64,000 nucleotides of DNA from Betaproteobacteria bacterium (GTDB taxonomy: Bacteria > Pseudomonadota > Gammaproteobacteria > Burkholderiales > CAIKXV01), in contig CANGXU010000004.1 of NCBI GenBank assembly GCA_947457885.1, positions 1 through 64,000 of the forward strand. Direction: 5' to 3'. Below, in pieces: positions 1 to 64,000 of the stretch (positions are counted from its first letter, which is position 1; the number at the start of each line of letters is the position of its first letter). Position numbers and translations under genes: made by a program. The notes under the pieces were generated by a model. The model worked only from the letters and a program-made list of their open reading frames with translations. It did not search any database and was not told the DNA's origin.

Positions 1-1187
1 AGGGTCCACAGGGTGCAGAACGCGGGGTCGCCCGTGTCGGCGAGGTTCGCCGGCGCGGGTCCTGCGGCAGAGGGCGTGACGATCGCGTCGTAGCGATCGA
101 AGAGATCGTCGAACACCTCGTGCAGTATCGTGCTGCGGTCGCGCGCCTGGATGTAATCGACCGCCATGACGCCGCGCCCGCGCTCGATCTGTGCGCACAG
201 GGCGTCGGACAACCGGTCGCGCCCCAGCTCGTATTCAAGGGCGAAGCTGGCGGCGATGTCTGCTTCCATGATCGTCTTGTGCCATTGCCACGCCTCGCGC
301 ATCGGCTCGCCGAGCTCCTGCACGCCGATGCAGGATCCCAGTGTCTCGACCAGCTCCTCGAAGGCCAGCGTCGTCCCGGCCTCGGCCCGCTCCCACATCG
401 GCGTGCGCACGAAGGCCAGCTTCGGCCGCAACGGGGGCGACTGCTCGAGGATGGTGCGAAACGCCGGCGGCGCGAACGGGTGGGTCGCCGGATCGCCGGC
501 ATCGAACCCGGCGAGGGACTCCATGCATAACGCGATGTCGTCGAGGTGGCGGGCAAAGACGCTGACGGTGTCGAGTGCAGGCGAGCGCTTCAGGATGCCG
601 GTACGCGGCACCAGTCCGAAGCTGGGCTTGAAGCCGTAGACACCGCAGAACGCAGCCGCCCGGATCGCCGATCCGTCGGTCTGCGTCCCGATCGCAAGCG
701 GCACCATGCCGGCGGCGACGGCAGCGGCCGAGCCGCTAGAGGAGCCGCCAGGCGTGCGAGCAAGGTCATGGGGGTTGCGTGTCTTGCCCGGCGCGAGGGG
801 AGCGAGTTCGGTCGTGACCGTCTTGCCGGCGATGAGCGCGCCGCTGCGACGAAGCATCGCCACGACCGCAGCGTCGCCATCGGAACGCCGTCCGGCATGC
901 AGGACCGTGCCGTTCTCCGTGGGCAGGTCGACGGTGTCGATGATGTCCGCGATGCCGACGGGTACGCCGTGCAGCGGACCCAGGCTGCGTCCGCTGCGCC
1001 GTTCCTCGTCGGCCCGTCGTGCCTGATCGAGCGCATGGTCTCGATCGATGAACGCCCAGGCGCCGACGTCGCCCTCGCGCGATTCGATCTGGGCGAGACA
1101 GGCGTTCATCAGATCCTCCGCGCCCAGTTCACCTTCCCGGATCGCCTTCGCTGCGTCGGTCGCGCGTATCCATTGCAGGCCGTCCAT
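1..1187 (-). CDS. Amidase signature family protein, C-terminus cut by window edge, catalytic Lys replaced
   Basis: The family hydrolyses amide bonds with a Ser-cisSer-Lys triad in the cytoplasm. The visible 395 residues hold the Gly/Ser loop GGSSSGSAAAVAAG (about 148-160) and a nucleophile segment TDGSAIR with Ser173. The lysine site, normally PxxxKD, reads PVGIADIIDT, so residue 80 is Ala (codon GCG, bases 948-950). The usual IRP after the nucleophile is IRA. I chose the ATG at 1187 because GAGGAAG lies nine bases upstream; an in-frame ATG at 1217 lacks a good ribosome site. The frame stays open to base 1, so the C-terminus lies outside. It is divergent from the MFS gene. Family assignment is firm; activity is doubtful without the lysine. 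Substrate unknown. Confidence 0.88.
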   Translation of the reverse strand, partial: MDGLQWIRATDAAKAIREGELGAEDLMNACLAQIESREGDVGAWAFIDRDHALDQARRADEERRSGRSLGPLHGVPVGIADIIDTVDLPTENGTVLHAGRRSDGDAAVVAMLRRSGALIAGKTVTTELAPLAPGKTRNPHDLARTPGGSSSGSAAAVAAGMVPLAIGTQTDGSAIRAAAFCGVYGFKPSFGLVPRTGILKRSPALDTVSVFARHLDDIALCMESLAGFDAGDPATHPFAPPAFRTILEQSPPLRPKLAFVRTPMWERAEAGTTLAFEELVETLGSCIGVQELGEPMREAWQWHKTIMEADIAASFALEYELGRDRLSDALCAQIERGRGVMAVDYIQARDRSTILHEVFDDLFDRYDAIVTPSAAGPAPANLADTGDPAFCTLWT

Positions 1188-1515
1188 CGTCTTCGCTTCC
1201 TCATCCGTTTGAAACATCGTCAACAATCGCTATACCAGAAAACGCGGGCGTTCCTGCGAATCCCTGCGACTCCCTGCCAAACACGGCACGGCCAGGCTCC
1301 GCAGGCCACTGCCGGCCGCATCGTGACGTTCTACAATCCGGGCAGACGCAACTGCGCGCGCGAGCTGGCCAGACTGGCCTGGCACCGCGCCGCCAGGCAG
1401 GCAGGTCCAGCGCGCGACGGCGGCATGGGAGCCATTCCTTGGTATCCGTAGAAGGCCGGAAAGCTCAGTTGAACGATCACCGTCGAGCCGCCGCTTCGGT
1501 GGGCCTGCCCTGCGC
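1188..1515. other. Intergenic region between divergent amidase and MFS genes
   Basis: This 328-base stretch separates two divergent genes and must hold both promoters. I see a perfect 6-1-6 inverted repeat GGCCAGACTGGCC at 1367-1379 that could be an operator, and a -10-like TACAAT on the plus strand at 1332-1337. On the minus strand a TATAGC-like element lies about 40-50 bases upstream of the amidase start. No -35 box is convincing. The open frames that cross it run into the flanking genes and look like shadows. No RNA gene is visible. Confidence 0.4.
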
Positions 1516-2805
1516 GTGGTGCCCGTGAGCCCCGCTGCGCCTGCGGACCAGCGCTCGCTGGCGCGGCTGGTTGCGCTGGTCTGCGCCGCACAGGTGCTGG
1601 TGCAGATAGGTGCTTTCTTCTGGCCGGCGCTCCTGCCCGGCATGATGCAGCGCTGGTCGCTCACCAACAGCGAAGCCGGCTGGATCACGGCGGCGTTCTA
1701 CGGTGCCTACATGCTCGCGGTACCGGTGCTGGTGACTCTCACCGACCGCGTCGATCCGAAGCGCGTGTATCTGTTCGGAGTGGGCTGCACCGTTGCCGGG
1801 CACCTGCTGTTCGGGCTTTACGCCGACGGCTTCTGGTCCGCGCTTGCGCTGCGTGCGCTGACCGGCATAGGCTGGGCCGGCACCTACATGACCGGGCTGA
1901 AGCTGCTCGCCGACCGGGTCGATCGCCAGCTGATGTCGCGCGCGGTCACAGGTCATGCGGCGTCGATCGGCGTATCGGGCGCCGCCTCGTTCGCCTGTGC
2001 CGATCTGCTGGACGGGCTGTTCGGATGGCGCGCCGCCTTCGGCATCGTCGCCGCCACGGCTGCGCTCGCATGGCTGCTGGTGGCCTGGCGGGTGCCGCCC
2101 CAGAAGACACCCGCAGCGCGACCGAAGCCCGCGGACGGCGGCGCGCTTTTTGACTTCCGGCCCGTACTGGCGAACCGCTCGGCAATGGCCTATGCGCTCG
2201 CCTACTGCGTGCATACGCTCGAGATGAACGCGATCCGCGGCTGGGGCGTTGCCTTCCTCGGCTACGTCGCGCTGGTCACAGGTGGCGCGCCTGCCGCGCT
2301 GGCACCGACCACCGTTCTGACGCTGCTGGCGCTCGCCGGCACGATGGCGAGCATCGCCGGCAATGAAGCGTCGATCCGGCTGGGCCGCCGCCGGCTGGTT
2401 ACGCTGGCGATGGTCGCTTCGACCGTGCTGGCAGCCTGCATAGGCTGGCTCGGCAGTGCCAGCTATGGCCTCGCGGTAGGCCTGGTGTTCCTTTGGGGGA
2501 TGGTGGCCTGGCTCGATTCGTCATCGCTCACCGCGGGCAGCGCCGGCACTGCGGACCCGGCGCGGCGTGGCGCAACGCTGGCGGTGCATTCGATGCTCGG
2601 CTACGCCGGTGGCTTCGTCGGCCCCCTGCTGGTCGGCTTCATCCTCGACCTGTCCGGCGGCATGTCCGCTCCAGGCTGGAGTGCCGCGTTCGCCTCGATC
2701 GCGGTCCTGATGCTCGCTGCGCTGACGGCTTTCCGGATCATCCGGCCGCGCGAGCTGGAGGGAGACGCCGGCGCACCAGCCGTGCGTCAGGTGCCCCCGG
2801 GATGA
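1516..2805 (+). CDS. Major facilitator superfamily transporter
   Basis: A 429-residue inner-membrane protein with the hydrophobic pattern of a 12-helix MFS carrier: six helices to about residue 195, a polar loop (VPPQKTPAARPKPADG), then six more. The loop after helix 2 reads LTDRVDPKRVYLFG, a loose form of the family motif GxxxDRxGRR. Ligand cannot be told. The frame has no ATG start; GTG at 1516 is the first option and GTG at 1525 a second, neither with a strong ribosome site, so the N-terminus is uncertain. It converges on the SDR gene with about 35 bases between stops. Pairing with the divergent amidase might mean uptake of an amide or ester, but that is only inference. Confidence 0.85.
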   Translation: MVPVSPAAPADQRSLARLVALVCAAQVLVQIGAFFWPALLPGMMQRWSLTNSEAGWITAAFYGAYMLAVPVLVTLTDRVDPKRVYLFGVGCTVAGHLLFGLYADGFWSALALRALTGIGWAGTYMTGLKLLADRVDRQLMSRAVTGHAASIGVSGAASFACADLLDGLFGWRAAFGIVAATAALAWLLVAWRVPPQKTPAARPKPADGGALFDFRPVLANRSAMAYALAYCVHTLEMNAIRGWGVAFLGYVALVTGGAPAALAPTTVLTLLALAGTMASIAGNEASIRLGRRRLVTLAMVASTVLAACIGWLGSASYGLAVGLVFLWGMVAWLDSSSLTAGSAGTADPARRGATLAVHSMLGYAGGFVGPLLVGFILDLSGGMSAPGWSAAFASIAVLMLAALTAFRIIRPRELEGDAGAPAVRQVPPG

Positions 2806-2839
2806 CCCACCCTGGCAGGCAAGGCCACGGCCGCCCCCC

Positions 2840-3769
2840 TCAGACGGGGCGATCGACTACTGGCTCGAACGGCCTCGGACGATAGCCGAAGTCGCGTTGC
2901 GCATCGCCATGGTCGAACACCATGTCCTTGGCCATCCGACGCGCCATCTCGATGTTGAAGTCACGGTAGCGCGGGACGCACGACAGGCACCAGAGTGCGA
3001 GGCCGACGGCAACCACCGGCACCGGCAGCCATCGCGGTGGACGGCCTACGGCCTGGAAGATCCTCAGCACCAACTCTCGGTAGGACAGCACCTCGCTGCC
3101 GGACAGGTCGTAGGCACGCCCTTCACTGCCCGGGCTGGCCAGCGCCGACACGCAGGCGGCGGCAAGGTCGTCCGCATGCACCGGCTGCCGCAGACCTGCG
3201 CCACCGCCCACCAGCGGGAACACCCCGAAGCGCCGGATCGCCGCCGCGATAACCATCACGTTACGGTCGAGACCGGCACCGTAGATCAGGGTCGGCCGGA
3301 ACAGCGTCCAGCCGATGCCAGCCGCCGTGCAGCTGCGCGCAAGCCCGGTCTCGCCGGCCTCGAGATCCGCGACGATGCGCTGCTCCCTCGGATGGGTCGA
3401 GCCGGCTTTCGTGAAACGGCTGGTGGAGCCGAATGCGATCACCCGGCGGAGGGCAGGCGAACGGGCGGACTCAAGCTGCCTTGGCACCAGCCTCAAGGGG
3501 CCAAGGTGAATCCACGAGTCGCACCCTTCAGTCCAGCCAGCATCGAGCGAGTGCTCCAGGTCGGCCTGGATCCAGCGCGCCGCGCCATGCCCCACCCAGC
3601 GCTCGCCGAAGGAAGCCACCGCCTGAGCCTCCGGTCGGCGCGAGACCGCGATCACGCGGAAGCCCGCCGCCGCCAGGCGTGGCAGCAGAAAGAAACCGAC
3701 CTGGCTCGCGGCGCCCGTGACCACGACCGATCCCCGTGGCGAAAGAGCCGGCAGCGCGGGCAGATTCAT
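2840..3769 (-). CDS. NAD(P)-binding epimerase/dehydratase-like extended SDR, atypical active site
   Basis: A 309-residue Rossmann-fold protein. The N-terminal strand and loop VVVTGAASQVGFFLLPRL is the dinucleotide site, but the middle glycine of TGxxGxxG is Ser. Downstream RPTLIYGAGLDRN and HADDLAAACVSAL match extended SDRs of the epimerase/NDUFA9 kind. The catalytic YxxxK is not seen: where it should fall the sequence reads HPREQRIVADLE. The C-terminal part has a hydrophobic stretch (PVPVVAVGLALWCLSC) that may touch the membrane. It lies 3' to 5' upstream of the channel gene on the same strand, with about 28 bases to the channel stop. Function could be binding or regulatory rather than catalytic. 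Confidence 0.75.
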   Translation of the reverse strand: MNLPALPALSPRGSVVVTGAASQVGFFLLPRLAAAGFRVIAVSRRPEAQAVASFGERWVGHGAARWIQADLEHSLDAGWTEGCDSWIHLGPLRLVPRQLESARSPALRRVIAFGSTSRFTKAGSTHPREQRIVADLEAGETGLARSCTAAGIGWTLFRPTLIYGAGLDRNVMVIAAAIRRFGVFPLVGGGAGLRQPVHADDLAAACVSALASPGSEGRAYDLSGSEVLSYRELVLRIFQAVGRPPRWLPVPVVAVGLALWCLSCVPRYRDFNIEMARRMAKDMVFDHGDAQRDFGYRPRPFEPVVDRPV

Positions 3770-3797
3770 GCCCGAACACCAGCGCGGCGCGGGTGCT

Positions 3798-4610
3798 TCA
3801 CGGTTTCCTCGCAGACAGCGCGGCCTCGACGCGCGCCAGCGCCTCGCGCGCGGCGCGCAATTCGTCGAGCAATGGCGCGTCGCCGTCAGCTGCGGCCTCG
3901 CGACCCGCGTCGGCCGCCTCGATCGCCTTGCTCTCCTCCAGGCTGTTGATGACGACCGCGATGAACAGATTGATCATGACGAACGTGCCGATGATCACGA
4001 ACGAGATGAAGTAGACCCACGCCCAGGGCGCCGTCTCCATCGCGGCATACATCACCTCGGCCCACCCCTCCAGCGTCGCAATCTGGAAGAGAGTAAGCAG
4101 CGCAGCCCCCAGCGTGCCCCAGCGCTCCGGATCCGTGCCATGGAACAGATGGTAGCCGGCCACTGCATAGATGTAGAACAGCAGCGCCACCAGCATCAGC
4201 ACATGCCCCATGCCCGGCAGCGCATGGACCAGTGTGGCCACCACCAGCCGCAGCTTGGGCACCGCCGAAACCAGCCGCAGCACACGCAGCAGCCGCACCA
4301 TCCGCGCGATCATCGCGAGTTCGCCGGAGAATGGCAGAAGGGACAGCGCCACGATGGTGAAGTCGAACAGGTTCCAGCCGTCGCCGAAGTAGCGGCGCCA
4401 TGCAGGCGCGACGGCAGCGAGCTTCAAGCCGACCTCGGCGACGAATGCAGCGAGGATCAGGTGGTGCACCCATTCGATCGTGCGGCCGGCGTGTGCGACG
4501 ACGGTCGTCGAGGTCTCCAGGCCGACCAGCACTCCGTTGAGCACGATCAGCGCAATGATCAGGCGCTCGAAGCGCCGGTCGCCGACGATGCGGCGGGCCA
4601 TCAGGTTCAT
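3798..4610 (-). CDS. Single-domain voltage-gated cation channel (NaChBac/BacNav family)
   Basis: A 270-residue inner-membrane channel expected to form a homotetramer. Four hydrophobic helices (S1-S4) come first; S4 carries Arg103, 106, 109 and 112 at three-residue steps, the voltage-sensing pattern. The pore helix TLFQIATLEGWAE puts the filter T179-L-E-G-W-A-E185 where NaChBac has TLESWAS. S6 reads FVMINLFIAVVINSLEE and is followed by a charged helix (about 224-267) that could be the C-terminal coiled coil. I chose the ATG at 4610 (MNLMARR), with AAGGAAG upstream; longer starts add an untypical tail. The gene stands alone downstream of clpB. The Gly after the filter Glu raises the question of Ca2+ permeation (see findings). 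Confidence 0.9.
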   Translation of the reverse strand: MNLMARRIVGDRRFERLIIALIVLNGVLVGLETSTTVVAHAGRTIEWVHHLILAAFVAEVGLKLAAVAPAWRRYFGDGWNLFDFTIVALSLLPFSGELAMIARMVRLLRVLRLVSAVPKLRLVVATLVHALPGMGHVLMLVALLFYIYAVAGYHLFHGTDPERWGTLGAALLTLFQIATLEGWAEVMYAAMETAPWAWVYFISFVIIGTFVMINLFIAVVINSLEESKAIEAADAGREAAADGDAPLLDELRAAREALARVEAALSARKP

Positions 4611-4699
4611 CGGGAGGGCAACTTCCTTGTCGGGTCGGACTTGCGTGCGCCATGCGCCGCTCGACGACCGCGGTACCGACCGGCTCCGGAACGGACATG

Positions 4700-4733
4700 C
4701 TCCGTCCGGGGAATATACCGGGTCCGGACGGAG
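4700..4733. promoter_or_regulatory. Perfect 10-bp inverted repeat upstream of the channel gene
   Basis: CTCCGTCCGG at 4700-4709 is repeated as its exact reverse complement at 4724-4733, with a 14-base A/T-richer loop. On the minus strand the loop holds TATATT (4712-4717), a good -10 hexamer about 100 bases before the channel start. No T-run follows in either direction, so this is less likely a terminator for clpB than an operator or a leader hairpin. Confidence 0.4.
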
Positions 4734-4856
4734 ATGAAGGCCGGCACAACCCTTTTGCAGGTGCTTTTGCTTGTCCCTCATAAGCCGGAAAGCGAACCGT
4801 ACCGAACGTGCTCCTGGCGGACGACGATCCCTGAAAATCCGTTGCCGCGCCTTCGA

Positions 4857-7442
<2,586 letters not shown>

Positions 7443-7476
7443 GGGGTTGGGCCCTCCGTTTTCTCGTCTTAGAGCA

Positions 7477-7504
7477 AGATTGGGGTTCGTCGCCCGCTTT
7501 CAAG
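7477..7504 (-). promoter_or_regulatory. Sigma-32 (heat-shock) promoter of clpB
   Basis: Read on the minus strand, CTTGAAA (7504-7498) and CCCCAATCT (7485-7477) are separated by 12 bases. The RpoH consensus is CTTGAAA, 11-16 bases, then CCCCATnT, so the -35 is perfect and the -10 differs slightly. Transcription would start near 7470, about 28 bases before the clpB ATG. This fits the known heat-shock control of clpB. Confidence 0.8.
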
Positions 7505-7556
7505 ACCAGCGGCGCCGCGAAGGCTGCCTGGCCCGAGGCTCTGCTATCCTGCCGCC

Positions 7557-7805
7557 ATGGAAGATCGTCCTCGTGACACCCCTGCTGCAGCGGCCGACGC
7601 TGCCACGCCAGCCCCGAAGCGGGCCGGACCGCTGGCGGTCGCACGCGCCGTTCTGGGAAGCTTCCTCGGCATCCGCAAGGCGCGCGACCTCGAATCCGAT
7701 TCGCGCTCGATCACGCCGGTACAGGCGATCATCGGCGGCCTGATCGGCGCGGCGGTACTGGTCGCGTCCCTGCTCGGCCTGGTGCTCTTCATCACCCGCG
7801 GCTGA
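7557..7805 (+). CDS. DUF2970 family small membrane protein
   Basis: An 82-residue protein. A Pro/Ala-rich N-terminal third precedes the conserved block [17 protein letters not shown] and a single hydrophobic helix (about 54-78) near the C-terminus. This pattern matches DUF2970, a small family mainly of beta- and gammaproteobacteria with no known role. It is divergent from clpB, and the 114 bases between them hold the clpB heat-shock promoter on one strand and a -10-like TATCCT just before this start. Whether it shares heat-shock control cannot be told. Confidence 0.8.
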
Positions 7806-7844
7806 GCGCACTAGCCGGCAGGCGCCTCTACTGGCGGCACCCGC

Positions 7845-9347
7845 TCAGGCGTGCAGCACCCCGCGGCCGCGTGCCCCGGCCGTCGGGTAGGGATGCATCA
7901 TGCTGAGCGCGATGCTGCGGTTCGCATCCTGCACGATGCGTACATGTTCGCGCCGCAGTTCTCGCGCATGCCTCAGCCCGCACGAATGCGCGATCATGTC
8001 GATTTCCTTTGCCATGTTCCGCGCGTAGTGCGCCACGCGCAGGTATTTTTCCTCGACCACCAGCCCACGCTGCAGGCGGCGGTTATGGGTTGCCACGCCA
8101 CTCGGGCAGGTATTCGTGTGGCAGCGCAGTGCCTGGATGCAGCCCAGGGCCAGCATGAAGCCACGGGCGGTATTCACGAAGTCGGCACCGGCGCACAAAG
8201 CCCACGCCGCCTTCGCCGAGGTCACCAGCTTGCCCGAGGCAACTACCCGCACGCGGTCGCGCAGCCCTGCCTCGATCAAGGCATCCACGATACTCGGCAG
8301 CGCTTCGGTGATCGGCAGGGCCATGTGGTCGGCGAGTACCTGCGGCGCTGCGCCGCTGCCACCTTCGCCGCCATCGATCACCAGGAAGTCCGGCGCAGCG
8401 TCCAGCCCCCGCCGCAGGACGGCCTCGCACAGTTCGTTGATGAAGTCCCGGCCACCGACGGCCGTCTTCACGCCGCACGGACGCCCGGTCAGGTCGCGGA
8501 TCATCATCACCTGGTCGAGCAGCTGGTCGATATCCGCAATGTCGAGATGGCGGTTCGGGCTGATCGAGTCTTCGTGAGGCGGTATGCCCCGGATGCGCGC
8601 GATCTCGTCGGTCACCTTCATCGCGGGCAGTACGCCACCCTTGCCGGGCTTGGCGCCCTGGGACAGCTTGATCTCGAAGGCGCCCACCGCGTGGCCGAGT
8701 TCCCTCAGCCGGTCCCGGTCAAGGCTGCCATCGAGGCTGCGAACGCCGTACTTGGCGGTACCGATCTGCATGATCACATCGCAGCCACCTTCGAGGTGGT
8801 AGGGCGACAGGCCGCCCTCTCCGGTGTCCATCCAGCAGCCGGCCTCCTTCGCTCCCATCGACAGTGCCCGCACCGCCGGTGCCGAGATCGCACCGAAACT
8901 CATGCCGCTGACATTGACGACCGACCGCCCGGGCAGCGGATAACGGCAATGCCCTTCCCCGATGAGCAGCGCTGGCGTGGGTAGCCGGTCGGCCTCGAGC
9001 ACCGGGAACGGCGCATTGGCGAACAGGATCGATCCCGGCTGACGCAGGTCGTAGGTGGAACCGAACCCGACGATGCCACCCTCGTTCTTCGCCAGCCGGT
9101 AGACCCAGCCGCGCGTGGCGCGGTTGAACGGCATCTCGTCACGATCCCCGGCGAAGAAGTACTGCCGGAAGTACTCGCCGAGGTTCTCGAAGAAGTAGCG
9201 CAGGTGACCGATCACCGGATAGTTGCGCAGGATCGTGTGCCGCTGCTGGGTGATGTCACGCAGCAGCACGAACACCAGAGCGACCAGGACGACAAACCCG
9301 GCGATGGTACCCAGCCCCCATGACACGACATGCGTGATGTCCGACAT
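7845..9347 (-). CDS. Membrane-anchored FMN-binding glutamate synthase family protein
   Basis: A 500-residue protein with one N-terminal membrane helix (about 12-30) and then a TIM-barrel like the FMN domain of the glutamate synthase large subunit. Diagnostic stretches are GAKPGKGGVLPAMKVTDEIA, DSISPNRHLDIADI, VIDGGEGGSGAAPQVLAD and the iron-sulfur motif C-x5-C-x4-C in CIQALRCHTNTCPSGVATHN. The glutamine amidotransferase and central domains of true GltB are absent, so it probably does not make glutamate from glutamine by itself. Related stand-alone proteins are widespread and poorly characterised. ATG at 9347 follows a G-rich ribosome site. It is divergent from nadC. Confidence 0.9.
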   Translation of the reverse strand: MSDITHVVSWGLGTIAGFVVLVALVFVLLRDITQQRHTILRNYPVIGHLRYFFENLGEYFRQYFFAGDRDEMPFNRATRGWVYRLAKNEGGIVGFGSTYDLRQPGSILFANAPFPVLEADRLPTPALLIGEGHCRYPLPGRSVVNVSGMSFGAISAPAVRALSMGAKEAGCWMDTGEGGLSPYHLEGGCDVIMQIGTAKYGVRSLDGSLDRDRLRELGHAVGAFEIKLSQGAKPGKGGVLPAMKVTDEIARIRGIPPHEDSISPNRHLDIADIDQLLDQVMMIRDLTGRPCGVKTAVGGRDFINELCEAVLRRGLDAAPDFLVIDGGEGGSGAAPQVLADHMALPITEALPSIVDALIEAGLRDRVRVVASGKLVTSAKAAWALCAGADFVNTARGFMLALGCIQALRCHTNTCPSGVATHNRRLQRGLVVEEKYLRVAHYARNMAKEIDMIAHSCGLRHARELRREHVRIVQDANRSIALSMMHPYPTAGARGRGVLHA

Positions 9348-9485
9348 CGAGGATTCCCCCCCCGCGCGCAGTATCGTCTGCCTTTATCGGCGCGGCCGGC
9401 GCACGCTGAAGACGGCCACCGGGCGATCATAAGTGCAATTGGCTAGAATCGACGCCTGCAGAGTCGTCACCACCCCAGAGAACGC

Positions 9486-10331
9486 ATGAGCTTCCCGCCA
9501 GAACTGATCGCCCGCCACGCCGAAGAGGATGCCCGCCGGGCACTGGACGAAGACGTCGGCAGCGGTGACCTGACCGCCGCGCTGATCGCGGAACAGACCC
9601 GCTTGCGTGCTCGGGTGGTTGCGCGCGAGGCGGCAGTGCTGTGCGGGCGGCCGTGGTTCGATGCGGTCTTCCGGCTGGTCGATCCGTCGGCTTCGGTCGA
9701 GTGGCTGGTCGCCGAAGGCGAGCGCGTGGCCCCCGGGCAGGCACTGTGCCGAGTCGGCGGCGCAGCGCGCTCGCTGCTCACCGCCGAGCGTGCCGCCCTG
9801 AATTTCCTGCAGCTGCTTTCGGGCGTCGCCACGCGCACCCGCCAGTATGTCGACGCGATCGCAGGCGCACCGGCGCGGATCCTCGATACGCGCAAGACGC
9901 TGCCCGGCCTGCGCTTCGCGCAGAAGTACGCGGTGGTCACCGGCGGCGGCGCCAACCACCGCATGGGCCTCTACGACATGGTGCTGGTCAAGGAAAACCA
10001 TATCGCGGCCGCTGGCGGCATCACGGCAGCGATCCGGGCCGCAGCCCGTGTGGCGCCGGGCAAGCCGCTCCAGGTCGAGGTCGAGACCGAGGCGCAACTC
10101 GCCGAGGCGCTCGACGCCGGCGCAACGCTGATCCTGCTTGACAACTTCTCGGTCGAACGGATGCATGCGGCTGTGGCGTTTACCGCTGGCCGCGCACGCC
10201 TCGAGGCCTCTGGCGGCATCACCCTCGACACGGTGCGCGCGATTGGCGCGACCGGCGTCGACCGTATCTCGGTGGGCAACCTCACCAAGGACGTGCGCGC
10301 ACTCGACCTGTCGATGCGCTTCGAGGCTTAG
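9486..10331 (+). CDS. nadC: Nicotinate-nucleotide pyrophosphorylase (quinolinate phosphoribosyltransferase)
   Basis: 281 residues, the usual length. NadC converts quinolinate and PRPP to nicotinate mononucleotide, CO2 and pyrophosphate in NAD synthesis. Clear family signatures include [73 protein letters not shown] and the C-terminal [12 protein letters not shown]. nadA and nadB are not in the window, so it stands alone here. A -10-like TAGAAT lies about 40 bases upstream (9444-9449). Confidence 0.97.
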
Positions 10332-10419
10332 CGCCCCTTCACCGGCGCGCGCGGGCTGCACGTCGCCTGCCGAGCGGCACTTATCCTTATCCATTCCCTC
10401 CCTCACAGGCACCTTCACC

Positions 10420-11463
10420 ATGAATGATCGATTCCGTCCCGGACTCGCTGCCCTGCGCCTGTCGCCCATCGCGGCCATCGCCCTTTCGGCAGCCTTCGCT
10501 GCGGCGGCATTCGCGGCGCCGGTACTCGCCCAGCCCGCCGTGTCCGCACCCGCGGCGCAGGCATGGCCGACGCGACCGGTCCGCCTGGTGGCCACCTTCT
10601 CCCCCGGCGGCGGTGCAGACCTCACCGGACGCATCGTCGGCGCCCGGCTCGGCGAACTGTGGAAGCAGCCGGTCATGGTCGAGAACCGGCCTGGTGCCGG
10701 CGGCAGCCTCGGCGCCGAACTGGTGTTCCGCGCGACACCCGACGGCCATACGCTGCTGGTCGTAGCCACCACCCACACGGTCAACGCGGCCCTGCTGTCG
10801 AAGCTGCCGTTCGACCTGGTGCGCGACTTCAAGCCGGTGGCACTGGCGACCTCGGCGCCGGTGGCACTGGTCGTGCATCCGAGGGTGAAGGCATCCACGC
10901 TGCAGGAGTTCACCGGCCTGCTGCGTGCCCAGCCGGACAAGCTCGATTATGCCAGCTGTGGCATGGCCAGCACCCATCACTTCGCGATGGAGTCGTACAA
11001 GTTCGAGACGAAGACCGCAGCGCTGCACATCCCGACCAGTTGCGCGAATGCGGTCGCCATGGTGATCGGCGGACAACTGGACATCGCCGCCGTTACCCTG
11101 GCCACGGCGCTGCCGTTCGTCCAGCAGGGCAAGCTGCGTGCGATCGCGCTGGCCAGCCAGGCGCGCTCGCCGCTCGCCCCGGAGATCCCGACGTTCCGGG
11201 ACTCCGGCATGCCGGAGCTCAAGGGCTATGCGGTCGACAACTACTACGGCTTCCTTGCGCCGCTGGCCACACCCGATCGCATCGTGTCGAAGATCGAAGC
11301 CGACGTGCGCACCTCCCTGCAGGACCCGGATCTGCAGAAGCGCATGGCGGCATCCGGCCTCGATCCGTTCTTCCGCTCGGCTGCCGACACCCGCAAGCTG
11401 CTGACCGCCGACATCGAGCGCAACCGACGCATCGCTGCAGTCGCGAACATCAAGCCTGAGTAG
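10420..11463 (+). CDS. Bug/TctC-type periplasmic solute receptor, copy 1
   Basis: 347 residues. An N-terminal signal peptide (hydrophobic segment about 15-33, cleavage likely after APVLAQ) exports it to the periplasm. The mature part shows Bug-family marks: RPVRLVATFSPGGGADLTGR, ENRPGAGGSLGAE and SGLDPFF. Such receptors usually feed a TctA/TctB tripartite tricarboxylate transporter, which is absent here. The longer reading frame from 10138 overlaps nadC, so I take the ATG at 10420. It is followed after 38 bases by a close paralogue and then by three molybdenum-hydroxylase genes, suggesting capture of a carboxylated or aromatic substrate for them. Ligand unknown. Confidence 0.93.
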   Translation: MNDRFRPGLAALRLSPIAAIALSAAFAAAAFAAPVLAQPAVSAPAAQAWPTRPVRLVATFSPGGGADLTGRIVGARLGELWKQPVMVENRPGAGGSLGAELVFRATPDGHTLLVVATTHTVNAALLSKLPFDLVRDFKPVALATSAPVALVVHPRVKASTLQEFTGLLRAQPDKLDYASCGMASTHHFAMESYKFETKTAALHIPTSCANAVAMVIGGQLDIAAVTLATALPFVQQGKLRAIALASQARSPLAPEIPTFRDSGMPELKGYAVDNYYGFLAPLATPDRIVSKIEADVRTSLQDPDLQKRMAASGLDPFFRSAADTRKLLTADIERNRRIAAVANIKPE

Positions 11464-11501
11464 CCGGCGCATAATCGCGCATCCCTTCACGGAACGACTC
11501 C

Positions 11502-12518
11502 ATGCTCTCCCCTCTCCCGCGTCGTTGCGCACGGCCTCTCCCTGTCGGCCGCCTGAATGCCGCTCTGCTGTGCGCGCTCGTCGCAGTCCTGCCAGCCACC
11601 GCCACCGCGCAACAGTCCTTCCCCACCAAGCCGGTGCGTTTCGTGGCGACATTTCCACCGGGCGGGGGCGCCGATCTGACCGGCCGCATCCTGGGCGCGC
11701 GCCTCGGCGAACTGTGGAAGCAGCCGGTGGTGATCGAGAACCGCACCGGAGCCGGCGGCAGCGTCGGTGCCGAACTCGTGTCGCGAGCGAATCCGGACGG
11801 CTACACGCTGCTTCTGGTCGCCGCCTCGCATGCGGTCAACGCGGCACTGCTACCCAAACTGTCCTTCGACCTGCTGAAAGACTTCAAGCCGGTCGCGCTC
11901 GCCACCTCCGCGCCGATCCTGCTTGCGGTGAACCCCCGGGTGAAGGCGAACAACCTGCAGGAGTTCACCGGCCTGATGCGCGCCCAGCCCGACAAGCTCG
12001 ACTATGCGAGCTGCGGCATGGCCACCACGCATCACTTCACGATGGAACTCTACAAGTTCGAAACCCGCACCTCCGCCCTGCACATCCCGCACAGCTGCGC
12101 GATCGCTGTCGCCAACGCGGTCGGCGGCCAGCTCGACGTGATCGCAGTCACCCTCGCGAGCGCACTGCCGTTCGTGCAGCAGGGCAAGCTGCGAGCGCTG
12201 GCCCTGAGCAGCCAGGACCGCTCGCCGCTGGCGCCCGACATTCCGACCTTCCGCGACTCGGGCATGCCCGAGCTGAAGAACTTTGCGGTCGAGAACTACT
12301 ACGGCCTGCTCGCGCCGTCCGCGACACCCGATGACGTGGTGAGGAAGGTAGAGGCAGACGTACGCGGCGTGCTGCAGGAGTCCGACCTGCGCAAGAAGCT
12401 CGCGGGTGCCGGGCTCGATCCCTTCTTCCGCTCCGGTGCAGACACGGCGAAGCTGCTGCGCGCCGACGTCGAGCGCTACCGGCGTATTGCCGCCGTCGCC
12501 GGCATCAAGCAGGAGTAG
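11502..12518 (+). CDS. Bug/TctC-type periplasmic solute receptor, copy 2
   Basis: 338 residues with a signal peptide ending near TATAQ. Its mature part matches the preceding gene along the whole length, by eye about three residues in four, including LGARLGELWKQPV, VALATSAP, AQPDKLDYASCGMA and IPTFRDSGMPEL. The DNA is also alike in those blocks, which points to tandem duplication. Differences cluster in the signal peptide and scattered surface positions. It ends 12 bases before the FAD subunit of the molybdenum hydroxylase, so it is probably in that operon. No TctA/TctB partner is present. Confidence 0.93.
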   Translation: MLSPLPRRCARPLPVGRLNAALLCALVAVLPATATAQQSFPTKPVRFVATFPPGGGADLTGRILGARLGELWKQPVVIENRTGAGGSVGAELVSRANPDGYTLLLVAASHAVNAALLPKLSFDLLKDFKPVALATSAPILLAVNPRVKANNLQEFTGLMRAQPDKLDYASCGMATTHHFTMELYKFETRTSALHIPHSCAIAVANAVGGQLDVIAVTLASALPFVQQGKLRALALSSQDRSPLAPDIPTFRDSGMPELKNFAVENYYGLLAPSATPDDVVRKVEADVRGVLQESDLRKKLAGAGLDPFFRSGADTAKLLRADVERYRRIAAVAGIKQE

Positions 12519-12530
12519 GCGCGCGACCGG

Positions 12531-13436
12531 ATGAAAGCCCCACCGTTCCGTTACCACGCGCCGCGTACGCTCGACGAAGCACTGTCGCTCGCCGCCACCC
12601 TGCCCGGCCCGCGCCTGCTGGCAGGCGGGCAATCCCTGATGCCGATGCTCAACTTCAGGCTGGTAGGCCCAGAGAACCTGATCGACCTGAACCGTGTGGC
12701 GGCGCTGTCGGGCATCCGCGAAGAGGGCGAAGACGTCGTGTTCGGCGCGATGACGCGCCAGCGGGAGATCGAATACTCGCCGCTGGTGAAGGCACGTCTG
12801 CCGCTGCTGGCAGAGGCCATCCAGTGGGTAGGCCATCGGCAGACGCGCAACCGCGGCACGATCGGCGGCAGCCTGTGCCACCTCGATCCGTCGGCAGAAC
12901 AGCCGACCGTAGCGATGGCCATGGACGCGAGCCTCGTGATCGTCAGCCCGGGCAGGCGCCGCGAACTGGCGATGCGCACGTTCGCGGTCGACCTGATGAC
13001 GCCTGCGCTGGAAGACGGCGAGATCCTGACGGAAGTGCGCTTCAGGCCGTGGCCACCGGGACACGGCTGGGCCTTCCTCGAGTTCGCCCGGCGCCATGGC
13101 GATTACGCGATCGTCGCGGTCGCTGTACTGCTCGAACTGGACGCATCGGGGCGTGCCAGCCGGGTGTCGATCACACTCGGCGGCGTCGCCTCGACGCCAG
13201 TGCGCGTCCCGGACGCCGAAACCAGGCTGCTGGGCAGCAGGGTCGGCGCGGATGACATCTCGGCGGCTGCCGCCTGCTGCGGCAGGGTCGAGGCGCTCGG
13301 CGACCCGCAGGTACCCGCCTGGTACCGGCAGAGGCTGGCAAGCACCCTCGCTGCGCGTGCGATCCCGATCGCGCTGTCGCGCAACGCGGCACATGCCGCC
13401 GCAGGATCCACCAGCGACTCAGGATTGACGTCATGA
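12531..13436 (+). CDS. FAD-binding subunit of a xanthine dehydrogenase-family molybdenum hydroxylase
   Basis: 301 residues, matching the medium subunit (CoxM/CutM-like) that passes electrons from the iron-sulfur subunit to FAD. The two FAD signatures are AGGQSLMPMLNFR near residue 30 and RNRGTIGGSLCHLDPSAE near 108. The C-terminal CO dehydrogenase flavoprotein domain follows. Its stop overlaps the start of the 2Fe-2S gene by four bases (ATGA), so the three subunits are translationally coupled. Confidence 0.94.
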   Translation: MKAPPFRYHAPRTLDEALSLAATLPGPRLLAGGQSLMPMLNFRLVGPENLIDLNRVAALSGIREEGEDVVFGAMTRQREIEYSPLVKARLPLLAEAIQWVGHRQTRNRGTIGGSLCHLDPSAEQPTVAMAMDASLVIVSPGRRRELAMRTFAVDLMTPALEDGEILTEVRFRPWPPGHGWAFLEFARRHGDYAIVAVAVLLELDASGRASRVSITLGGVASTPVRVPDAETRLLGSRVGADDISAAAACCGRVEALGDPQVPAWYRQRLASTLAARAIPIALSRNAAHAAAGSTSDSGLTS

Positions 13437-13936
13437 GCAGCGAAGAGCCGGTCCATACCATCGCGGTGACCATCAACGGCAAGGCATACGAGCGCGCCGT
13501 TGCCGACCGGAAGAACCTTGCCGACTTCCTGCGCCAGGACCTGCAGTTGACCGGCACCCATGTCGGCTGCGAACACGGCGTCTGCGGTGCCTGTACGGTG
13601 CTCGTCGACGGTGTGTCGGCCCGCGGCTGCCTGATGCTCGCCGCACAGGCCGATGGCTGCACGATCGAGACGGTCGAATCGCTCGCCGGCGACGCGCCGG
13701 GTCCGTCCGGGCTCGGTCCGCTGCAGCAGGCGTTCCGCGACCGGCATGCGCTGCAATGCGGCTTCTGCACGCCCGGCATCCTGATGTCACTGACCGAACT
13801 GCTGCGCGATGATCCCTCACCCGACGAGGAAGCCGTACGTGTCGTGCTGTCCGGGCACCTGTGCCGCTGCACCGGCTACCAGAACATCGTGGCCGCGGCG
13901 CTCCAGGCGGTGTCGAAAGCCTGCGGAGCGCGCTGA
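13433..13936 (+). CDS. 2Fe-2S subunit of the molybdenum hydroxylase
   Basis: 167 residues, the small subunit (CoxS/CutS-like). A plant-type 2Fe-2S cluster is ligated by Cys46, 51, 54 and 66 (CEHGVCGAC and a later Cys), and a second cluster in the four-helix domain by Cys109, 112, 144 and 146 (CGFC and CRC). Both sets are complete, so electron transfer should be intact. The ATG overlaps the preceding stop; the Mo subunit starts three bases after this stop. The order FAD, FeS, Mo is common in CoxMSL-type operons. Confidence 0.96.
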   Translation: MSSEEPVHTIAVTINGKAYERAVADRKNLADFLRQDLQLTGTHVGCEHGVCGACTVLVDGVSARGCLMLAAQADGCTIETVESLAGDAPGPSGLGPLQQAFRDRHALQCGFCTPGILMSLTELLRDDPSPDEEAVRVVLSGHLCRCTGYQNIVAAALQAVSKACGAR

Positions 13937-13939
13937 CTA

Positions 13940-16384
13940 ATGGACACGATCGTACCGGCCTGCCAGATCATCGAGCCGGCGACCGCTGCACCCGCCGACG
14001 GCTACACGGCGCGCCGCATGTTCGGCGCGCGCGCGCCGCGCATCGAAGACCCCGCACTGCTACGCGGCGAGGGCCGCTATCTGGATGACATCCGCATGCC
14101 GGATCCGCTGCATGCCGCCTTTCTGCGCAGTCCGCACGCACATGCCAGGGTCACGCGCCTCGACCTGTCGGGCGCCCGTGCACTGCCCGGTGTGGTCGCC
14201 GTGTTCGATGCCGACGCGATCGCGCGCGAACTGACCGGACTGCGCATGCCGCTGGGCTTCCCGTCGGCCACGCTGCAGAAGGACATCACCCCGTGGGTGC
14301 TGTCGTGCACCGAGGTGGCCTTCGTCGGCGAGGCCATGGTGATGGTGGTCGCCGAGTCGCGCGCCATCGCCGAGGACGCGCTGGCCCTGATCGAGGTCGA
14401 TTTCGAACCGCTTCCGGTCGTACACGACTGCCACCAGGCGCTCGACGACGGCTCGCCGGTCGTACGCAGCGACGCGGTGTCGAATATCGCCGAGCAGCTG
14501 CAGGTAGGGTTCGGTGAGGTCGACGCCGCGTTCGACGGCGCCGCCCATGTCTTTGCCGAGTCCCTGTTCGTGCACCGGGGCGCGGCGCATCCGATGGAAG
14601 GCCGCGGCGTGCTGGCCCGCCACGATCCGGTCGAGGACGCGATCACCGTGTGGACTTCGACGCAGATGGCGCACGAGGTGATGCACTCGATCGCGATGAT
14701 GCTCGGCATGGACCAGCATAACGTCCGTGTGATCGCGCCGGATGTCGGCGGCGGCTTCGGCTGCAAGTACCTTACCTACCCCGAGGAAGTCGCCATCCCC
14801 GCCGCGGCGCGCTGCCTCGGCCGGCCGGTGAAGTGGGTGGAAGACCGCGCGGAGCACTTCGTCAGTGCGATCCACGAGCGCGACCAGTACTGGGACGTCG
14901 ACATCGCGGTGGACGCGGACGGCCGGATCCGCGGGGTACGCGGCCGGTTGCTGCACGATCAGGGCGCGTACACGCCGCAGGGCATCAACCTGCCGTACAA
15001 CGCCGCTACTTCGGTGACCGGTCCGTATCGTGTCCCGGCCTACCGGATGGATGTGATCATCTGCCAGACCAACAAGACGCCGGTGATCCCGGTGCGCGGG
15101 GCCGGCTATCCGCAGGCGGCCTTCGTGATGGAACGACTGCTCGACCGGGTCGCGCGCGAACTGTCGATCGACCGCGCAGCGTTGCGCCTGCGCAACCTGA
15201 TCCCGCCGGAGAAGATGCCCTACGACAAGGGGCTTACCAACCGGGCAGGCGTGCGTTCGATCGTCGACAGCGGCGACTACCCGGCGACGCAGGCCGCTGC
15301 GCTGGCGCGCATCGACTACGACGGCTTCCCCGCGCGGCAGCGCGAGGCGCGCGCACGGGGCCGCCACCTCGGCCTCGGGCTGGCCAATGCCGTGAAGGCC
15401 ACTTCGCGCGGCCCGTTCGAGTCGGCGGTAATCCGGGTGTCGCCGCAGGGCCGCATCGATCTCTACACCGGTGCGCTCGCGATGGGACAGGGGCTTGCGA
15501 CCGCGCTGGCACAGATCGCGGCCGAGCAACTCGACGTGCCACTCGAGATGATACACGTGACCTGCGGCGACACCGGCCGCATCTCCCTCGGCATGGGTGG
15601 CTTCGCCAGCCGGCAGACCGTGATGGCGGGTTCGTCGGTCCACCTGGCGGCCATCGAGGTGCGCAACAAGGCACTGAAGGTCGGCGAACAACTGCTCGGC
15701 GTACCGATGGATGCACTGCGACTGCGCGACGGACGCGTCGAGGTGGTCGCCACGCCGACCCGCTTCGTGACGCTCGGCGACATCGCGCGCAAGCTCAAGG
15801 GTGCGCCAGGCTACTCACTGCCGCCCGGCATCACGCCCGGCCTCGAGTCTACCGGACTGTTCCAGACCAACAGCCAGGCGCATGCCAATGCCTGCCATGC
15901 CTGCGAAGTCGAGGTCGATCCCGGCACCGGTGCGGTACGCATCCTGCGCTACGTCGCGGTGCACGACAGCGGCCGCCTGGTGAACCCGACCATGGCCGAG
16001 GGGCAGATCCACGGCGGCATCGTGCACGGCATCGGCAACGCGCTGTTCGAGAAGATGGGCTACGACGACGAGGCACAACCGGTCACGGGCACCTTTGCCG
16101 ACTACCTCCTGCCGACCTCGACCGAGATACCGCACATCGAAGTGGTGTTCCTCGAGACGCCCTCCCCGACCAACCCGATCGGCGTCAAGGGCATCGGCGA
16201 AGCGGGAACGATCCCGGTGGCCCCGGCCATCGTGTCCGCGATCGAGGACGCGCTGTCGCCCTGGAACATCCGGCTCGCCGAAGCCCCGGTATCTCCGGTA
16301 CGCCTGCTCGAACTGATAGACGCGTCGGCGAAGCCCCGACCTGCAGCCGCTCCGCTGACGCCGTGCGGTGCCAGCGGGACCTAG
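13940..16384 (+). CDS. Molybdopterin-binding catalytic subunit of the molybdenum hydroxylase
   Basis: 814 residues, the large subunit (xanthine oxidase/aldehyde oxidase a/b hammerhead fold and Mo-binding domain). Seen: RIEDPALLRGEGRYLDD at the N-terminus, VIAPDVGGGFGCK, PVRGAGYPQAAFVMERLLD, and the C-terminal catalytic region GVKGIGEAGTIPVAPAIVSA with the conserved Glu. The active-site loop lacks the Cys-containing signature of true (form I) CO dehydrogenase, so CO is an unlikely substrate. Aldehydes, N-heteroaromatics or purines remain possible. The Bug receptors upstream suggest an imported organic acid or aromatic. No XdhC- or CoxD-like maturation gene is adjacent. Confidence 0.94.
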   Translation: MDTIVPACQIIEPATAAPADGYTARRMFGARAPRIEDPALLRGEGRYLDDIRMPDPLHAAFLRSPHAHARVTRLDLSGARALPGVVAVFDADAIARELTGLRMPLGFPSATLQKDITPWVLSCTEVAFVGEAMVMVVAESRAIAEDALALIEVDFEPLPVVHDCHQALDDGSPVVRSDAVSNIAEQLQVGFGEVDAAFDGAAHVFAESLFVHRGAAHPMEGRGVLARHDPVEDAITVWTSTQMAHEVMHSIAMMLGMDQHNVRVIAPDVGGGFGCKYLTYPEEVAIPAAARCLGRPVKWVEDRAEHFVSAIHERDQYWDVDIAVDADGRIRGVRGRLLHDQGAYTPQGINLPYNAATSVTGPYRVPAYRMDVIICQTNKTPVIPVRGAGYPQAAFVMERLLDRVARELSIDRAALRLRNLIPPEKMPYDKGLTNRAGVRSIVDSGDYPATQAAALARIDYDGFPARQREARARGRHLGLGLANAVKATSRGPFESAVIRVSPQGRIDLYTGALAMGQGLATALAQIAAEQLDVPLEMIHVTCGDTGRISLGMGGFASRQTVMAGSSVHLAAIEVRNKALKVGEQLLGVPMDALRLRDGRVEVVATPTRFVTLGDIARKLKGAPGYSLPPGITPGLESTGLFQTNSQAHANACHACEVEVDPGTGAVRILRYVAVHDSGRLVNPTMAEGQIHGGIVHGIGNALFEKMGYDDEAQPVTGTFADYLLPTSTEIPHIEVVFLETPSPTNPIGVKGIGEAGTIPVAPAIVSAIEDALSPWNIRLAEAPVSPVRLLELIDASAKPRPAAAPLTPCGASGT

Positions 16385-17166
16385 CGCGCAGTGACCAGCA
16401 GGTGCCAGCTGCTTTGCACCGCCAGCCCGATCGCCATCGCCCACAGGAAGACCTTCAGCAGCTTCTTGTAGGTCTTCGCATCGATGCGGTCCTGGATCCG
16501 CCAGCCGAGCCACATCGTCAGCAGCGCCAGGGCCGTCAGCGGCAACGAAATCAGGATCGCGGTACGGTCGATCTGACCCGCAAGCGCCAGACCGGTCGTC
16601 TGCACCATGCGCGCGGTGACGAAGCACAGGTTCATCACCTGGGTCATCACCAGCATCGGCAGCCCGAGCGCCGAGAAGTAGATCAGCAGTGGCGGCAGCG
16701 CGACGTTGACCGAACCGGACAGGAAGCCACCGAGGAAACCGGCCACTGCGCCAGCGCGCCCGGGGTGCGCGCGCACCGCCGACCAGTCGACCCGGTTCAA
16801 CGCCTCCTGCCTCAGGTACACGAACAGCGCGACTGCGAGGAACAGCTTCAACCAGTCCTGGGGGGCAAAGATCAGGATCTTCGTGCCCAGCAGCGCTCCG
16901 GGCAGCGTCCAGAGAGCGACCGGCCAGTGGCGCCCGAGGCTGCTGCGCCAGTTGCCGCCGCGCAGGATGGCCACAACGCCGGTGACGATGTTCGGAACCA
17001 CCGTGACGACGATAGCGGTCCGGATATCCATCAGCATCGCGAGCATCGGTGTGGCGATCACCGGAAAGCCGAAGCCGATCGCCCCCTGCAGCAGCCCGGC
17101 GAGCGCGACCACTGCGAACACCGCAGCCCACAGTTCCAGCGAGAGTTCGACGCTCAAGGCAGACAT
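16381..17166 (-). CDS. TauE/SafE family permease
   Basis: About 261 residues with eight or so membrane helices and the two half-family repeats (GLLQGAIGFGFPVIATPMLA at the N-terminus; AVAGFLGGFLSGSVNVALPP in the middle). Members export sulfite, sulfoacetate or other anions; the substrate here is unknown. I took the ATG at 17166 over a GTG at 17178. Its stop overlaps the stop of the Mo subunit by four bases, so the two genes converge. It shares its strand with tldD, whose stop is about 55 bases upstream of this start. Confidence 0.88.
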   Translation of the reverse strand: MSALSVELSLELWAAVFAVVALAGLLQGAIGFGFPVIATPMLAMLMDIRTAIVVTVVPNIVTGVVAILRGGNWRSSLGRHWPVALWTLPGALLGTKILIFAPQDWLKLFLAVALFVYLRQEALNRVDWSAVRAHPGRAGAVAGFLGGFLSGSVNVALPPLLIYFSALGLPMLVMTQVMNLCFVTARMVQTTGLALAGQIDRTAILISLPLTALALLTMWLGWRIQDRIDAKTYKKLLKVFLWAMAIGLAVQSSWHLLVTAR

Positions 17167-17221
17167 CCCCCGGCGCACGGCGCCGGCGCCCCGGCCATGA
17201 CGGCCGGTACCTGCCGCGACT

Positions 17222-18715
17222 TCAAGCGGTGCCGCCGACCGTCAGCCCGTCGATGCGCAGCGTGGGCTGGCCGACGCCCACCGGGACACTCTGACCTTCC
17301 TTGCCGCACGAGCCAACGCCCGAATCGAGTTTCATGTCGTTACCGATCATCGTGACCCGGGTCAGTGCATCGGGTCCGTTGCCGATCAGCGTCGCTCCCT
17401 TGACCGGATGCACCAGTTTGCCGTCCTCGACCAGCCATGCCTCGGACGCCGAGAACACGAACTTGCCGCTGACGATGTCCACCTGACCACCGCCGAAGTT
17501 GACCGCGTACAGCCCGCGCTTGACCGAGCGGATGATCTCCTCGGGATCCTTGTCGCCGTTGAGCATGTAGGTGTTGGTCATGCGCGGCATCGGCAGGTGC
17601 GCGAACGACTCGCGCCGGCCGTTGCCAGTCACCGGCATGCTCATGAGGCGCGCGTTGAGCGAATCCTGGATGTAGCCCTGCAGCACGCCGTTCTCGATCA
17701 GCACGGTGCGCTGCGTCGGGTTGCCCTCGTCGTCGACGTTCAGCGAACCGCGCCGCTCGGGCAGTGTTCCGTCGTCGACCACCGTGACCCCGGGCGCGGC
17801 GACCCGTTCGCCGATGCGGCCGGTGAACGCCGAAGTGCCCTTGCGGTTGAAGTCGCCTTCCAGCCCGTGGCCGATCGCCTCGTGCAGCAGCACGCCGGGC
17901 CAGCCTGGCCCGAGCACGACCGTCATCGACCCCGCCGGTGCCGGACGCGCATCGAGGTTGAGCAACGCGGTGTCGACCGCTTCCTTTGCGTAGCGGCCGA
18001 TCACCTCGTCGGTGAAGTACGAATAATCGAAGCGTCCGCCACCGCCCGAACTGCCCTGCTCGCGCCGCCCGTCCTGCTCGACGATCACCTGTACCGACAT
18101 GCGCACCAGCGGGCGCACGTCGGCGCTCTGCAGGCCGTCGTGGCGGGCGATCATCACGACTTCATATTGCCCGGCCAGCGAAGCCATGACCTGGATCACG
18201 CGGGGATCGCACGCGCGCGCCGCCCGCTCGATACGCTCCAGCAGGTCGACCTTCCGGACTTCGTCCAGGCTGAGCAGCGGATCCTTCGGAGCGTACAGTT
18301 CGCGCGCCGCACCGATACGTACCAGCGGCGCCGTCCCCTGCTGGCCAGCGCGGGCGATCGCGCGGGTCGCGGTTGCAGCCGCCTCGAGTGCCGGCAGGCT
18401 GATGTCGTCCGAATACGCGAAGGCCGTCTTCTCGCCAGTGACGGCGCGCACGCCGACGCCCTGCTCGATCGAGAAACTGCCCGACTTGACCATCCCCTCC
18501 TCGAGGCTCCAGCCCTCGGAACGCGTGTACTGGAAATAGAGGTCTGCGTAGTCGACCTGGTGACTCAGTATGCTGCCGAACACCTTGCCCAGCGTACCGC
18601 TGTCGAGCGCGTAGGGCGCGAGCAGGCACTGGTCGGCGGTGTTCATCAACCGGTCTGCGAGGCCGCGCGGCGCGGCGGGGGAAGCGGCGGCAGGCGCCTG
18701 AGTGTTGGCGTTCAT
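17222..18715 (-). CDS. tldD: Metalloprotease TldD
   Basis: 497 residues. TldD pairs with TldE (PmbA) to degrade unfolded peptides and to mature ribosomally made peptides. The zinc motif [11 protein letters not shown] (HExxxH) lies in the middle, and the C-terminal [20 protein letters not shown] carries the conserved Cys. TldE is not in the window. The ATG at 18715 has AAGGA five bases upstream; that ribosome site sits inside the ATGAAGGAACC overlapping the nit stop, and a start at 18727 would place it within the gene. Order nit-tldD on one strand is common in betaproteobacteria. Confidence 0.96.
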
Positions 18716-18723
18716 CGGTTCCT

Positions 18724-19608
18724 TCATACGGAATGCAGGGTGCGGTGGGTCAGCGCAGGCAGCATGCTGCGCGCTTCGCGCTGGCTGGCGGGATCGATGT
18801 CCGCCAGCACTACGCCGGGTGCCTTCGCGCGCTGCGCGAGGATGCGGCCCCAGGGGTCTATCACCATCGAATGGCCATGTGTCTCACGGCCGTTCGGATG
18901 CACGCCGCCCTGCGCAGGGGCAACGACGTAGGCGAGGTTCTCGATCGCGCGCGCGCGCAGCAGCGGCTCCCAGTGCGCGGCGCCGGTCGTCTCGGTGAAT
19001 GCAGAGGGTACGAAGATCAGGTCGACGTCGCCGAATGCCCGGTACAGTTCCGGGAACCGCAGGTCGTAGCAGATCGACAGGCCGATACGACCGAACGGAG
19101 AGTCGAGGGTGACCACCCGCGAACCATGCGCGATCGTCCGTTCCTCGGAGTACTTCTCGCGCCCGTTGTCGAACCCGAAAAGGTGGATCTTGTCGTAGCG
19201 GGCAACTGCATTGCCACGGTCGTCGTAGACGAGACTTGCGTTCCAGACCTTGTCCGGATCGTCGCACGCGAGCGGCACGGAGCCGCCGATCAGCCAGACC
19301 CCGTGGCGCCGTGCGGTATCGGCGAGGAACTGCTGGATCGGTCCATCCCCGGGAATCTCGCGCGCGGCCACCTTGTCCCGATCGCGCATGCCGATGATCC
19401 CGAAGTACTCCGGCAGCCCGACCAGCCGTGCACCGCCATCGACCGCCTCGGCGATCAGCGCGGCGCAGTCGGCGAGGTTACGTGCGACATCCGGACCGGA
19501 TACCGTCTGCACCGCCGCGACTCGGAACGGTCCGGACGGCAACTGGCGTGGCGCCGCATCGCGGCTGGCGAGCGGGGCTGGCGGGGATTCGTTCGGCATC
19601 GACTGCAT
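18724..19608 (-). CDS. Nitrilase-superfamily carbon-nitrogen hydrolase (Nit-type amidase)
   Basis: 294 residues. The catalytic triad is complete: Glu67 (GLPEYFG), Lys140 ([10 protein letters not shown]) and Cys180 ([14 protein letters not shown]). The Cys and Lys contexts match the Nit1/Nit2-like group that repairs deaminated glutathione. A specific substrate cannot be proven from sequence. The ATG at 19608 has GGAAGG six bases upstream. It sits in a run of minus-strand genes, yhdP, a small exported protein, nit and tldD, and its stop is nine bases inside the leader of tldD, so they are likely co-transcribed. Confidence 0.92.
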
Positions 19609-19627
19609 GACTGGCCTTCCGTTGCGT

Positions 19628-20032
19628 TCAGCGCGCCAGTTCCAGCATCATCGAGCCCCGCGGCAGCCCTTCGATGACGGCAGCCGTGGCGGGCGCAATC
19701 TCCAGCCGCCCGGGCTCGACGGCAAGTGCGACCAGCCAGTGGCGCAGTTCCTCCGCGCGCAATCCGTCATTCTGCCCGCCCGCGTGTCGAATAACCAGTG
19801 ATCCGCGCGCTGTCCCGGCGAGCGCCGCGACAGCGGCGCGCACCGCTGGCAGCGTGCGGATCACGTCCGCGCTGCGCGGCCGGTCCCATACCTCATCGCC
19901 GATCGTCCACGGCCCGGATGCGTTCACCGGGATGCCGGCATTGGCTGGCGCTGGAGCGGCTGCCGGCGCGATGGCAGGCGCCAGCACGGCCATCAGGCCT
20001 GCCAGCATGACCATGAACCGGATCGCATGCAT
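19628..20032 (-). CDS. Small exported protein of unknown function
   Basis: 134 residues. The first 30 or so form an export signal (RFMVMLAGLMAVLAPAIAPA) with likely cleavage in an Ala-rich stretch. The mature part, about 100 residues, includes ADVIRTLPAVRAAVAALAG and LVIRHAGGQNDGLRAEELRHW, which reads like the helix-strand pattern of a small OmpA-like or phosphatase-inhibitor fold, but no family is certain. GAGGCGG precedes the ATG at 20032; a GTG at 20038 is the alternative. It lies between yhdP and nit, with 11 bases from the yhdP stop, so it is probably an operon partner of yhdP in envelope biology. Confidence 0.7.
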   Translation of the reverse strand: MHAIRFMVMLAGLMAVLAPAIAPAAAPAPANAGIPVNASGPWTIGDEVWDRPRSADVIRTLPAVRAAVAALAGTARGSLVIRHAGGQNDGLRAEELRHWLVALAVEPGRLEIAPATAAVIEGLPRGSMMLELAR

Positions 20033-20042
20033 CGACACCGCC

Positions 20043-23000
20043 TCAGCCCGGTGCCGGCGCAGTCGCCGGCGGTACGTTACCGGGGGAGCCTTCTGGCGCG
20101 CTGGCTGGATCCGGACGCACCGTCCGGTTGACCGCCGGCTCCGCCCAGGTGCCAGTCACCGCATAGTCGAATGTCGCCAGTTGCGCCAGCGGATCCTTGA
20201 GCACGCGCTGCACCAGGAAGCTCGCAATCCCTGCCACCGGGCCACCGAGCAACGCGCCGGCCAGGGCGAGGCTGTCGCCGAGCACCGGCGTGACCCTTAC
20301 ATGGAGGTTCTGCGTCTCCTTCGCGAGATTGACCTCCCCGCTCATCAGCACCCGTGCGGCCGGACCCTGGATGCGGAAGCCATCGAGCCTGCCCGCACCC
20401 CGATTGATCCGCATCGTGCCGACGATCTCGTCGAAGGCGAAGCCCTCGCTGAACACGTCCCGGAAATCCAGTGCGATGCGACGCGGCAGGCTCTGCAGGT
20501 TGAACACGCCCAGCAGCCGGCCGACGCCCGGTTCCAGTGTGAGGAACTGGCCCTTCGACACCTCCACCAGAAGCGTGCCGCCCAGCGTGGCCACGTCCAG
20601 GTCCTGCGGACTGCCCGCCCACGACAGCGCCCCTTCGATCCTGCCCGCCCCACCGCGCACGCCCTCGGGGTAGCCGAGGCGCGCGAGCAGCCTGCCGCTG
20701 TCGACGATGTCCAGCCGCACGTTGACCTGGGTGCGCGGCTGTGCCGTCCAGCTCTGCCAGAGCCCTTCCATCTGGAACGTCGCGTCCGGATTGAGGATGC
20801 GCAGGCGATCGATGCGCCAGTCGCGGCCCTCGGGCTGCGCCAGCAGTTCGAGCCGGCCGAGCGCCCTGTCGGCGAGCAGGAAACTGTCGACCGCAACGTC
20901 GAGGGCGGGCAGTTCGGCATCGTCGAACTTCGCCTGCTGGAGTACGGCCTGGGTCGCCTGGGCGGGCGGCAGGTTGATCTGCCGCAGTCGGGCGACCAGC
21001 CGCCCCCGTCCCTGCGACCTCCACGCCAGCTCGCCGGATACTTCCTTTGACGCGATGCTGCCGGCCCATCCGCCCGGCTGCGCCGTCGTCTTGACCGCCA
21101 CATCGTTGAAACGTCGGCCGATGACCTCGACCTGCCCGATGCGCAGATCCAGCTCAGCGAGTTCAGGGCCGCCCTTTCCGCCCACGGGCGAAGCGATTGC
21201 GGCGATGAGCGGCCGCCACGCATCCACGCTCACCTGCCTGAGAGCGCCGCTGACCGATATGCCGCGGCGCTCCGGCACCGGTGCCGGAGCGCCGCCCAGC
21301 ACCACCGAAGCCCGTTCGACCGTGGCCTGTCCGGCGTCGATCCGCCGCAGCACCTGCGCCGACAGCGCGCTGCCGAGGCTGACGGCAATCCGGTCCCGAT
21401 CCGTGCCACTGACCTGCTCGATCCGCAGCGGCAGCGTCTCGGCAGACGCCTTGCCGAAAGGGGGCGGCAGTTCGATCGCCATGCCCGCCAGCGAGGATTC
21501 GACCACCAGGTCGCCGACCTTGCGCCGGTAATTCACGGTTGCCCGCCAGTCGGTCGCGCCGCGCAAGGACTGGCCGAACACGGCCGGCAGATCGCGGCGC
21601 AGCTGTTCCGCAGTCGCTCTGCCGCTGACCCCGACGCGGACCGATCCGTCGCGCTGCGACGCGACGTTGATCACGGTGGGGCCGCCCAGCATCTGCGCTG
21701 CCGCGCCATTGACCCGAACCGCCGACTCGGTGAACTCGAGCCGTCCGTTGACCGAATCGAGCACCGGCAGGTCGCGGTCGAGCACCAGACGGTTGCCGAC
21801 GAACTGGAAACTGCCCGCCACCGTGCTGTCCACGAGGTGCCGCAGGGGCAGCACGAGCTTCAGGGAGAGCCGACCGCGTCCCTGCGCTTCCATCGAGCGG
21901 GTTGCACCGTCGAGCATCCCGTCGACCGGGCTCTGCGCGATGAAGCGCAGGAAGTCGGACGTCGCCGACTCCGCCTCGCCGACGATCTCGAGCACTTCAT
22001 CCCGGTGGACGATATCGGGCACGAACGCGCGCACCCGCTGCAGCTTCACGCCGGCGATGGTGGCGCTGCGGGGCAGTATCTCCATGCGGTTGGCCCGGAA
22101 CACGAGATCGCCATCGATTCCGGTGATCTTCGGCCATCCCGCCGAATAGTCGAGATCGACGCCCTGCGCCTTCACCGTGACCAGGAACTGTCCGCGGTCG
22201 TGCCCGGGATCGCTGAACGGGAAGTCCTCGAGATTGCCCTTCAGGCGCAGGCGAACGTCTGTCGATCGTCCGGAGACCAGCGACCGCCCGAGCCACCTGC
22301 GCGTATCTTCGCCCACCACCAGAGGCATGTAGCGGGCTACCGCCGTTGCCTGCACCCGGCTGAGGGCACCGGTCAGATCGACCTGGCCCCGCTTGGACGC
22401 CCACGGCCGAATCTCGCCGGACAGCGTGCCGGCGAGATCCGCGTTCGCGAACGAAACGGCACCGAGATCGATGGCCATGCGCTGCCCCTGCCCGCTCCAG
22501 CTCGCCTGCCCCCTGAACGTATCGAATGCCACCGGGAGCGGAAACAGCGTCGGCAGCGCAAGGCGCAGGTCGCGCGAGTCGATGCGCAGCACGCCAGCCC
22601 GCTCGCTGCCATCGATCGAGCCAGAGACCCCGTCGATGCCCGGCCAGGTGCCCCAGGGCTCGACCGAAAGCGCGTCGAAACGCGCCCGTATCTGCCAGCC
22701 CGCCGGCGCCTGGATCGAGCCCTCCCATGCGATCGAGACGTCCGACAGGCGACCCCTTGGCGACAGGGTAGCCAGCCATTCGCGCGCCTTCGTGTCGAGC
22801 GGCAACTGGCCTGCCAGCGCAACCCATGGCGCGATCTCGAGCGCACTGGCGGTGAGTTCGGTGCGCTCGGCGCGTCCGCCGATCGTCGCCGGAGGCATGC
22901 CGCCCGACGGCGCCGCGACGGGCTCGCGCCAGCGCAGGCGGGCAACAGTCGGCGCTGCCGCTGGGCGCCCGGGCTGGGACAGCGCGAGCTGGTTCGCGGA

Positions 23001-24002
23001 AACCTCGAAGCCGTCCGGGAGGTGACGCCAGGACAGCCGGCCGCTCATCGCGTCGAAGACGAGCGCCTCCAGATCCGGCGCCAGCGTGGCGCGGACCGAT
23101 GTCAGCTCGACGTCGCTGATCAGCGAGGTCAGGCGCCCTCCCTGCCTTTCGGCCCAGAGCCGTACCGCGCCCATGCCGCGCTGCACGCCGCCAGGCAGGT
23201 CGACCCAGGCCTCCCAGCCTGACAGGCTGGTCTCGCGCAGTTCGACGAACACCCGTCCCTCCCAGTCGGCGATGCGCGAAAGGTCGCTGCCACGCCACTC
23301 TGCGCGCAGGTCGAGCGGCGCCGCCAGGCCGTCCGGCGGCACCGCGGTCACGCCCAGCCGATGCCGGCGTCCGACCGATTCGAGCCGGAGATTCACCTTC
23401 TTCAACCAGAGTTCCGGTGCGCCGCGCGCTTCGTCGATCCAGACGACCGCCGCATCGCGGATGACGATGCCACGCTGCTCCAGCACCCAGCGCCCGAATC
23501 CGCCATCCTCGCTTGCACTCGACACCGGCAGGCCCGCGACCGACAGGATACCCGCGGCATCGCGGCGGATGGTCAGGCTGGGTCCGACGATTTCCAACAG
23601 GTGCGTACGCGCGCTGCCGACCAGCATGGATCGCCAGGACAGCGTCGTCTCCACGCGCTGCAGGTCGAGTGCCGGCCGGCCGGCCGCATCGTGTACCACC
23701 ACCTCGCGCATGGACAGGTGCGGGCGGAGACCATTCCAGTTCGCGGCGATACTGCCGATCGTCACCTTCTGGCCGCTCGCCTCGCTGATCAGGCCGGCGA
23801 TACGATCGCGATGCTGATCGATGCCGGGCAGCACGTAATAGCGCAGGGACAGCACGACGGCCGCGGTGCCGAAGCCGGCCAGCAGGACCAGCACCATCAG
23901 CAGCCGATAGGTGCCCAGCGATATCTGCCCCAGCACGCGCAGCGAGCGCAGGCGCGCGAGGCGCTGGAGCGGCGATGCAGGGCGGGGAGCGGGATCGTTC
24001 AA
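20043..24002 (-). CDS. yhdP: YhdP family AsmA-like envelope protein
   Basis: 1319 residues, close to E. coli YhdP in size and layout: one N-terminal membrane helix (about 30-55), then a long beta-rich periplasmic part and an AsmA-like C-terminal domain (DFRDVFSEGFAFDEIVGTMR, GRLDGFRIQGPAARVLMSGE). YhdP, with TamB and YdbH, is known to help phospholipids cross the periplasm. The start is a TTG at 24002. It is divergent from glnE. The C-terminus ends in a Pro/Ala-rich tail. Family call is firm. Confidence 0.93.
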   Translation of the reverse strand: MNDPAPRPASPLQRLARLRSLRVLGQISLGTYRLLMVLVLLAGFGTAAVVLSLRYYVLPGIDQHRDRIAGLISEASGQKVTIGSIAANWNGLRPHLSMREVVVHDAAGRPALDLQRVETTLSWRSMLVGSARTHLLEIVGPSLTIRRDAAGILSVAGLPVSSASEDGGFGRWVLEQRGIVIRDAAVVWIDEARGAPELWLKKVNLRLESVGRRHRLGVTAVPPDGLAAPLDLRAEWRGSDLSRIADWEGRVFVELRETSLSGWEAWVDLPGGVQRGMGAVRLWAERQGGRLTSLISDVELTSVRATLAPDLEALVFDAMSGRLSWRHLPDGFEVSANQLALSQPGRPAAAPTVARLRWREPVAAPSGGMPPATIGGRAERTELTASALEIAPWVALAGQLPLDTKAREWLATLSPRGRLSDVSIAWEGSIQAPAGWQIRARFDALSVEPWGTWPGIDGVSGSIDGSERAGVLRIDSRDLRLALPTLFPLPVAFDTFRGQASWSGQGQRMAIDLGAVSFANADLAGTLSGEIRPWASKRGQVDLTGALSRVQATAVARYMPLVVGEDTRRWLGRSLVSGRSTDVRLRLKGNLEDFPFSDPGHDRGQFLVTVKAQGVDLDYSAGWPKITGIDGDLVFRANRMEILPRSATIAGVKLQRVRAFVPDIVHRDEVLEIVGEAESATSDFLRFIAQSPVDGMLDGATRSMEAQGRGRLSLKLVLPLRHLVDSTVAGSFQFVGNRLVLDRDLPVLDSVNGRLEFTESAVRVNGAAAQMLGGPTVINVASQRDGSVRVGVSGRATAEQLRRDLPAVFGQSLRGATDWRATVNYRRKVGDLVVESSLAGMAIELPPPFGKASAETLPLRIEQVSGTDRDRIAVSLGSALSAQVLRRIDAGQATVERASVVLGGAPAPVPERRGISVSGALRQVSVDAWRPLIAAIASPVGGKGGPELAELDLRIGQVEVIGRRFNDVAVKTTAQPGGWAGSIASKEVSGELAWRSQGRGRLVARLRQINLPPAQATQAVLQQAKFDDAELPALDVAVDSFLLADRALGRLELLAQPEGRDWRIDRLRILNPDATFQMEGLWQSWTAQPRTQVNVRLDIVDSGRLLARLGYPEGVRGGAGRIEGALSWAGSPQDLDVATLGGTLLVEVSKGQFLTLEPGVGRLLGVFNLQSLPRRIALDFRDVFSEGFAFDEIVGTMRINRGAGRLDGFRIQGPAARVLMSGEVNLAKETQNLHVRVTPVLGDSLALAGALLGGPVAGIASFLVQRVLKDPLAQLATFDYAVTGTWAEPAVNRTVRPDPASAPEGSPGNVPPATAPAPG

Positions 24003-24193
24003 GGGCGTTGCGCTAGACTGCCATACCGGTGATGGACATCAGAGCCACCGGAACGGAAATGATCGGGTCCACGCGTGCTCCGGATAAAGAAAGTCGAGTG
24101 TACTGCCATCGTCAGCCCGCAGCCGGGGGCGGCGCCGCTGGCGCGGCGGCTGACACATGCGGCACGGCCATACGGCCGCAGCCGGCCGGTGGC

Positions 24194-26995
24194 ATGGTGA
24201 TGCCGCCGATCCCGTCGGTCACCGACCCGTACGAGGCAGCGCTCGCGCACAGCCGCTACGTGGCGCGCCTTGCCTCGACGGGTCTCACCGACCGTGAATC
24301 GTTCAACGCACTCGCCTCGGCGCCGTTCGTCCGTGACCGGATGCGCGCCGCGCTGCATCCGGTCGCGGACGGCGGCTGCACCGTCGCGCCGCTGCCGGTG
24401 CGCTTGCGGACGCTGCGCCGCGATTGCCTGCTGGCGCTGATCGGCCGCGACCTCGCCGGCCTCGCCAGCCTGCACGAAGTGATGGCGACCATGACTGCGC
24501 TGGCCGAGGAGACGATCTCGGCGGCCTGCGCCATTGCCACGGACGAGCTTCGCCAGGTGTACGGAAACCCGATCGGCGAGGAATCGGGCCGCCAGCAACC
24601 GCTGCTGGTGATCGGCATGGGCAAGCTCGGTGGCGGCGAACTGAACGTCTCCTCCGACATCGACCTCGTCTTCGTCTATCCCGAGGAGGGCGAAACGCGA
24701 GGCGGCACGCGCTCGATCAGCAACCACGAATACTTCGTCCGCTGCGGCCGGCGCATCATCGCGCTGCTCAACGAACCCACCGGCGATGGCTTCGTGTTCA
24801 GGGTTGACATGCGCCTGCGCCCTTACGGCGACAGCGGACCGCTCGCCTGCAGCCTCGCGATGCTCGAGGAGTACTTCATTGCGCAGGGCCGCGAATGGGA
24901 GCGCTATGCATGGATCAAGGGACGCGTCGTCGCGCGCACGCCGCTGTTGGACACGGACGCAGGCTCGCCGGGCTTCGAGGCCGGGCTGACCGGGACAGTG
25001 CAGCCGTTCGTGTTCCGGCGGCACCTCGACTTCAGTGCGATAGCCTCGATGCGCGAACTGTCCGGGCAGATCCGGCGCGAAGTGCGGCGCCGAGACATGC
25101 TGGGCAACATCAAGCTGGGCGCCGGCGGCATACGGCAGATAGAGTTCGTCGCCCAGGTCTTCCAGCTGATCCGCGGCGGCAGTGACCTTGCACTGCGTGC
25201 GCGACCGACGCTCGATGTACTCGATGCGCTGAAGATGCGGTCGATCCTGGAGGCACCGGTCGTCGAGCGATTGAAGCAAAGCTACGATGTACTGCGCAGG
25301 CTGGAGCACCGTCTGCAGTACCTCGACGATGCCCAGACGCATGCCCTGCCCGATTCGGACGAAGACCGCCACCGCATCGCGCTGTCGATGGGCCATGCCG
25401 ACTGGCCGTCGTTCGCGACGTCGCTCGACACGTTGCGGGAATCGGTTGGCCTGGTCTTCGAGCAGGCCTGCGCATTCTCTCCCGGCGCGCAAGCCGACCA
25501 CCCGCTCTCCCCGCTCTGGCAGGACGACCTGGAACCCTCGGAAGCCGCTGCCACCCTGGCCAGCATTGGCTACCGCGCGCCGGAGCGGCTGGCCGAACGC
25601 CTGCTCGAACTGCGCGGCAGTGCACGCGTGAAGCGCATGGCCGCGAGCGGCCAGAGCCGATTGTCGCAACTGATCCCGCGCGCGCTCGAAGTCGCAGCCG
25701 CGCTGCAGGACCCGGACGCGGCGATCGCGCACCTGCTCGACATCATCGTGAGCATCGGACGCAGGGAGTCGTACCTCGCGCTGCTGCTCGAGTACCCTCC
25801 GGTGCTGCAGCGGCTCGGCGAGCTGGCCTCGGCCAGCCCTTGGGCCAGCGACTACCTGGCGCTGCATCCGATCCTGCTCGATGAGCTGATCGATGCCCGC
25901 ACGCTGCACGCGCCGCCATCCTGGCCCAGGCTGATCGCGGAACTGCGCGACCACCTCGATTCGAACGCGGACAACGTCGAGCGGCTGCTGGATGTTCTGC
26001 GCCACTTCCGGCACGCGCAGGTGTTCCGCATCGTCGCCCAGGATCTTGCCGGCGACCTGCCGCTCGAACGCGTGTCGGACCGGCTGAGCGAGTTGGCCGA
26101 GGTGGTGCTCGCCGAGGCACTCGATCGCTGCTGGAAGCACCTGAACGCCGGCCAGCCATCGGTTCCGGCGGCACGCTTCGGGATCATCGGATACGGCAAG
26201 CTGGGCGGCAAGGAAATGGGTTATGGCAGCGACCTCGACATCGCGTTCATTTTCGACGATACACCCGGAGTCGACAACGCCGCCGGAAAGGCTGCACGCG
26301 CGTGCCCGGATCCGGTGCCACCGGAACGTTACGCCCGCCTGGCGCTGCGCCTGAACTCGTGGCTCACCTCCATGACATCGGCGGGCGTGCTCTATGCGAC
26401 CGACCTGCGCCTGCGGCCGGACGGCGAGTCCGGCCTGCTCGCGCCATCGATGACGGCATTCGAGCAGTACCAGCGCGAGAAGGCCTGGGTGTGGGAACAC
26501 CAGGCGCTGACGCGCGCGCGTTTCGTGGCCGGCGATCCGGTGCTCGGGGCACGCTTCGAGCGGCTGCGCATCGATATCCTGCGCCAGCCGCGTGACATCG
26601 AGCGCCTGCGCGGCGAGATCGTTGACATGCGGCGCCGCATGCGCGAGTCGAAGCATGGCGACCACCCGGCAGGCACCTTCGACATCAAGCAAGGCGTCGG
26701 CGGGCTGGTCGATCTGGAATTCATCGTCCAGTTCCTGGTGCTGGCGCACGCCGCGCAGGTACCCGAACTCACCGGCAACGTCGGCAACATCGCTCTGCTC
26801 CAGGTGGCAGCCTCTTGCAACCTGGTCGAACCGACAATGGCGCAGGCCGCCCAGGTGGCCTATCGGACGCTTCGGCGCACCCAGCATGCGATGCAACTCG
26901 CTGGGCGCGATCCTGCCCGGGCACCGATCGACGGGCTCGATCGCCACGCCGCCGCCGTCGACGCGCTCTGGCAGGCGGTGATCGGCGCGCGCTGA
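24194..26995 (+). CDS. glnE: Bifunctional glutamine synthetase adenylyltransferase/deadenylase
   Basis: 933 residues, the normal length. GlnE attaches and removes AMP on glutamine synthetase in response to PII. Two nucleotidyltransferase domains are visible, each with its signature: GMGKLGGGELNVSSDIDLVF (deadenylase, N-terminal half) and GYGKLGGKEMGYGSDLDIAF (adenylylase, C-terminal half), with a helical linker between. The frame is open from 24029, but the extra 55 residues are untypical, so I take the ATG at 24194, though no strong ribosome site marks it. The leader holds a GC-rich inverted repeat (GTCAGCC at 24111-24117, GGCTGAC at 24148-24154). Confidence 0.96.
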   Translation: MVMPPIPSVTDPYEAALAHSRYVARLASTGLTDRESFNALASAPFVRDRMRAALHPVADGGCTVAPLPVRLRTLRRDCLLALIGRDLAGLASLHEVMATMTALAEETISAACAIATDELRQVYGNPIGEESGRQQPLLVIGMGKLGGGELNVSSDIDLVFVYPEEGETRGGTRSISNHEYFVRCGRRIIALLNEPTGDGFVFRVDMRLRPYGDSGPLACSLAMLEEYFIAQGREWERYAWIKGRVVARTPLLDTDAGSPGFEAGLTGTVQPFVFRRHLDFSAIASMRELSGQIRREVRRRDMLGNIKLGAGGIRQIEFVAQVFQLIRGGSDLALRARPTLDVLDALKMRSILEAPVVERLKQSYDVLRRLEHRLQYLDDAQTHALPDSDEDRHRIALSMGHADWPSFATSLDTLRESVGLVFEQACAFSPGAQADHPLSPLWQDDLEPSEAAATLASIGYRAPERLAERLLELRGSARVKRMAASGQSRLSQLIPRALEVAAALQDPDAAIAHLLDIIVSIGRRESYLALLLEYPPVLQRLGELASASPWASDYLALHPILLDELIDARTLHAPPSWPRLIAELRDHLDSNADNVERLLDVLRHFRHAQVFRIVAQDLAGDLPLERVSDRLSELAEVVLAEALDRCWKHLNAGQPSVPAARFGIIGYGKLGGKEMGYGSDLDIAFIFDDTPGVDNAAGKAARACPDPVPPERYARLALRLNSWLTSMTSAGVLYATDLRLRPDGESGLLAPSMTAFEQYQREKAWVWEHQALTRARFVAGDPVLGARFERLRIDILRQPRDIERLRGEIVDMRRRMRESKHGDHPAGTFDIKQGVGGLVDLEFIVQFLVLAHAAQVPELTGNVGNIALLQVAASCNLVEPTMAQAAQVAYRTLRRTQHAMQLAGRDPARAPIDGLDRHAAAVDALWQAVIGAR

Positions 26996-27014
26996 GGACG
27001 CCGAGCGCCGCCGC

Positions 27015-27530
27015 TCAGCCGCGTTCGCCGTCGAGCAGGCGCTGCTTGCGTTCGATGCCCCAGCGATAGCCGCCCGCGCCGCCGTCCTCGCGTACCACCC
27101 GATGGCACGGCACGAGCAGCGCGAGCCGGTTGCTCGCGCAGGCCCGGGCGACGGCCCGCGCCGCGCCTGGACGACCGATGCGCTCGGCAACCTGCCGGTA
27201 GCTCGCAGTCGCGCCCGGCGGTATCGCGCGCAGCGCCGTCCATACCGCCTGCTGGAACACCGTGCCGCGGATGTCCAGCGGCAGGTCGACCGCGGTACGC
27301 GGCCGCGCGATCGCGTCCGCCACCCTGCCGACCCACGTGGCAAGAATCGCGTCCGCCCCGGCAAGGATGGCCTCGGGAAACCGGTGCTTCAACGACGACG
27401 CGAGCATCTCCGTGCTGTCGCCGAGTTCGACCATGCACACCCCCCGGTCGGTTGCAGCCACCAGCACATGGCCCAGCACGCAGGCACGCACCGCATGGCG
27501 GATGCATTCGGCGTTCCGCAGCCGACTCAA
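27015..27530 (-). CDS. ogt: Methylated-DNA--[protein]-cysteine S-methyltransferase (Ogt/Ada C-terminal type)
   Basis: 171 residues. This suicide enzyme takes the alkyl group from O6-alkylguanine onto its own Cys. The acceptor Cys142 sits in the family motif PCHRVV, preceded by ASNRLALLV and followed by GGYRWGIERKQRLL. The N-terminal ribonuclease-like domain (RACVLGHVLVAATDRGVCMVELGD) resembles the Ada C-terminal half. The Ada DNA-binding and phosphotriester part is absent. The start is TTG at 27530, overlapping the stop of the cyclase as TTGA, so translation is probably coupled. Confidence 0.94.
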   Translation of the reverse strand: MSRLRNAECIRHAVRACVLGHVLVAATDRGVCMVELGDSTEMLASSLKHRFPEAILAGADAILATWVGRVADAIARPRTAVDLPLDIRGTVFQQAVWTALRAIPPGATASYRQVAERIGRPGAARAVARACASNRLALLVPCHRVVREDGGAGGYRWGIERKQRLLDGERG

Positions 27531-28807
27531 GCCTGTACCCGCTCAGGACCGGACAGCCGGCCGGCAAGAAAATAGGAGGTGATCTGCCCCTTGCCCTTGG
27601 CCGTCGTGAACATCGGCCCCTCGAAGCGATAACGTCCACGCAGGCGCTTGTAGGTGACCTCGTCCACCGCGACCTGCCCGAACTCCGCACTGGAGGCCAG
27701 GCGCGCGGCGACATTGACGGTGTTGCCCCAGAGATCGTAGGCGAACTTGGTGCGGCCGATAACGCCTGCCCCGACCGGCCCGGTCGCGATGCCGATGTGC
27801 AGTCCGAGCGGCGAACCGTTCGGAGAGTGACGATCGAGCATGAATCGCTGCATCTGCAGCGCAGCCTCACCCAGCGCCGCAGTGTAGTCGGGCGTCGTGG
27901 CGTTGAGCCCGCCCGCGGCCATGTAGGAGTCGCCGATCGTCTTGATCTTCTCGATCCCGTTGCGCGCGGCGATCTCGTCGAACCCGCTGAACAGTTCGTT
28001 CAGCATGAAGATCACATCCCCGGGCGCGAGTTCCTCCGACAGCCCGGTGAAATTGACGATGTCGGCGAACATCACGGTGACGTCTGCGTACCCGTCGGCC
28101 ACCGTGTCCTGCCGCTTGAGCCGCTCGGCCACCCGGGCAGGCAGCACGTTGAGCAGCAGGCGTTCCGACTTTTCCTGTGCGTCGGTCAGCTGGTCGTGCG
28201 AGCGCCTCAGCTCGGTCGACAGTCGCTGGCGCTCGCGCACGAAATAGCTGATCAGCAGGTACACGATGGTCGAGATCGCTGCGAAGTTGAGCACGAAGAA
28301 CACCGCGATCGTGTGCATCGGCAGGGCATAGTCGGTGCCGTACGAGATGAAGTAGTCGAAGAAGCCCGACACCGCGGTCAATACGAGGTAGGCGATGAAC
28401 CAGGGTATCGACTCGCGCGGCCCGTGCAGGACCATCATCCCGATCGGCGCCAGAAGCGCCCACAGCATGACGGCGGAAGCGGTGACGAAGTTGCCCATGC
28501 CCCACTGCATCATGAAGGGCACGAACAGATAGAGGCTGGCCTGCGAGAAGCGGAACGCGACGAAGTCGCCGGTCTTCAGATAATGAACCAGCGTGCCGGC
28601 TGAAATCAGCTGGAAGCAGAGCGGCACGAGGATCTCGAAGCGGATGCCGAGCGCGGTGTAGATGACCATCCACAGGCCGGCTGCGAAGATCATCAGGCCG
28701 CAGGCGAGAATGGCCAGCGTCTTCTGGAGCTTCAGCTCTTCGCTGTCGGTCTCGGAAATGACCGCGTCGCCGGCGCGCTGAAGCAGATCTCCGAGTCCCT
28801 TCAACAC
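27527..28807 (-). CDS. Membrane-bound class III adenylate/guanylate cyclase
   Basis: 426 residues. The first half has about six membrane helices (35-215), a sensory-type anchor; a short coiled coil (SYFVRERQRLSTELRRSHDQ) leads to the class III catalytic domain. Metal-binding Asp is in MFADIVNFTGLS, the purine-site Lys in KIKTIGDSYMAAGG, the second Asp in KFAYDLWGNTVNVAARL; Lys and Asp favour ATP as substrate, so cAMP is the likely product. GTG at 28807 or TTG three bases on is the start, with AAGGGAG upstream. It is coupled to ogt and divergent from ilvE. The ligand sensed by the membrane part is unknown. Confidence 0.92.
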   Translation of the reverse strand: MLKGLGDLLQRAGDAVISETDSEELKLQKTLAILACGLMIFAAGLWMVIYTALGIRFEILVPLCFQLISAGTLVHYLKTGDFVAFRFSQASLYLFVPFMMQWGMGNFVTASAVMLWALLAPIGMMVLHGPRESIPWFIAYLVLTAVSGFFDYFISYGTDYALPMHTIAVFFVLNFAAISTIVYLLISYFVRERQRLSTELRRSHDQLTDAQEKSERLLLNVLPARVAERLKRQDTVADGYADVTVMFADIVNFTGLSEELAPGDVIFMLNELFSGFDEIAARNGIEKIKTIGDSYMAAGGLNATTPDYTAALGEAALQMQRFMLDRHSPNGSPLGLHIGIATGPVGAGVIGRTKFAYDLWGNTVNVAARLASSAEFGQVAVDEVTYKRLRGRYRFEGPMFTTAKGKGQITSYFLAGRLSGPERVQA

Positions 28808-29019
28808 ATCTCCCTTGATGCTGCACCCACAAGGATGGTTGCATCAACCCGAACGGGGGTCAAGCCGCCCCGCCCCGGCCCGGGCGTCGACGGTGCTTCG
28901 GGACCGGCAGTTCCGCTACAATCCGGAGTCCGGTCCGGCGGGACTCGCAGGGCCGGATGCATGCGAGCAGTTGCCCGGCGCAGTTGCCCCGATATCCGCA
29001 AGAATCCGAAGGAATGGCC

Positions 29020-29940
29020 ATGTCGATGTCCGACCGCGATGGAGTGATCTGGTTCGATGGGAAGCTGGTGCCCTGGCGCGAGGCGAACATCCATGTCCTT
29101 ACCCACTCCCTGCACTACGGGCTTGCCGTCTTCGAAGGTATCCGCGCCTACAAGACTGACAAGGGCACGGCGATCTTCCGACTGCGCGAGCACATGGAGC
29201 GGCTGGCCAACTCGGCCCATATCTACCAGATGCAGCTCCCCTACGACCGGGAGCAGCTCGCCGAGGCTTGCCGCGAGGTCGTGCGCGAGAACAAGCTCGA
29301 ATCGTGCTACGTGCGTCCGATCGCCTTCTACGGCTCCGAGAAGATGGGCGTGTCGCCGAAGGGTGCCAGCGTGCATGTCGCGATCGCCGCCTGGCCTTGG
29401 GGCGCTTATCTCGGGCCCGAGGGCCTCGAGAAAGGTATCCGCGTCAAGACCTCGTCTTTCGCGCGGCACCATGTGAACGTGACGATGGCGCGCGCGAAGT
29501 TCGCCGCGACCTACGCGAACTCCATCCTTGCCAATCTCGAGGCGACGGCAGACGGCTACGACGAGGCCATGCTGCTCGACGTGGATGGCTTCGTCGCCGA
29601 AGGCTCGGGCGAGAACGTATTCATAGTGAAGAACGGCAAGCTGTACGAACCCGAACTCACGTCGGCCCTCATCGGCATCACCCGCGATGCCGTGATCCAG
29701 CTCGCAGGCGAACTCGGCATTCCGGTCATTTCAAAGCGCCTCACCCGCGACGATGTCTACATCGCCGACGAAGCGTTCTTCACCGGCACCGCCGCCGAGG
29801 TCACGCCGATCCGCGAGCTCGACAACCGGCGCATCGGCAGCGGTTCCCGAGGCCCGATCACCGAGAAGATCCAGTCTCTGTACTTCGACTGCGTGCACGG
29901 ACGGGTCCCGCGCCGCCTCGAGTGGCTGACCCCGGTCTGA
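29020..29940 (+). CDS. ilvE: Branched-chain amino acid aminotransferase
   Basis: 306 residues, standard for the class IV PLP transaminase that makes or degrades Leu, Ile and Val. Lys160 in VNVTMARAKFAATYANS is the PLP-binding residue. Other marks: THSLHYGLAVFEGIRAY, DEAMLLDVDGFVAEGSGENVF and the TGTAAEVTPIREL loop. Of several ATGs I chose 29020 because AAGGA lies six bases upstream; earlier ones (28957, 29014) give an untypical N-terminus. It is followed nine bases later by the CHCC zinc protein and then waaF, a familiar betaproteobacterial order. TACAAT at 28917-28922 could be its -10 box. Confidence 0.97.
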   Translation: MSMSDRDGVIWFDGKLVPWREANIHVLTHSLHYGLAVFEGIRAYKTDKGTAIFRLREHMERLANSAHIYQMQLPYDREQLAEACREVVRENKLESCYVRPIAFYGSEKMGVSPKGASVHVAIAAWPWGAYLGPEGLEKGIRVKTSSFARHHVNVTMARAKFAATYANSILANLEATADGYDEAMLLDVDGFVAEGSGENVFIVKNGKLYEPELTSALIGITRDAVIQLAGELGIPVISKRLTRDDVYIADEAFFTGTAAEVTPIRELDNRRIGSGSRGPITEKIQSLYFDCVHGRVPRRLEWLTPV

Positions 29941-29948
29941 GCAGCGCG

Positions 29949-30176
29949 ATGTCGACCCGTCCTGCTCCCGCCGCCGAGACCGGCTCGGCCAATCGCGAAC
30001 GGCTGATCGAGGTGACGGCGGCCGACCTGCCGCTGCATTGCCCGATGCCATCCATGCTGCTGTGGAACGCGCATCCGCGTGTATTCCTTCCGATAGCGGC
30101 CAGCGGCGAGGAACTCTGCCCCTACTGCGGCACACGCTACCGGCTGAAGGGCGGGCCGGTCTCGCACGGGCATTGA
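29949..30176 (+). CDS. Small CHCC zinc-finger protein
   Basis: 75 residues. The zinc ligands Cys31, His42, Cys57 and Cys60 give the zf-CHCC pattern (HCPMP ... AHPRVFLPI ... CPYC), a family related to the mitochondrial complex I subunit NDUFS6. In betaproteobacteria such a protein commonly lies between ilvE and waaF, as here (8 bases after ilvE, 28 before waaF). Function unknown; zinc binding is inferred from the motif. Confidence 0.88.
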   Translation: MSTRPAPAAETGSANRERLIEVTAADLPLHCPMPSMLLWNAHPRVFLPIAASGEELCPYCGTRYRLKGGPVSHGH

Positions 30177-30204
30177 GCGCAGCCGCTCGCGCGCGGCGAT
30201 CGTC

Positions 30205-31251
30205 ATGAGCCGGAGCGCACTGGTGGTGGCCCCTGCCTGGGTCGGAGACACGATCCTCGCACAACCGATGCTGCAACTGATCCGCCGCGCAGAGCCGGAT
30301 CTGTCGATCGACGTGCTGGCTCCGCCCTGGACTGCCGGACTCGCCGCTCGCCTGCCCGGCGTGCGCGACGTGATCGAAGCGCCGTTCCGGCACGGCCAAC
30401 TCGGGCTGGGCGCACGGCGCGCGGTCGGACGCGCCGTCCGAGCACGCGGGTACGCGAAGACGTGGGTATTGCCGAACTCGTTCAAGTCGGCGCTGGTGCC
30501 CTGGTTCGCCGGTATCCCCGAGCGGATCGGATACGTCGGCGAGTGGCGCCACTGGCTGCTGACCGACGCCCGGCTTCTGGACGAGGCCCGGTTGCCCACG
30601 ATGGCGGAGCGGTTCGCCGCGCTGGCGCTCGAAGACGGTGCGGCACTGCCTCCGGTCCCGCCGCCAGTCCTCGACATCGATACCGCGTCACGTACGGCAG
30701 CGCTGGCACGGCTCGACCTGCACACCGCGCGGCCGGTCGCCGCGCTGTGTCCGGGTGCCGAATACGGGCCTGCGAAGCGGTGGCCACCGAGCCAGTTCGC
30801 CAGCCTTGCCGACCGCCTGATCGCTGACGGTTTCCAGGTCTGGCTGTTCGGTTCGTCGAAGGACCAGTCGATCACGGCCGAGATCCGTTCGATGTGCAGC
30901 GCGCGATCGCAGGATCTGCCGACGGACCTCGCAGGCAGGACCTCGCTCGCCGAGGCGATCGACCTGATGTCGCTTGCGGCGCTGGTAGTCAGCAACGATT
31001 CCGGCCTGATGCATGTCTCAGCGGCGCTGGACCTCCCGATGGTCGCGCTGTACGGATCGAGCAGCCCGGGTTTCACCCCGCCGCTGTCGCAGCGCGCCGA
31101 GATCGCCAGCCTCGGCCTGCCGTGCAGCCCCTGCTTCGCGCGCGAGTGTCCGCTGGGCCATTTCCACTGCATGCGGCAACTGACACCAGAGCGGGTACTG
31201 GATACGATCGGGCGCATGCGCGCATCTTCCCTCCCCTCGATCCAGCCATGA
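30205..31251 (+). CDS. waaF: ADP-heptose:LPS heptosyltransferase II
   Basis: 348 residues, a GT-B fold glycosyltransferase (family 9) that adds the second L-glycero-D-manno-heptose to lipid A-Kdo core at the inner membrane. Recognisable are VVAPAWVGDTILAQPMLQLI at the N-terminus, NSFKSALVPWFAGIPERIGY, LCPGAEYGPAKRWP, VSNDSGLMHVSAAL and the Cys-rich C-terminal SPCFARECPLGHFHC seen in WaaF. The stop overlaps the next ATG as ATGA. This implies a rough or smooth LPS with a heptose core. Confidence 0.95.
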   Translation: MSRSALVVAPAWVGDTILAQPMLQLIRRAEPDLSIDVLAPPWTAGLAARLPGVRDVIEAPFRHGQLGLGARRAVGRAVRARGYAKTWVLPNSFKSALVPWFAGIPERIGYVGEWRHWLLTDARLLDEARLPTMAERFAALALEDGAALPPVPPPVLDIDTASRTAALARLDLHTARPVAALCPGAEYGPAKRWPPSQFASLADRLIADGFQVWLFGSSKDQSITAEIRSMCSARSQDLPTDLAGRTSLAEAIDLMSLAALVVSNDSGLMHVSAALDLPMVALYGSSSPGFTPPLSQRAEIASLGLPCSPCFARECPLGHFHCMRQLTPERVLDTIGRMRASSLPSIQP

Positions 31252-31688
31252 ACACGCTGATCTATGGCAACTCCCGCGACTGTGAAATCGCCTTCTACCG
31301 CGCGTTCGAGGCAGCGGACCTGTCCGCGATGATGGCCGTCTGGGCGGAAGAAGACGACATCGTCTGCGTGCATCCGGGCGGCCCTCGCCTGACCGGCATC
31401 GAAGCGGTACGGGAATCCTGGCGCAGCATCTTCGCGGGTGGGCCGCGCCTGCGGCTGCGGATGACCCAGCCGCTGGTCACATCGACGCTGCAGACGGCCA
31501 TCCACACCCTGCACGAGACCCTGTCGGCACCGCACGAAGCGCGCAGCCGGGTCTCCATGATCGCGACCAACATCTACCTGCGTACCCAGCGCGGCTGGCG
31601 GCTGCACCTGCACCATGCTTCGGCGGTTCCCGAGCATCCCCAGGCGGCCGAACCGGCCGAGGCCGGCATGCCGCCGATCCTGCATTGA
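31248..31688 (+). CDS. NTF2-like (SnoaL/DUF4440-type) small protein
   Basis: 146 residues with an NTF2-like cone fold pattern: an N-terminal helix (EIAFYRAFEAADLSAMMAVW), the EDDIVCVHPGGPRLTG strand-turn and a WRSIFAGGPRL helix. A role as an enzyme or binding pocket is possible, but no substrate is visible. It overlaps waaF (ATGA) and the following hydrolase (TTGA), so the three are translationally coupled. Its last 20 residues are Ala/Pro-rich and probably disordered. Confidence 0.85.
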   Translation: MNTLIYGNSRDCEIAFYRAFEAADLSAMMAVWAEEDDIVCVHPGGPRLTGIEAVRESWRSIFAGGPRLRLRMTQPLVTSTLQTAIHTLHETLSAPHEARSRVSMIATNIYLRTQRGWRLHLHHASAVPEHPQAAEPAEAGMPPILH

Positions 31689-32698
31689 GCGGGGCACCGG
31701 AGTTCACTCCGCCGCGCTGGCTGGCCGGTGCGCACGCCCAGACGATCTATGCGTCGAAGTTCTGCCCGCAGCCGCGGGTCGCCTACCGGCGCGAGCGCTG
31801 GGACACGCCGGACGGCGACTTCATCGAGGTCGACTTCATCCCGGCACCCGAGGCTGCCGGAAAGGCGCCTTGGCTGGTGCTGTTCCACGGACTGGAAGGC
31901 AGTTCACGCAGCCACTACGCGCGCACCCTGATGCAGTTGGCCGGTCGCCTGGGTTGGAACGGCGCGGTACCGCATTTCCGTGGCTGCGGCGGGGAAGCGA
32001 ACCGGCTGGCCCGCGCCTACCACTCGGGCGATACGCCGGAAGTGGACTGGATCCTGCGGCGTTTCGCGGCACGCGCCGGCAGCGCGCCAGTCCATGCCGC
32101 TGGGATCTCGCTCGGTGGCAACGTGCTGATGAAATGGCTGGGGGAACAGGGCGCCGGCGCGGCCGGCGTCATCGACTCGGCAATCAGCGTCTGCGCGCCA
32201 GTCGACCTGGCCGCAGCAGGTGCCGCGCTGGAGCGTGGCTTCTCGCGCCTGTATGCCTTGAGCTTCCTTCAGACGCTCAAGGACAAGGCGCTGGAGAAGC
32301 ACCGGCGCTTCCCCGGGCTGTTCGATGCGGGCGCGCTGGCACGGGCACGCACCATGCGCGCGTTCGATGACCTTTTCACCGCTCCGCTGCACGGCTATCG
32401 CAACGTCGATGATTACTGGACGCGTGCCAGTTGCAAGCCTGTGCTCGGAGCGGTCGCGGTGCGTTCGCTGATGATCAACGCGCTCGACGACCCGTTCCTC
32501 CCGCCGTCGGCCTTGCCGAGGCAGGATGCAGTGTCCGCCAGCATCACGCTGGAGTATCCGTCCGCCGGTGGCCATGTCGGCTTCGTCGGCGGCCGCCCGC
32601 CTGGCCATACCGGCTGGCTGGCGAGCCGCGTCGCGCATTTCCTCGACGTCCCCGCGATGCCAGGGGATACGCGTGTGCCTGATGACCCCACTGTTTGA
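31685..32698 (+). CDS. YheT-type alpha/beta hydrolase
   Basis: 337 residues. The nucleophile elbow GISLGGN carries the Ser; the oxyanion region is LFHGLEGSS, the acid Asp lies in NALDDPFLPP and the His in GGHVGFVGG. Together with AGAHAQTIY at the N-terminus, this matches the YheT/UPF0017 group of esterase-like proteins. Substrate is unknown. It starts with TTG at 31685, overlapping the previous stop. About 80 bases separate it from the phosphomannomutase gene. Confidence 0.92.
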   Translation: MSGAPEFTPPRWLAGAHAQTIYASKFCPQPRVAYRRERWDTPDGDFIEVDFIPAPEAAGKAPWLVLFHGLEGSSRSHYARTLMQLAGRLGWNGAVPHFRGCGGEANRLARAYHSGDTPEVDWILRRFAARAGSAPVHAAGISLGGNVLMKWLGEQGAGAAGVIDSAISVCAPVDLAAAGAALERGFSRLYALSFLQTLKDKALEKHRRFPGLFDAGALARARTMRAFDDLFTAPLHGYRNVDDYWTRASCKPVLGAVAVRSLMINALDDPFLPPSALPRQDAVSASITLEYPSAGGHVGFVGGRPPGHTGWLASRVAHFLDVPAMPGDTRVPDDPTV

Positions 32699-32778
32699 CA
32701 CCCCGCCGGACCGGCGGTACTAATCGCGCCGTCAGCCGGTCAGCTTCGGGCCTCGCCCGCTCCCAAGGACGCTCCAGC

Positions 32779-34182
32779 ATGCCCCCTGTTTCCAACGCAA
32801 GCTCCGTGCCGGCCCCCGCCGCCGAGATCTTCAAGGCGTACGACATCCGCGGCATCGTCGACCGTACCCTCACCGTGACAGCGGTCGAGCAGGTCGGCCG
32901 GGCGATCGGTTCCGAGGCGCTCGCACGCAATGCCCGGACGGTTGCGATCGGCCGCGATGGCCGGCTTTCCGGGCCCGTACTCAGCGATGCGCTCGCCCGC
33001 GGCCTGCGGGCGGCGGGCGTAGATGTGATCGACGTCGGACGGGTCGCGACACCGATGGTCTACTACGCGGCCTGGGAACAGGCTGGCGGCTCCGGGGTGA
33101 TGGTCACCGGCAGCCACAATCCGCCCGACTACAACGGCCTGAAGATGCTGCTGGCCGGCACCACGCTCGCGGGGGAAGACATCCAGAAACTGCGCGCGCG
33201 CATCGTGTCCGGGGACCTCGCGAGCGGTGCGGGTAGCTACCGTACGGCCGAGGTCGGCGAGGCCTACATCGCGCGCGTCCTGTCCGACGTGAAGCTTGCG
33301 CGGCCGATGAAGATCGTGGTCGATTGCGGCAATGGCGTCGCCGGTGCCTTCGCACCGGACCTGTACCGGCGCCTCGGCTGCACCGTCGAAGAACTGTTCT
33401 GCGAGGTGGACGGCACTTTCCCGAACCACCATCCCGACCCGTCGCAGCCGAAGAACCTGCAGGACCTGATCGTCGCGCTGAAGCGGGGCGATGCCGAACT
33501 GGGGCTGGCCTTCGACGGCGACGGCGACCGTCTCGGCGTCGTCACCCGGGACGGCCACATCATCTACCCCGATCGCCAGCTGATGATGTTCGCGGAGGAC
33601 GTACTGTCGCGTAACCCAGGTGCCCAGATCATCTACGACGTGAAGTCGACACGCAACCTCGCGCCCTGGATCACCGCCCGCAAGGGCGTGCCCGTAATGT
33701 CGAAGACCGGCCACTCGTTCATCAAGGCACGGATGAAGGAAACCGGTGCCCTGCTGGCGGGCGAAATGAGCGGTCATGTGTTCTTCAAGGAACGCTGGTA
33801 CGGTTTCGATGACGGACTGTACGCGGGCGCCCGCCTGCTGGAGATCCTGTCGCGCACGGACAACCCGTCGGCGGCACTCGACGACCTGCCGGATGCGGTC
33901 AGTACGCCGGAGTTGAACATCCAGCTGGCAGAGGGCGAGAACCACGCGCTGATCGCAGGCCTGCAGGGCTCGGCGACGTTCGAAGGCGCGCGCGACATCA
34001 TCACGATCGACGGGCTGAGGGTCGAGTATTCGGACGGCTTCGGCCTGGCGCGCGCCTCCAACACCACGCCGGTGGTGGTCCTGCGCTTCGAGGCGGACAA
34101 CGCGGCCGCGCTGGAACGCATCCAGGCCGATTTCCGGCGCGTGCTTTCCGCGGCCAGGCCGGGGATCGCGCTCGGATTCTGA
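32779..34182 (+). CDS. Phosphomannomutase/phosphoglucomutase
   Basis: 467 residues, an AlgC/ManB-type alpha-D-phosphohexomutase that interconverts hexose 1- and 6-phosphates for surface polysaccharide and LPS. The phosphoserine Ser112 is in VTGSHNPPDYNG, the Mg loop in AFDGDGDRLGVV, and the substrate loop in GEMSGHVFFKERWYGFDDG. Four alpha/beta domains are complete. The frame is open from 32695, but ATG at 32779 has AAGGA ten bases upstream and gives the usual start (EIFKAYDIRG). It sits downstream of waaF and fits a surface-sugar theme. Confidence 0.95.
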   Translation: MPPVSNASSVPAPAAEIFKAYDIRGIVDRTLTVTAVEQVGRAIGSEALARNARTVAIGRDGRLSGPVLSDALARGLRAAGVDVIDVGRVATPMVYYAAWEQAGGSGVMVTGSHNPPDYNGLKMLLAGTTLAGEDIQKLRARIVSGDLASGAGSYRTAEVGEAYIARVLSDVKLARPMKIVVDCGNGVAGAFAPDLYRRLGCTVEELFCEVDGTFPNHHPDPSQPKNLQDLIVALKRGDAELGLAFDGDGDRLGVVTRDGHIIYPDRQLMMFAEDVLSRNPGAQIIYDVKSTRNLAPWITARKGVPVMSKTGHSFIKARMKETGALLAGEMSGHVFFKERWYGFDDGLYAGARLLEILSRTDNPSAALDDLPDAVSTPELNIQLAEGENHALIAGLQGSATFEGARDIITIDGLRVEYSDGFGLARASNTTPVVVLRFEADNAAALERIQADFRRVLSAARPGIALGF

Positions 34183-34209
34183 GCCGCGTGATCATCCGCG
34201 CCGCAGCAC

Positions 34210-34238
34210 GGGTGAACCGGGCCGCGGCCCGGCCACCC
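34210..34238. terminator. GC-rich hairpin between convergent genes
   Basis: GGGTG (34210-34214) pairs with CACCC (34234-34238), enclosing the 16-base palindrome CCGGGCCGCGGCCCGG (34217-34232). It lies between the stop of the phosphomannomutase and the stop of the RidA-like gene, which converge. No T-run follows, so a factor-independent terminator is not proven, but a bidirectional transcription-stop or mRNA-end hairpin is plausible. Confidence 0.35.
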
Positions 34239-34268
34239 AGCCCCGCCTTCTTGCGTGATCGTCGGGCT

Positions 34269-34664
34269 TCATTCGGACAGATAGGCGGTGGCCACCACCT
34301 CGACCAGGAACGCGGGTTTCACCAGGTCGGCGCGAATGCAGTAACGCGCAGGCGGATCGACCGGGAAGTACTCCCGATACACTTCATTGAAGGCCGCGTA
34401 GTCCCCCAGGTCCTTCAGGAATATCTGGTTCATCGCGATGTCCGCGAGGCTGCCACCCGCCGCCTCGACTACCGCGCGAATCGCCTCGAGCACGCAGCGC
34501 GTCTGTGCACGCACGTCGCCCACGCCGACAACGGCACCGTCGGCGTCCAGCGCAAGCATGCCTGACACATGCACGACACGGCGTGCGGCATCGACGCGCA
34601 CGCCCGGCGAATAGGGTGCAAGCGGGGGGGCGGAATCGGGCGGAATCACTGGCACATGGGCCAT
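34269..34664 (-). CDS. RidA/YjgF family protein, RutC-like
   Basis: 131 residues, the family length; RidA proteins form trimers and hydrolyse reactive enamines or act in pyrimidine or aminomuconate breakdown. Seen: APYSPGVRVDAARRVVHVSGMLAL, DVRAQTRCVLEAIRAVVEAAGG, FNEVYREYFP, ARYCIRADLVKPAFLVEVVATAY. The last block resembles RutC more than plain RidA, but no rut genes are nearby. GAGGAGA precedes the ATG at 34664. It is downstream of comEC-like strand genes but separated by about 36 bases from the comEC stop. Confidence 0.88.
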   Translation of the reverse strand: MAHVPVIPPDSAPPLAPYSPGVRVDAARRVVHVSGMLALDADGAVVGVGDVRAQTRCVLEAIRAVVEAAGGSLADIAMNQIFLKDLGDYAAFNEVYREYFPVDPPARYCIRADLVKPAFLVEVVATAYLSE

Positions 34665-34700
34665 CGGATGGTCTCCTCGTCGATCGTGTGGATCGCAAGT

Positions 34701-37196
34701 CTACTGTCCGCCCACCGCCTCGGCGCGCGCCGCCGGCGGCGACGCAGGCAGCGGCCCTTCCGGAGGTGCCGACCGCCAGTAGCGTCGGGAACGGGCACGC
34801 TCCTGCCGAAGGCGCCACTCGCCAGCCCCGAGCGTCAGGCGAACCGCACCGGACTGGTCCGTGCGGATCACCTGCGCGTCGCGATCCAGGTATCGCTCGA
34901 CGACCTCCGGCCGCGGATGGCCGAACCGGTTGCGATAGCCGATTGCCATCAGTGCGAGCCGCGGCGCGACCGCATCGATGAACGCGGGCGTCGAAGACGT
35001 GCGGGAGCCGTGATGCGGCACGACCAGCACGTCGGCGCGCAGTGCATCGTCGCCTCGCCCCTGCGCCGACCGGAGCAGGCGCGCCTCGCTAGCGGCGCTG
35101 ATGTCGCCGGTGACCAGCAGGCGCTCGGAGCCGGCCTCTATCTGAAGCACGCAGCTGCGATCGTTGTCCGGCAGCGCCATGGCGTGGCTACCCGCCGCCG
35201 GATGCAGCATCCGGAAGTGCACGCCATCCCAGGTCCATGCCTGTCCCGCTTCGCAGGCCCGATGGACGCGGGCGGCTGCGCGCGCGGGATGTTCCGCCGG
35301 CAGCGACGACAGGAAATCCGCGACAGGCAGCGCGCGCAGCAACGATCGCGCACCGCCGGAGTGGTCGACGTCGTCATGGGATACCACCAGCGCGTCGAGC
35401 CGGCGCATGCCCTCCCCCCTCAGGTAGGGCAACACGATGCGCGAACCGGCGTCTGCCTCGCTGCTCCACGCCGGGCCGGTGTCGTACACCAGCACATGGC
35501 TGGCAGTACGCACCACCAGCGCCAATCCATGGCCCACGTCCAGCAGGGTCGCCTCGGCGGTACCCGTCTGCACCTCGGACGGCCGCGCGAGCAGCACCGG
35601 CAGCAGCGTGGCCAGCCCGAGCCAGCGCGCGGGCCAGCCCGTGGGCATCCGCCACCAGCAGATGCCCGCCAGCGCGAGCAGGCTGGCCCAGGCGGGCGGC
35701 GCTGGCTGGGCCCAGACCGACCAGGGCAGGTCGGCAAGCCATGCGATCGGCACCATCGTGGTCTCGGTCAGCAGATGCGCTGCCTGGAGGAGTCCGGGCA
35801 CTGGCAGCAGTGCCGCAACGACCGCGATCGGCACCACCACCGACCCGATCAGCGGAATCGCGATCGCGTTGGCGATCGGCGACACCAGCGACACCTGGGA
35901 GAACAGCGCCAGGGTCGCCGGAACCATGCCGATCGTGATCGCCCACTGGACACCTCCCCACTCGGCGATGGACCGACAGGGCCGGCAGCCCGGCGATGCC
36001 GGCGAGCGGCCGATGCGGCCGGCCGAGACCGTCATCAGCACCGCGACCGCACCGAAAGAAAGCCAGAATCCGGTCGCCAGCACCGCCCAGGGATCGAGGA
36101 CGATCACCAGCAGCAGCGCACCGGCGAGCACGTCGGCGGCGGCCGCCCGACGCGCCCGCCACAGTGCGGCGGCGATCACCGCCAGCATGAACACCGTGCG
36201 CCGCGTCGGCACCGAGAAACCGGCGAGCAGTGCATAGCCGCACGCCGCCGCAAGCCCGGCGATGACCGCCGCCTTGCGCGACGGCAGGCGGCGCACGAGC
36301 CCACTGCTGCGCCGCCAGACGGCATCCACCAGCCAGAAGGCGAGCGCGGCAACCATCGTCACATGGAGCCCTGAAATGCTCATCAGGTGGCCGATACCGG
36401 TACGAGTGAACAGCTCCCATTGCGCGGCCGGGATCGCCTGCTGGTCGCCGATCGCGAGCGCCACCAGCACGCCGAGATACGGCGCGCCCGGCAGCGTCCG
36501 CTCGAAACGATCACGGATCGCCTCGCGTGCGCGTTCGATCAGGTAAGCCGGCCGCCGCACGAGCGGGTCGCCCCGCTGCAAGCCCCGCCGCACATACCCG
36601 GTCGCGCGCAGATTGCGCTCGAGCAGCCAGGCCTCGGCGTCGAAGCCGTGCGGGTTCACGCTGGCATGCGGACGGCGCAGCCTGACGACCAGTCGCCAGC
36701 GCTCGCCCGCGGCTGGCATCGGGCTGGCGGCGGCTTCCGCCGGATCCTCGCCGGTGGAAGCCGAGGTCCGGCGGCCCTGACGGTTGCCGTACCAGGACAA
36801 CAGCACACGATCCGGCACCACGGCGCCGTCGGTCACCACCTGCTCGACGTCGAATGCGAAACGGCTTCCCCGCTCGGTGCGCTGGACCAGTTCCGCGATC
36901 ACGCCGATCACCTCTATGTCGCGCCGCTCCCAGGCGTGCGGCAGCGCATCGGACAGCCGGTCCGATGCCCAGCCACCCGACCATGCGAATCCGGCCAGTG
37001 CAGCCGCCGGCAATGCCAGCCATGCCCTCGCGCTCGCGCGGCCGCGCAGGCAGGTGCAGAGCGCCAGGCAGGCCAGCGACAGCGCCGCGGCGAGGCTGAT
37101 CCAGGCGACTGACGGCAGCTCCGGCAAACGCTGCAGACAGAGCGTCCCGGCGAGCCAGCCGAGCGCGGCCGGAACCGGGCTCAAGACCTGTGACAA
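34701..37196 (-). CDS. comEC: ComEC/Rec2-type DNA-uptake membrane protein
   Basis: About 831 residues. ComEC forms the inner-membrane channel through which single-stranded DNA enters in natural transformation. An N-terminal DUF4131-like part and OB-like region come first, then the multi-helix competence domain (GIGHLMSISGLHVTM, GFSVPTRRTVFM), then a beta-lactamase-fold domain with VSHDDVDHSGGA and VVPHHGSRTSS. All parts are complete. The frame extends to a TTG at 37268, which would overlap the DUF2062 gene; TTG at 37196 or 37184 look more likely. It implies the strain may be transformable, though no other com/pil gene is in view. Confidence 0.93.
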   Translation of the reverse strand: MSQVLSPVPAALGWLAGTLCLQRLPELPSVAWISLAAALSLACLALCTCLRGRASARAWLALPAAALAGFAWSGGWASDRLSDALPHAWERRDIEVIGVIAELVQRTERGSRFAFDVEQVVTDGAVVPDRVLLSWYGNRQGRRTSASTGEDPAEAAASPMPAAGERWRLVVRLRRPHASVNPHGFDAEAWLLERNLRATGYVRRGLQRGDPLVRRPAYLIERAREAIRDRFERTLPGAPYLGVLVALAIGDQQAIPAAQWELFTRTGIGHLMSISGLHVTMVAALAFWLVDAVWRRSSGLVRRLPSRKAAVIAGLAAACGYALLAGFSVPTRRTVFMLAVIAAALWRARRAAAADVLAGALLLVIVLDPWAVLATGFWLSFGAVAVLMTVSAGRIGRSPASPGCRPCRSIAEWGGVQWAITIGMVPATLALFSQVSLVSPIANAIAIPLIGSVVVPIAVVAALLPVPGLLQAAHLLTETTMVPIAWLADLPWSVWAQPAPPAWASLLALAGICWWRMPTGWPARWLGLATLLPVLLARPSEVQTGTAEATLLDVGHGLALVVRTASHVLVYDTGPAWSSEADAGSRIVLPYLRGEGMRRLDALVVSHDDVDHSGGARSLLRALPVADFLSSLPAEHPARAAARVHRACEAGQAWTWDGVHFRMLHPAAGSHAMALPDNDRSCVLQIEAGSERLLVTGDISAASEARLLRSAQGRGDDALRADVLVVPHHGSRTSSTPAFIDAVAPRLALMAIGYRNRFGHPRPEVVERYLDRDAQVIRTDQSGAVRLTLGAGEWRLRQERARSRRYWRSAPPEGPLPASPPAARAEAVGGQ

Positions 37197-37261
37197 GGTC
37201 GCTGGTACGGACCTTGTGGTTGGGTTAAAGTGCGCGCACTCATGCGTGGCAGGCGTTCGTC

Positions 37262-37816
37262 GTGCCAAAAAAATTCTTCAAGAGATACCTGCCGAGCCAC
37301 TCGAGCATCATCGAAAACCGCTTCCTCGCGAAGTTCGGTTCGCTGCTCACCCACCATAATCTGTGGCACCTGCACCGTCGCTCGGTGGCAGGGGGTGTTG
37401 CGATCGGATTGTTCACCGGCCTGATACCGGGCCCGCTGCAGATCCTGACGGGCGCGGCGCTGGCAATCCTGTTCCGGGTGAACCTCCCGTCGATGGTGCT
37501 CGGCACCTTCTGGACCAACCCGCTGACGATCGTGCCGATCTACATCGTCGCCTACAACATCGGCAGCGTGGCGATGGGCCTCGGCACGGCGGCCGATGTA
37601 CCGCATCCTGAGCCGCTGCAGAACCAGGGCTGGCTCGACATGCTCCCGGCGCTCTGGGACTGGTTCTCTGGAATGGGCAAGCCGCTCGCGCTCGGGCTGC
37701 TGCTGCTTGGCCTCTTCATGGGGGTGGCGGGCTACTTCGCCGTGCGCGGGGCATGGCGGCTCTACGTGGTGCTCGCCTGGCAGCGGCGCGCCCGTAACCG
37801 GCGCGCAGCCGGCTGA
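37262..37816 (+). CDS. DUF2062 domain membrane protein
   Basis: 184 residues. The conserved region spans RSVAGGVAIGLFTGLIPGPLQ and LPSMVLGTFWTNPLTIVPIY, with three or four membrane helices and a basic C-terminus. DUF2062 proteins are widespread inner-membrane proteins without a settled role. It starts with GTG at 37262 and is divergent from comEC. The AlkA-type gene begins nine bases after its stop. Confidence 0.88.
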   Translation: MPKKFFKRYLPSHSSIIENRFLAKFGSLLTHHNLWHLHRRSVAGGVAIGLFTGLIPGPLQILTGAALAILFRVNLPSMVLGTFWTNPLTIVPIYIVAYNIGSVAMGLGTAADVPHPEPLQNQGWLDMLPALWDWFSGMGKPLALGLLLLGLFMGVAGYFAVRGAWRLYVVLAWQRRARNRRAAG

Positions 37817-37825
37817 GCAGGCCTG

Positions 37826-38467
37826 GTGACGGCCCCGACCGGACGGCGGCCGCGCTGGTGGCGCACCGCCTGCGCCGAACTGAGCGAGCGCGATCCGCTG
37901 CTCGCCACGCTGATCGACCGCCATCCTCCGATGCTTATCGGCAGCCGCGGCGATGCGTTCCAGACGCTCGCACGATCCATCGTCGGGCAGCAGATTTCGG
38001 TGAAGGCGGCACAGTCGGTATGGGCGCGCTTCGAGGCAACCCTGGCCTGCGCCGAGGTGGCGCCAGCGGTCGTGCTCGCTGCGGATCCGTCAGTGCTGCG
38101 CGACTGCGGGCTGTCCGGGCGCAAGATCGAGTACCTGCGCGACCTCGCCAGCCACTTCATCGCCCGCCCGGCGGGCGTGGACGGCTGGACCGGCATGGCC
38201 GACGCCGAGATCATCGAGGAACTCACCGCGGTGCGCGGCATCGGCGTGTGGACGGTGCAGATGTTCCTGATCTTCCATCTCGCACGTCCCGATGTACTGC
38301 CGCTGGCTGACCTCGGACTGCGGCGGGCAATCGAACGCGGTTACAGCAAAGGCCGACCAACGGCACCACGTCAGGTCGACCGGCTGTCCGGGCTCTGGCA
38401 TCCCTGGCGCACCGCAGCGACCTGGTACCTGTGGCGCAGCCTCGATCCTGGCCCCGTGCTGCACTGA
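37826..38467 (+). CDS. DNA-3-methyladenine glycosylase, AlkA-type (HhH-GPD)
   Basis: 213 residues. It removes alkylated bases by a helix-hairpin-helix glycosylase fold. The hairpin reads AVRGIGVWTVQMFLIF, the catalytic Asp is Asp162 in LPLADLGLRRAI, and QQISVKAA matches the first helix. The E. coli AlkA N-terminal domain is absent, so it is the short, widespread form. GTG start. It sits close after the DUF2062 gene and 15 bases before a small membrane protein. An alkylation-repair partner, ogt, lies 10 kb away. Confidence 0.94.
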   Translation: MTAPTGRRPRWWRTACAELSERDPLLATLIDRHPPMLIGSRGDAFQTLARSIVGQQISVKAAQSVWARFEATLACAEVAPAVVLAADPSVLRDCGLSGRKIEYLRDLASHFIARPAGVDGWTGMADAEIIEELTAVRGIGVWTVQMFLIFHLARPDVLPLADLGLRRAIERGYSKGRPTAPRQVDRLSGLWHPWRTAATWYLWRSLDPGPVLH

Positions 38468-38482
38468 CGCGGCCTGCGCGCC

Positions 38483-38854
38483 ATGACCAGAGACGAGACA
38501 ATCGCAGACGGTAAACCGGGGCAGGTGACCATGGACCATGCAGGGTATCGCGCGGCCTGGGCGCAGGGCAGCATCCGCGTCGACATCGATCCGAAGGGCG
38601 CCTATCGATACCTCGCAGCGCAGATGCTGCTGCCACTGGTACAACTGGCGGCAATGGGTTCCGGGGTCGGCATCGCGTTGCTGCTGCACTGGTTCCCCGG
38701 CGTGCTGGTGATCATCGCCGCGTTCCTGCTGCCGCGGCTGTCGCGCGCGACCGCGCCGGCGTTCATGCTGAAACGCTCGCTCGAAGACCCTGCCGTATAC
38801 GACGATCTCGTGCGCCACGGCATACTGCGCGTGATAGATCAAAGTGAGCCATGA
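38483..38854 (+). CDS. Small membrane protein of unknown function
   Basis: 123 residues. I recognise no family. A polar N-terminus (about 45 residues) precedes two hydrophobic helices (about 46-80, LLPLVQLAAMGSGVGIALLL and VLVIIAAFLLPRL), then a charged C-terminus (LKRSLEDPAVYDDLVRHGILRV). Two-helix inner-membrane topology is inferred. It follows the AlkA gene on the same strand. The ATG at 38483 lacks a clear ribosome site; a second ATG (residue 17, MDHAGYRA) is possible and follows GCAGGTGACC. Confidence 0.6.
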   Translation: MTRDETIADGKPGQVTMDHAGYRAAWAQGSIRVDIDPKGAYRYLAAQMLLPLVQLAAMGSGVGIALLLHWFPGVLVIIAAFLLPRLSRATAPAFMLKRSLEDPAVYDDLVRHGILRVIDQSEP

Positions 38855-38918
38855 AGCTTCTGCAGGTTGTTCCAGCCGGGATGGGCACACCCGGTAGCCG
38901 GATACTGCGCGCGGCGCG

Positions 38919-39614
38919 TCAGTGCGACTGCAGCCGCCCGTCCTCGAGGCGCAGCACGCGTTCAGCCTTGGCGGCCAGCCGCTCATCGTGCGTCACCATC
39001 ACCAGACTGGTACCGCGTACGCGATTGAGTTCGAGCATCAGCTCGAACATCGCCTCTGCGTTGGTGCGGTCAAGGTTACCCGTCGGTTCATCTGCAAGCA
39101 CGCATGCCGGCTCCGTCACCAGCGCCCGGGCGAGCGCAGCGCGCTGGCGCTCGCCGCCGGAGAGTTCGCCCGGCCGGTGCGCGAGCCGATGCCCGAGTCC
39201 CACCGCCTGCAGACCTGCCGTGGCGCGCTGCAGGGCGTGCGCGCTCGGCATACGGCGGATCAGCAGCGGCATTGCCACGTTCTCGAGCGCGGAGAACTCG
39301 GGCAGGAGATGGTGGAACTGATACAGGAAACCCAGCGCGCGGTTGCGAAGGGCCGCCAGAGCGCCCTGTCCCAGCGTGTCGACCCGCTCTCCGCAAAGGC
39401 TGACCCGACCCGCAGTGGGGGCGTCGAGCCCGCCGAGCAGGTGCAGCAGCGTGCTCTTGCCCGATCCGGAACTGCCGACGATCGCGATGCGCTCGCCGGC
39501 ATGCACCTGCAGGTCTACACCGCGCAGCACCGATACCTCGCCCAGCGCGGCACCCTCCCGGTAGATCTTCGAGAGGTCCGTGCATTCGAGCACCAGCGGA
39601 CGTGCATCACTCAT
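38919..39614 (-). CDS. lolD: Lipoprotein-releasing ABC transporter ATPase LolD
   Basis: 231 residues. LolD drives release of outer-membrane lipoproteins from the inner membrane to LolA. Walker [10 protein letters not shown] is at 47-55, the signature [15 protein letters not shown] follows, and Walker B is [11 protein letters not shown]. The start overlaps the end of lolC by eight bases, so the two are coupled. Family distinction from MacB/FtsE-type ATPases rests on the neighbour. Confidence 0.95.
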
Positions 39615-40851
39615 AGCGCAGGGCCTGCGCGGGATTGATACGGGACGCCCGCCAGCTCGGATACAGCGTGGCGAGGAACGACAGCAGCAGCGAGATCGAG
39701 GCGACGAAGGTCACGTCGCCAGGCCGGACTTCCGACGGCAGTTCGCTGATGAAGTAGACGTCCTTGGCCAGGAACTGGACGCCGAACGTACGCTCGATGA
39801 ACGGCACCACGATGTCGACGTTGGATGCCAGCAGCACGCCGCCGCCCACGCCGAGCAACGTGCCTAGGATACCGATCAGCGCCCCCTGGATCACGAACAC
39901 GGCCATGATGCTCGAAGGCGTCGAGCCGAGCGTACGCAGGATCGCGATATCTGCGCGCTTCTCGGTCACCACCATCACCAGCGTAGACACGATGTTGAAC
40001 GCGGCGACCGCGACGATCAGCGAAAGGATGATGAACATCATCCGCTTCTCGATCTCCACCGCCCTGAACCAGCCGGCATTCAGCCTCGACCAGTCGGTCA
40101 CCATCGCGTCGCTGGTCATCGTGCGGGCGATCTCGCGCGCGACCCGCGGTGCCTGGAACATGTCGGCAAGCTTCAGGCGCACGCCGGTCACGGCAGTACC
40201 CATCCGGTACAACTTCTGCGCGTCCTCGATATGCACCAGGGCAAGCCCGGAATCGAACTCGAAGTGTCCAGCCTCGAAGATGCCCACCACCGTGAACTGC
40301 TTCAGGCGCGGGATCACCCCGGCTGGCGTGATCTGGCCCTGGGGCGCGATCAGCAGCACCTTGTCCCCGACGCCCACGCCGAGCGCACGGGCCAGCTCGA
40401 TGCCGAGAACGGTGGCAAAGCTGTCCGGCGCGAGCGCCTCGATCGAGCCCGCGCGCAGGAAGGTCGCGAAGTCGGCCACGCGCGCCTCGCGCTCCGGCAG
40501 GATGCCGCGAATGATCGCGCCGCGCACCACCTGGTCGTTGCCGAGCAGCCCCTGCGCGAGCACGTACGGCGCGCTGCCGCGCACGGCGGGGTTCGCTTCG
40601 GCCGTGGCAGCGACGGATCGCCAATCGGGGAGTCCACCTTCGAGGCCGGAAATCTGGACATGCGCGAGCACGCCCAGGATGCGGTCGCGCACCTCCTTCT
40701 GGAAACCGTTCATCACCGACACCACGGTGATCAGGACTGCGATGCCCAGCGCCATGCCGAGCATCGACACGAACGAGATGAAGGAGATGAAATTGTTGCT
40801 GCGTTTGGCGCGCGTGTAGCGCAGCCCGACGAACAGCTCGTAAGGGGACAC
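39607..40851 (-). CDS. lolC: Lipoprotein-releasing ABC transporter permease LolC/LolE
   Basis: 414 residues, the usual LolC/E length, starting with GTG at 40851. An N-terminal helix ([21 protein letters not shown]) and the first segment [24 protein letters not shown] are typical; a periplasmic MacB-like domain follows and three C-terminal helices end it ([20 protein letters not shown]). Only one permease gene accompanies lolD, as is common in betaproteobacteria, so it probably works as a homodimer (LolF-like) or with a distant LolE. The frame upstream of 40851 is long but has no typical N-terminus. It is divergent from the rpfE-type gene. Confidence 0.94.
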
Positions 40852-41023
40852 GTGTCGGTCTGTTTCCGATGCAGCCGGTGGCGGCGCGCGAAGTGTGCCA
40901 CAAGCCGAACCCCGCCAAGGAGAACCGGCGCCTGCACCGGACGGGACCGGTGCTAGACTGCGCCCGCCGTGCCGACTGCGGCACTCGGCGCCCATCGCCC
41001 ACCGCTCACCGCCGGACGCCTCC

Positions 41024-42115
41024 TTGCACCTGGAACTCCTGATTCCTGACCTGTCCTGGCCAGGCAGTGACGCCGCCCCGACGATGCAAGGGGCGGTCGC
41101 ACCGACGCTCGCCCGCTGGCTGTCGCGATCGACGCGCCAGCCGGCCATCGGCGGCTCGGCAGACGACTGGCTCTGGCGGCGATTCACTGCGCCCGCAGCT
41201 GACGACGGTCAGGCTGGCTCCCCGGACGGCCCGGCCGAGCCGAGTGCTCGGCCGATCGCGCCGGTAACGCTCGCCCTCGACGGTCACGCGCCTGGCGAAC
41301 GCTGGTGGATACGCGCGGATCCGGTGCACTTCATCGTCGGACGCACAGGCCTGCGCCTGGCGCCGCCCGCATACCTGCAGTTGCGCCCCGAGGAAGCGGA
41401 GGCTCTGGCCGGTTCCGTACGCGCGCACTTCCCGGCACTGACCCCGGATTTCCTGGCACCAGGCCCGGCGCGCTGGTACCTGGGCGCGGACCGCCCGTTC
41501 GAGCTGGACACGACCGCGCCGGCCGATGCCATCGGCGACGACGTCGACCGAAACCTGCCGCGCGGCCCTGGCCGCAAACGGTGGCTCGGCTTCGTAAACG
41601 AGGTGCAGATGCTCTGGTTCGAACATCCGGTGAACCGAGCGCGTGAACAGCGGGGCGAGCCGACAGCCTCCGGACTCTGGCTGCACGGCCCTGGCCGCAT
41701 GCCGGCTCCGGGTCTGCCGGGCTGCACCGGGGCGGCTGGCGGTGGCGAACCCCTGGCCGGGCTGGCCGCCCTCGCCGGCTGCCGATGGATCGACACCGGC
41801 GCCGGCGTGCAGAATTGGCTCGAACAGGCCGGCGATGGCCACTGGCTGCTCAGCCTCGATGCGCTGACAGCGCACCGCCAGGCGGGCGACCCCTCCGGAT
41901 GGCGTACCGCCCTGGACCGGCTCGACGCAGCGTGGCTGACCCCGATCGATGCGGCTCTCCAGAGTGGTCGCATTGCCGGCATCGACCTGCGCTGGCCGTC
42001 CCGGGACGGGCTTTCGGCCGCGCGCGTCGTGCCGGCGGATCGCCTCCGCTTCTGGCGCCGGCAGCGCCCCCTTGCAGCCTTGCTTGCCGATCCGCACGGC
42101 CGATCCAATGCCTGA
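41024..42115 (+). CDS. RpfE-type protein (phosphoglycerate mutase-related)
   Basis: About 363 residues. The pattern WWIRADPVHFIVGRTGLRL, ARWYLG, DDVDRNLPRGPGRKRWLGF, VNEVQMLWFEHPVNRAREQ and GLWLHGPGRMP matches the RpfE-type family, known near recJ in Xanthomonas and relatives and distantly related to cofactor-independent phosphoglycerate mutase. Its role is unproven. The start is uncertain: the frame opens at 40895, but similarity begins at LHLELLIPDL, which fits TTG at 41024. Its stop overlaps recJ by eight bases. A -10-like TAGACT lies upstream near 40954. Confidence 0.78.
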   Translation: MHLELLIPDLSWPGSDAAPTMQGAVAPTLARWLSRSTRQPAIGGSADDWLWRRFTAPAADDGQAGSPDGPAEPSARPIAPVTLALDGHAPGERWWIRADPVHFIVGRTGLRLAPPAYLQLRPEEAEALAGSVRAHFPALTPDFLAPGPARWYLGADRPFELDTTAPADAIGDDVDRNLPRGPGRKRWLGFVNEVQMLWFEHPVNRAREQRGEPTASGLWLHGPGRMPAPGLPGCTGAAGGGEPLAGLAALAGCRWIDTGAGVQNWLEQAGDGHWLLSLDALTAHRQAGDPSGWRTALDRLDAAWLTPIDAALQSGRIAGIDLRWPSRDGLSAARVVPADRLRFWRRQRPLAALLADPHGRSNA

Positions 42116-43823
42116 ACTGCTCACCCGCCCCGTGCCGGCCGGCGCCCGTGCCGCGCTGGAACAGGCCGGCATCGCGCCAGTCCTTGCGCGGGTGTTCGCC
42201 GCGCGCGGGCTGCGTGGGCCAGACGAATTGTCCGATGACTTTGCTCGCCTGCTGACCCCCGAGCGTCTGTCGTGCTGCGACGCCGCCGCGTCAGCGCTGG
42301 CCGATGCGATCGCGCGCAACGAACGCCTGCTGATCGTAGCGGACTACGACTGCGACGGCGCCACCGCCTGCGCGGTCGGGATCCGTGCGCTGCGTGCGTT
42401 CGGCGCCCGGATCGACTTTCTCGTTCCGAACCGCTTCGAATACGGCTACGGCCTGACGCCCGAAATCGTCGACCTCGCGTACCAGCGCCGTCCGGACTGG
42501 CTCATCACCGTGGACAACGGCATAGCCAGCGTCGAGGGCGTGCACCGCGCGCGCGCGCTCGGCATGCGCGTACTCGTGACCGACCACCACCTGCCGGGCA
42601 GCCAGTTGCCGGCCGCGGAGGTGATCGTCAACCCCAACCAGCCTGGCTGCGGCTTCCCGAGCAAGAACCTCGCCGGCGTCGGCGTCATGTTCTACGTGAT
42701 GCTGGCGCTGCGCGCCGAGTTGCGCCGGCGCGGCCGGCTGCCCGGCGGCAACGGGCCCAACCTGGCGCAGTGGCTCGACCTGGTAGCGCTGGGGACGGTC
42801 GCCGACGTGGTGCGGCTCGATGCGAACAATCGCATCCTGGTGGCGCAGGGGCTGAAGCGGATCCGGGCCGGGCGCACGGTGCCCGGCGTCGCGGCGCTGT
42901 TGCGGGTCGCCGGCCGCGCGATCGAGCGCTGTACGACGTACGACCTCGGGTTCGTCGCGGGTCCGCGCCTGAACGCCGCAGGCCGTCTGCAGGACATGTC
43001 GCTCGGCATCGAATGCCTGGTGACCGACGATGTCGCCCGTGCCGGCGCGATCGCCGGCCAGCTGGACCAGTTGAACCGCCAGCGGCGCGAGATCGAAGCC
43101 ACCATGCGCGAGCAGGCACTGGCGGCCATCGACATCGACTCGGCCGGCGACGGATGGTCCGTCTCGCTGTTCGATCCGGCCTGGCACCAGGGCGTGATCG
43201 GAATCGTCGCGGCGCGCCTGAAAGACCGGCTGCACCGCCCGGCGTTCTGCTTCGCACGCGCCGACGGCGGCATGCTCAAGGGCTCGGGACGTTCGATCAC
43301 CGCGTTGCACCTGCGCGATGCGCTCGACCTCGTTGCCAAGCGCGAACCCGGCCTGCTGGTGGCCTTCGGCGGCCATGCGGCGGCGGCCGGCCTGAGCCTG
43401 CGCGAACCGGACCTGCCCCGGTTCACCGAAACACTGGAAGCCGTCGTGCGCTCGCTGCTCACGCCCGCCGACCTTTCGCGCGTGATCGAGACCGACGGCA
43501 GCCTCGATGGCGAGACCCTCGACCTCGACCTCGCCCGCTCGATGGACGAAGCCGTCTGGGGCCAGGGCTTTCCGCGTCCCGAATTCATGGATCGCTTCCA
43601 GGTCACCGCGCAGAAGGTCGTGGGCGAGGCGCATTCGAAGCTGGAACTGCGCGGCAGCGGCGGGCGCTTCGCGGCCATCCGGTTCAATTCGATCGAACCG
43701 ATGCCATCGCAGATCGAGGCGGTGTACCGGGTGGACATGAACAGCTGGCAGGGACTGCAGAGCGTGCAGCTCACGATCGAGCACTGGCGCGACGCCGGCG
43801 ATGCGTCCTCGGCCTGGCGCTGA
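42108..43823 (+). CDS. recJ: Single-stranded-DNA-specific exonuclease RecJ
   Basis: 571 residues. RecJ degrades ssDNA 5' to 3' in RecF-pathway recombination and repair. The DHH-family metal sites are VADYDCDG (Asp79, 81, 83) and VTDHHLPG (Asp159-His160-His161); the DHHA1 region has GGHAAAAGL, and an OB domain closes the protein. The frame is open from 41949, but ATG at 42108 gives the normal start (MPELLTRPV) and overlaps the rpfE-type stop by eight bases, suggesting coupling. Length and motifs look intact. Confidence 0.96.
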   Translation: MPELLTRPVPAGARAALEQAGIAPVLARVFAARGLRGPDELSDDFARLLTPERLSCCDAAASALADAIARNERLLIVADYDCDGATACAVGIRALRAFGARIDFLVPNRFEYGYGLTPEIVDLAYQRRPDWLITVDNGIASVEGVHRARALGMRVLVTDHHLPGSQLPAAEVIVNPNQPGCGFPSKNLAGVGVMFYVMLALRAELRRRGRLPGGNGPNLAQWLDLVALGTVADVVRLDANNRILVAQGLKRIRAGRTVPGVAALLRVAGRAIERCTTYDLGFVAGPRLNAAGRLQDMSLGIECLVTDDVARAGAIAGQLDQLNRQRREIEATMREQALAAIDIDSAGDGWSVSLFDPAWHQGVIGIVAARLKDRLHRPAFCFARADGGMLKGSGRSITALHLRDALDLVAKREPGLLVAFGGHAAAAGLSLREPDLPRFTETLEAVVRSLLTPADLSRVIETDGSLDGETLDLDLARSMDEAVWGQGFPRPEFMDRFQVTAQKVVGEAHSKLELRGSGGRFAAIRFNSIEPMPSQIEAVYRVDMNSWQGLQSVQLTIEHWRDAGDASSAWR

Positions 43824-43871
43824 TGCCGCCGGGCTTTTCGCGCCGGCACGGTCTGCGCTGCCGCGGGCCGC

Positions 43872-43877
43872 TATAAT
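43872..43877 (+). promoter_or_regulatory. -10 element upstream of prfB
   Basis: A perfect TATAAT hexamer lies 24 bases before the prfB ATG, an unusually good match in such GC-rich DNA. No -35 box is clear at 16-18 bases upstream. It could let prfB-lysS be transcribed apart from recJ, whose stop is 48 bases upstream of the hexamer. Confidence 0.45.
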
Positions 43878-43901
43878 CGACGGTTTATCGCGGGAATATC
43901 C

Positions 43902-45006
43902 ATGGAAGCCGAACGCCTGAATTCGCTCTCCGACAGCCTGGCCGGTTTCGGCCGGCGCACGGACGAGCTGCGGAGGTATCTTTGACTTCGATACCAAGCT
44001 CACACGCCTGAAGGAGGTCAGCCGCGACCTGGAAGACCCTGCCGTCTGGGCCGACACCAAGCGCGCACAGGAACTGGGGCGCGAGCGCAAGCAGCTCGAG
44101 GATATCGTCACCCGCATGCAAGCCGCCGAACAGATGATCGCGGACACGCAGGAGCTGTTCGAGATGGCGCGCGGCGAGGACGACACCGGCACGCTCGAAC
44201 AGCTCGCCGGAGACATCGAACAGCTCGAGAAGGCCATCGCCCGGATGGAGTTCGAGCGGATGTTCAACGATCCGCTGGACCCCGCCAACTGCTTCATCGA
44301 CATCCAGGCCGGCACCGGCGGCACCGAGGCGCAGGACTGGGCGCAGATGCTCGAGCGCATGTACTTGCGCTTCTGCGAGCGGCGCGACTTCAAGGTCGAA
44401 CTGCTGGAAGAGTCCAGCGGTGACGTCGCCGGCATCAAGAGCGCGTCGATCAAGGTCAGCGGCCCGTACGCCTACGGCACGCTGCGCACCGAGGCCGGCG
44501 TGCACCGCCTGGTGCGCAAGTCGCCGTTCGATTCGAACGCACGCCGGCATACGTCCTTCGCGAGCGTGTTCATCTATCCCGAGGTCGACGACTCGATCGA
44601 GGTGACGATCAATCCCGCCGACCTGCGCATCGATACATTCCGCGCGTCGGGCGCGGGTGGCCAGCACATCAACAAGACCGACTCCGCGATCCGCATCACC
44701 CACCTGCCGACGAACATCGTCGTGCAGTGCCAGAGCGACCGCTCGCAGCACCGTAACCGGGCCGAGGCGATGGCGATGCTCAAGTCGCGCCTGTACGAGC
44801 TCGAACTGCGCAAGCGGAACGAGGAGAAGCAGGCGATGGAAGAGTCGAAGACCGACATCGCCTGGGGCCACCAGATCCGCTCCTACGTGCTCGACCAGTC
44901 GCGTATCAAGGACCTGCGCACCAACCACGAGGTCGGCGACACGCAGCGCGTGCTGGACGGCGACCTCGACGACTTCATCAACGCCAGCCTCAAGCAGGGT
45001 GTGTAA
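43902..45006 (+). CDS. prfB: Peptide chain release factor 2 (programmed +1 frameshift)
   Basis: RF2 ends translation at UGA and UAA. The first 27 codons from ATG at 43902 run into an in-frame TGA at 43983-43985. Moving to the +1 frame after CTT gives GAC-TTC-GAT and then an open frame to 45006, for a product of 367 residues, the standard RF2 length. The signatures are present: SPF-type stop-recognition tripeptide in [11 protein letters not shown] and the catalytic GGQ in [15 protein letters not shown]. The gene is read through by the site described at 43971-43986, by which RF2 controls its own level. lysS starts directly after its stop. Confidence 0.98.
43971..43986 (+). promoter_or_regulatory. 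Programmed +1 frameshift site of prfB
   Basis: CGGAGGTATCTTTGAC matches the E. coli site AGGGGGTATCTTTGAC. It has an internal Shine-Dalgarno (CGGAGG, 43971-43976), three bases, the slippery CTT (43980-43982), the stop TGA (43983-43985) and a C that weakens the stop. All elements that make ribosomes shift when RF2 is scarce are present. Confidence 0.97.
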
Positions 45007-46521
45007 ATGACCGACGCTTCCAGCACCCCTCCGGCCGCTCAGGTCGACACCGACCATATCGTCGCCGAGCGGCGCGCCAAGCTGGCTGCGCTGCGCGCCG
45101 CCGGCATCGCCTATCCGAACGATTTCGAACGCTTGCACCTTGCCGGTGACCTGCAGGCCACCCACGCCGGCCACGACAAGGCCGCGCTCGATGCGAACCC
45201 GGTCGAGGTGACGCTGGCCGGCCGCATCCTGCTCAAGCGGGTGATGGGCAAGGCGAGCTTTGCCAGCGTGCGCGACGGGTCGGGCATGATCCAGCTCTAC
45301 GTGTCCGACGATGGCACCGGCACCGAGGCGCACGAGGCATTCAAGCACTATGACCTGGGCGACATCGTCGGTGCGACCGGCGTGCTGTTTCGCACCAAGA
45401 CCGGCGAACTCACGGTACGCGTATCGTCGATCCGGCTACTGACCAAGTCGCTGCGGCCGCTGCCGGAGAAATTCCACGGCCTGACCGATCAGGAGCAGCG
45501 CTACCGGCAGCGCTACCTCGACCTGATGGTGAACGAAGACTCGCGCAGGACCTTCCTCGCGCGCTCGCGCACCGTGCAGGCAGTGCGGCAGTTCCTGCTC
45601 GACCGGGGCTACCTGGAAGTCGAGACGCCGATGATGCACCCGATACCGGGAGGCGCGAACGCGCGGCCGTTCGCGACCCACCACAATGCCCTCGACATGG
45701 AGCTGTTCCTGCGCATCGCGCCCGAGCTGTATCTGAAGCGACTGGTGGTGGGCGGCTTCGAACGGGTGTTCGAGATCAACCGCAATTTCCGCAACGAGGG
45801 CATCTCGACGCGGCACAATCCCGAGTTCACGATGCTCGAGTTCTACTCGGCCTACACTCGCTACCGCGAGCTGATGGCGCTGACCGAGCAGATGTTCGCG
45901 GAGGTCGCGCGCACCGTCACCGGCAGCGAGAAGATCACCTACCAGGGCCGCGAGCTCGACTTCGGCAAGCCGTTCGCGAAGCTCACGATCCTCGAGGCGA
46001 TCGCGAAGTACGCGCCGCAGTACACCCCGGCACAACTGTCCGACCGAAGCTGGCTGATGGGCGAACTCGTGCGGCTGGGCGAGACCGTGCACCCCGACGA
46101 CGGACTGGGCGGCATGCAGTTGTCATTGTTCGATGCGACGGTCGAGACGCAGCTGTTCGAACCGACCTTCATCATCGACTACCCGACCGAAGTGTCGCCG
46201 CTCGCCCGGCGCAACGATGCCGATCCGTCCATCACCGAGCGCTTCGAGCTGTTCATCGCCGGACGCGAGATCGCCAACGGTTTCTCCGAGCTGAACGATC
46301 CCGACGAGCAGGCCTCGGTGTTCCGGCAACAAGCGAACCGGAAGGAGTCGGGCGATGCAGAGGCGATGCACTACGACGCTGACTACGTGCGCGCGCTAGA
46401 GTACGGCCTGCCGCCGTGCGGCGGGGAAGGCATCGGTATCGACCGGCTGGTGATGCTGCTGACCGACAGCAGCACGATTCGCGACGTGATCCTGTTCCCG
46501 CAGATGCGGCGCGAGGACTGA
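45007..46521 (+). CDS. lysS: Lysyl-tRNA synthetase, class II
   Basis: 504 residues. It charges tRNA-Lys in the cytoplasm. An N-terminal anticodon-binding OB domain ([20 protein letters not shown]) leads to the class II catalytic core: motif 1 region [17 protein letters not shown], motif 2 [18 protein letters not shown] and motif 3 [20 protein letters not shown]. The ATG directly abuts the prfB stop (TAAATG), so the two are co-transcribed, a classical pairing. It converges on the lipoprotein gene with 15 bases between stops. Confidence 0.98.
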
Positions 46522-46536
46522 CGCGCCACCTGGCAG

Positions 46537-47073
46537 CTACGCCGCCACGACCGTATCGAAGCTGAGGTCCCAGCGGTACGGGCGATCCGAGCCCTCGACA
46601 TCGGTGGCACCCGCGCGGCGCACGCGCCCGAGCAGGCGCTCGCCAGCCCTCGCCTCACCCGCCAGTTCGATGCCGCCGTCCTTCACCCAGTCCCGGCTCT
46701 GGCGGTTGAAGGCCACCGGCGATCCGCCCATGTTCGCGAACAGCACCGAGTAGCGCACGAGGCTGTCGAACCCTGCCTTGCCTGGCCCCTTCAGGCGCAG
46801 CTCCAGGACCAGATGTGGCGTCGTGCGCGCAACCATCGCCTGCGTGACCGACCGCAGGCGCCTGATCTCGTCGAGGATCGCTGACGGCAAAGGTTCCGGG
46901 AAGAACCCGACCGTCGCCAGGGTACCGTCTGCAGACCCCAGCGCGATGCCCGATCCGAATGCGAAATCGTTGCCCAGCCAGTGCGCGGTGGCTTCGAGCC
47001 TGTCGCCACGGCTGCAACCGGGCAACGCCAGCACGCCCACCGCAGCAAGCAGCGCGCGCCGCCGGGTATTCAA
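46537..47073 (-). CDS. Small lipoprotein of unknown function
   Basis: 178 residues. A signal peptide (RRRALLAAVGVLALPGC) with lipobox LPGC and Cys20 sends it to the envelope. The mature part (about 158 residues) has no recognised family; blocks such as LGNDFAFGSGIALGSADGTLAT and SVLFANMGGSPVAFNRQSRDW suggest a beta-sandwich. The start is TTG at 47073, overlapping the stop of the phosphatase-like gene by TTGA. Longer frames upstream cross that gene and are not used. Confidence 0.75.
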   Translation of the reverse strand: MNTRRRALLAAVGVLALPGCSRGDRLEATAHWLGNDFAFGSGIALGSADGTLATVGFFPEPLPSAILDEIRRLRSVTQAMVARTTPHLVLELRLKGPGKAGFDSLVRYSVLFANMGGSPVAFNRQSRDWVKDGGIELAGEARAGERLLGRVRRAGATDVEGSDRPYRWDLSFDTVVAA

Positions 47074-47816
47074 GGGGCAACGCCCGCGAGGCGCTCGAGC
47101 AGTGCCGGCAGATGCGACACGTCTTCGATCAGGTGTGCGCCGCCTTCGCGAGCCAGCTTGTCGCGGCTGTGTGCGCCGCTGCATACCGCGACATTCACGC
47201 CGCAACCGGCGTTGCGGCCCGACTGGATGTCGAGCACCGTGTCGCCGATGTTCAGCACCTCGGCCACCGATGTGATCCCGGTACGTTCCATCGCGCGGAA
47301 GATCATGTATGGCGCGGGACGGCCCTGCGCCACGTCGTCGCCGCAGACGAGGGCATCGGCCACACCCTTGCGTCTGCCATTGCCTTCGCCCTGGTCCCAG
47401 CCCACGGCGGACAGCACCAGCGCCTGGGTATCGCGATCGAAACCCGTGTTGAGCACGATCGCCACCCCGCGCCGGCGCAGCCACTCGAACACCTCGACGG
47501 CCCCCGCGACCGGTCGCGCGCCACCGGCACGGAACCGGCGGTCGAGCTCACCCCGGAATGCGTCATAGGCGGCCTCGGCATGGCGGTCCAGGTCGACATC
47601 GCCGCGGCGCGCCTGCACGAGTTGGCGGATCGCATCGCGCTTGCCGGCACCGCGAATCGCGTCGAGTTCTTCAGCGGTGGCCGACAACCCCTGCGACGCA
47701 AGCGCGGCGTCGAAGGCAAGTGGCACCACCCCGGTATCCTGGATGGTAGTGCCCGCCATGTCGAATACGGCGAGGCGTATGGGCAGCCCCAGTGTTGCCT
47801 GCGGGAACTCAGTCAT
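47070..47816 (-). CDS. Phosphonatase-like HAD hydrolase (PhnX-related)
   Basis: 248 residues of the HAD superfamily. Motif I is VFDMAGTTIQD with Asp nucleophile and the Met/Ala seen in phosphonoacetaldehyde hydrolases; motif II is LNTGFDRDT, and GDTVLDIQSGRNAGCG holds the acidic motif IV. It fits the phosphonatase-like group, but no phn genes are adjacent, so phosphonoacetaldehyde is not assured as substrate. ATG at 47816 starts it. It is coupled to the lipoprotein gene downstream. Confidence 0.85.
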   Translation of the reverse strand: MTEFPQATLGLPIRLAVFDMAGTTIQDTGVVPLAFDAALASQGLSATAEELDAIRGAGKRDAIRQLVQARRGDVDLDRHAEAAYDAFRGELDRRFRAGGARPVAGAVEVFEWLRRRGVAIVLNTGFDRDTQALVLSAVGWDQGEGNGRRKGVADALVCGDDVAQGRPAPYMIFRAMERTGITSVAEVLNIGDTVLDIQSGRNAGCGVNVAVCSGAHSRDKLAREGGAHLIEDVSHLPALLERLAGVAP

Positions 47817-47882
47817 CGTCGGTCACTCCTGCGCGAATCCTTGCCGTTTTCAGCGCGCGGCGACGCAGCGTATCCGGTCGGC

Positions 47883-48275
47883 TCAATCGTCGATTGCGTG
47901 CGCCATGAGTTGCGCGAGCGTGACCACGGACAATGCCGCCTGATGGGTCGCGGCAAGTACCACGCGCGGCGCCATCCCGGCATCGAGCGCCTCCTTCCAG
48001 CGCGTGACGCACAGGCACCACCGGTCACCGGGATTCAGCCCGTCGAACCCGTAGGCCGGCATCGGTGTGCTGAGATCGTTACCGCGCGCCTTCGAGAAGG
48101 CGAGGAATTCGGCCGTCACCCGGGCACACACGGTGTGGCTGCCGAAGTCGTCGGCCGCAGTCTCGCAGCAGCCAGTGCGGAAATAGCCGGTCAGCGGCTG
48201 TAACGAGCAGGTCGCCAGCGGCGAGCCGAGGACGTTGAGCTGGGAAGACCCGCCACCGCCGTGTGATCCGTCCAT
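47883..48275 (-). CDS. DUF2237 family protein
   Basis: 130 residues. The family pattern is clear: LNVLGSPLATCSLQPLTGYF, RTGCCETAADDFGSHTVCA, FLAFSKARGNDLSTPMP and GDRWCLCVTRW. Its several conserved Cys suggest metal or disulfide, but no activity is known. The frame starts upstream at a TTG (48290), yet GGAGG lies six bases before the ATG at 48275 and decides the start. It follows the MscS gene by 11 bases, so it is probably in one transcript with it. Confidence 0.85.
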   Translation of the reverse strand: MDGSHGGGGSSQLNVLGSPLATCSLQPLTGYFRTGCCETAADDFGSHTVCARVTAEFLAFSKARGNDLSTPMPAYGFDGLNPGDRWCLCVTRWKEALDAGMAPRVVLAATHQAALSVVTLAQLMAHAIDD

Positions 48276-48286
48276 GGACGCCTCCG

Positions 48287-49096
48287 TCAACCCGCGTTGC
48301 GCAGCACGATCGGGGTTTCGGGTACCGGGAAGCCGGCCTCTCCGAACGACTCGCGTATGGTGCGGTTCGTATCGAAGTACACCTGCCAGTAGTGGTCGTT
48401 GTTGCAGTACGGCCGCACGGCCAGCACCGGCCCGCTCGGCGTGAAGTCGAGGATCTCGACGTCGGGCGCAGGCGCCTCCAGCACGTTCGGAATCTTCGCG
48501 ATGCGGTCGCGCAGCAACGCGATCGCCGCAGCATGGTCGGCACTCTGCGCGAGCTGGGCCTTGAGGTCGACCCTTCGATAGGCGTTCGCGGAATAGTTCT
48601 GGATGCTGTCGCCGAAGATCCGATTGTTGCCGACGATGGTCAGCACGTTGTCAGGCGTATTGATCGCGGTGCCGAACAGGCCGATCTCCTTCACAGTGCC
48701 GGTGACGCTGCCGGCGGTGACGAAATCGCCCACCTTGAACGGCCGCAGCACGACCAGGAAAGCGCCGGCCGCGAAATTGGCGAGCAACCCGCCCCAGGCC
48801 GCGCCGATGGCGACGCCGACGCCGGCGACCAGTGCCGCGAAGGTGGTCGTCTCCACGCCGAAGTAACCGAGGATCGCGACGACCAGCGCGATCTTCAGCA
48901 CCACGGCGACGAACGAACCGATGTAGCGCAGGATGGTCGGTTCGACCTTCTGCCGCTCGAGCGCCGCGCTGAGCACGCGCACGGCAAGGTTGATCAGCCA
49001 GGTGCCCACGACCCAGAACGCGATCGCGGCGGCGACCTGGAACGCACCATGGATCAGGATCGGCTGCGCCGTAGTCCAGAATTCAGCGATGTTCAT
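48287..49096 (-). CDS. MscS-family mechanosensitive channel
   Basis: 269 residues. MscS proteins open under membrane tension to relieve osmotic downshock. Three membrane helices come first; the pore-lining third helix reads GVGVAIGAAWGGLLANFAAG, with the Gly/Ala pattern, then VVLRPFKVGDFVTAGSVTGT begins the beta domain. The C-terminal vestibule domain is complete. The protein is of the short, canonical size. ATG at 49096. Confidence 0.93.
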   Translation of the reverse strand: MNIAEFWTTAQPILIHGAFQVAAAIAFWVVGTWLINLAVRVLSAALERQKVEPTILRYIGSFVAVVLKIALVVAILGYFGVETTTFAALVAGVGVAIGAAWGGLLANFAAGAFLVVLRPFKVGDFVTAGSVTGTVKEIGLFGTAINTPDNVLTIVGNNRIFGDSIQNYSANAYRRVDLKAQLAQSADHAAAIALLRDRIAKIPNVLEAPAPDVEILDFTPSGPVLAVRPYCNNDHYWQVYFDTNRTIRESFGEAGFPVPETPIVLRNAG

Positions 49097-49274
49097 TCTT
49101 CGAGGCCCCCGTGCACGTTGTCGAGTCGCGGATGGTGCAGGATAGGAACGTACAACTCAAGGACCGCACCTCGGCCTGGCCGCACGCGCGGACGCTCCGG
49201 AACCGCGGTAGCATCGCGGCCCCGGTCCGGGCGAACCCGGCCGGCCTCCGGAACCCGTGCCTGGAAACCCGTTC

Positions 49275-50678
49275 ATGAGCCAGAACAGCCCTGCCCCCGC
49301 CCTGCCAGACGTGTCGGTCGCCGAACGCCTCGTGGACCTCGCGCTGGCGATCGACCCGAAGACGCTGCCTGCGGCCGTACGCACTCAGGCCGAGTCGCTT
49401 CTGCTCGACGTCGCCGGCCTGTGCGTGGCGGCACGAGACACCGACTATATCCGGGCGCTCGTGGCCTCGGTCGACAGCGGCGGGCCGGCGACGGCGATCG
49501 GCCATGCCGCACGCTTCAGTGCCGAGGATGCCGCGCTGATCAACGGCACGGCCGCGCACGGCGAGGATTTCGACGACACATACGAAGGCGGCCCAGTACA
49601 CAGCGCCACGGTGATCGTGCCCGCCGTGCTCGCGGCCTGCGAACGTTTCGGGCGCGACGGGCAGTCTGCGCTCGCCGGTATCGTCGCCGGCACCGAAGCC
49701 CTGTGCCGGATGAGCCGCGTCGTGCCGAAGGCGATCCACCGCTCGGGTTTCCATCCCACCGCCATCCTCGGCACCATGGCCGCCACGCTGGCGGTATCGG
49801 TCGCGCTCGGCCTGACGCGCCGGCAGGCCGTCGATGCGCTGGGCACGGCCGGCAGCATGGCCAGCGGCATCATCGAGTACCTCGCAGAAGGTTCGTGGAC
49901 CAAGCGCCTGCATGCCGGATGGGCGGCGCAGTGCGGCGTTCGCGCCGCGCGCATCGGGCAGCAGGGGTTCTTCTCGCCGCGCACCGTGTTCGAAGGAACG
50001 CATGGTCTGTACAACGGCTTCGCACACAGCGCCGAGGGCGACTATGCCGCGCTGCTGGACGGCTTCGGCACCGAGTGGACGATGCTGTCGATCACCTTCA
50101 AGCCGTATGCCACCGGCACGATGAACCAGCCGTACATCGACTGTGCCCTGCGCCTGGCGCGCCGGGCACAGGCCGAGGGATTCAGGGCCGAGGACGTGGT
50201 CGACGTGCTGTGCGAGACCGCCGAGGGCTACGTGCATCGCCTCTGGGAGCCGCTCGCCTCCAAGCACCGGCCGGCGACCGAATACGGCGCGAAGTTCAGC
50301 GCCCCGTTCAACATCGCGGTCGGCTTCATCACGGGCGCAGCGGGTCTGGACGCCTTCACCCCGGTCACGGTACGCGACGAGCGCATCCTCGCCCTCGCTT
50401 CCAAGGTGCGCTACGTCGTCGACCCGGCGAATCCGTATCCGCGCGCCTACACCGGGCATGTCCGGTTCACGCTGACCGACGGGCGCGTGGTCGAGGAGCG
50501 CCAGCCGTTCATCCGCGGTGGCGTGCACGCCCCGCTGTCGCGCGAAGAACTCGAGTCCAAGTTCTGCGGCAATACCGCCTACGGACGGTGGAGCGACAAC
50601 GCATCTGCGCGCCTGCTGGCGGCGACGCGGTCGCTCTACGACGGGCCGGTGGAACTGTCCGCCTTCCGCCCTGACTGA
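49275..50678 (+). CDS. MmgE/PrpD family protein
   Basis: 467 residues. The family includes 2-methylcitrate dehydratase (PrpD), which makes 2-methylaconitate, and itaconyl/other hydratases. Typical stretches: TAAHGEDFDDTYEGGPVHSATV, GFHPTAILGTMAATLAVSVALG, TAGSMASGIIEYLAEGSWTKRLHAGWA and KPYATGTMNQPYIDCAL. The frame starts at 49257 (GTG), and ATG at 49275 is the conventional choice; the ribosome site is weak for both. It converges with a PrpF-type gene. Exact substrate is unknown: no prpB, prpC or acnD is present. Confidence 0.9.
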   Translation: MSQNSPAPALPDVSVAERLVDLALAIDPKTLPAAVRTQAESLLLDVAGLCVAARDTDYIRALVASVDSGGPATAIGHAARFSAEDAALINGTAAHGEDFDDTYEGGPVHSATVIVPAVLAACERFGRDGQSALAGIVAGTEALCRMSRVVPKAIHRSGFHPTAILGTMAATLAVSVALGLTRRQAVDALGTAGSMASGIIEYLAEGSWTKRLHAGWAAQCGVRAARIGQQGFFSPRTVFEGTHGLYNGFAHSAEGDYAALLDGFGTEWTMLSITFKPYATGTMNQPYIDCALRLARRAQAEGFRAEDVVDVLCETAEGYVHRLWEPLASKHRPATEYGAKFSAPFNIAVGFITGAAGLDAFTPVTVRDERILALASKVRYVVDPANPYPRAYTGHVRFTLTDGRVVEERQPFIRGGVHAPLSREELESKFCGNTAYGRWSDNASARLLAATRSLYDGPVELSAFRPD

Positions 50679-50691
50679 GGGACACCAGGGC

Positions 50692-51840
50692 TCAGTAGTA
50701 CACCTTTCCGTCGAACAGCCGGCGCGCGGTTCGATAGAACGAACCGCGCAGCGCGGACCACCGCCCAGCCTGGCACTCCACCTCGGCACCCACGGTGAGT
50801 ACACCGGAGGGCATTGCGATACGCAGTGCCCCGCCGGCAGCACCGTGGCCGCCATCGGTTCGCCGTGCGCGCCAGGCAACCGTACCCTCGATGGACGCCG
50901 CGACCGCGATGCACAGCGACGCGGTCAGCGGCAGCGCACGGTGCGGCTGTCCGTTGGACAGCATGCGCGCCGTCAGGTCGACCGCGTCGGCCACGATCGA
51001 CTCGCCCGACAGCGTATGCGCTGCCTTCGGCGGCGACACGAAGCCGACGAAAGGCACCACCGTGCGGCTGCGCGCCTCGTCGATCGTACGGGCGAGGCCC
51101 ATCGCGACCGATGCCTGCAGCCGGATCGCCGACAGGCGCTCCATCGCCACCGCATCGGCCTCGAGGTCACCGGGCATCTCGAGCCCGGACAGCCCCAGCG
51201 ACGAGGCCGCGACCAGCACGCAGGCATTGGCCGCATCGACCATCGACACCTCGACCGGCCCCAGCCCAGGCACGTCGATTCGATCCACCACGTTTCCGGT
51301 CGGCAACAGGCGGCCGGTGCTGGCGCCGCCGGGCGAAAGAAAGTCGAGGCGGATCGGGGCACCGGTCCCGGCGACGCCGGGAATCGACAGTTCGCCCGTC
51401 TCCACCGCCTGGCCGCCATGCACCGGGAACGTGGCATGGATGATCTTGTCGGTGTTCGTGTTGTAGATGCGCACCGTCGCCTGCCCATCGGCCGCCTCGA
51501 CCAGTCCTTCGTCCACCGCGAACGGCCCGACTGCCGATGACATGTTGCCGCAGTTGCCGCTGTAGTCGACATGCGCATCCTTCACCATCACCTGGGCGAA
51601 GGTGTAGTCGATGTCGGCATCGGCGCGCGCCGAGCGCGAGAGCACGCACACCTTCGACACCGACGACAGGCCGCCACCCATTCCGTCGAGCTGGCGGCCG
51701 TTGGGATCAGGCGATCCCATCGCGCGCAGGAATATCGCATTCCAGCCGCCCTGTTCGGAGGGCAGGTCCTGCCGGTGCAGCATCAGGGCCTTGCTGGTGC
51801 CGCCTCTCATGAATACGGCGGGTAGTCGATGACGATTCAT
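50692..51840 (-). CDS. PrpF-family isomerase (2-methylaconitate isomerase-like)
   Basis: 382 residues with the diaminopimelate epimerase-like fold. PrpF isomerises cis-to-trans aconitate-type acids; relatives are 4-oxalomesaconate tautomerases. Seen: PAVFMRGGTSKALMLH at the N-terminus, YSGNCGNMSSAVGPFAV with a conserved Cys, NANTDKIIHATFP and VDAANACVLVAASSL. It is convergent to the PrpD-type gene with about 13 bases between stops, so the pair may act on one acid though they are not one operon. AcnD is absent. Confidence 0.9.
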   Translation of the reverse strand: MNRHRLPAVFMRGGTSKALMLHRQDLPSEQGGWNAIFLRAMGSPDPNGRQLDGMGGGLSSVSKVCVLSRSARADADIDYTFAQVMVKDAHVDYSGNCGNMSSAVGPFAVDEGLVEAADGQATVRIYNTNTDKIIHATFPVHGGQAVETGELSIPGVAGTGAPIRLDFLSPGGASTGRLLPTGNVVDRIDVPGLGPVEVSMVDAANACVLVAASSLGLSGLEMPGDLEADAVAMERLSAIRLQASVAMGLARTIDEARSRTVVPFVGFVSPPKAAHTLSGESIVADAVDLTARMLSNGQPHRALPLTASLCIAVAASIEGTVAWRARRTDGGHGAAGGALRIAMPSGVLTVGAEVECQAGRWSALRGSFYRTARRLFDGKVYY

Positions 51841-51867
51841 CTCGGGGTCTCCACGGATCGGGGGGGG

Positions 51868-53022
51868 CTACAACAGCGGCAGCGGGCCTGGGGCACGCTG
51901 CACGCTCCATGTGCTGTCGTCCATGTGCTGGCAGGAACCGAAGCGGTAGGACGGCGCGACGCCGGGCCATGCAAACCGGGCGTCGTAGAACCACGCACAG
52001 ACCTGGCGCACGTCGACACGATACTCGACATGGCTTAGCACGGTGTAGACGCTGAACCGGCGGAATCCGGCGAACTCCGGCCGGCTCCAGGCCGTGCGCG
52101 CGAACTCGGCCCGGCCACCCTCGTCGCCAAAGCGGAATACCTGGATCCAACGGGCCTGAGCGGGCTCGGCGTACGCCGCGCTCAGCCTGGCCAGCGCCGA
52201 GCGGACGGACAGCGGCTCGACGACGCTCGGACCGCCCGGTATCGCCGCGACACTCGTCGATGCGTCGGGAGCGCCGTCGCGCGGCTCGTCCGCGGCTGCC
52301 CCGACGGGGACCGACGGCCATGTGCCGACCTTCAACCAGGCGAGGTCGAAGGCATCGCCGTGAGCCACCAGAACCTGCCAGTTGCGCGGCGAGAACGGCT
52401 GCGGAAATGCATGGACATGAGCGTCGCCGGATGGATAGTGCGACGCGATCGCTGCGCCGGCGTCCAGCGCCTCCGCTCGCCACTGCCAGAGCAGTACAAG
52501 ATAGCCCGTGGTGGCCGCGAAGGCCGCGATGGCAACCCACCGCCCGAGCATCGGCCGTCGCCACGCGACGATCACGGCAGCCGCCACGACGACAGTGATC
52601 CACAGGTCCAGCGGAAACAGCAGAGGAACCGCGTAAAGGCTTTCGGCGACCGGATACCAGGGTCGGATGCCGGACGCCGTGACCAGGTCAGCGCCGAGGT
52701 GGACCAGCAGCGCGGGCCCGGTGACGAACAGCAAGACCGGCCACTGCCTGGGGCGCCGGGCGATCCATGCGAACAGCGCGGCGAGCGCCAGCGCCAGCAC
52801 CGGCAGCACCAGCAGGGAATGCGTCCACAAGCCTGCGGACGCGAGGACGGCCAGGGGATCCCCGGCGCGGGGCAGGTGCGCGAGGTCTGGCAACACGCCG
52901 GCCACCGCGCCAGCAGACAGCCACGACGCACGGCCGACGGTACCTGCCCTGGCGCGTATCGGTTCGACCGCCAGCGCGACCAGCAGGCCGGCCAGCAGAT
53001 GCGTCAGCGGATCCAGGGGCAC
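51868..53022 (-). CDS. YdjM-like membrane-bound metal-dependent hydrolase
   Basis: About 384 residues. The start DPLTHLLAGLLVAL with Asp/His and GVLPDLAHL, WTHSLLVLPVL and LVHLGADLVT in the first half match the YdjM/DUF457 family (integral membrane proteins with His/Asp motifs, some LexA-regulated in E. coli). About eight helices in all; the second half is a soluble periplasm-facing part with YPSGDAHVHAFPQPF. GTG at 53022 follows GGGGCGA and is preferred over a TTG at 53031. A role in envelope phospholipid handling is speculative. Confidence 0.8.
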   Translation of the reverse strand: MPLDPLTHLLAGLLVALAVEPIRARAGTVGRASWLSAGAVAGVLPDLAHLPRAGDPLAVLASAGLWTHSLLVLPVLALALAALFAWIARRPRQWPVLLFVTGPALLVHLGADLVTASGIRPWYPVAESLYAVPLLFPLDLWITVVVAAAVIVAWRRPMLGRWVAIAAFAATTGYLVLLWQWRAEALDAGAAIASHYPSGDAHVHAFPQPFSPRNWQVLVAHGDAFDLAWLKVGTWPSVPVGAAADEPRDGAPDASTSVAAIPGGPSVVEPLSVRSALARLSAAYAEPAQARWIQVFRFGDEGGRAEFARTAWSRPEFAGFRRFSVYTVLSHVEYRVDVRQVCAWFYDARFAWPGVAPSYRFGSCQHMDDSTWSVQRAPGPLPLL

Positions 53023-53044
53023 TCGCCCCAAGCGGTCAGGGCGT

Positions 53045-53905
53045 TCACCGCAGTTCCTCCACCCGCACCTGCACCCGTCGCTCTTCCGCGGAGGAAGACG
53101 TGGTGCGGCCCAGCAGCACCGACTGACGGTCGCCAGAGGTCCGCACCGTCCCGCCGAGGTCTATCCATTCGCCCAGGCGGCCACGTGCGGTCGTGGAGAG
53201 TTGCTGCGTATCGACCGTCCCGTGCCCGGCTCCCTGGGCGATCGACTGCCGCTGCGGCAGGATATCGAGCATCACCTCATCGCCGGACAGGCGCACGACG
53301 ACCTGGAAACCGGTTGATGCCTCACGATACTCGATGGTGTCGATCGCCTGCAGGCCGGATGGGCCCCTTACGATCTGCCGTACCGGCACCGGGATCGACC
53401 GACCAGCCTGGATCATGGCCGGCTGTCCTTCGAGTGCCTGCACCTGCTGTATCGCCCGGTCGGTTCCGCTGCGTGCGGTTGAATAGGCCCGTACGCCCGC
53501 AGCCGCACCCGGCGGCAGACTGCCCACTGCAATGTCCGTCTGCCCCACGCCGGCCCGTACGCCGGCGACGACGCCATCGGCACCGGACGCCTGGTCGACA
53601 TCCTGACGAACGCTGATCAACAGGCGGCGCGGCATCGTGTCGATGCGCTCGAGTACCGCGCGGATCTCGGCCAGGTTCTGCGGCGTGGTGTGCACGATCA
53701 GCTGGTTCTGGATGCCGCTCACCGTGCCGGGCGCAGGCACCAGCGGGCGGATCAGCGGCACCATCTGGTCTGCCGTGCGGTAACGCAGCGGCAGGATGCC
53801 CATGACCAGCGACTGGGCCAGCGCCAGCGGTTGCATGACCAGCAGCAGCATCGCCAGGATGGCGCACCGGCTGGGAACGAGATGACCGTACCTTAGCTTT
53901 CTCAT
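53045..53905 (-). CDS. Short secretin-like exported protein (N1/NolW-type domain)
   Basis: 286 residues with a signal peptide (AILAMLLLVMQPLALAQS). The mature start VMGILPLRYRTADQMVPLIRPLV and VSGIQNQLIVHTTPQNLAEIRAVLERID are the N1/NolW repeat that secretins use. A beta-rich stretch follows (AGRSIPVPVRQ, TGFQVVVRLSGDEVMLDILPQ), but the outer-membrane secretin domain is missing. No type II, III or pilus gene is near, so it may be a stand-alone assembly piece. AGGAAGGA six bases before the ATG at 53905 decides the start. It is divergent from the NlpC/P60 gene. Confidence 0.75.
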   Translation of the reverse strand: MRKLRYGHLVPSRCAILAMLLLVMQPLALAQSLVMGILPLRYRTADQMVPLIRPLVPAPGTVSGIQNQLIVHTTPQNLAEIRAVLERIDTMPRRLLISVRQDVDQASGADGVVAGVRAGVGQTDIAVGSLPPGAAAGVRAYSTARSGTDRAIQQVQALEGQPAMIQAGRSIPVPVRQIVRGPSGLQAIDTIEYREASTGFQVVVRLSGDEVMLDILPQRQSIAQGAGHGTVDTQQLSTTARGRLGEWIDLGGTVRTSGDRQSVLLGRTTSSSAEERRVQVRVEELR

Positions 53906-54136
53906 CGCATCCTTCCTGCCGTGCTGTATCGGGCACGGCCTGAACAGAAGGCCCGGTTCATCGGGGCTGGAATTGCCATCGACGACAGGCTGTGGCATCC
54001 TGCGCCGCGTTCGGAAAGGCACAGATGGCCGAACGGCAGGTAAGGGATGTCCCGGGGGTGCAAGTTCAATCCGATAGTGCCGCAAAAATCAGACTTCTGC
54101 TTGGTAATCAAGCATCTCTGAAAGGATCTTCAGAAC

Positions 54137-54763
54137 ATGCATCTTCTCCCCGCCCGATCCGCCGGGTCTGTTGCAGGATTGTCGATCGCCCTTGCTGCAT
54201 CCCGATCGCTCGTACGCCGTAGCGTCCCGGTGCTTGCCATTGTCGCGGCCGGCGGCCTGCTGTCTCTGCAGGGCATCGACAGTGCCCGCGCGCAGGAAGT
54301 ACGCCCTGACACGATCGTCTCGGGCGGAACCGAACCGGTCACCCCGGCGCCATCGGCCGTGCAGAGTCTCGCCGACCGAGCGCTGAACTCGGCGCAGGAA
54401 ATGGCAATGCAGGCGATGGGCATGATCGGCATCCGCTACACCTTCGGGGGCCGCAACCCGGATACCGGGTTCGATTGCAGCGGTCTCGTCCGCTACGTGT
54501 TCGACCGGGTGACCGGGCGATCGCTGCCGCATAATTCGTACGAGATGGCCCGGATGGGCACCAGCGTCGGCAAGGGGGAACTGGAACCGGGCGATCTCGT
54601 GTTCTTCAATACCCGCGGCAAGCGGTACTCTCACGTCGGGATCTATGTCGGCGACGGACGATTCATCCACGCGCCCAGCCGTGGTGGCCGCGTACATATC
54701 GTGAACATGGGCGAGCGGTACTGGGTCAGCCGGTTCAACGGAGCGCGTCGCCTGGCGGGCTGA
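54137..54763 (+). CDS. NlpC/P60 family peptidoglycan peptidase
   Basis: 208 residues. After a signal segment (about 25-52) and a short linker comes the C40 peptidase domain with Cys114 (FDCSGLVRYV), His166 (RYSHVGIYVGDG) and a third polar residue His178. This group cuts D-Glu to diamino-acid bonds in cell-wall peptides in the periplasm. The start ATG lies 11 bases after AAGG. An imperfect hairpin CTGAAAGGATCTTCAG (54118-54133) puts that ribosome site in its loop. Its stop overlaps the patatin gene by 29 bases, tail to tail. Confidence 0.92.
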   Translation: MHLLPARSAGSVAGLSIALAASRSLVRRSVPVLAIVAAGGLLSLQGIDSARAQEVRPDTIVSGGTEPVTPAPSAVQSLADRALNSAQEMAMQAMGMIGIRYTFGGRNPDTGFDCSGLVRYVFDRVTGRSLPHNSYEMARMGTSVGKGELEPGDLVFFNTRGKRYSHVGIYVGDGRFIHAPSRGGRVHIVNMGERYWVSRFNGARRLAG

Positions 54764-55736
54764 GTCGCCGGGTCGCAGCCTCGATCCGGCGCCGGATCTC
54801 CGGCAGGGCGGAACGGGCTGCACGCTGCCCCTGCTCGATCGCCAGTTGCCGGCTTTCGAAATCGGTAGCGGCGATCTGCCCGATCGCGGGACGGATCACC
54901 ACGTCGGCCTCGGCCAGTTCGGAAGCCCCCAGCGCACGCCCCATGATCGTGAAGGCCTGCAGCAGGATGTCGATCGAACCGGCGATCCGTGAGTACTGCG
55001 GCTGGCTGGATATGTCGACCGCAATCACCAGTTCCGCGCCGAGCGCACGCGCAGCCCTGACCGGGATGGGATGGGTAAGGCCACCGTCCACCATCTGCCG
55101 GTCGCCGATCAGCACCGGACGAAACACGCCGGGCACCGCGCTAGATGCCCGTACCGACAGGCCGGTGTCGCCCCGGCGGTAGACGATGCCCTCGCCGGAC
55201 TGCAGGTCGGTGGCCACTGCGGCGAAGGGAATGTTCAGTTTCTCGATCGGCCGGTCCTGCACCGCCCGATTGATGAACGACTGGAGACGCTCGCCGCGCA
55301 CGAAGCCGCGGTCGGGCAGCGCAAGATCGCGTACGTCCGACTCCGCCAGTTGCCTGGCGATGCGTAGCAGGTCGGCCGATCGATAGCCGGCCGCATAGAT
55401 CGCGCCGACGACCGCGCCGGCGCTGGTGCCCGTCACGTAGTCGGGCAGGATGCCGGCCTGTTCGAGCGCCATGATCACGCCGACATGAGCGAAGCCGCGC
55501 GCAGCCCCGCCACCGAGCGCGAGCCCGATCCGCGGCGCGGTAGCGACCGGTTCGGACCGAGGCTGCTGCGGCAATCCGCCCGACGGGCGCATGGCCGGCA
55601 CCGCCGGCGGGCCGGATACCGCAGCGTCCTGGCCCGGCGAAGGCGGACGATGTGCACATCCGGCAGCCAGCAGACAGAGCGCCATGAAGCAGGCCGAAAA
55701 CCGCCTAGACAGTCCTTCAATGCGAATCTTTATCAT
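54735..55736 (-). CDS. Patatin-like phospholipase lipoprotein
   Basis: 333 residues. The N-terminus has a lipobox ending LAAGC27, so it should be a lipoprotein. The patatin domain shows the oxyanion loop LALGGGAARGFAHVG, the nucleophile GTSAGAVVG (Ser105) and the dyad Asp in VDGGLTHPIP. RssA-type bacterial patatins release fatty acids from phospholipids. ATG at 55736 (MIKIRIEG) has no ribosome site and lies next to a Fur-like box. An ATG at residue 18 is possible. The C-terminus overlaps the NlpC/P60 gene. Confidence 0.88.
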   Translation of the reverse strand: MIKIRIEGLSRRFSACFMALCLLAAGCAHRPPSPGQDAAVSGPPAVPAMRPSGGLPQQPRSEPVATAPRIGLALGGGAARGFAHVGVIMALEQAGILPDYVTGTSAGAVVGAIYAAGYRSADLLRIARQLAESDVRDLALPDRGFVRGERLQSFINRAVQDRPIEKLNIPFAAVATDLQSGEGIVYRRGDTGLSVRASSAVPGVFRPVLIGDRQMVDGGLTHPIPVRAARALGAELVIAVDISSQPQYSRIAGSIDILLQAFTIMGRALGASELAEADVVIRPAIGQIAATDFESRQLAIEQGQRAARSALPEIRRRIEAATRRLSPPGDALR

Positions 55737-55765
55737 TTACAAACGAGAATTCTTCTTGTTAAGAT
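55721..55765 (+). promoter_or_regulatory. Fur-box-like motif and promoter of fbpA
   Basis: TGCGAAT C TTTATCA (55721-55735) matches 11 of 14 arms of the Fur 7-1-7 consensus TGATAATnATTATCA. Just downstream is a promoter: -35 TTTACA (55736-55741), an 18-base gap, and -10 TAAGAT (55760-55765). On the other strand the motif touches the patatin start codon (55734-55736), so both genes could be affected. Regulation by iron is inferred. Confidence 0.55.
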
Positions 55766-55840
55766 CCTGTGACCCAGGCATCTGACCGACGCAGTTCCGC
55801 CTCCGCGTGGACCTGTCCACAGCCCGAGATCGAAAACGCC

Positions 55841-56899
55841 ATGCACTACAACCCACTGTACCGCCTGCTGACGATGCCGCTGGCGGGTGCCCTCTGCGCC
55901 GCGGCTGCCGTCCTGGCCACCGCGCCCGCCGCAGCCCAGACCGACAAGGTCCTGAACCTGTACACGGCGCGCCATTATCAGACAGACGAGGCGCTCTACA
56001 CGGGCTTCACGCGCAAGACCGGCATCAAGGTCAACCGTATCGAGGCGGGCGAGGATGCGCTGCTCGAGCGCGTACGCAGCGAGGGCCGCAACAGCCCGGC
56101 GGACATATTCATCACGGTGGACGCCGGCCGTCTCTGGCGCGCCGAACAGCTCGACCTGTTCCAGCCGCTGGACTCTCCGGTACTCAATGCGCGGATCCCG
56201 GCCCAGCTGCGCACGCCAGCAGGGACCTGGTTCGGATTTTCCACCCGTGCGCGTGTGATCGCATACAACCGCAAGACAGTGCGGCCGGAGGAAGTCGCGA
56301 CCTACGAGGACCTCGCGCATCCCCGGCTCAAGGGCCGGCTCTGCATCCGTGCCAGCAACCACGTCTACAACCTTTCGCTGATGGCCTCCATGATCGAGCG
56401 CCTGGGCGAGGCGAAGGCCGAGGAATGGGCCCGCGGCGTGGTCGCCAACCTCGCCCGCTCGCCGCGCGGCGGGGATACCGACCAGCTGCTCGGTGTCGGT
56501 GCCGGGGAATGCGATGTCGCGGTCGTCAACACGTACTACTATGTGCGGCTGATGAAGTCGGTACGCCCACAGGATCGGCAACTGATTGAACGGGTGGCGG
56601 TGTCGTTCCCCAACCAGGCATCTTCCGGTACACATGTAAATGTGTCGGGCGCAGGAATGCTTCGCGCCGCGCCGAACCCGGTGGCCGCCCGGCTTTTCCT
56701 CGAATACCTCGCCAGCGATGAAGCGCAGATCCATTTCGCAGACGGCAACAATGAGTGGCCGGTGGTCTCTTCCGCCGTCGCCCGGAATCCGGAGCTTGCC
56801 TCGCTCGGCAAGTTCAAGGCAGAGGCGTTCAACATCGGCGTGCTCGGCCGCAATCAGGCCCTCGCGCAGAAGATCCTCGACCGGGTCGGCTGGAAGTAG
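55841..56899 (+). CDS. fbpA: Ferric-iron ABC transporter, periplasmic binding protein
   Basis: 352 residues. A signal peptide ends near APAAAQTDK. The mature protein begins LNLYTARHYQTDEALYTGF, typical of FbpA/SfuA iron(III) binders, and carries the tyrosine run NTYYYVRL used for ferric ion binding. Conserved SSGTHVNVSGAGML and NEWPVVSSAV follow. The chosen ATG at 55841 gives a proper signal sequence; the frame opens earlier, at 55769, without one. The permease and ATPase genes lie downstream in other transcription units. Fur-like box upstream. Confidence 0.93.
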   Translation: MHYNPLYRLLTMPLAGALCAAAAVLATAPAAAQTDKVLNLYTARHYQTDEALYTGFTRKTGIKVNRIEAGEDALLERVRSEGRNSPADIFITVDAGRLWRAEQLDLFQPLDSPVLNARIPAQLRTPAGTWFGFSTRARVIAYNRKTVRPEEVATYEDLAHPRLKGRLCIRASNHVYNLSLMASMIERLGEAKAEEWARGVVANLARSPRGGDTDQLLGVGAGECDVAVVNTYYYVRLMKSVRPQDRQLIERVAVSFPNQASSGTHVNVSGAGMLRAAPNPVAARLFLEYLASDEAQIHFADGNNEWPVVSSAVARNPELASLGKFKAEAFNIGVLGRNQALAQKILDRVGWK

Positions 56900-56917
56900 C
56901 GTCCCTGGCAGGCGGCA

Positions 56918-57679
56918 GTGACCCGGGCCTGCGCGATCCGGCCATGGCGCAGCGCCCTGCTCTTTGCCATCGGCATCGTCCTGCCTGCCTGTACCGCGAT
57001 GGCCGCCCCGATCGCCGCGCCGGCGAGGTCGGCGGCAGCACCGGCGCCAGCGGCTGCCACGATGACGACCAGCCAGTCCGGCGCCCCGGCGCGCGCGCCG
57101 GAAATGATGGGGCTGGCGCTCGGCATGCCGATCGAGGCCGCGATCCGTGTGGTCCTGGCGATGGCGCCGCCGGGTAGCGTCACGCTGCCGGCTGTCCGGC
57201 GGGAGCCGGTCAGCATCGTGCGGATAGAGGCGCCTGCGGCATTCGCAGCCCCCGCGGCTGAAGCCACGAAAGACTCGAGCTTCTATGTGATGCTGAACAG
57301 CGCGCCGCGTATCCTGATGACCCAGTCTTCCCGCTCCAGCCATGTGCCGTTCGTGACACTGGTGGCCGGCGACCGCGACCGCAGGCTGATACGAATCGTG
57401 TTCGAGCCAGCCTTCGTCCACTGGCCCGATGGCTACGATGCGGGCCGACGCACCGCGTGGAGCCTGGCCGAACTGCTGCGCGAACGCTACGGTGTGGACG
57501 TCGAACTGACGCCGAGCGACGCGGGGCGCCGTACGCCCGCGGGAACCGGCAGCATGGGCCAGGACAACAGCGCGCGCTCAGGCTGGGTTTTGCGGGTAAG
57601 CGCCGCCCGCAAGTCGATCGTACTGTCCGACGTCAGGCTGCTGCCGGACGCGTTTGCGACCCGGCTGCAACTGGACTGA
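56918..57679 (+). CDS. Exported protein of unknown function in the iron-transport locus
   Basis: 253 residues, GTG start, 19 bases after the fbpA stop. The N-terminus is a signal segment (ALLFAIGIVLPACTAMAA) with a Cys in LPAC, so it could be a lipoprotein. An Ala/Pro-rich linker precedes a globular half with MGLALGMPIEAAIRVVL, FYVMLNSAPRILMTQ and SWAELLRERYGVDVELT-like blocks; no family is known to me. It overlaps the 3' end of fbpB by 47 bases on the other strand. Its place after fbpA hints at iron handling, but that is only context. Confidence 0.65.
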   Translation: MTRACAIRPWRSALLFAIGIVLPACTAMAAPIAAPARSAAAPAPAAATMTTSQSGAPARAPEMMGLALGMPIEAAIRVVLAMAPPGSVTLPAVRREPVSIVRIEAPAAFAAPAAEATKDSSFYVMLNSAPRILMTQSSRSSHVPFVTLVAGDRDRRLIRIVFEPAFVHWPDGYDAGRRTAWSLAELLRERYGVDVELTPSDAGRRTPAGTGSMGQDNSARSGWVLRVSAARKSIVLSDVRLLPDAFATRLQLD

Positions 57680-59315
57680 CTGGAGCGACACGGATGCGCA
57701 TCGTGCGGGTCAGCAGCATCACCGGCAGCATGCCGACCGCCACGATGACCAGCGAGGCGACCGCCGCCTGCCCCAGCCTTTCATCCGAGGCGAAGGTGTA
57801 GGCCTGGGTAGCGAGCGTGTCGAAGTTGAACGGGCGGATCACCAGCGTCGCCGGCAGTTCCTTCATCACATCGACGAACACCAGCAACGCGGCGGTAAGC
57901 AGGCTGGTCCACATCAGCGGCCGGTGCACGCGCCAGAGCGTCGCCCCGGCGCCGAGCCCGAGCGACCGGGCGGCATCGTCCATCGACCGCGTGATCTTGC
58001 CGAGCCCGGTATCGATCGCCTCCTGTGCCACGCCGAGGAAGCGCACGAGGTACGCATAGATCAGTGCCGCGACGGTCCCGGTGAACAGCAGGCCGGTGGC
58101 GATGCCGAAACGGTCGCGCATCAGGGCGTCGACCCAGTTGTCGAGCGTCGCGAGCGGGATCAGGATGCCGACCGCGATCACCGCACCGGGTACCGCATAC
58201 CCGAGCCCGACCACGCGGTTCGCAGCCAGCGTGAGCCCGCTGCGATGCAGGCGCAGCGCGTACGCAAGGCTGGTTGCAATCGTGACGGCCAGCACGGCTG
58301 TGATCCCGGCAAGGGAGAAACTGTTGACCGCGAGTTGCGCGTAAACATCGAACGAGTGGTCGGCGCGTGCGTCGATCGCCAGGTGCAGCAGGATCGCTGC
58401 CGGCAGCAGGAAACCGACCGTCACCGGTACCAGGCAGGCCGCGATGGCAAGCGCTGCCGCGCCGCCGGACAGGCGCAATGCCACCACCGGCCGGCTTCGG
58501 CCACCGACGGTCGCGTAGCTCGCGCGGCCCCGTGTCGACCGCTCGAACAGCAGCACGACCAGCACGAACGACAGCAGCGCACACGCCAGCTGCGCCGCCG
58601 CCAGACGGTCGCCGAGCGACAACCAGGCGCGGTAGATGCCGGTCGTGAACGTCTGGACCGAGAAGTAGGACACGGTCCCGTAATCGGCCAGCGTCTCCAT
58701 CGCCGTGAGGGCGACACCGCCGGCGATCGCCGGTCGCGCCAGCGGCAGCGACAGCCGGAAGAACGTGGCCCAGGGCCCGAAGCCGAGGCTGCGGCTCACC
58801 TCGAGCATGCTGCCCGAGCGTTCGGCGAACGCGGTGCGCGCGAGCAGGTACACATAGGGATAGAGGACGAACACGAACATCGCAGCGGCACCACCCAGCG
58901 AACGGATCTCGGGAAACCAGTAATCGTGCCGATCCCATCCGAAGGTCTCGCGCAGCAGGCTCTGAACGGGCCCGGTGAACTGGAGCAGGTCCGTGTACGC
59001 GTAGGCCATCACATAGGCCGGCATCGCGAGGGGAAGGACCAGCAGCCATTCGAACGTGCGGCGGCCCGGAAAATCGAGCATGGTCACCAGCCAGGCTGCG
59101 CCCACCCCGATCGCCGCGACGCCAATGCCGACCGCAACCATCAGCGCGAGCGTGTTCGCGACATAGTCGCCGAGCACCGTGTTGATCAGGTGGCGCCACA
59201 CGCCGGCGGTACCGCCGGCGGACAGGCTGGATACGACCGACAGGACGGGTATCGATGCAACCAGCGCAAGCAGCAGGGCAAGCAGGACCAGCGGTGACTT
59301 CAGCGCGCGGGGCAT
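57633..59315 (-). CDS. fbpB: Ferric-iron ABC transporter permease, fused two-domain type
   Basis: 560 residues with about twelve membrane helices, the tandem double-permease layout of FbpB/SfuB. EAA-type loops are visible in each half: EVSRSLGFGPWATFFRLSLPL in the first and DAARSLGLGAGATLWRVHRPL in the second. It pairs with FbpA and FbpC. Its transcription runs against fbpA; it diverges from fbpC across a 132-base region with a Fur-like box (59409-59423). ATG at 59315; the end overlaps the unknown exported gene by 47 bases. Confidence 0.93.
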   Translation of the reverse strand: MPRALKSPLVLLALLLALVASIPVLSVVSSLSAGGTAGVWRHLINTVLGDYVANTLALMVAVGIGVAAIGVGAAWLVTMLDFPGRRTFEWLLVLPLAMPAYVMAYAYTDLLQFTGPVQSLLRETFGWDRHDYWFPEIRSLGGAAAMFVFVLYPYVYLLARTAFAERSGSMLEVSRSLGFGPWATFFRLSLPLARPAIAGGVALTAMETLADYGTVSYFSVQTFTTGIYRAWLSLGDRLAAAQLACALLSFVLVVLLFERSTRGRASYATVGGRSRPVVALRLSGGAAALAIAACLVPVTVGFLLPAAILLHLAIDARADHSFDVYAQLAVNSFSLAGITAVLAVTIATSLAYALRLHRSGLTLAANRVVGLGYAVPGAVIAVGILIPLATLDNWVDALMRDRFGIATGLLFTGTVAALIYAYLVRFLGVAQEAIDTGLGKITRSMDDAARSLGLGAGATLWRVHRPLMWTSLLTAALLVFVDVMKELPATLVIRPFNFDTLATQAYTFASDERLGQAAVASLVIVAVGMLPVMLLTRTMRIRVAPVSPVAAGSQTRPAAA

Positions 59316-59398
59316 CGGTGCGGCGCTCCGCCGGGTGCAGTGGGCTGCGCGGCGAGGCGGCGAGTGGGTACTGGACGCGGATTCTGCCCCAGCTCCGC

Positions 59399-59423
59399 TA
59401 TAATGAAAAGCGAATCGTTCTCA
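59399..59423 (+). promoter_or_regulatory. -10 box and Fur-box-like motif between fbpB and fbpC
   Basis: TATAAT (59399-59404) is a perfect -10. Five bases later AGCGAAT C GTTCTCA (59409-59423) fits 9 of 14 Fur-consensus arms, and shares GCGAATC, TT and TCA with the motif before fbpA (55721-55735). It would cover the transcription start of fbpC and lies upstream of fbpB too, a typical repressor position. No good -35 is visible. Confidence 0.5.
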
Positions 59424-59447
59424 TTTGAGCCCTATGAACCCCGCCTG

Positions 59448-60617
59448 ATGGATCCCGTCCTCCGCTTCGACAAGGTCAGCCATGCCTACGGCGCCGTCGG
59501 CGTGTTCGACGATCTGTCGTTCTCACTCGCGCGCGGCCAGATCGGCTGCCTGCTGGGTGCCAGCGGCTGCGGCAAGACCACGGTCCTGCGCTGCATCGCG
59601 GGGTTCGAGCCTGTAGCAGCCGGGCGGATCCTGATCAACGGCACCGAGGTGGCCGGGCCGGGACTGCAGGTACCCCCCGAAAAGCGGCAGGTCGGCATGG
59701 TGTTCCAGGACTATGCCCTGTTCCCGCACCTGTCGGTCGCCGGCAACATCGGCTTCGGACTGCGCGCGATGACGGCCGCGCAGCGCGCTGCACGCGTGGC
59801 GGAACTGCTCGAGGTGATCGGCCTGATCGACTCTGGCGGGCGCTTTCCGCACGAATTGTCGGGTGGCCAGCAGCAGCGGGTCGCGCTCGCCCGGGCCCTC
59901 GCCCCCCGGCCGGAACTGCTGCTCCTCGATGAACCGTTCTCCAACCTCGATGTCGAGATGCGCGAGCGACTCGGACAGGAAGTTCGCGAGATCCTCAAGC
60001 AGCAGGGAACGACCGCGATCCTGGTCACCCATGACCAGTCTGAAGCCTTTGCGGTGGCCGACGAGATCGGCATCCTGCACCGCGGCCGGCTCGCGCAGTG
60101 GGACACCCCGTACAACCTTTACCACCGCCCGGCCAACCACGTAGTGGCAGATTTCATCGGCAAGGGCGTGTTCCTGCCCGGCACGGTGCTCGAAGATCAC
60201 CGGATAGATATCGGCATCGGCAAGCTGGCCGGCGACCTGCCCGCTGAATGCGGCAAGGGCTGCGCGGGCTGCGCGAACGACTGCGATGTCGAAGTGCTGC
60301 TGCGGCCGGACGACATCGTGCACGACGATGCCAGCCCGCTGAAGGCACGCGTCGTGCACAAGGCGTTCAGGGGCGCAGACATCCTTTATACGCTGGCCCT
60401 GCCGGACGGGCGCGAGGCGCTGTCGGTCGTGCCCAGCCACCACAACCATGCGATCGGCGAGCAGATCGGCATCCGGGTGGAGGCCGATCACGTGATCGTG
60501 TTCCGGCGCGAGGCGCGCGACCTCTCATCGCCGCCCCCTCGCACCAAAGCTTCGAGCGGGCCAGGCCCGGCCCGGGCGATCCATGCCGGGGCCAGCAGCA
60601 CAGCTGCACCCCAGTAG
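59448..60617 (+). CDS. fbpC: Ferric-iron ABC transporter ATPase with a C-terminal cysteine cluster
   Basis: 389 residues. The ATPase domain has Walker A GASGCGKTT, the signature LSGGQQQRVALARAL and Walker B LLLLDEPFSNLD. The C-terminal regulatory (TOBE-like) domain contains CGKGCAGCANDC, Cys268, 272, 275 and 279 in a C-x3-C-x2-C-x3-C array; this is not needed for an ATPase and may bind an Fe-S cluster or metal. The frame extends upstream to 59340 through the promoter, so I use ATG at 59448. The last 30 residues (after VIVFRREARDL) are low complexity and overlap the DUF418 gene by 130 bases. Confidence 0.93.
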   Translation: MDPVLRFDKVSHAYGAVGVFDDLSFSLARGQIGCLLGASGCGKTTVLRCIAGFEPVAAGRILINGTEVAGPGLQVPPEKRQVGMVFQDYALFPHLSVAGNIGFGLRAMTAAQRAARVAELLEVIGLIDSGGRFPHELSGGQQQRVALARALAPRPELLLLDEPFSNLDVEMRERLGQEVREILKQQGTTAILVTHDQSEAFAVADEIGILHRGRLAQWDTPYNLYHRPANHVVADFIGKGVFLPGTVLEDHRIDIGIGKLAGDLPAECGKGCAGCANDCDVEVLLRPDDIVHDDASPLKARVVHKAFRGADILYTLALPDGREALSVVPSHHNHAIGEQIGIRVEADHVIVFRREARDLSSPPPRTKASSGPGPARAIHAGASSTAAPQ

Positions 60618-61693
60618 GCGATCCCGAAGGCGAACAGCCCGAGCGAACCGAAGGCCGGGCCAAGCGCACCGGCAGGCCCCGCAAACAGCGCAGTACAGGC
60701 CAGCGTGTGGGCTACGTAGAACGACATGGTCATGCGACCGAGAGGCGCGAAGGTCGCCAGGCGGTGCGCCCTCCCCGCGTGCCACGCGCGCGCCAGCGCG
60801 CATACGGCACCCGCAGCGAGCAGCGGCCCGGTGAACTGGGTCACGAAGTCGATGACCGACGTTTCGCCGTCGGGATACAGGGCAACCCGCCAGGCGGCCA
60901 GTGCGACGTTGAGCACGAGCCCCGCGGGCAGCAGCACGGCAGCGCCGATCGACCACAGGCGCGCACCGTAGCGCGCGCGCTCCAGCACGCGCAGCCGGCC
61001 GGCAATCGTGCCGGCGATGCCGAGCGAGATCATCATCGGCAGTTGCCATGGCAGCTGGTAGAAGTACGACGCATAACCGATCCGGTTGAGCTCGAACACC
61101 TCGGGCCAGCTGCCCGCGTGAGTCAGCCAGTGCACGGTGACCGGCGATTGCGCGGGGGCGGGGAATGCCAGCATCACGGCCAGCGTCGTGCCACCCACCG
61201 CCAGCCAGAGCCCCCCCCATGCTGCGCCAAGCAGGCACAACCGCCGCAGCCGGCGCCGCGGCGCGGCCAGCAGCAGCAGTCCGAGCACGGCCAGCCAGGA
61301 CAGGATGTCTCCGTAGTAGATGAACAGGCCGTGCAGGACGCCGATCACGCCCTGGCGCATCATCTGGCTGCGCCTGGAAGCGACAACGTCGGCGTCCAGC
61401 CTGCGCCCTTGGCGCCGCGTGCGCATCGCCCAGCCATAACCGACGAGGAACATCAGGAGCGGGTAGCTCTTGGCCTGGAACAGCGCAACGCAGATGGCCT
61501 GGATCAGCAGCGCAAGCGTCGAATCCGCCGGGTCGACCACGCCGACGGGCGAACTGAACACGTGCGGGAACGACATCGTGTTCACGACCAGTACGCCGCA
61601 CAGCGCCAGGCCTCGGATACCGTCGATCAGCGCATTGCGTCGGGCCGAGCCTGTCACCGGCAGTGGACTGGCAGGACCCGCCAGCGAGGGCAT
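60488..61693 (-). CDS. DUF418 (YeiB-type) membrane protein
   Basis: 401 residues and about ten helices. The N-terminal NALIDGIRGLALCGVLVVN and the DUF418 C-terminal block LGRMTMSFYVAHTLAC with GPLEALVRGG place it in the YeiB family, a group related to acyltransferase-like membrane proteins of unknown role. ATG at 61693 shares one base with the mltB stop (TGATG), so the two are coupled. The last 17 residues lie in the overlap with fbpC and are probably tail. Confidence 0.88.
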   Translation of the reverse strand: MPSLAGPASPLPVTGSARRNALIDGIRGLALCGVLVVNTMSFPHVFSSPVGVVDPADSTLALLIQAICVALFQAKSYPLLMFLVGYGWAMRTRRQGRRLDADVVASRRSQMMRQGVIGVLHGLFIYYGDILSWLAVLGLLLLAAPRRRLRRLCLLGAAWGGLWLAVGGTTLAVMLAFPAPAQSPVTVHWLTHAGSWPEVFELNRIGYASYFYQLPWQLPMMISLGIAGTIAGRLRVLERARYGARLWSIGAAVLLPAGLVLNVALAAWRVALYPDGETSVIDFVTQFTGPLLAAGAVCALARAWHAGRAHRLATFAPLGRMTMSFYVAHTLACTALFAGPAGALGPAFGSLGLFAFGIAYWGAAVLLAPAWIARAGPGPLEALVRGGGDERSRASRRNTIT

Positions 61694-62694
61694 CAGGGTG
61701 CCGCGGTCGAACCAGGCCGCGCCGCGCGGATCTCGCGCGCGAGTTCGAACACCGCCATCGCGTAGTGGATCGCGCGGTTGTAGCGGGTGATCACGAAGAA
61801 GTTGTCGAACCCGAGCCAGTACTCGGTGCCCTCCTTCACCACCAGCGGGAACACCATCGCGGGCAGCGCTGCGTCGACCTCGGATACCGGCACGAAACCC
61901 ATGTCGCGCAATGCGCCCACCGTGGTGTGCGGCCGGATGCCGAGCTTCGCCTGAGCCTCGGCCAGATCGACGGGTGCGGAAACGCGCACGGCGACCGGAC
62001 CACCGGTGACCCAGCCGAACACCCGGTAATAGTTCGCGACGCTGCCGATCGCATCCGGCGCGCTGCGAAAGAGGTCGATGCGGCCATCGCCGTCGAAGTC
62101 CACCGCATACTTGCGGTAACTCGTCGGCATGAACTGCGGAATACCCATCGCCCCGGCAAACGATCCGCGGGGCTGCGCCGGATCGACCGCCAGTTCGCGG
62201 CTGAGCAGCAGGAACTGCTCGAGTTCGCCGCGGAAGAAAGCGGCGCGCTTGGGGAAGTCGAAGGCCAGGGTCGCGAGCGTGTCGAGCACCGGATGCGAGC
62301 CCATCATCTTTCCGAACAACGTCTCTGCCGCGATCGTCGCGACCACGAGTTCGGGCGGCACACCGAACTGCGCGCGCGCGCGCTCCAGCACTGCCGCGTT
62401 GTCCTGCCAGAAGCGGACTCCGCCGGCGATCCGCGGGCGGTTGACGAACGACGGGCGGTACTCGAACCAGGGGCGCGGCGTGTACTGCGACTGCATGGCT
62501 CCGAGCACCTGGTTCTGCACGCGCACCTGGGCGAACAGTGCGCGCAGTGCGTCGCGGTCGAACTGGTGGCGCGCGACCATCTCGTCGACGAATGCCTCGG
62601 CGTCGGCCGACAGCGCACGCGGCGCCGGTTGGGCCGCCAGTTTCCCCACCATCGCCGTCGAGGCGACCGCTGCAATCAACGTTCGGCGATTCAT
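61693..62694 (-). CDS. mltB: Lytic murein transglycosylase B
   Basis: 333 residues. MltB cuts the glycan strand of peptidoglycan, leaving 1,6-anhydromuramic ends. A signal segment (LIAAVASTAMVGKLAA) is seen without a clear lipobox, so it may be soluble in the periplasm. The catalytic Glu124 is in ATIAAETLFGKM, and GAMGIPQFMPTSYRKYAVDFDGDGRIDL is the conserved fold core. The start overlaps the lexA-type stop as ATGA. Confidence 0.93.
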   Translation of the reverse strand: MNRRTLIAAVASTAMVGKLAAQPAPRALSADAEAFVDEMVARHQFDRDALRALFAQVRVQNQVLGAMQSQYTPRPWFEYRPSFVNRPRIAGGVRFWQDNAAVLERARAQFGVPPELVVATIAAETLFGKMMGSHPVLDTLATLAFDFPKRAAFFRGELEQFLLLSRELAVDPAQPRGSFAGAMGIPQFMPTSYRKYAVDFDGDGRIDLFRSAPDAIGSVANYYRVFGWVTGGPVAVRVSAPVDLAEAQAKLGIRPHTTVGALRDMGFVPVSEVDAALPAMVFPLVVKEGTEYWLGFDNFFVITRYNRAIHYAMAVFELAREIRAARPGSTAAP

Positions 62695-63356
62695 CCGTAC
62701 CTGCGTATCAGCCCCTTGACCACCCCGCGGATCGTAACCTGCGCAGGGTCGAATACCAATGGCTGCATCGATGAATTTGCCGGATGCAGGACGACGCGGC
62801 CAGGCCGCTGCTCGATCCGCTTCAGGGTCGCTGCCTCGCCATCGATGAGCGCCACCACGATCTCGCCATTGCGTGCCGAGGAACGGTGCTCGATCACCAC
62901 CACGTCGCCATCTAGGATGCCTTCGTCGATCATCGAATCGCCACGCACCGTGAGCGCATAGTGGTCGACGCGGCCGGCCCAGCCCGCGCCCACTTCGATC
63001 TCGGCATCTTCGTCGAGCGCATCGATCGGCTGGCCGGCCGCAACCCGACCGAGCAGCGGCAGCGTCCGCCCTTGTGCGCGCTCAGGAGACGCCGATCCGG
63101 CGCGACGGGACGTCTGTCGCGGAGGCGACAACACGATGCCGCGCTGCCTGCCGTTCATCGGCTCGACCAGCCCTGCCTCGACCAGCGCCTGTACATGCTT
63201 GTGCAGCGATCCGCGCGAACTCAGGCCGAGCGCCGCGCAGACCTCGTCGAGCGTCGGCGGATGATCCAGGGCCGGAAGCGTGTCGCGCAGCCATGCCAGG
63301 ATCTGTGCCTGCCGGCGTGTCAGTGAAGGCGGCGCTTTGGGCATCGGGGCCTGCAT
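62691..63356 (-). CDS. LexA-type repressor with a variant DNA-binding domain
   Basis: 221 residues. The C-terminal peptidase half is classical: self-cleavage at Ala107-Gly108 (GRVAAGQP), nucleophile Ser141 (RGDSMIDEG) and Lys179 (EAATLKRI). The winged helix, however, reads LGLSSRGSLHKHVQALVEAGLVEP rather than the canonical RSPNAAEEHLKALARKG, the form seen in LexA2-type proteins that bind other operators. SOS-type autocleavage should work, but its sites probably differ. I take ATG at 63356; the frame runs further without similarity. It starts an operon with mltB and DUF418. No CTGT-N8-ACAG box is seen upstream. Confidence 0.9.
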   Translation of the reverse strand: MQAPMPKAPPSLTRRQAQILAWLRDTLPALDHPPTLDEVCAALGLSSRGSLHKHVQALVEAGLVEPMNGRQRGIVLSPPRQTSRRAGSASPERAQGRTLPLLGRVAAGQPIDALDEDAEIEVGAGWAGRVDHYALTVRGDSMIDEGILDGDVVVIEHRSSARNGEIVVALIDGEAATLKRIEQRPGRVVLHPANSSMQPLVFDPAQVTIRGVVKGLIRRYG

Positions 63357-63443
63357 GCTCGTTGATCGGTCGGGGCGCGGCTGGAGGTCAGGGCGGAGGT
63401 GGACGTCGACCGCGCATATCCCATAGTATCGCAGGGAGAACGA

Positions 63444-64000
63444 ATGGAGAACAGCGTGCCCGACATGACGATTCCCGCCCGGGCGCACGGCCCCGACACC
63501 CCGGGGTCGGTGCGCGCGCTACGCCGCCGCTCGAAGGCGGACCACCGAACCGAGGCGGCGCCGCCCGCCCTGGCACTCGAGCCGCTGCTGGCCCGGCTCG
63601 AGCGCCGCTATGGCGACCGCATCACCGCGCACCGGGTCGCGCCAGCCCGGGCGGCGAAGTTCGCACCGTTCCCGGACGACCTCGACCCGGCACTGCGCCG
63701 GGCCCTGGGCGTACGCGGCATCGAATCGCTGTACACGCACCAGCGTGCGGCCTGGGACAGCGTTCGCGCCGGCGCCCACACGGTGGTCGTCACCCCGACG
63801 GCATCGGGCAAGACGCTCTGCTACAACCTGCCGGTGCTGCAGGCCGTGCGGGAAACCGGCGCGAAAGCCCTCTACCTGTTCCCGACCAAGGCGCTGGCCC
63901 AGGACCAGGTGGCAGAGTTGCTGGCCCTCAACGAAGCGGGCGAACTGGGCGTACGCGCATTCACCTTCGATGGCGACACACCCGGCGATGCTCGCCAGGC
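63444..64000 (+). CDS. DEAD/DEAH-box helicase (DUF1998/MrfA-like), C-terminus beyond window
   Basis: Only the first 185 residues are present. The Q-like region GIESLYTHQRAAW, Walker A TPTASGKTLCYN (motif I) and motif Ia YLFPTKALAQDQV mark a superfamily 2 helicase; the layout matches the YprA/MrfA group that acts in DNA repair. GGGAGA precedes the ATG at 63444. It is divergent from the LexA-type gene, which might regulate it through the 87-base gap. The rest lies outside, so the DUF1998 domain is not seen. Confidence 0.85.
   Translation, partial: MENSVPDMTIPARAHGPDTPGSVRALRRRSKADHRTEAAPPALALEPLLARLERRYGDRITAHRVAPARAAKFAPFPDDLDPALRRALGVRGIESLYTHQRAAWDSVRAGAHTVVVTPTASGKTLCYNLPVLQAVRETGAKALYLFPTKALAQDQVAELLALNEAGELGVRAFTFDGDTPGDARQ

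Follow-up and report, generated by a model that had tools for sequence, protein, structure and literature searches.

Does the one-domain voltage-gated channel encoded in the window (the whole stretch of 64,000 nucleotides analysed here) prefer Ca2+ over Na+? The question comes from its selectivity filter, TLEGWAE, in which a Gly directly follows the filter Glu. The features needed to answer it are the following.

3798..4610 (including the stop codon), minus strand: one-domain voltage-gated cation channel of 270 aa, assigned to the AnclNav type; translation, Pfam and predicted structure
4056..4076, minus strand: selectivity filter TLEGWAE, residues 179-185; translation
4275..4304, minus strand: S4 gating arginines R103, R106, R109 and R112; invariant in 62 homologues
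4083..4085, minus strand: P1-helix Gln176, position -3 from Thr179, equivalent to NavAb Gln172; alignment
3801..3932, minus strand: C-terminal tail, part of a continuous predicted helix from S6 (197-268); AlphaFold2 model
4857..7442, minus strand: clpB, conserved upstream neighbour; genus synteny
2840..3769, minus strand: NAD-dependent epimerase-family gene, conserved neighbour 28 bases downstream; genus synteny

Translation of the window puts the filter (T179, L180, E181, G182, W183, A184, E185) exactly at 4056-4076 in the 270-residue channel, as the initial annotation had it. The four correctly spaced S4 arginines that it described are confirmed as well: S4 reads ARMVRLLRVLRL, with an Arg every three residues at 103, 106, 109 and 112, and all four are invariant among the 62 aligned sequences, as are the S2/S3 acidic residues E59 and D83. 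The 270-aa protein matches Pfam Ion_trans (8e-49) and has the features of the BacNav superfamily, namely a six-helix Ion_trans fold, the S4 Arg repeat, a pore loop and S6; an NCBIfam search returned only a weak TRP match, below the cut-off. There is a longer in-frame ORF of 327 aa that begins at an ATG at 4781, and the alignment of relatives starts at residue 1 of the 270-aa form, not of the 327-aa ORF. A scan for promoters and terminators around the channel gene found none. Antisense to the channel gene and clpB runs a 1251-aa open frame (window 3717-7472, plus strand), which the high G+C content of the coding DNA most likely explains. The source genome (4.03 Mb in 289 contigs) contains no other clear homologue of the channel.

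The AlphaFold2 monomer, modelled with a pLDDT of 88.6, follows the six-helix plan, with the filter flanked by the P1 and P2 helices and with S6 running into the tail as a single long helix. Its top PDB matches are CavAb, NavAb and NavMs, with a TM of about 0.7-0.85 depending on the normalisation. From this model, the C-terminal tail is probably the coiled coil of a presumed tetramer.

The filter is a constant property of the genus. Each of the 11 genus genomes carries one TLEGWAE channel, 74-95% identical to the window channel, and pairwise comparisons of these orthologues give dN of 0.03-0.20 against dS of 0.18-0.90, for a dN/dS of about 0.1-0.28. All seven filter residues are invariant in the genus, yet their codons differ synonymously at six positions, all but that of Trp, for which a single codon exists. 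The presence in 11/11 genomes, the low dN/dS and the synonymous codon change together argue that the TLEGWAE filter is not there by chance, and the channel gene is under purifying selection. The most conserved parts are P1-filter-P2 (22/29 positions) and S5 (23/33), and the least conserved is the tail (7/44). Wherever genus contigs reach, clpB, the epimerase-family gene and an MFS gene keep the same arrangement around the channel. One member of the genus (G004) encodes an additional NavAb-like channel with filter TLESWSM (L092) alongside the TLEGWAE one. A record titled Bordetella parapertussis (L002) is a metagenome bin whose channel and ClpB match those of the genus at 94% and 97%, so its species label looks wrong. 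That the protein forms no functional channel, or one that gates outside the cell's voltage range, would have a precedent in the earlier tests in Sf9 cells, where 2 of 4 AnclNavs gave no detectable current (PMC7041947). Given the purifying selection, and the invariance of the S4 arginines and of E59 and D83, we regard this as very improbable.

The initial annotation took the Gly after the filter Glu (filter position 4, Gly4) as the ground for Ca2+ selectivity. In the CavMr and NavPp background this stands. CavMr from Meiothermus ruber (TLEGWVD) has a PCa/PNa of 218, which becomes 11.9 in the G4S mutant and 7.7 in G4D; NavPp (TLEDWTD) goes from 0.31 to 41 with the D4G mutation, and to 215 when it bears the CavMr filter (PMC7041947). 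The mechanism proposed for Gly4, derived from Cav1.1, is a wider entrance above the Glu ring (PMC7041947), and a 2023 "beacon" review gives the same rule for one-domain channels, a Gly after the filter Glu/Asp (PMC10120453). In NavAb the rule breaks down: NavAb-S178G (TLEGWSM) has a PCa/PNa below 0.01 and is still Na+/Li+ selective (PMC12919392), so Gly4 alone is insufficient for Ca2+ selectivity. The charge of Glu185 at position 7, also offered in favour of Ca2+, turns out to be a weak argument, since CavMr-D7M keeps a PCa/PNa of 144 (PMC7041947).

Because Gly4 has opposite effects in the AnclNav and NavAb backgrounds, trees were computed without the filter columns. The TLEGWAE channels form a single clade (support 99/99), and the window channel lies within a clade of 59 sequences, mostly TLEDWTD (100/100), separate from the NavAb-like sequences. 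In these trees the TLEDWTD homologues, which have exactly the filter of NavPp, stand in for it, as CavMr and NavPp themselves are not in the tree; the Bacillus group consists of one Bacillota TLESWAS sequence only, whose placement is unsure. The segment after the filter (P2) lacks one residue relative to the NaChBac-like homologues and to most of the NavAb-like ones, and in the FQVITLEGWVDIMY/FQIATLEGWAEVMY alignment with human Cav3 domain I the P2 of the window channel aligns without gaps, with equal filter-P2 length. By clade and by P2 length we assign the channel to the AnclNav type, a placement made through the TLEDWTD stand-ins and not through CavMr or NavPp themselves. The Ca2+ reading thus survives on better grounds, as tree and P2 place the channel in the background where Gly4 works, and the comparison originally drawn with NaChBac is less apt than one with NavPp and CavMr. 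An ordinary BacNav-type Na+-selective channel in which the Gly is neutral would be in line with NavAb-S178G and with the fact that the characterised one-domain bacterial channels are mostly Na+ channels. We find it improbable for a channel that lies outside the NavAb-like clade and has an acidic residue rather than Met at position 7, the more so as Gly4 in an AnclNav background gave Ca2+ selectivity.

The degree of the preference is a separate matter. Among the features that mark CavMr, Gly4 is present; Val at position 6 is absent, with Ala184 in its place, which lowers the likeness and does not exclude it; and the disulfide-bearing L6 extension reported for CavMr (PMC10120453) is absent, the window channel showing neither a Cys nor an insertion behind P2 in the alignment. 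Replacing Val by Thr in CavMr (V6T) reduces PCa/PNa from 218 to 40, and in both CavMr-V6T and NavPp-D4G, at a PCa/PNa of about 40, monovalents are no longer separated (PK/PNa 0.7-0.8) (PMC7041947). In NavAb, small changes near position 7 in the M181A mutants result in non-selective channels, and Gln172 is named in a network with Met181 (PMC12919392). The window channel, whose position 6 is not Val, might by the same token be weakly selective or non-selective and pass Ca2+ and monovalent cations alike. We consider this unlikely, while giving it real weight: Ala is small and non-polar as Val is, unlike Thr, and Ala6 is invariant in the genus. A preference for Ca2+ is our best reading, of uncertain degree owing to the Ala at position 6 and the missing L6 extension. 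We would expect a PCa/PNa well above 1 and, with Ala in place of Val, perhaps below the value for CavMr.

The window channel, then, is probably a voltage-gated, Ca2+-preferring homotetramer of the AnclNav group, a proposal in which we have fair but far from full confidence. The analysis itself shows the sequence, fold, conservation and placement of the channel; assembly, gating, preference and role are inferred. On depolarisation the four S4 arginines would move and the pore would open. The Glu181 ring followed by Gly182 would then provide a wider entrance that admits hydrated Ca2+, favouring it over Na+, as proposed for CavMr. The role may be Ca2+ entry on depolarisation, perhaps coupled to motility. 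All 11 genus genomes have flagellin genes, and a role in motility is possible, with no tie between those genes and the channel. EF-hand_7 proteins are nearly absent across the genus genomes, which leaves the role without backing from an obvious Ca2+ sensor. Na_Ca_ex transporters, found in 9 of the 11 genomes, were considered as support and set aside as uninformative because the family is near universal in controls.

The homologues show a variety of filters, whose frequencies are not population values because sampling was skewed towards the window protein. TLEDWTD is the commonest. Other Burkholderiales (L023, L155-L158) have TLEGWVD/E, the CavMr filter or near it, and a further Burkholderiales family has TLEAWTD. 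Kangiella has TLEGWTE/Q/K, and its Gly4 speaks against a simple freshwater rule, an idea taken from isolate names. Verrucomicrobiota genomes have TLEGWAD, TLEGWID and TLDNWGD, and the NavAb-like clade includes TLEGWGD/E, TLEGWSE and TVEGWPD. Plasmid relatives are distant only, with TLESWSM in those with a readable filter. Gly4 recurs in several lineages, NavAb-like channels included: a quick method counts at least 8 changes between Gly4 and the rest on a 90-row tree in which several forks are unsupported. A single Gly4 origin in the betaproteobacterial channels is neither rejected (AU p 0.18) nor recovered in the tree.

Several of these homologues are unusual. L100 and L106 (Burkholderiales, family f46) belong to the NavAb-like clade and have filters TLEGWGD and TLEGWGE with a shortened P2. 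Here Gly4 together with an acidic residue at position 7 is convergent, in a background regarded as Na+-selective. A phylum search around the Verrucomicrobiota genome of L076 brought up TLDNWGD/TLDNWSD channels with Asp at the selectivity position and Asn next to it (L180, L182, L183, L184), and others with a long insertion following P2 (L185, L193, L194, L197, L201). L143-L148 (Burkholderiales, family f18, genomes of 1.6-2.1 Mb) are very divergent, with TFEDWTD or TFDNWID.

Position -3 of P1 is Arg in nearly all channels with Asp4 (79/79 in one set), and Gln in Gly4 channels, the window channel included, except Kangiella. As a statistical coupling, Arg(-3)/Asp4 did not hold up in an independent-pair test on the tree (4 pairs only, p 0.25-1); since significance is lost when shared ancestry is taken into account, we treat it as conjecture. 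In a wider scenario, the Gly4 Ca2+-type filter would be the older state in this AnclNav branch and the Na+-type TLEDWTD derived, with the P1 Arg(-3) offsetting the acidic filter. Many bacteria would then have Ca2+ channels, and selectivity would have switched repeatedly, also within the NavAb-like group (TLEGWGD/E). We think this scenario doubtful; one tree in which TLEDWTD is nested among Gly/Ala4 lineages, with support of only 76/21, leaves room for Gly4 as the older state.

According to a 2026 paper, CavMr is the sole identified prokaryotic Cav (PMC12919392). The window channel is an ordinary member of a known, thinly studied group, and a useful candidate for a second natural one. Being genus-wide and without the L6 extension of CavMr, such a second, independent candidate would tell whether the AnclNav background needs more than Gly4 for Ca2+ selectivity, and whether bacterial voltage-gated Ca2+ entry exceeds a one-species curiosity. 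The recurrent Gly4 channels, those of the NavAb-like clade included, are natural test cases for selectivity switching.

Among known systems, the window channel resembles CavMr in having one domain and a TLEGW filter with an acidic position 7; it differs at position 6, where Ala replaces Val, and at position 7, where Glu replaces Asp, and it lacks both Cys and the L6 extension. NavPp of Plesiocystis pacifica, an AnclNav that prefers Na+ and is blocked by Ca2+, has the filter of the nearest large sister group, with Asp4, Thr6 and Asp7 where the window channel has Gly4, Ala6 and Glu7. The canonical BacNavs NavAb, NavMs and NaChBac have the fold and the S4 pattern in common with the window channel, but their filters are TLESWSM/TLESWAS, they fall in another clade, and P2 is one residue longer in the NavAb-like and NaChBac-like homologues. 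With domain I of human Cav3 (T-type), FQVITLEGWVDIMY aligns without a gap onto FQIATLEGWAEVMY; Cav3 is a four-domain channel of 24 TM with an EEDD filter, whereas the window channel would be built from four identical subunits.
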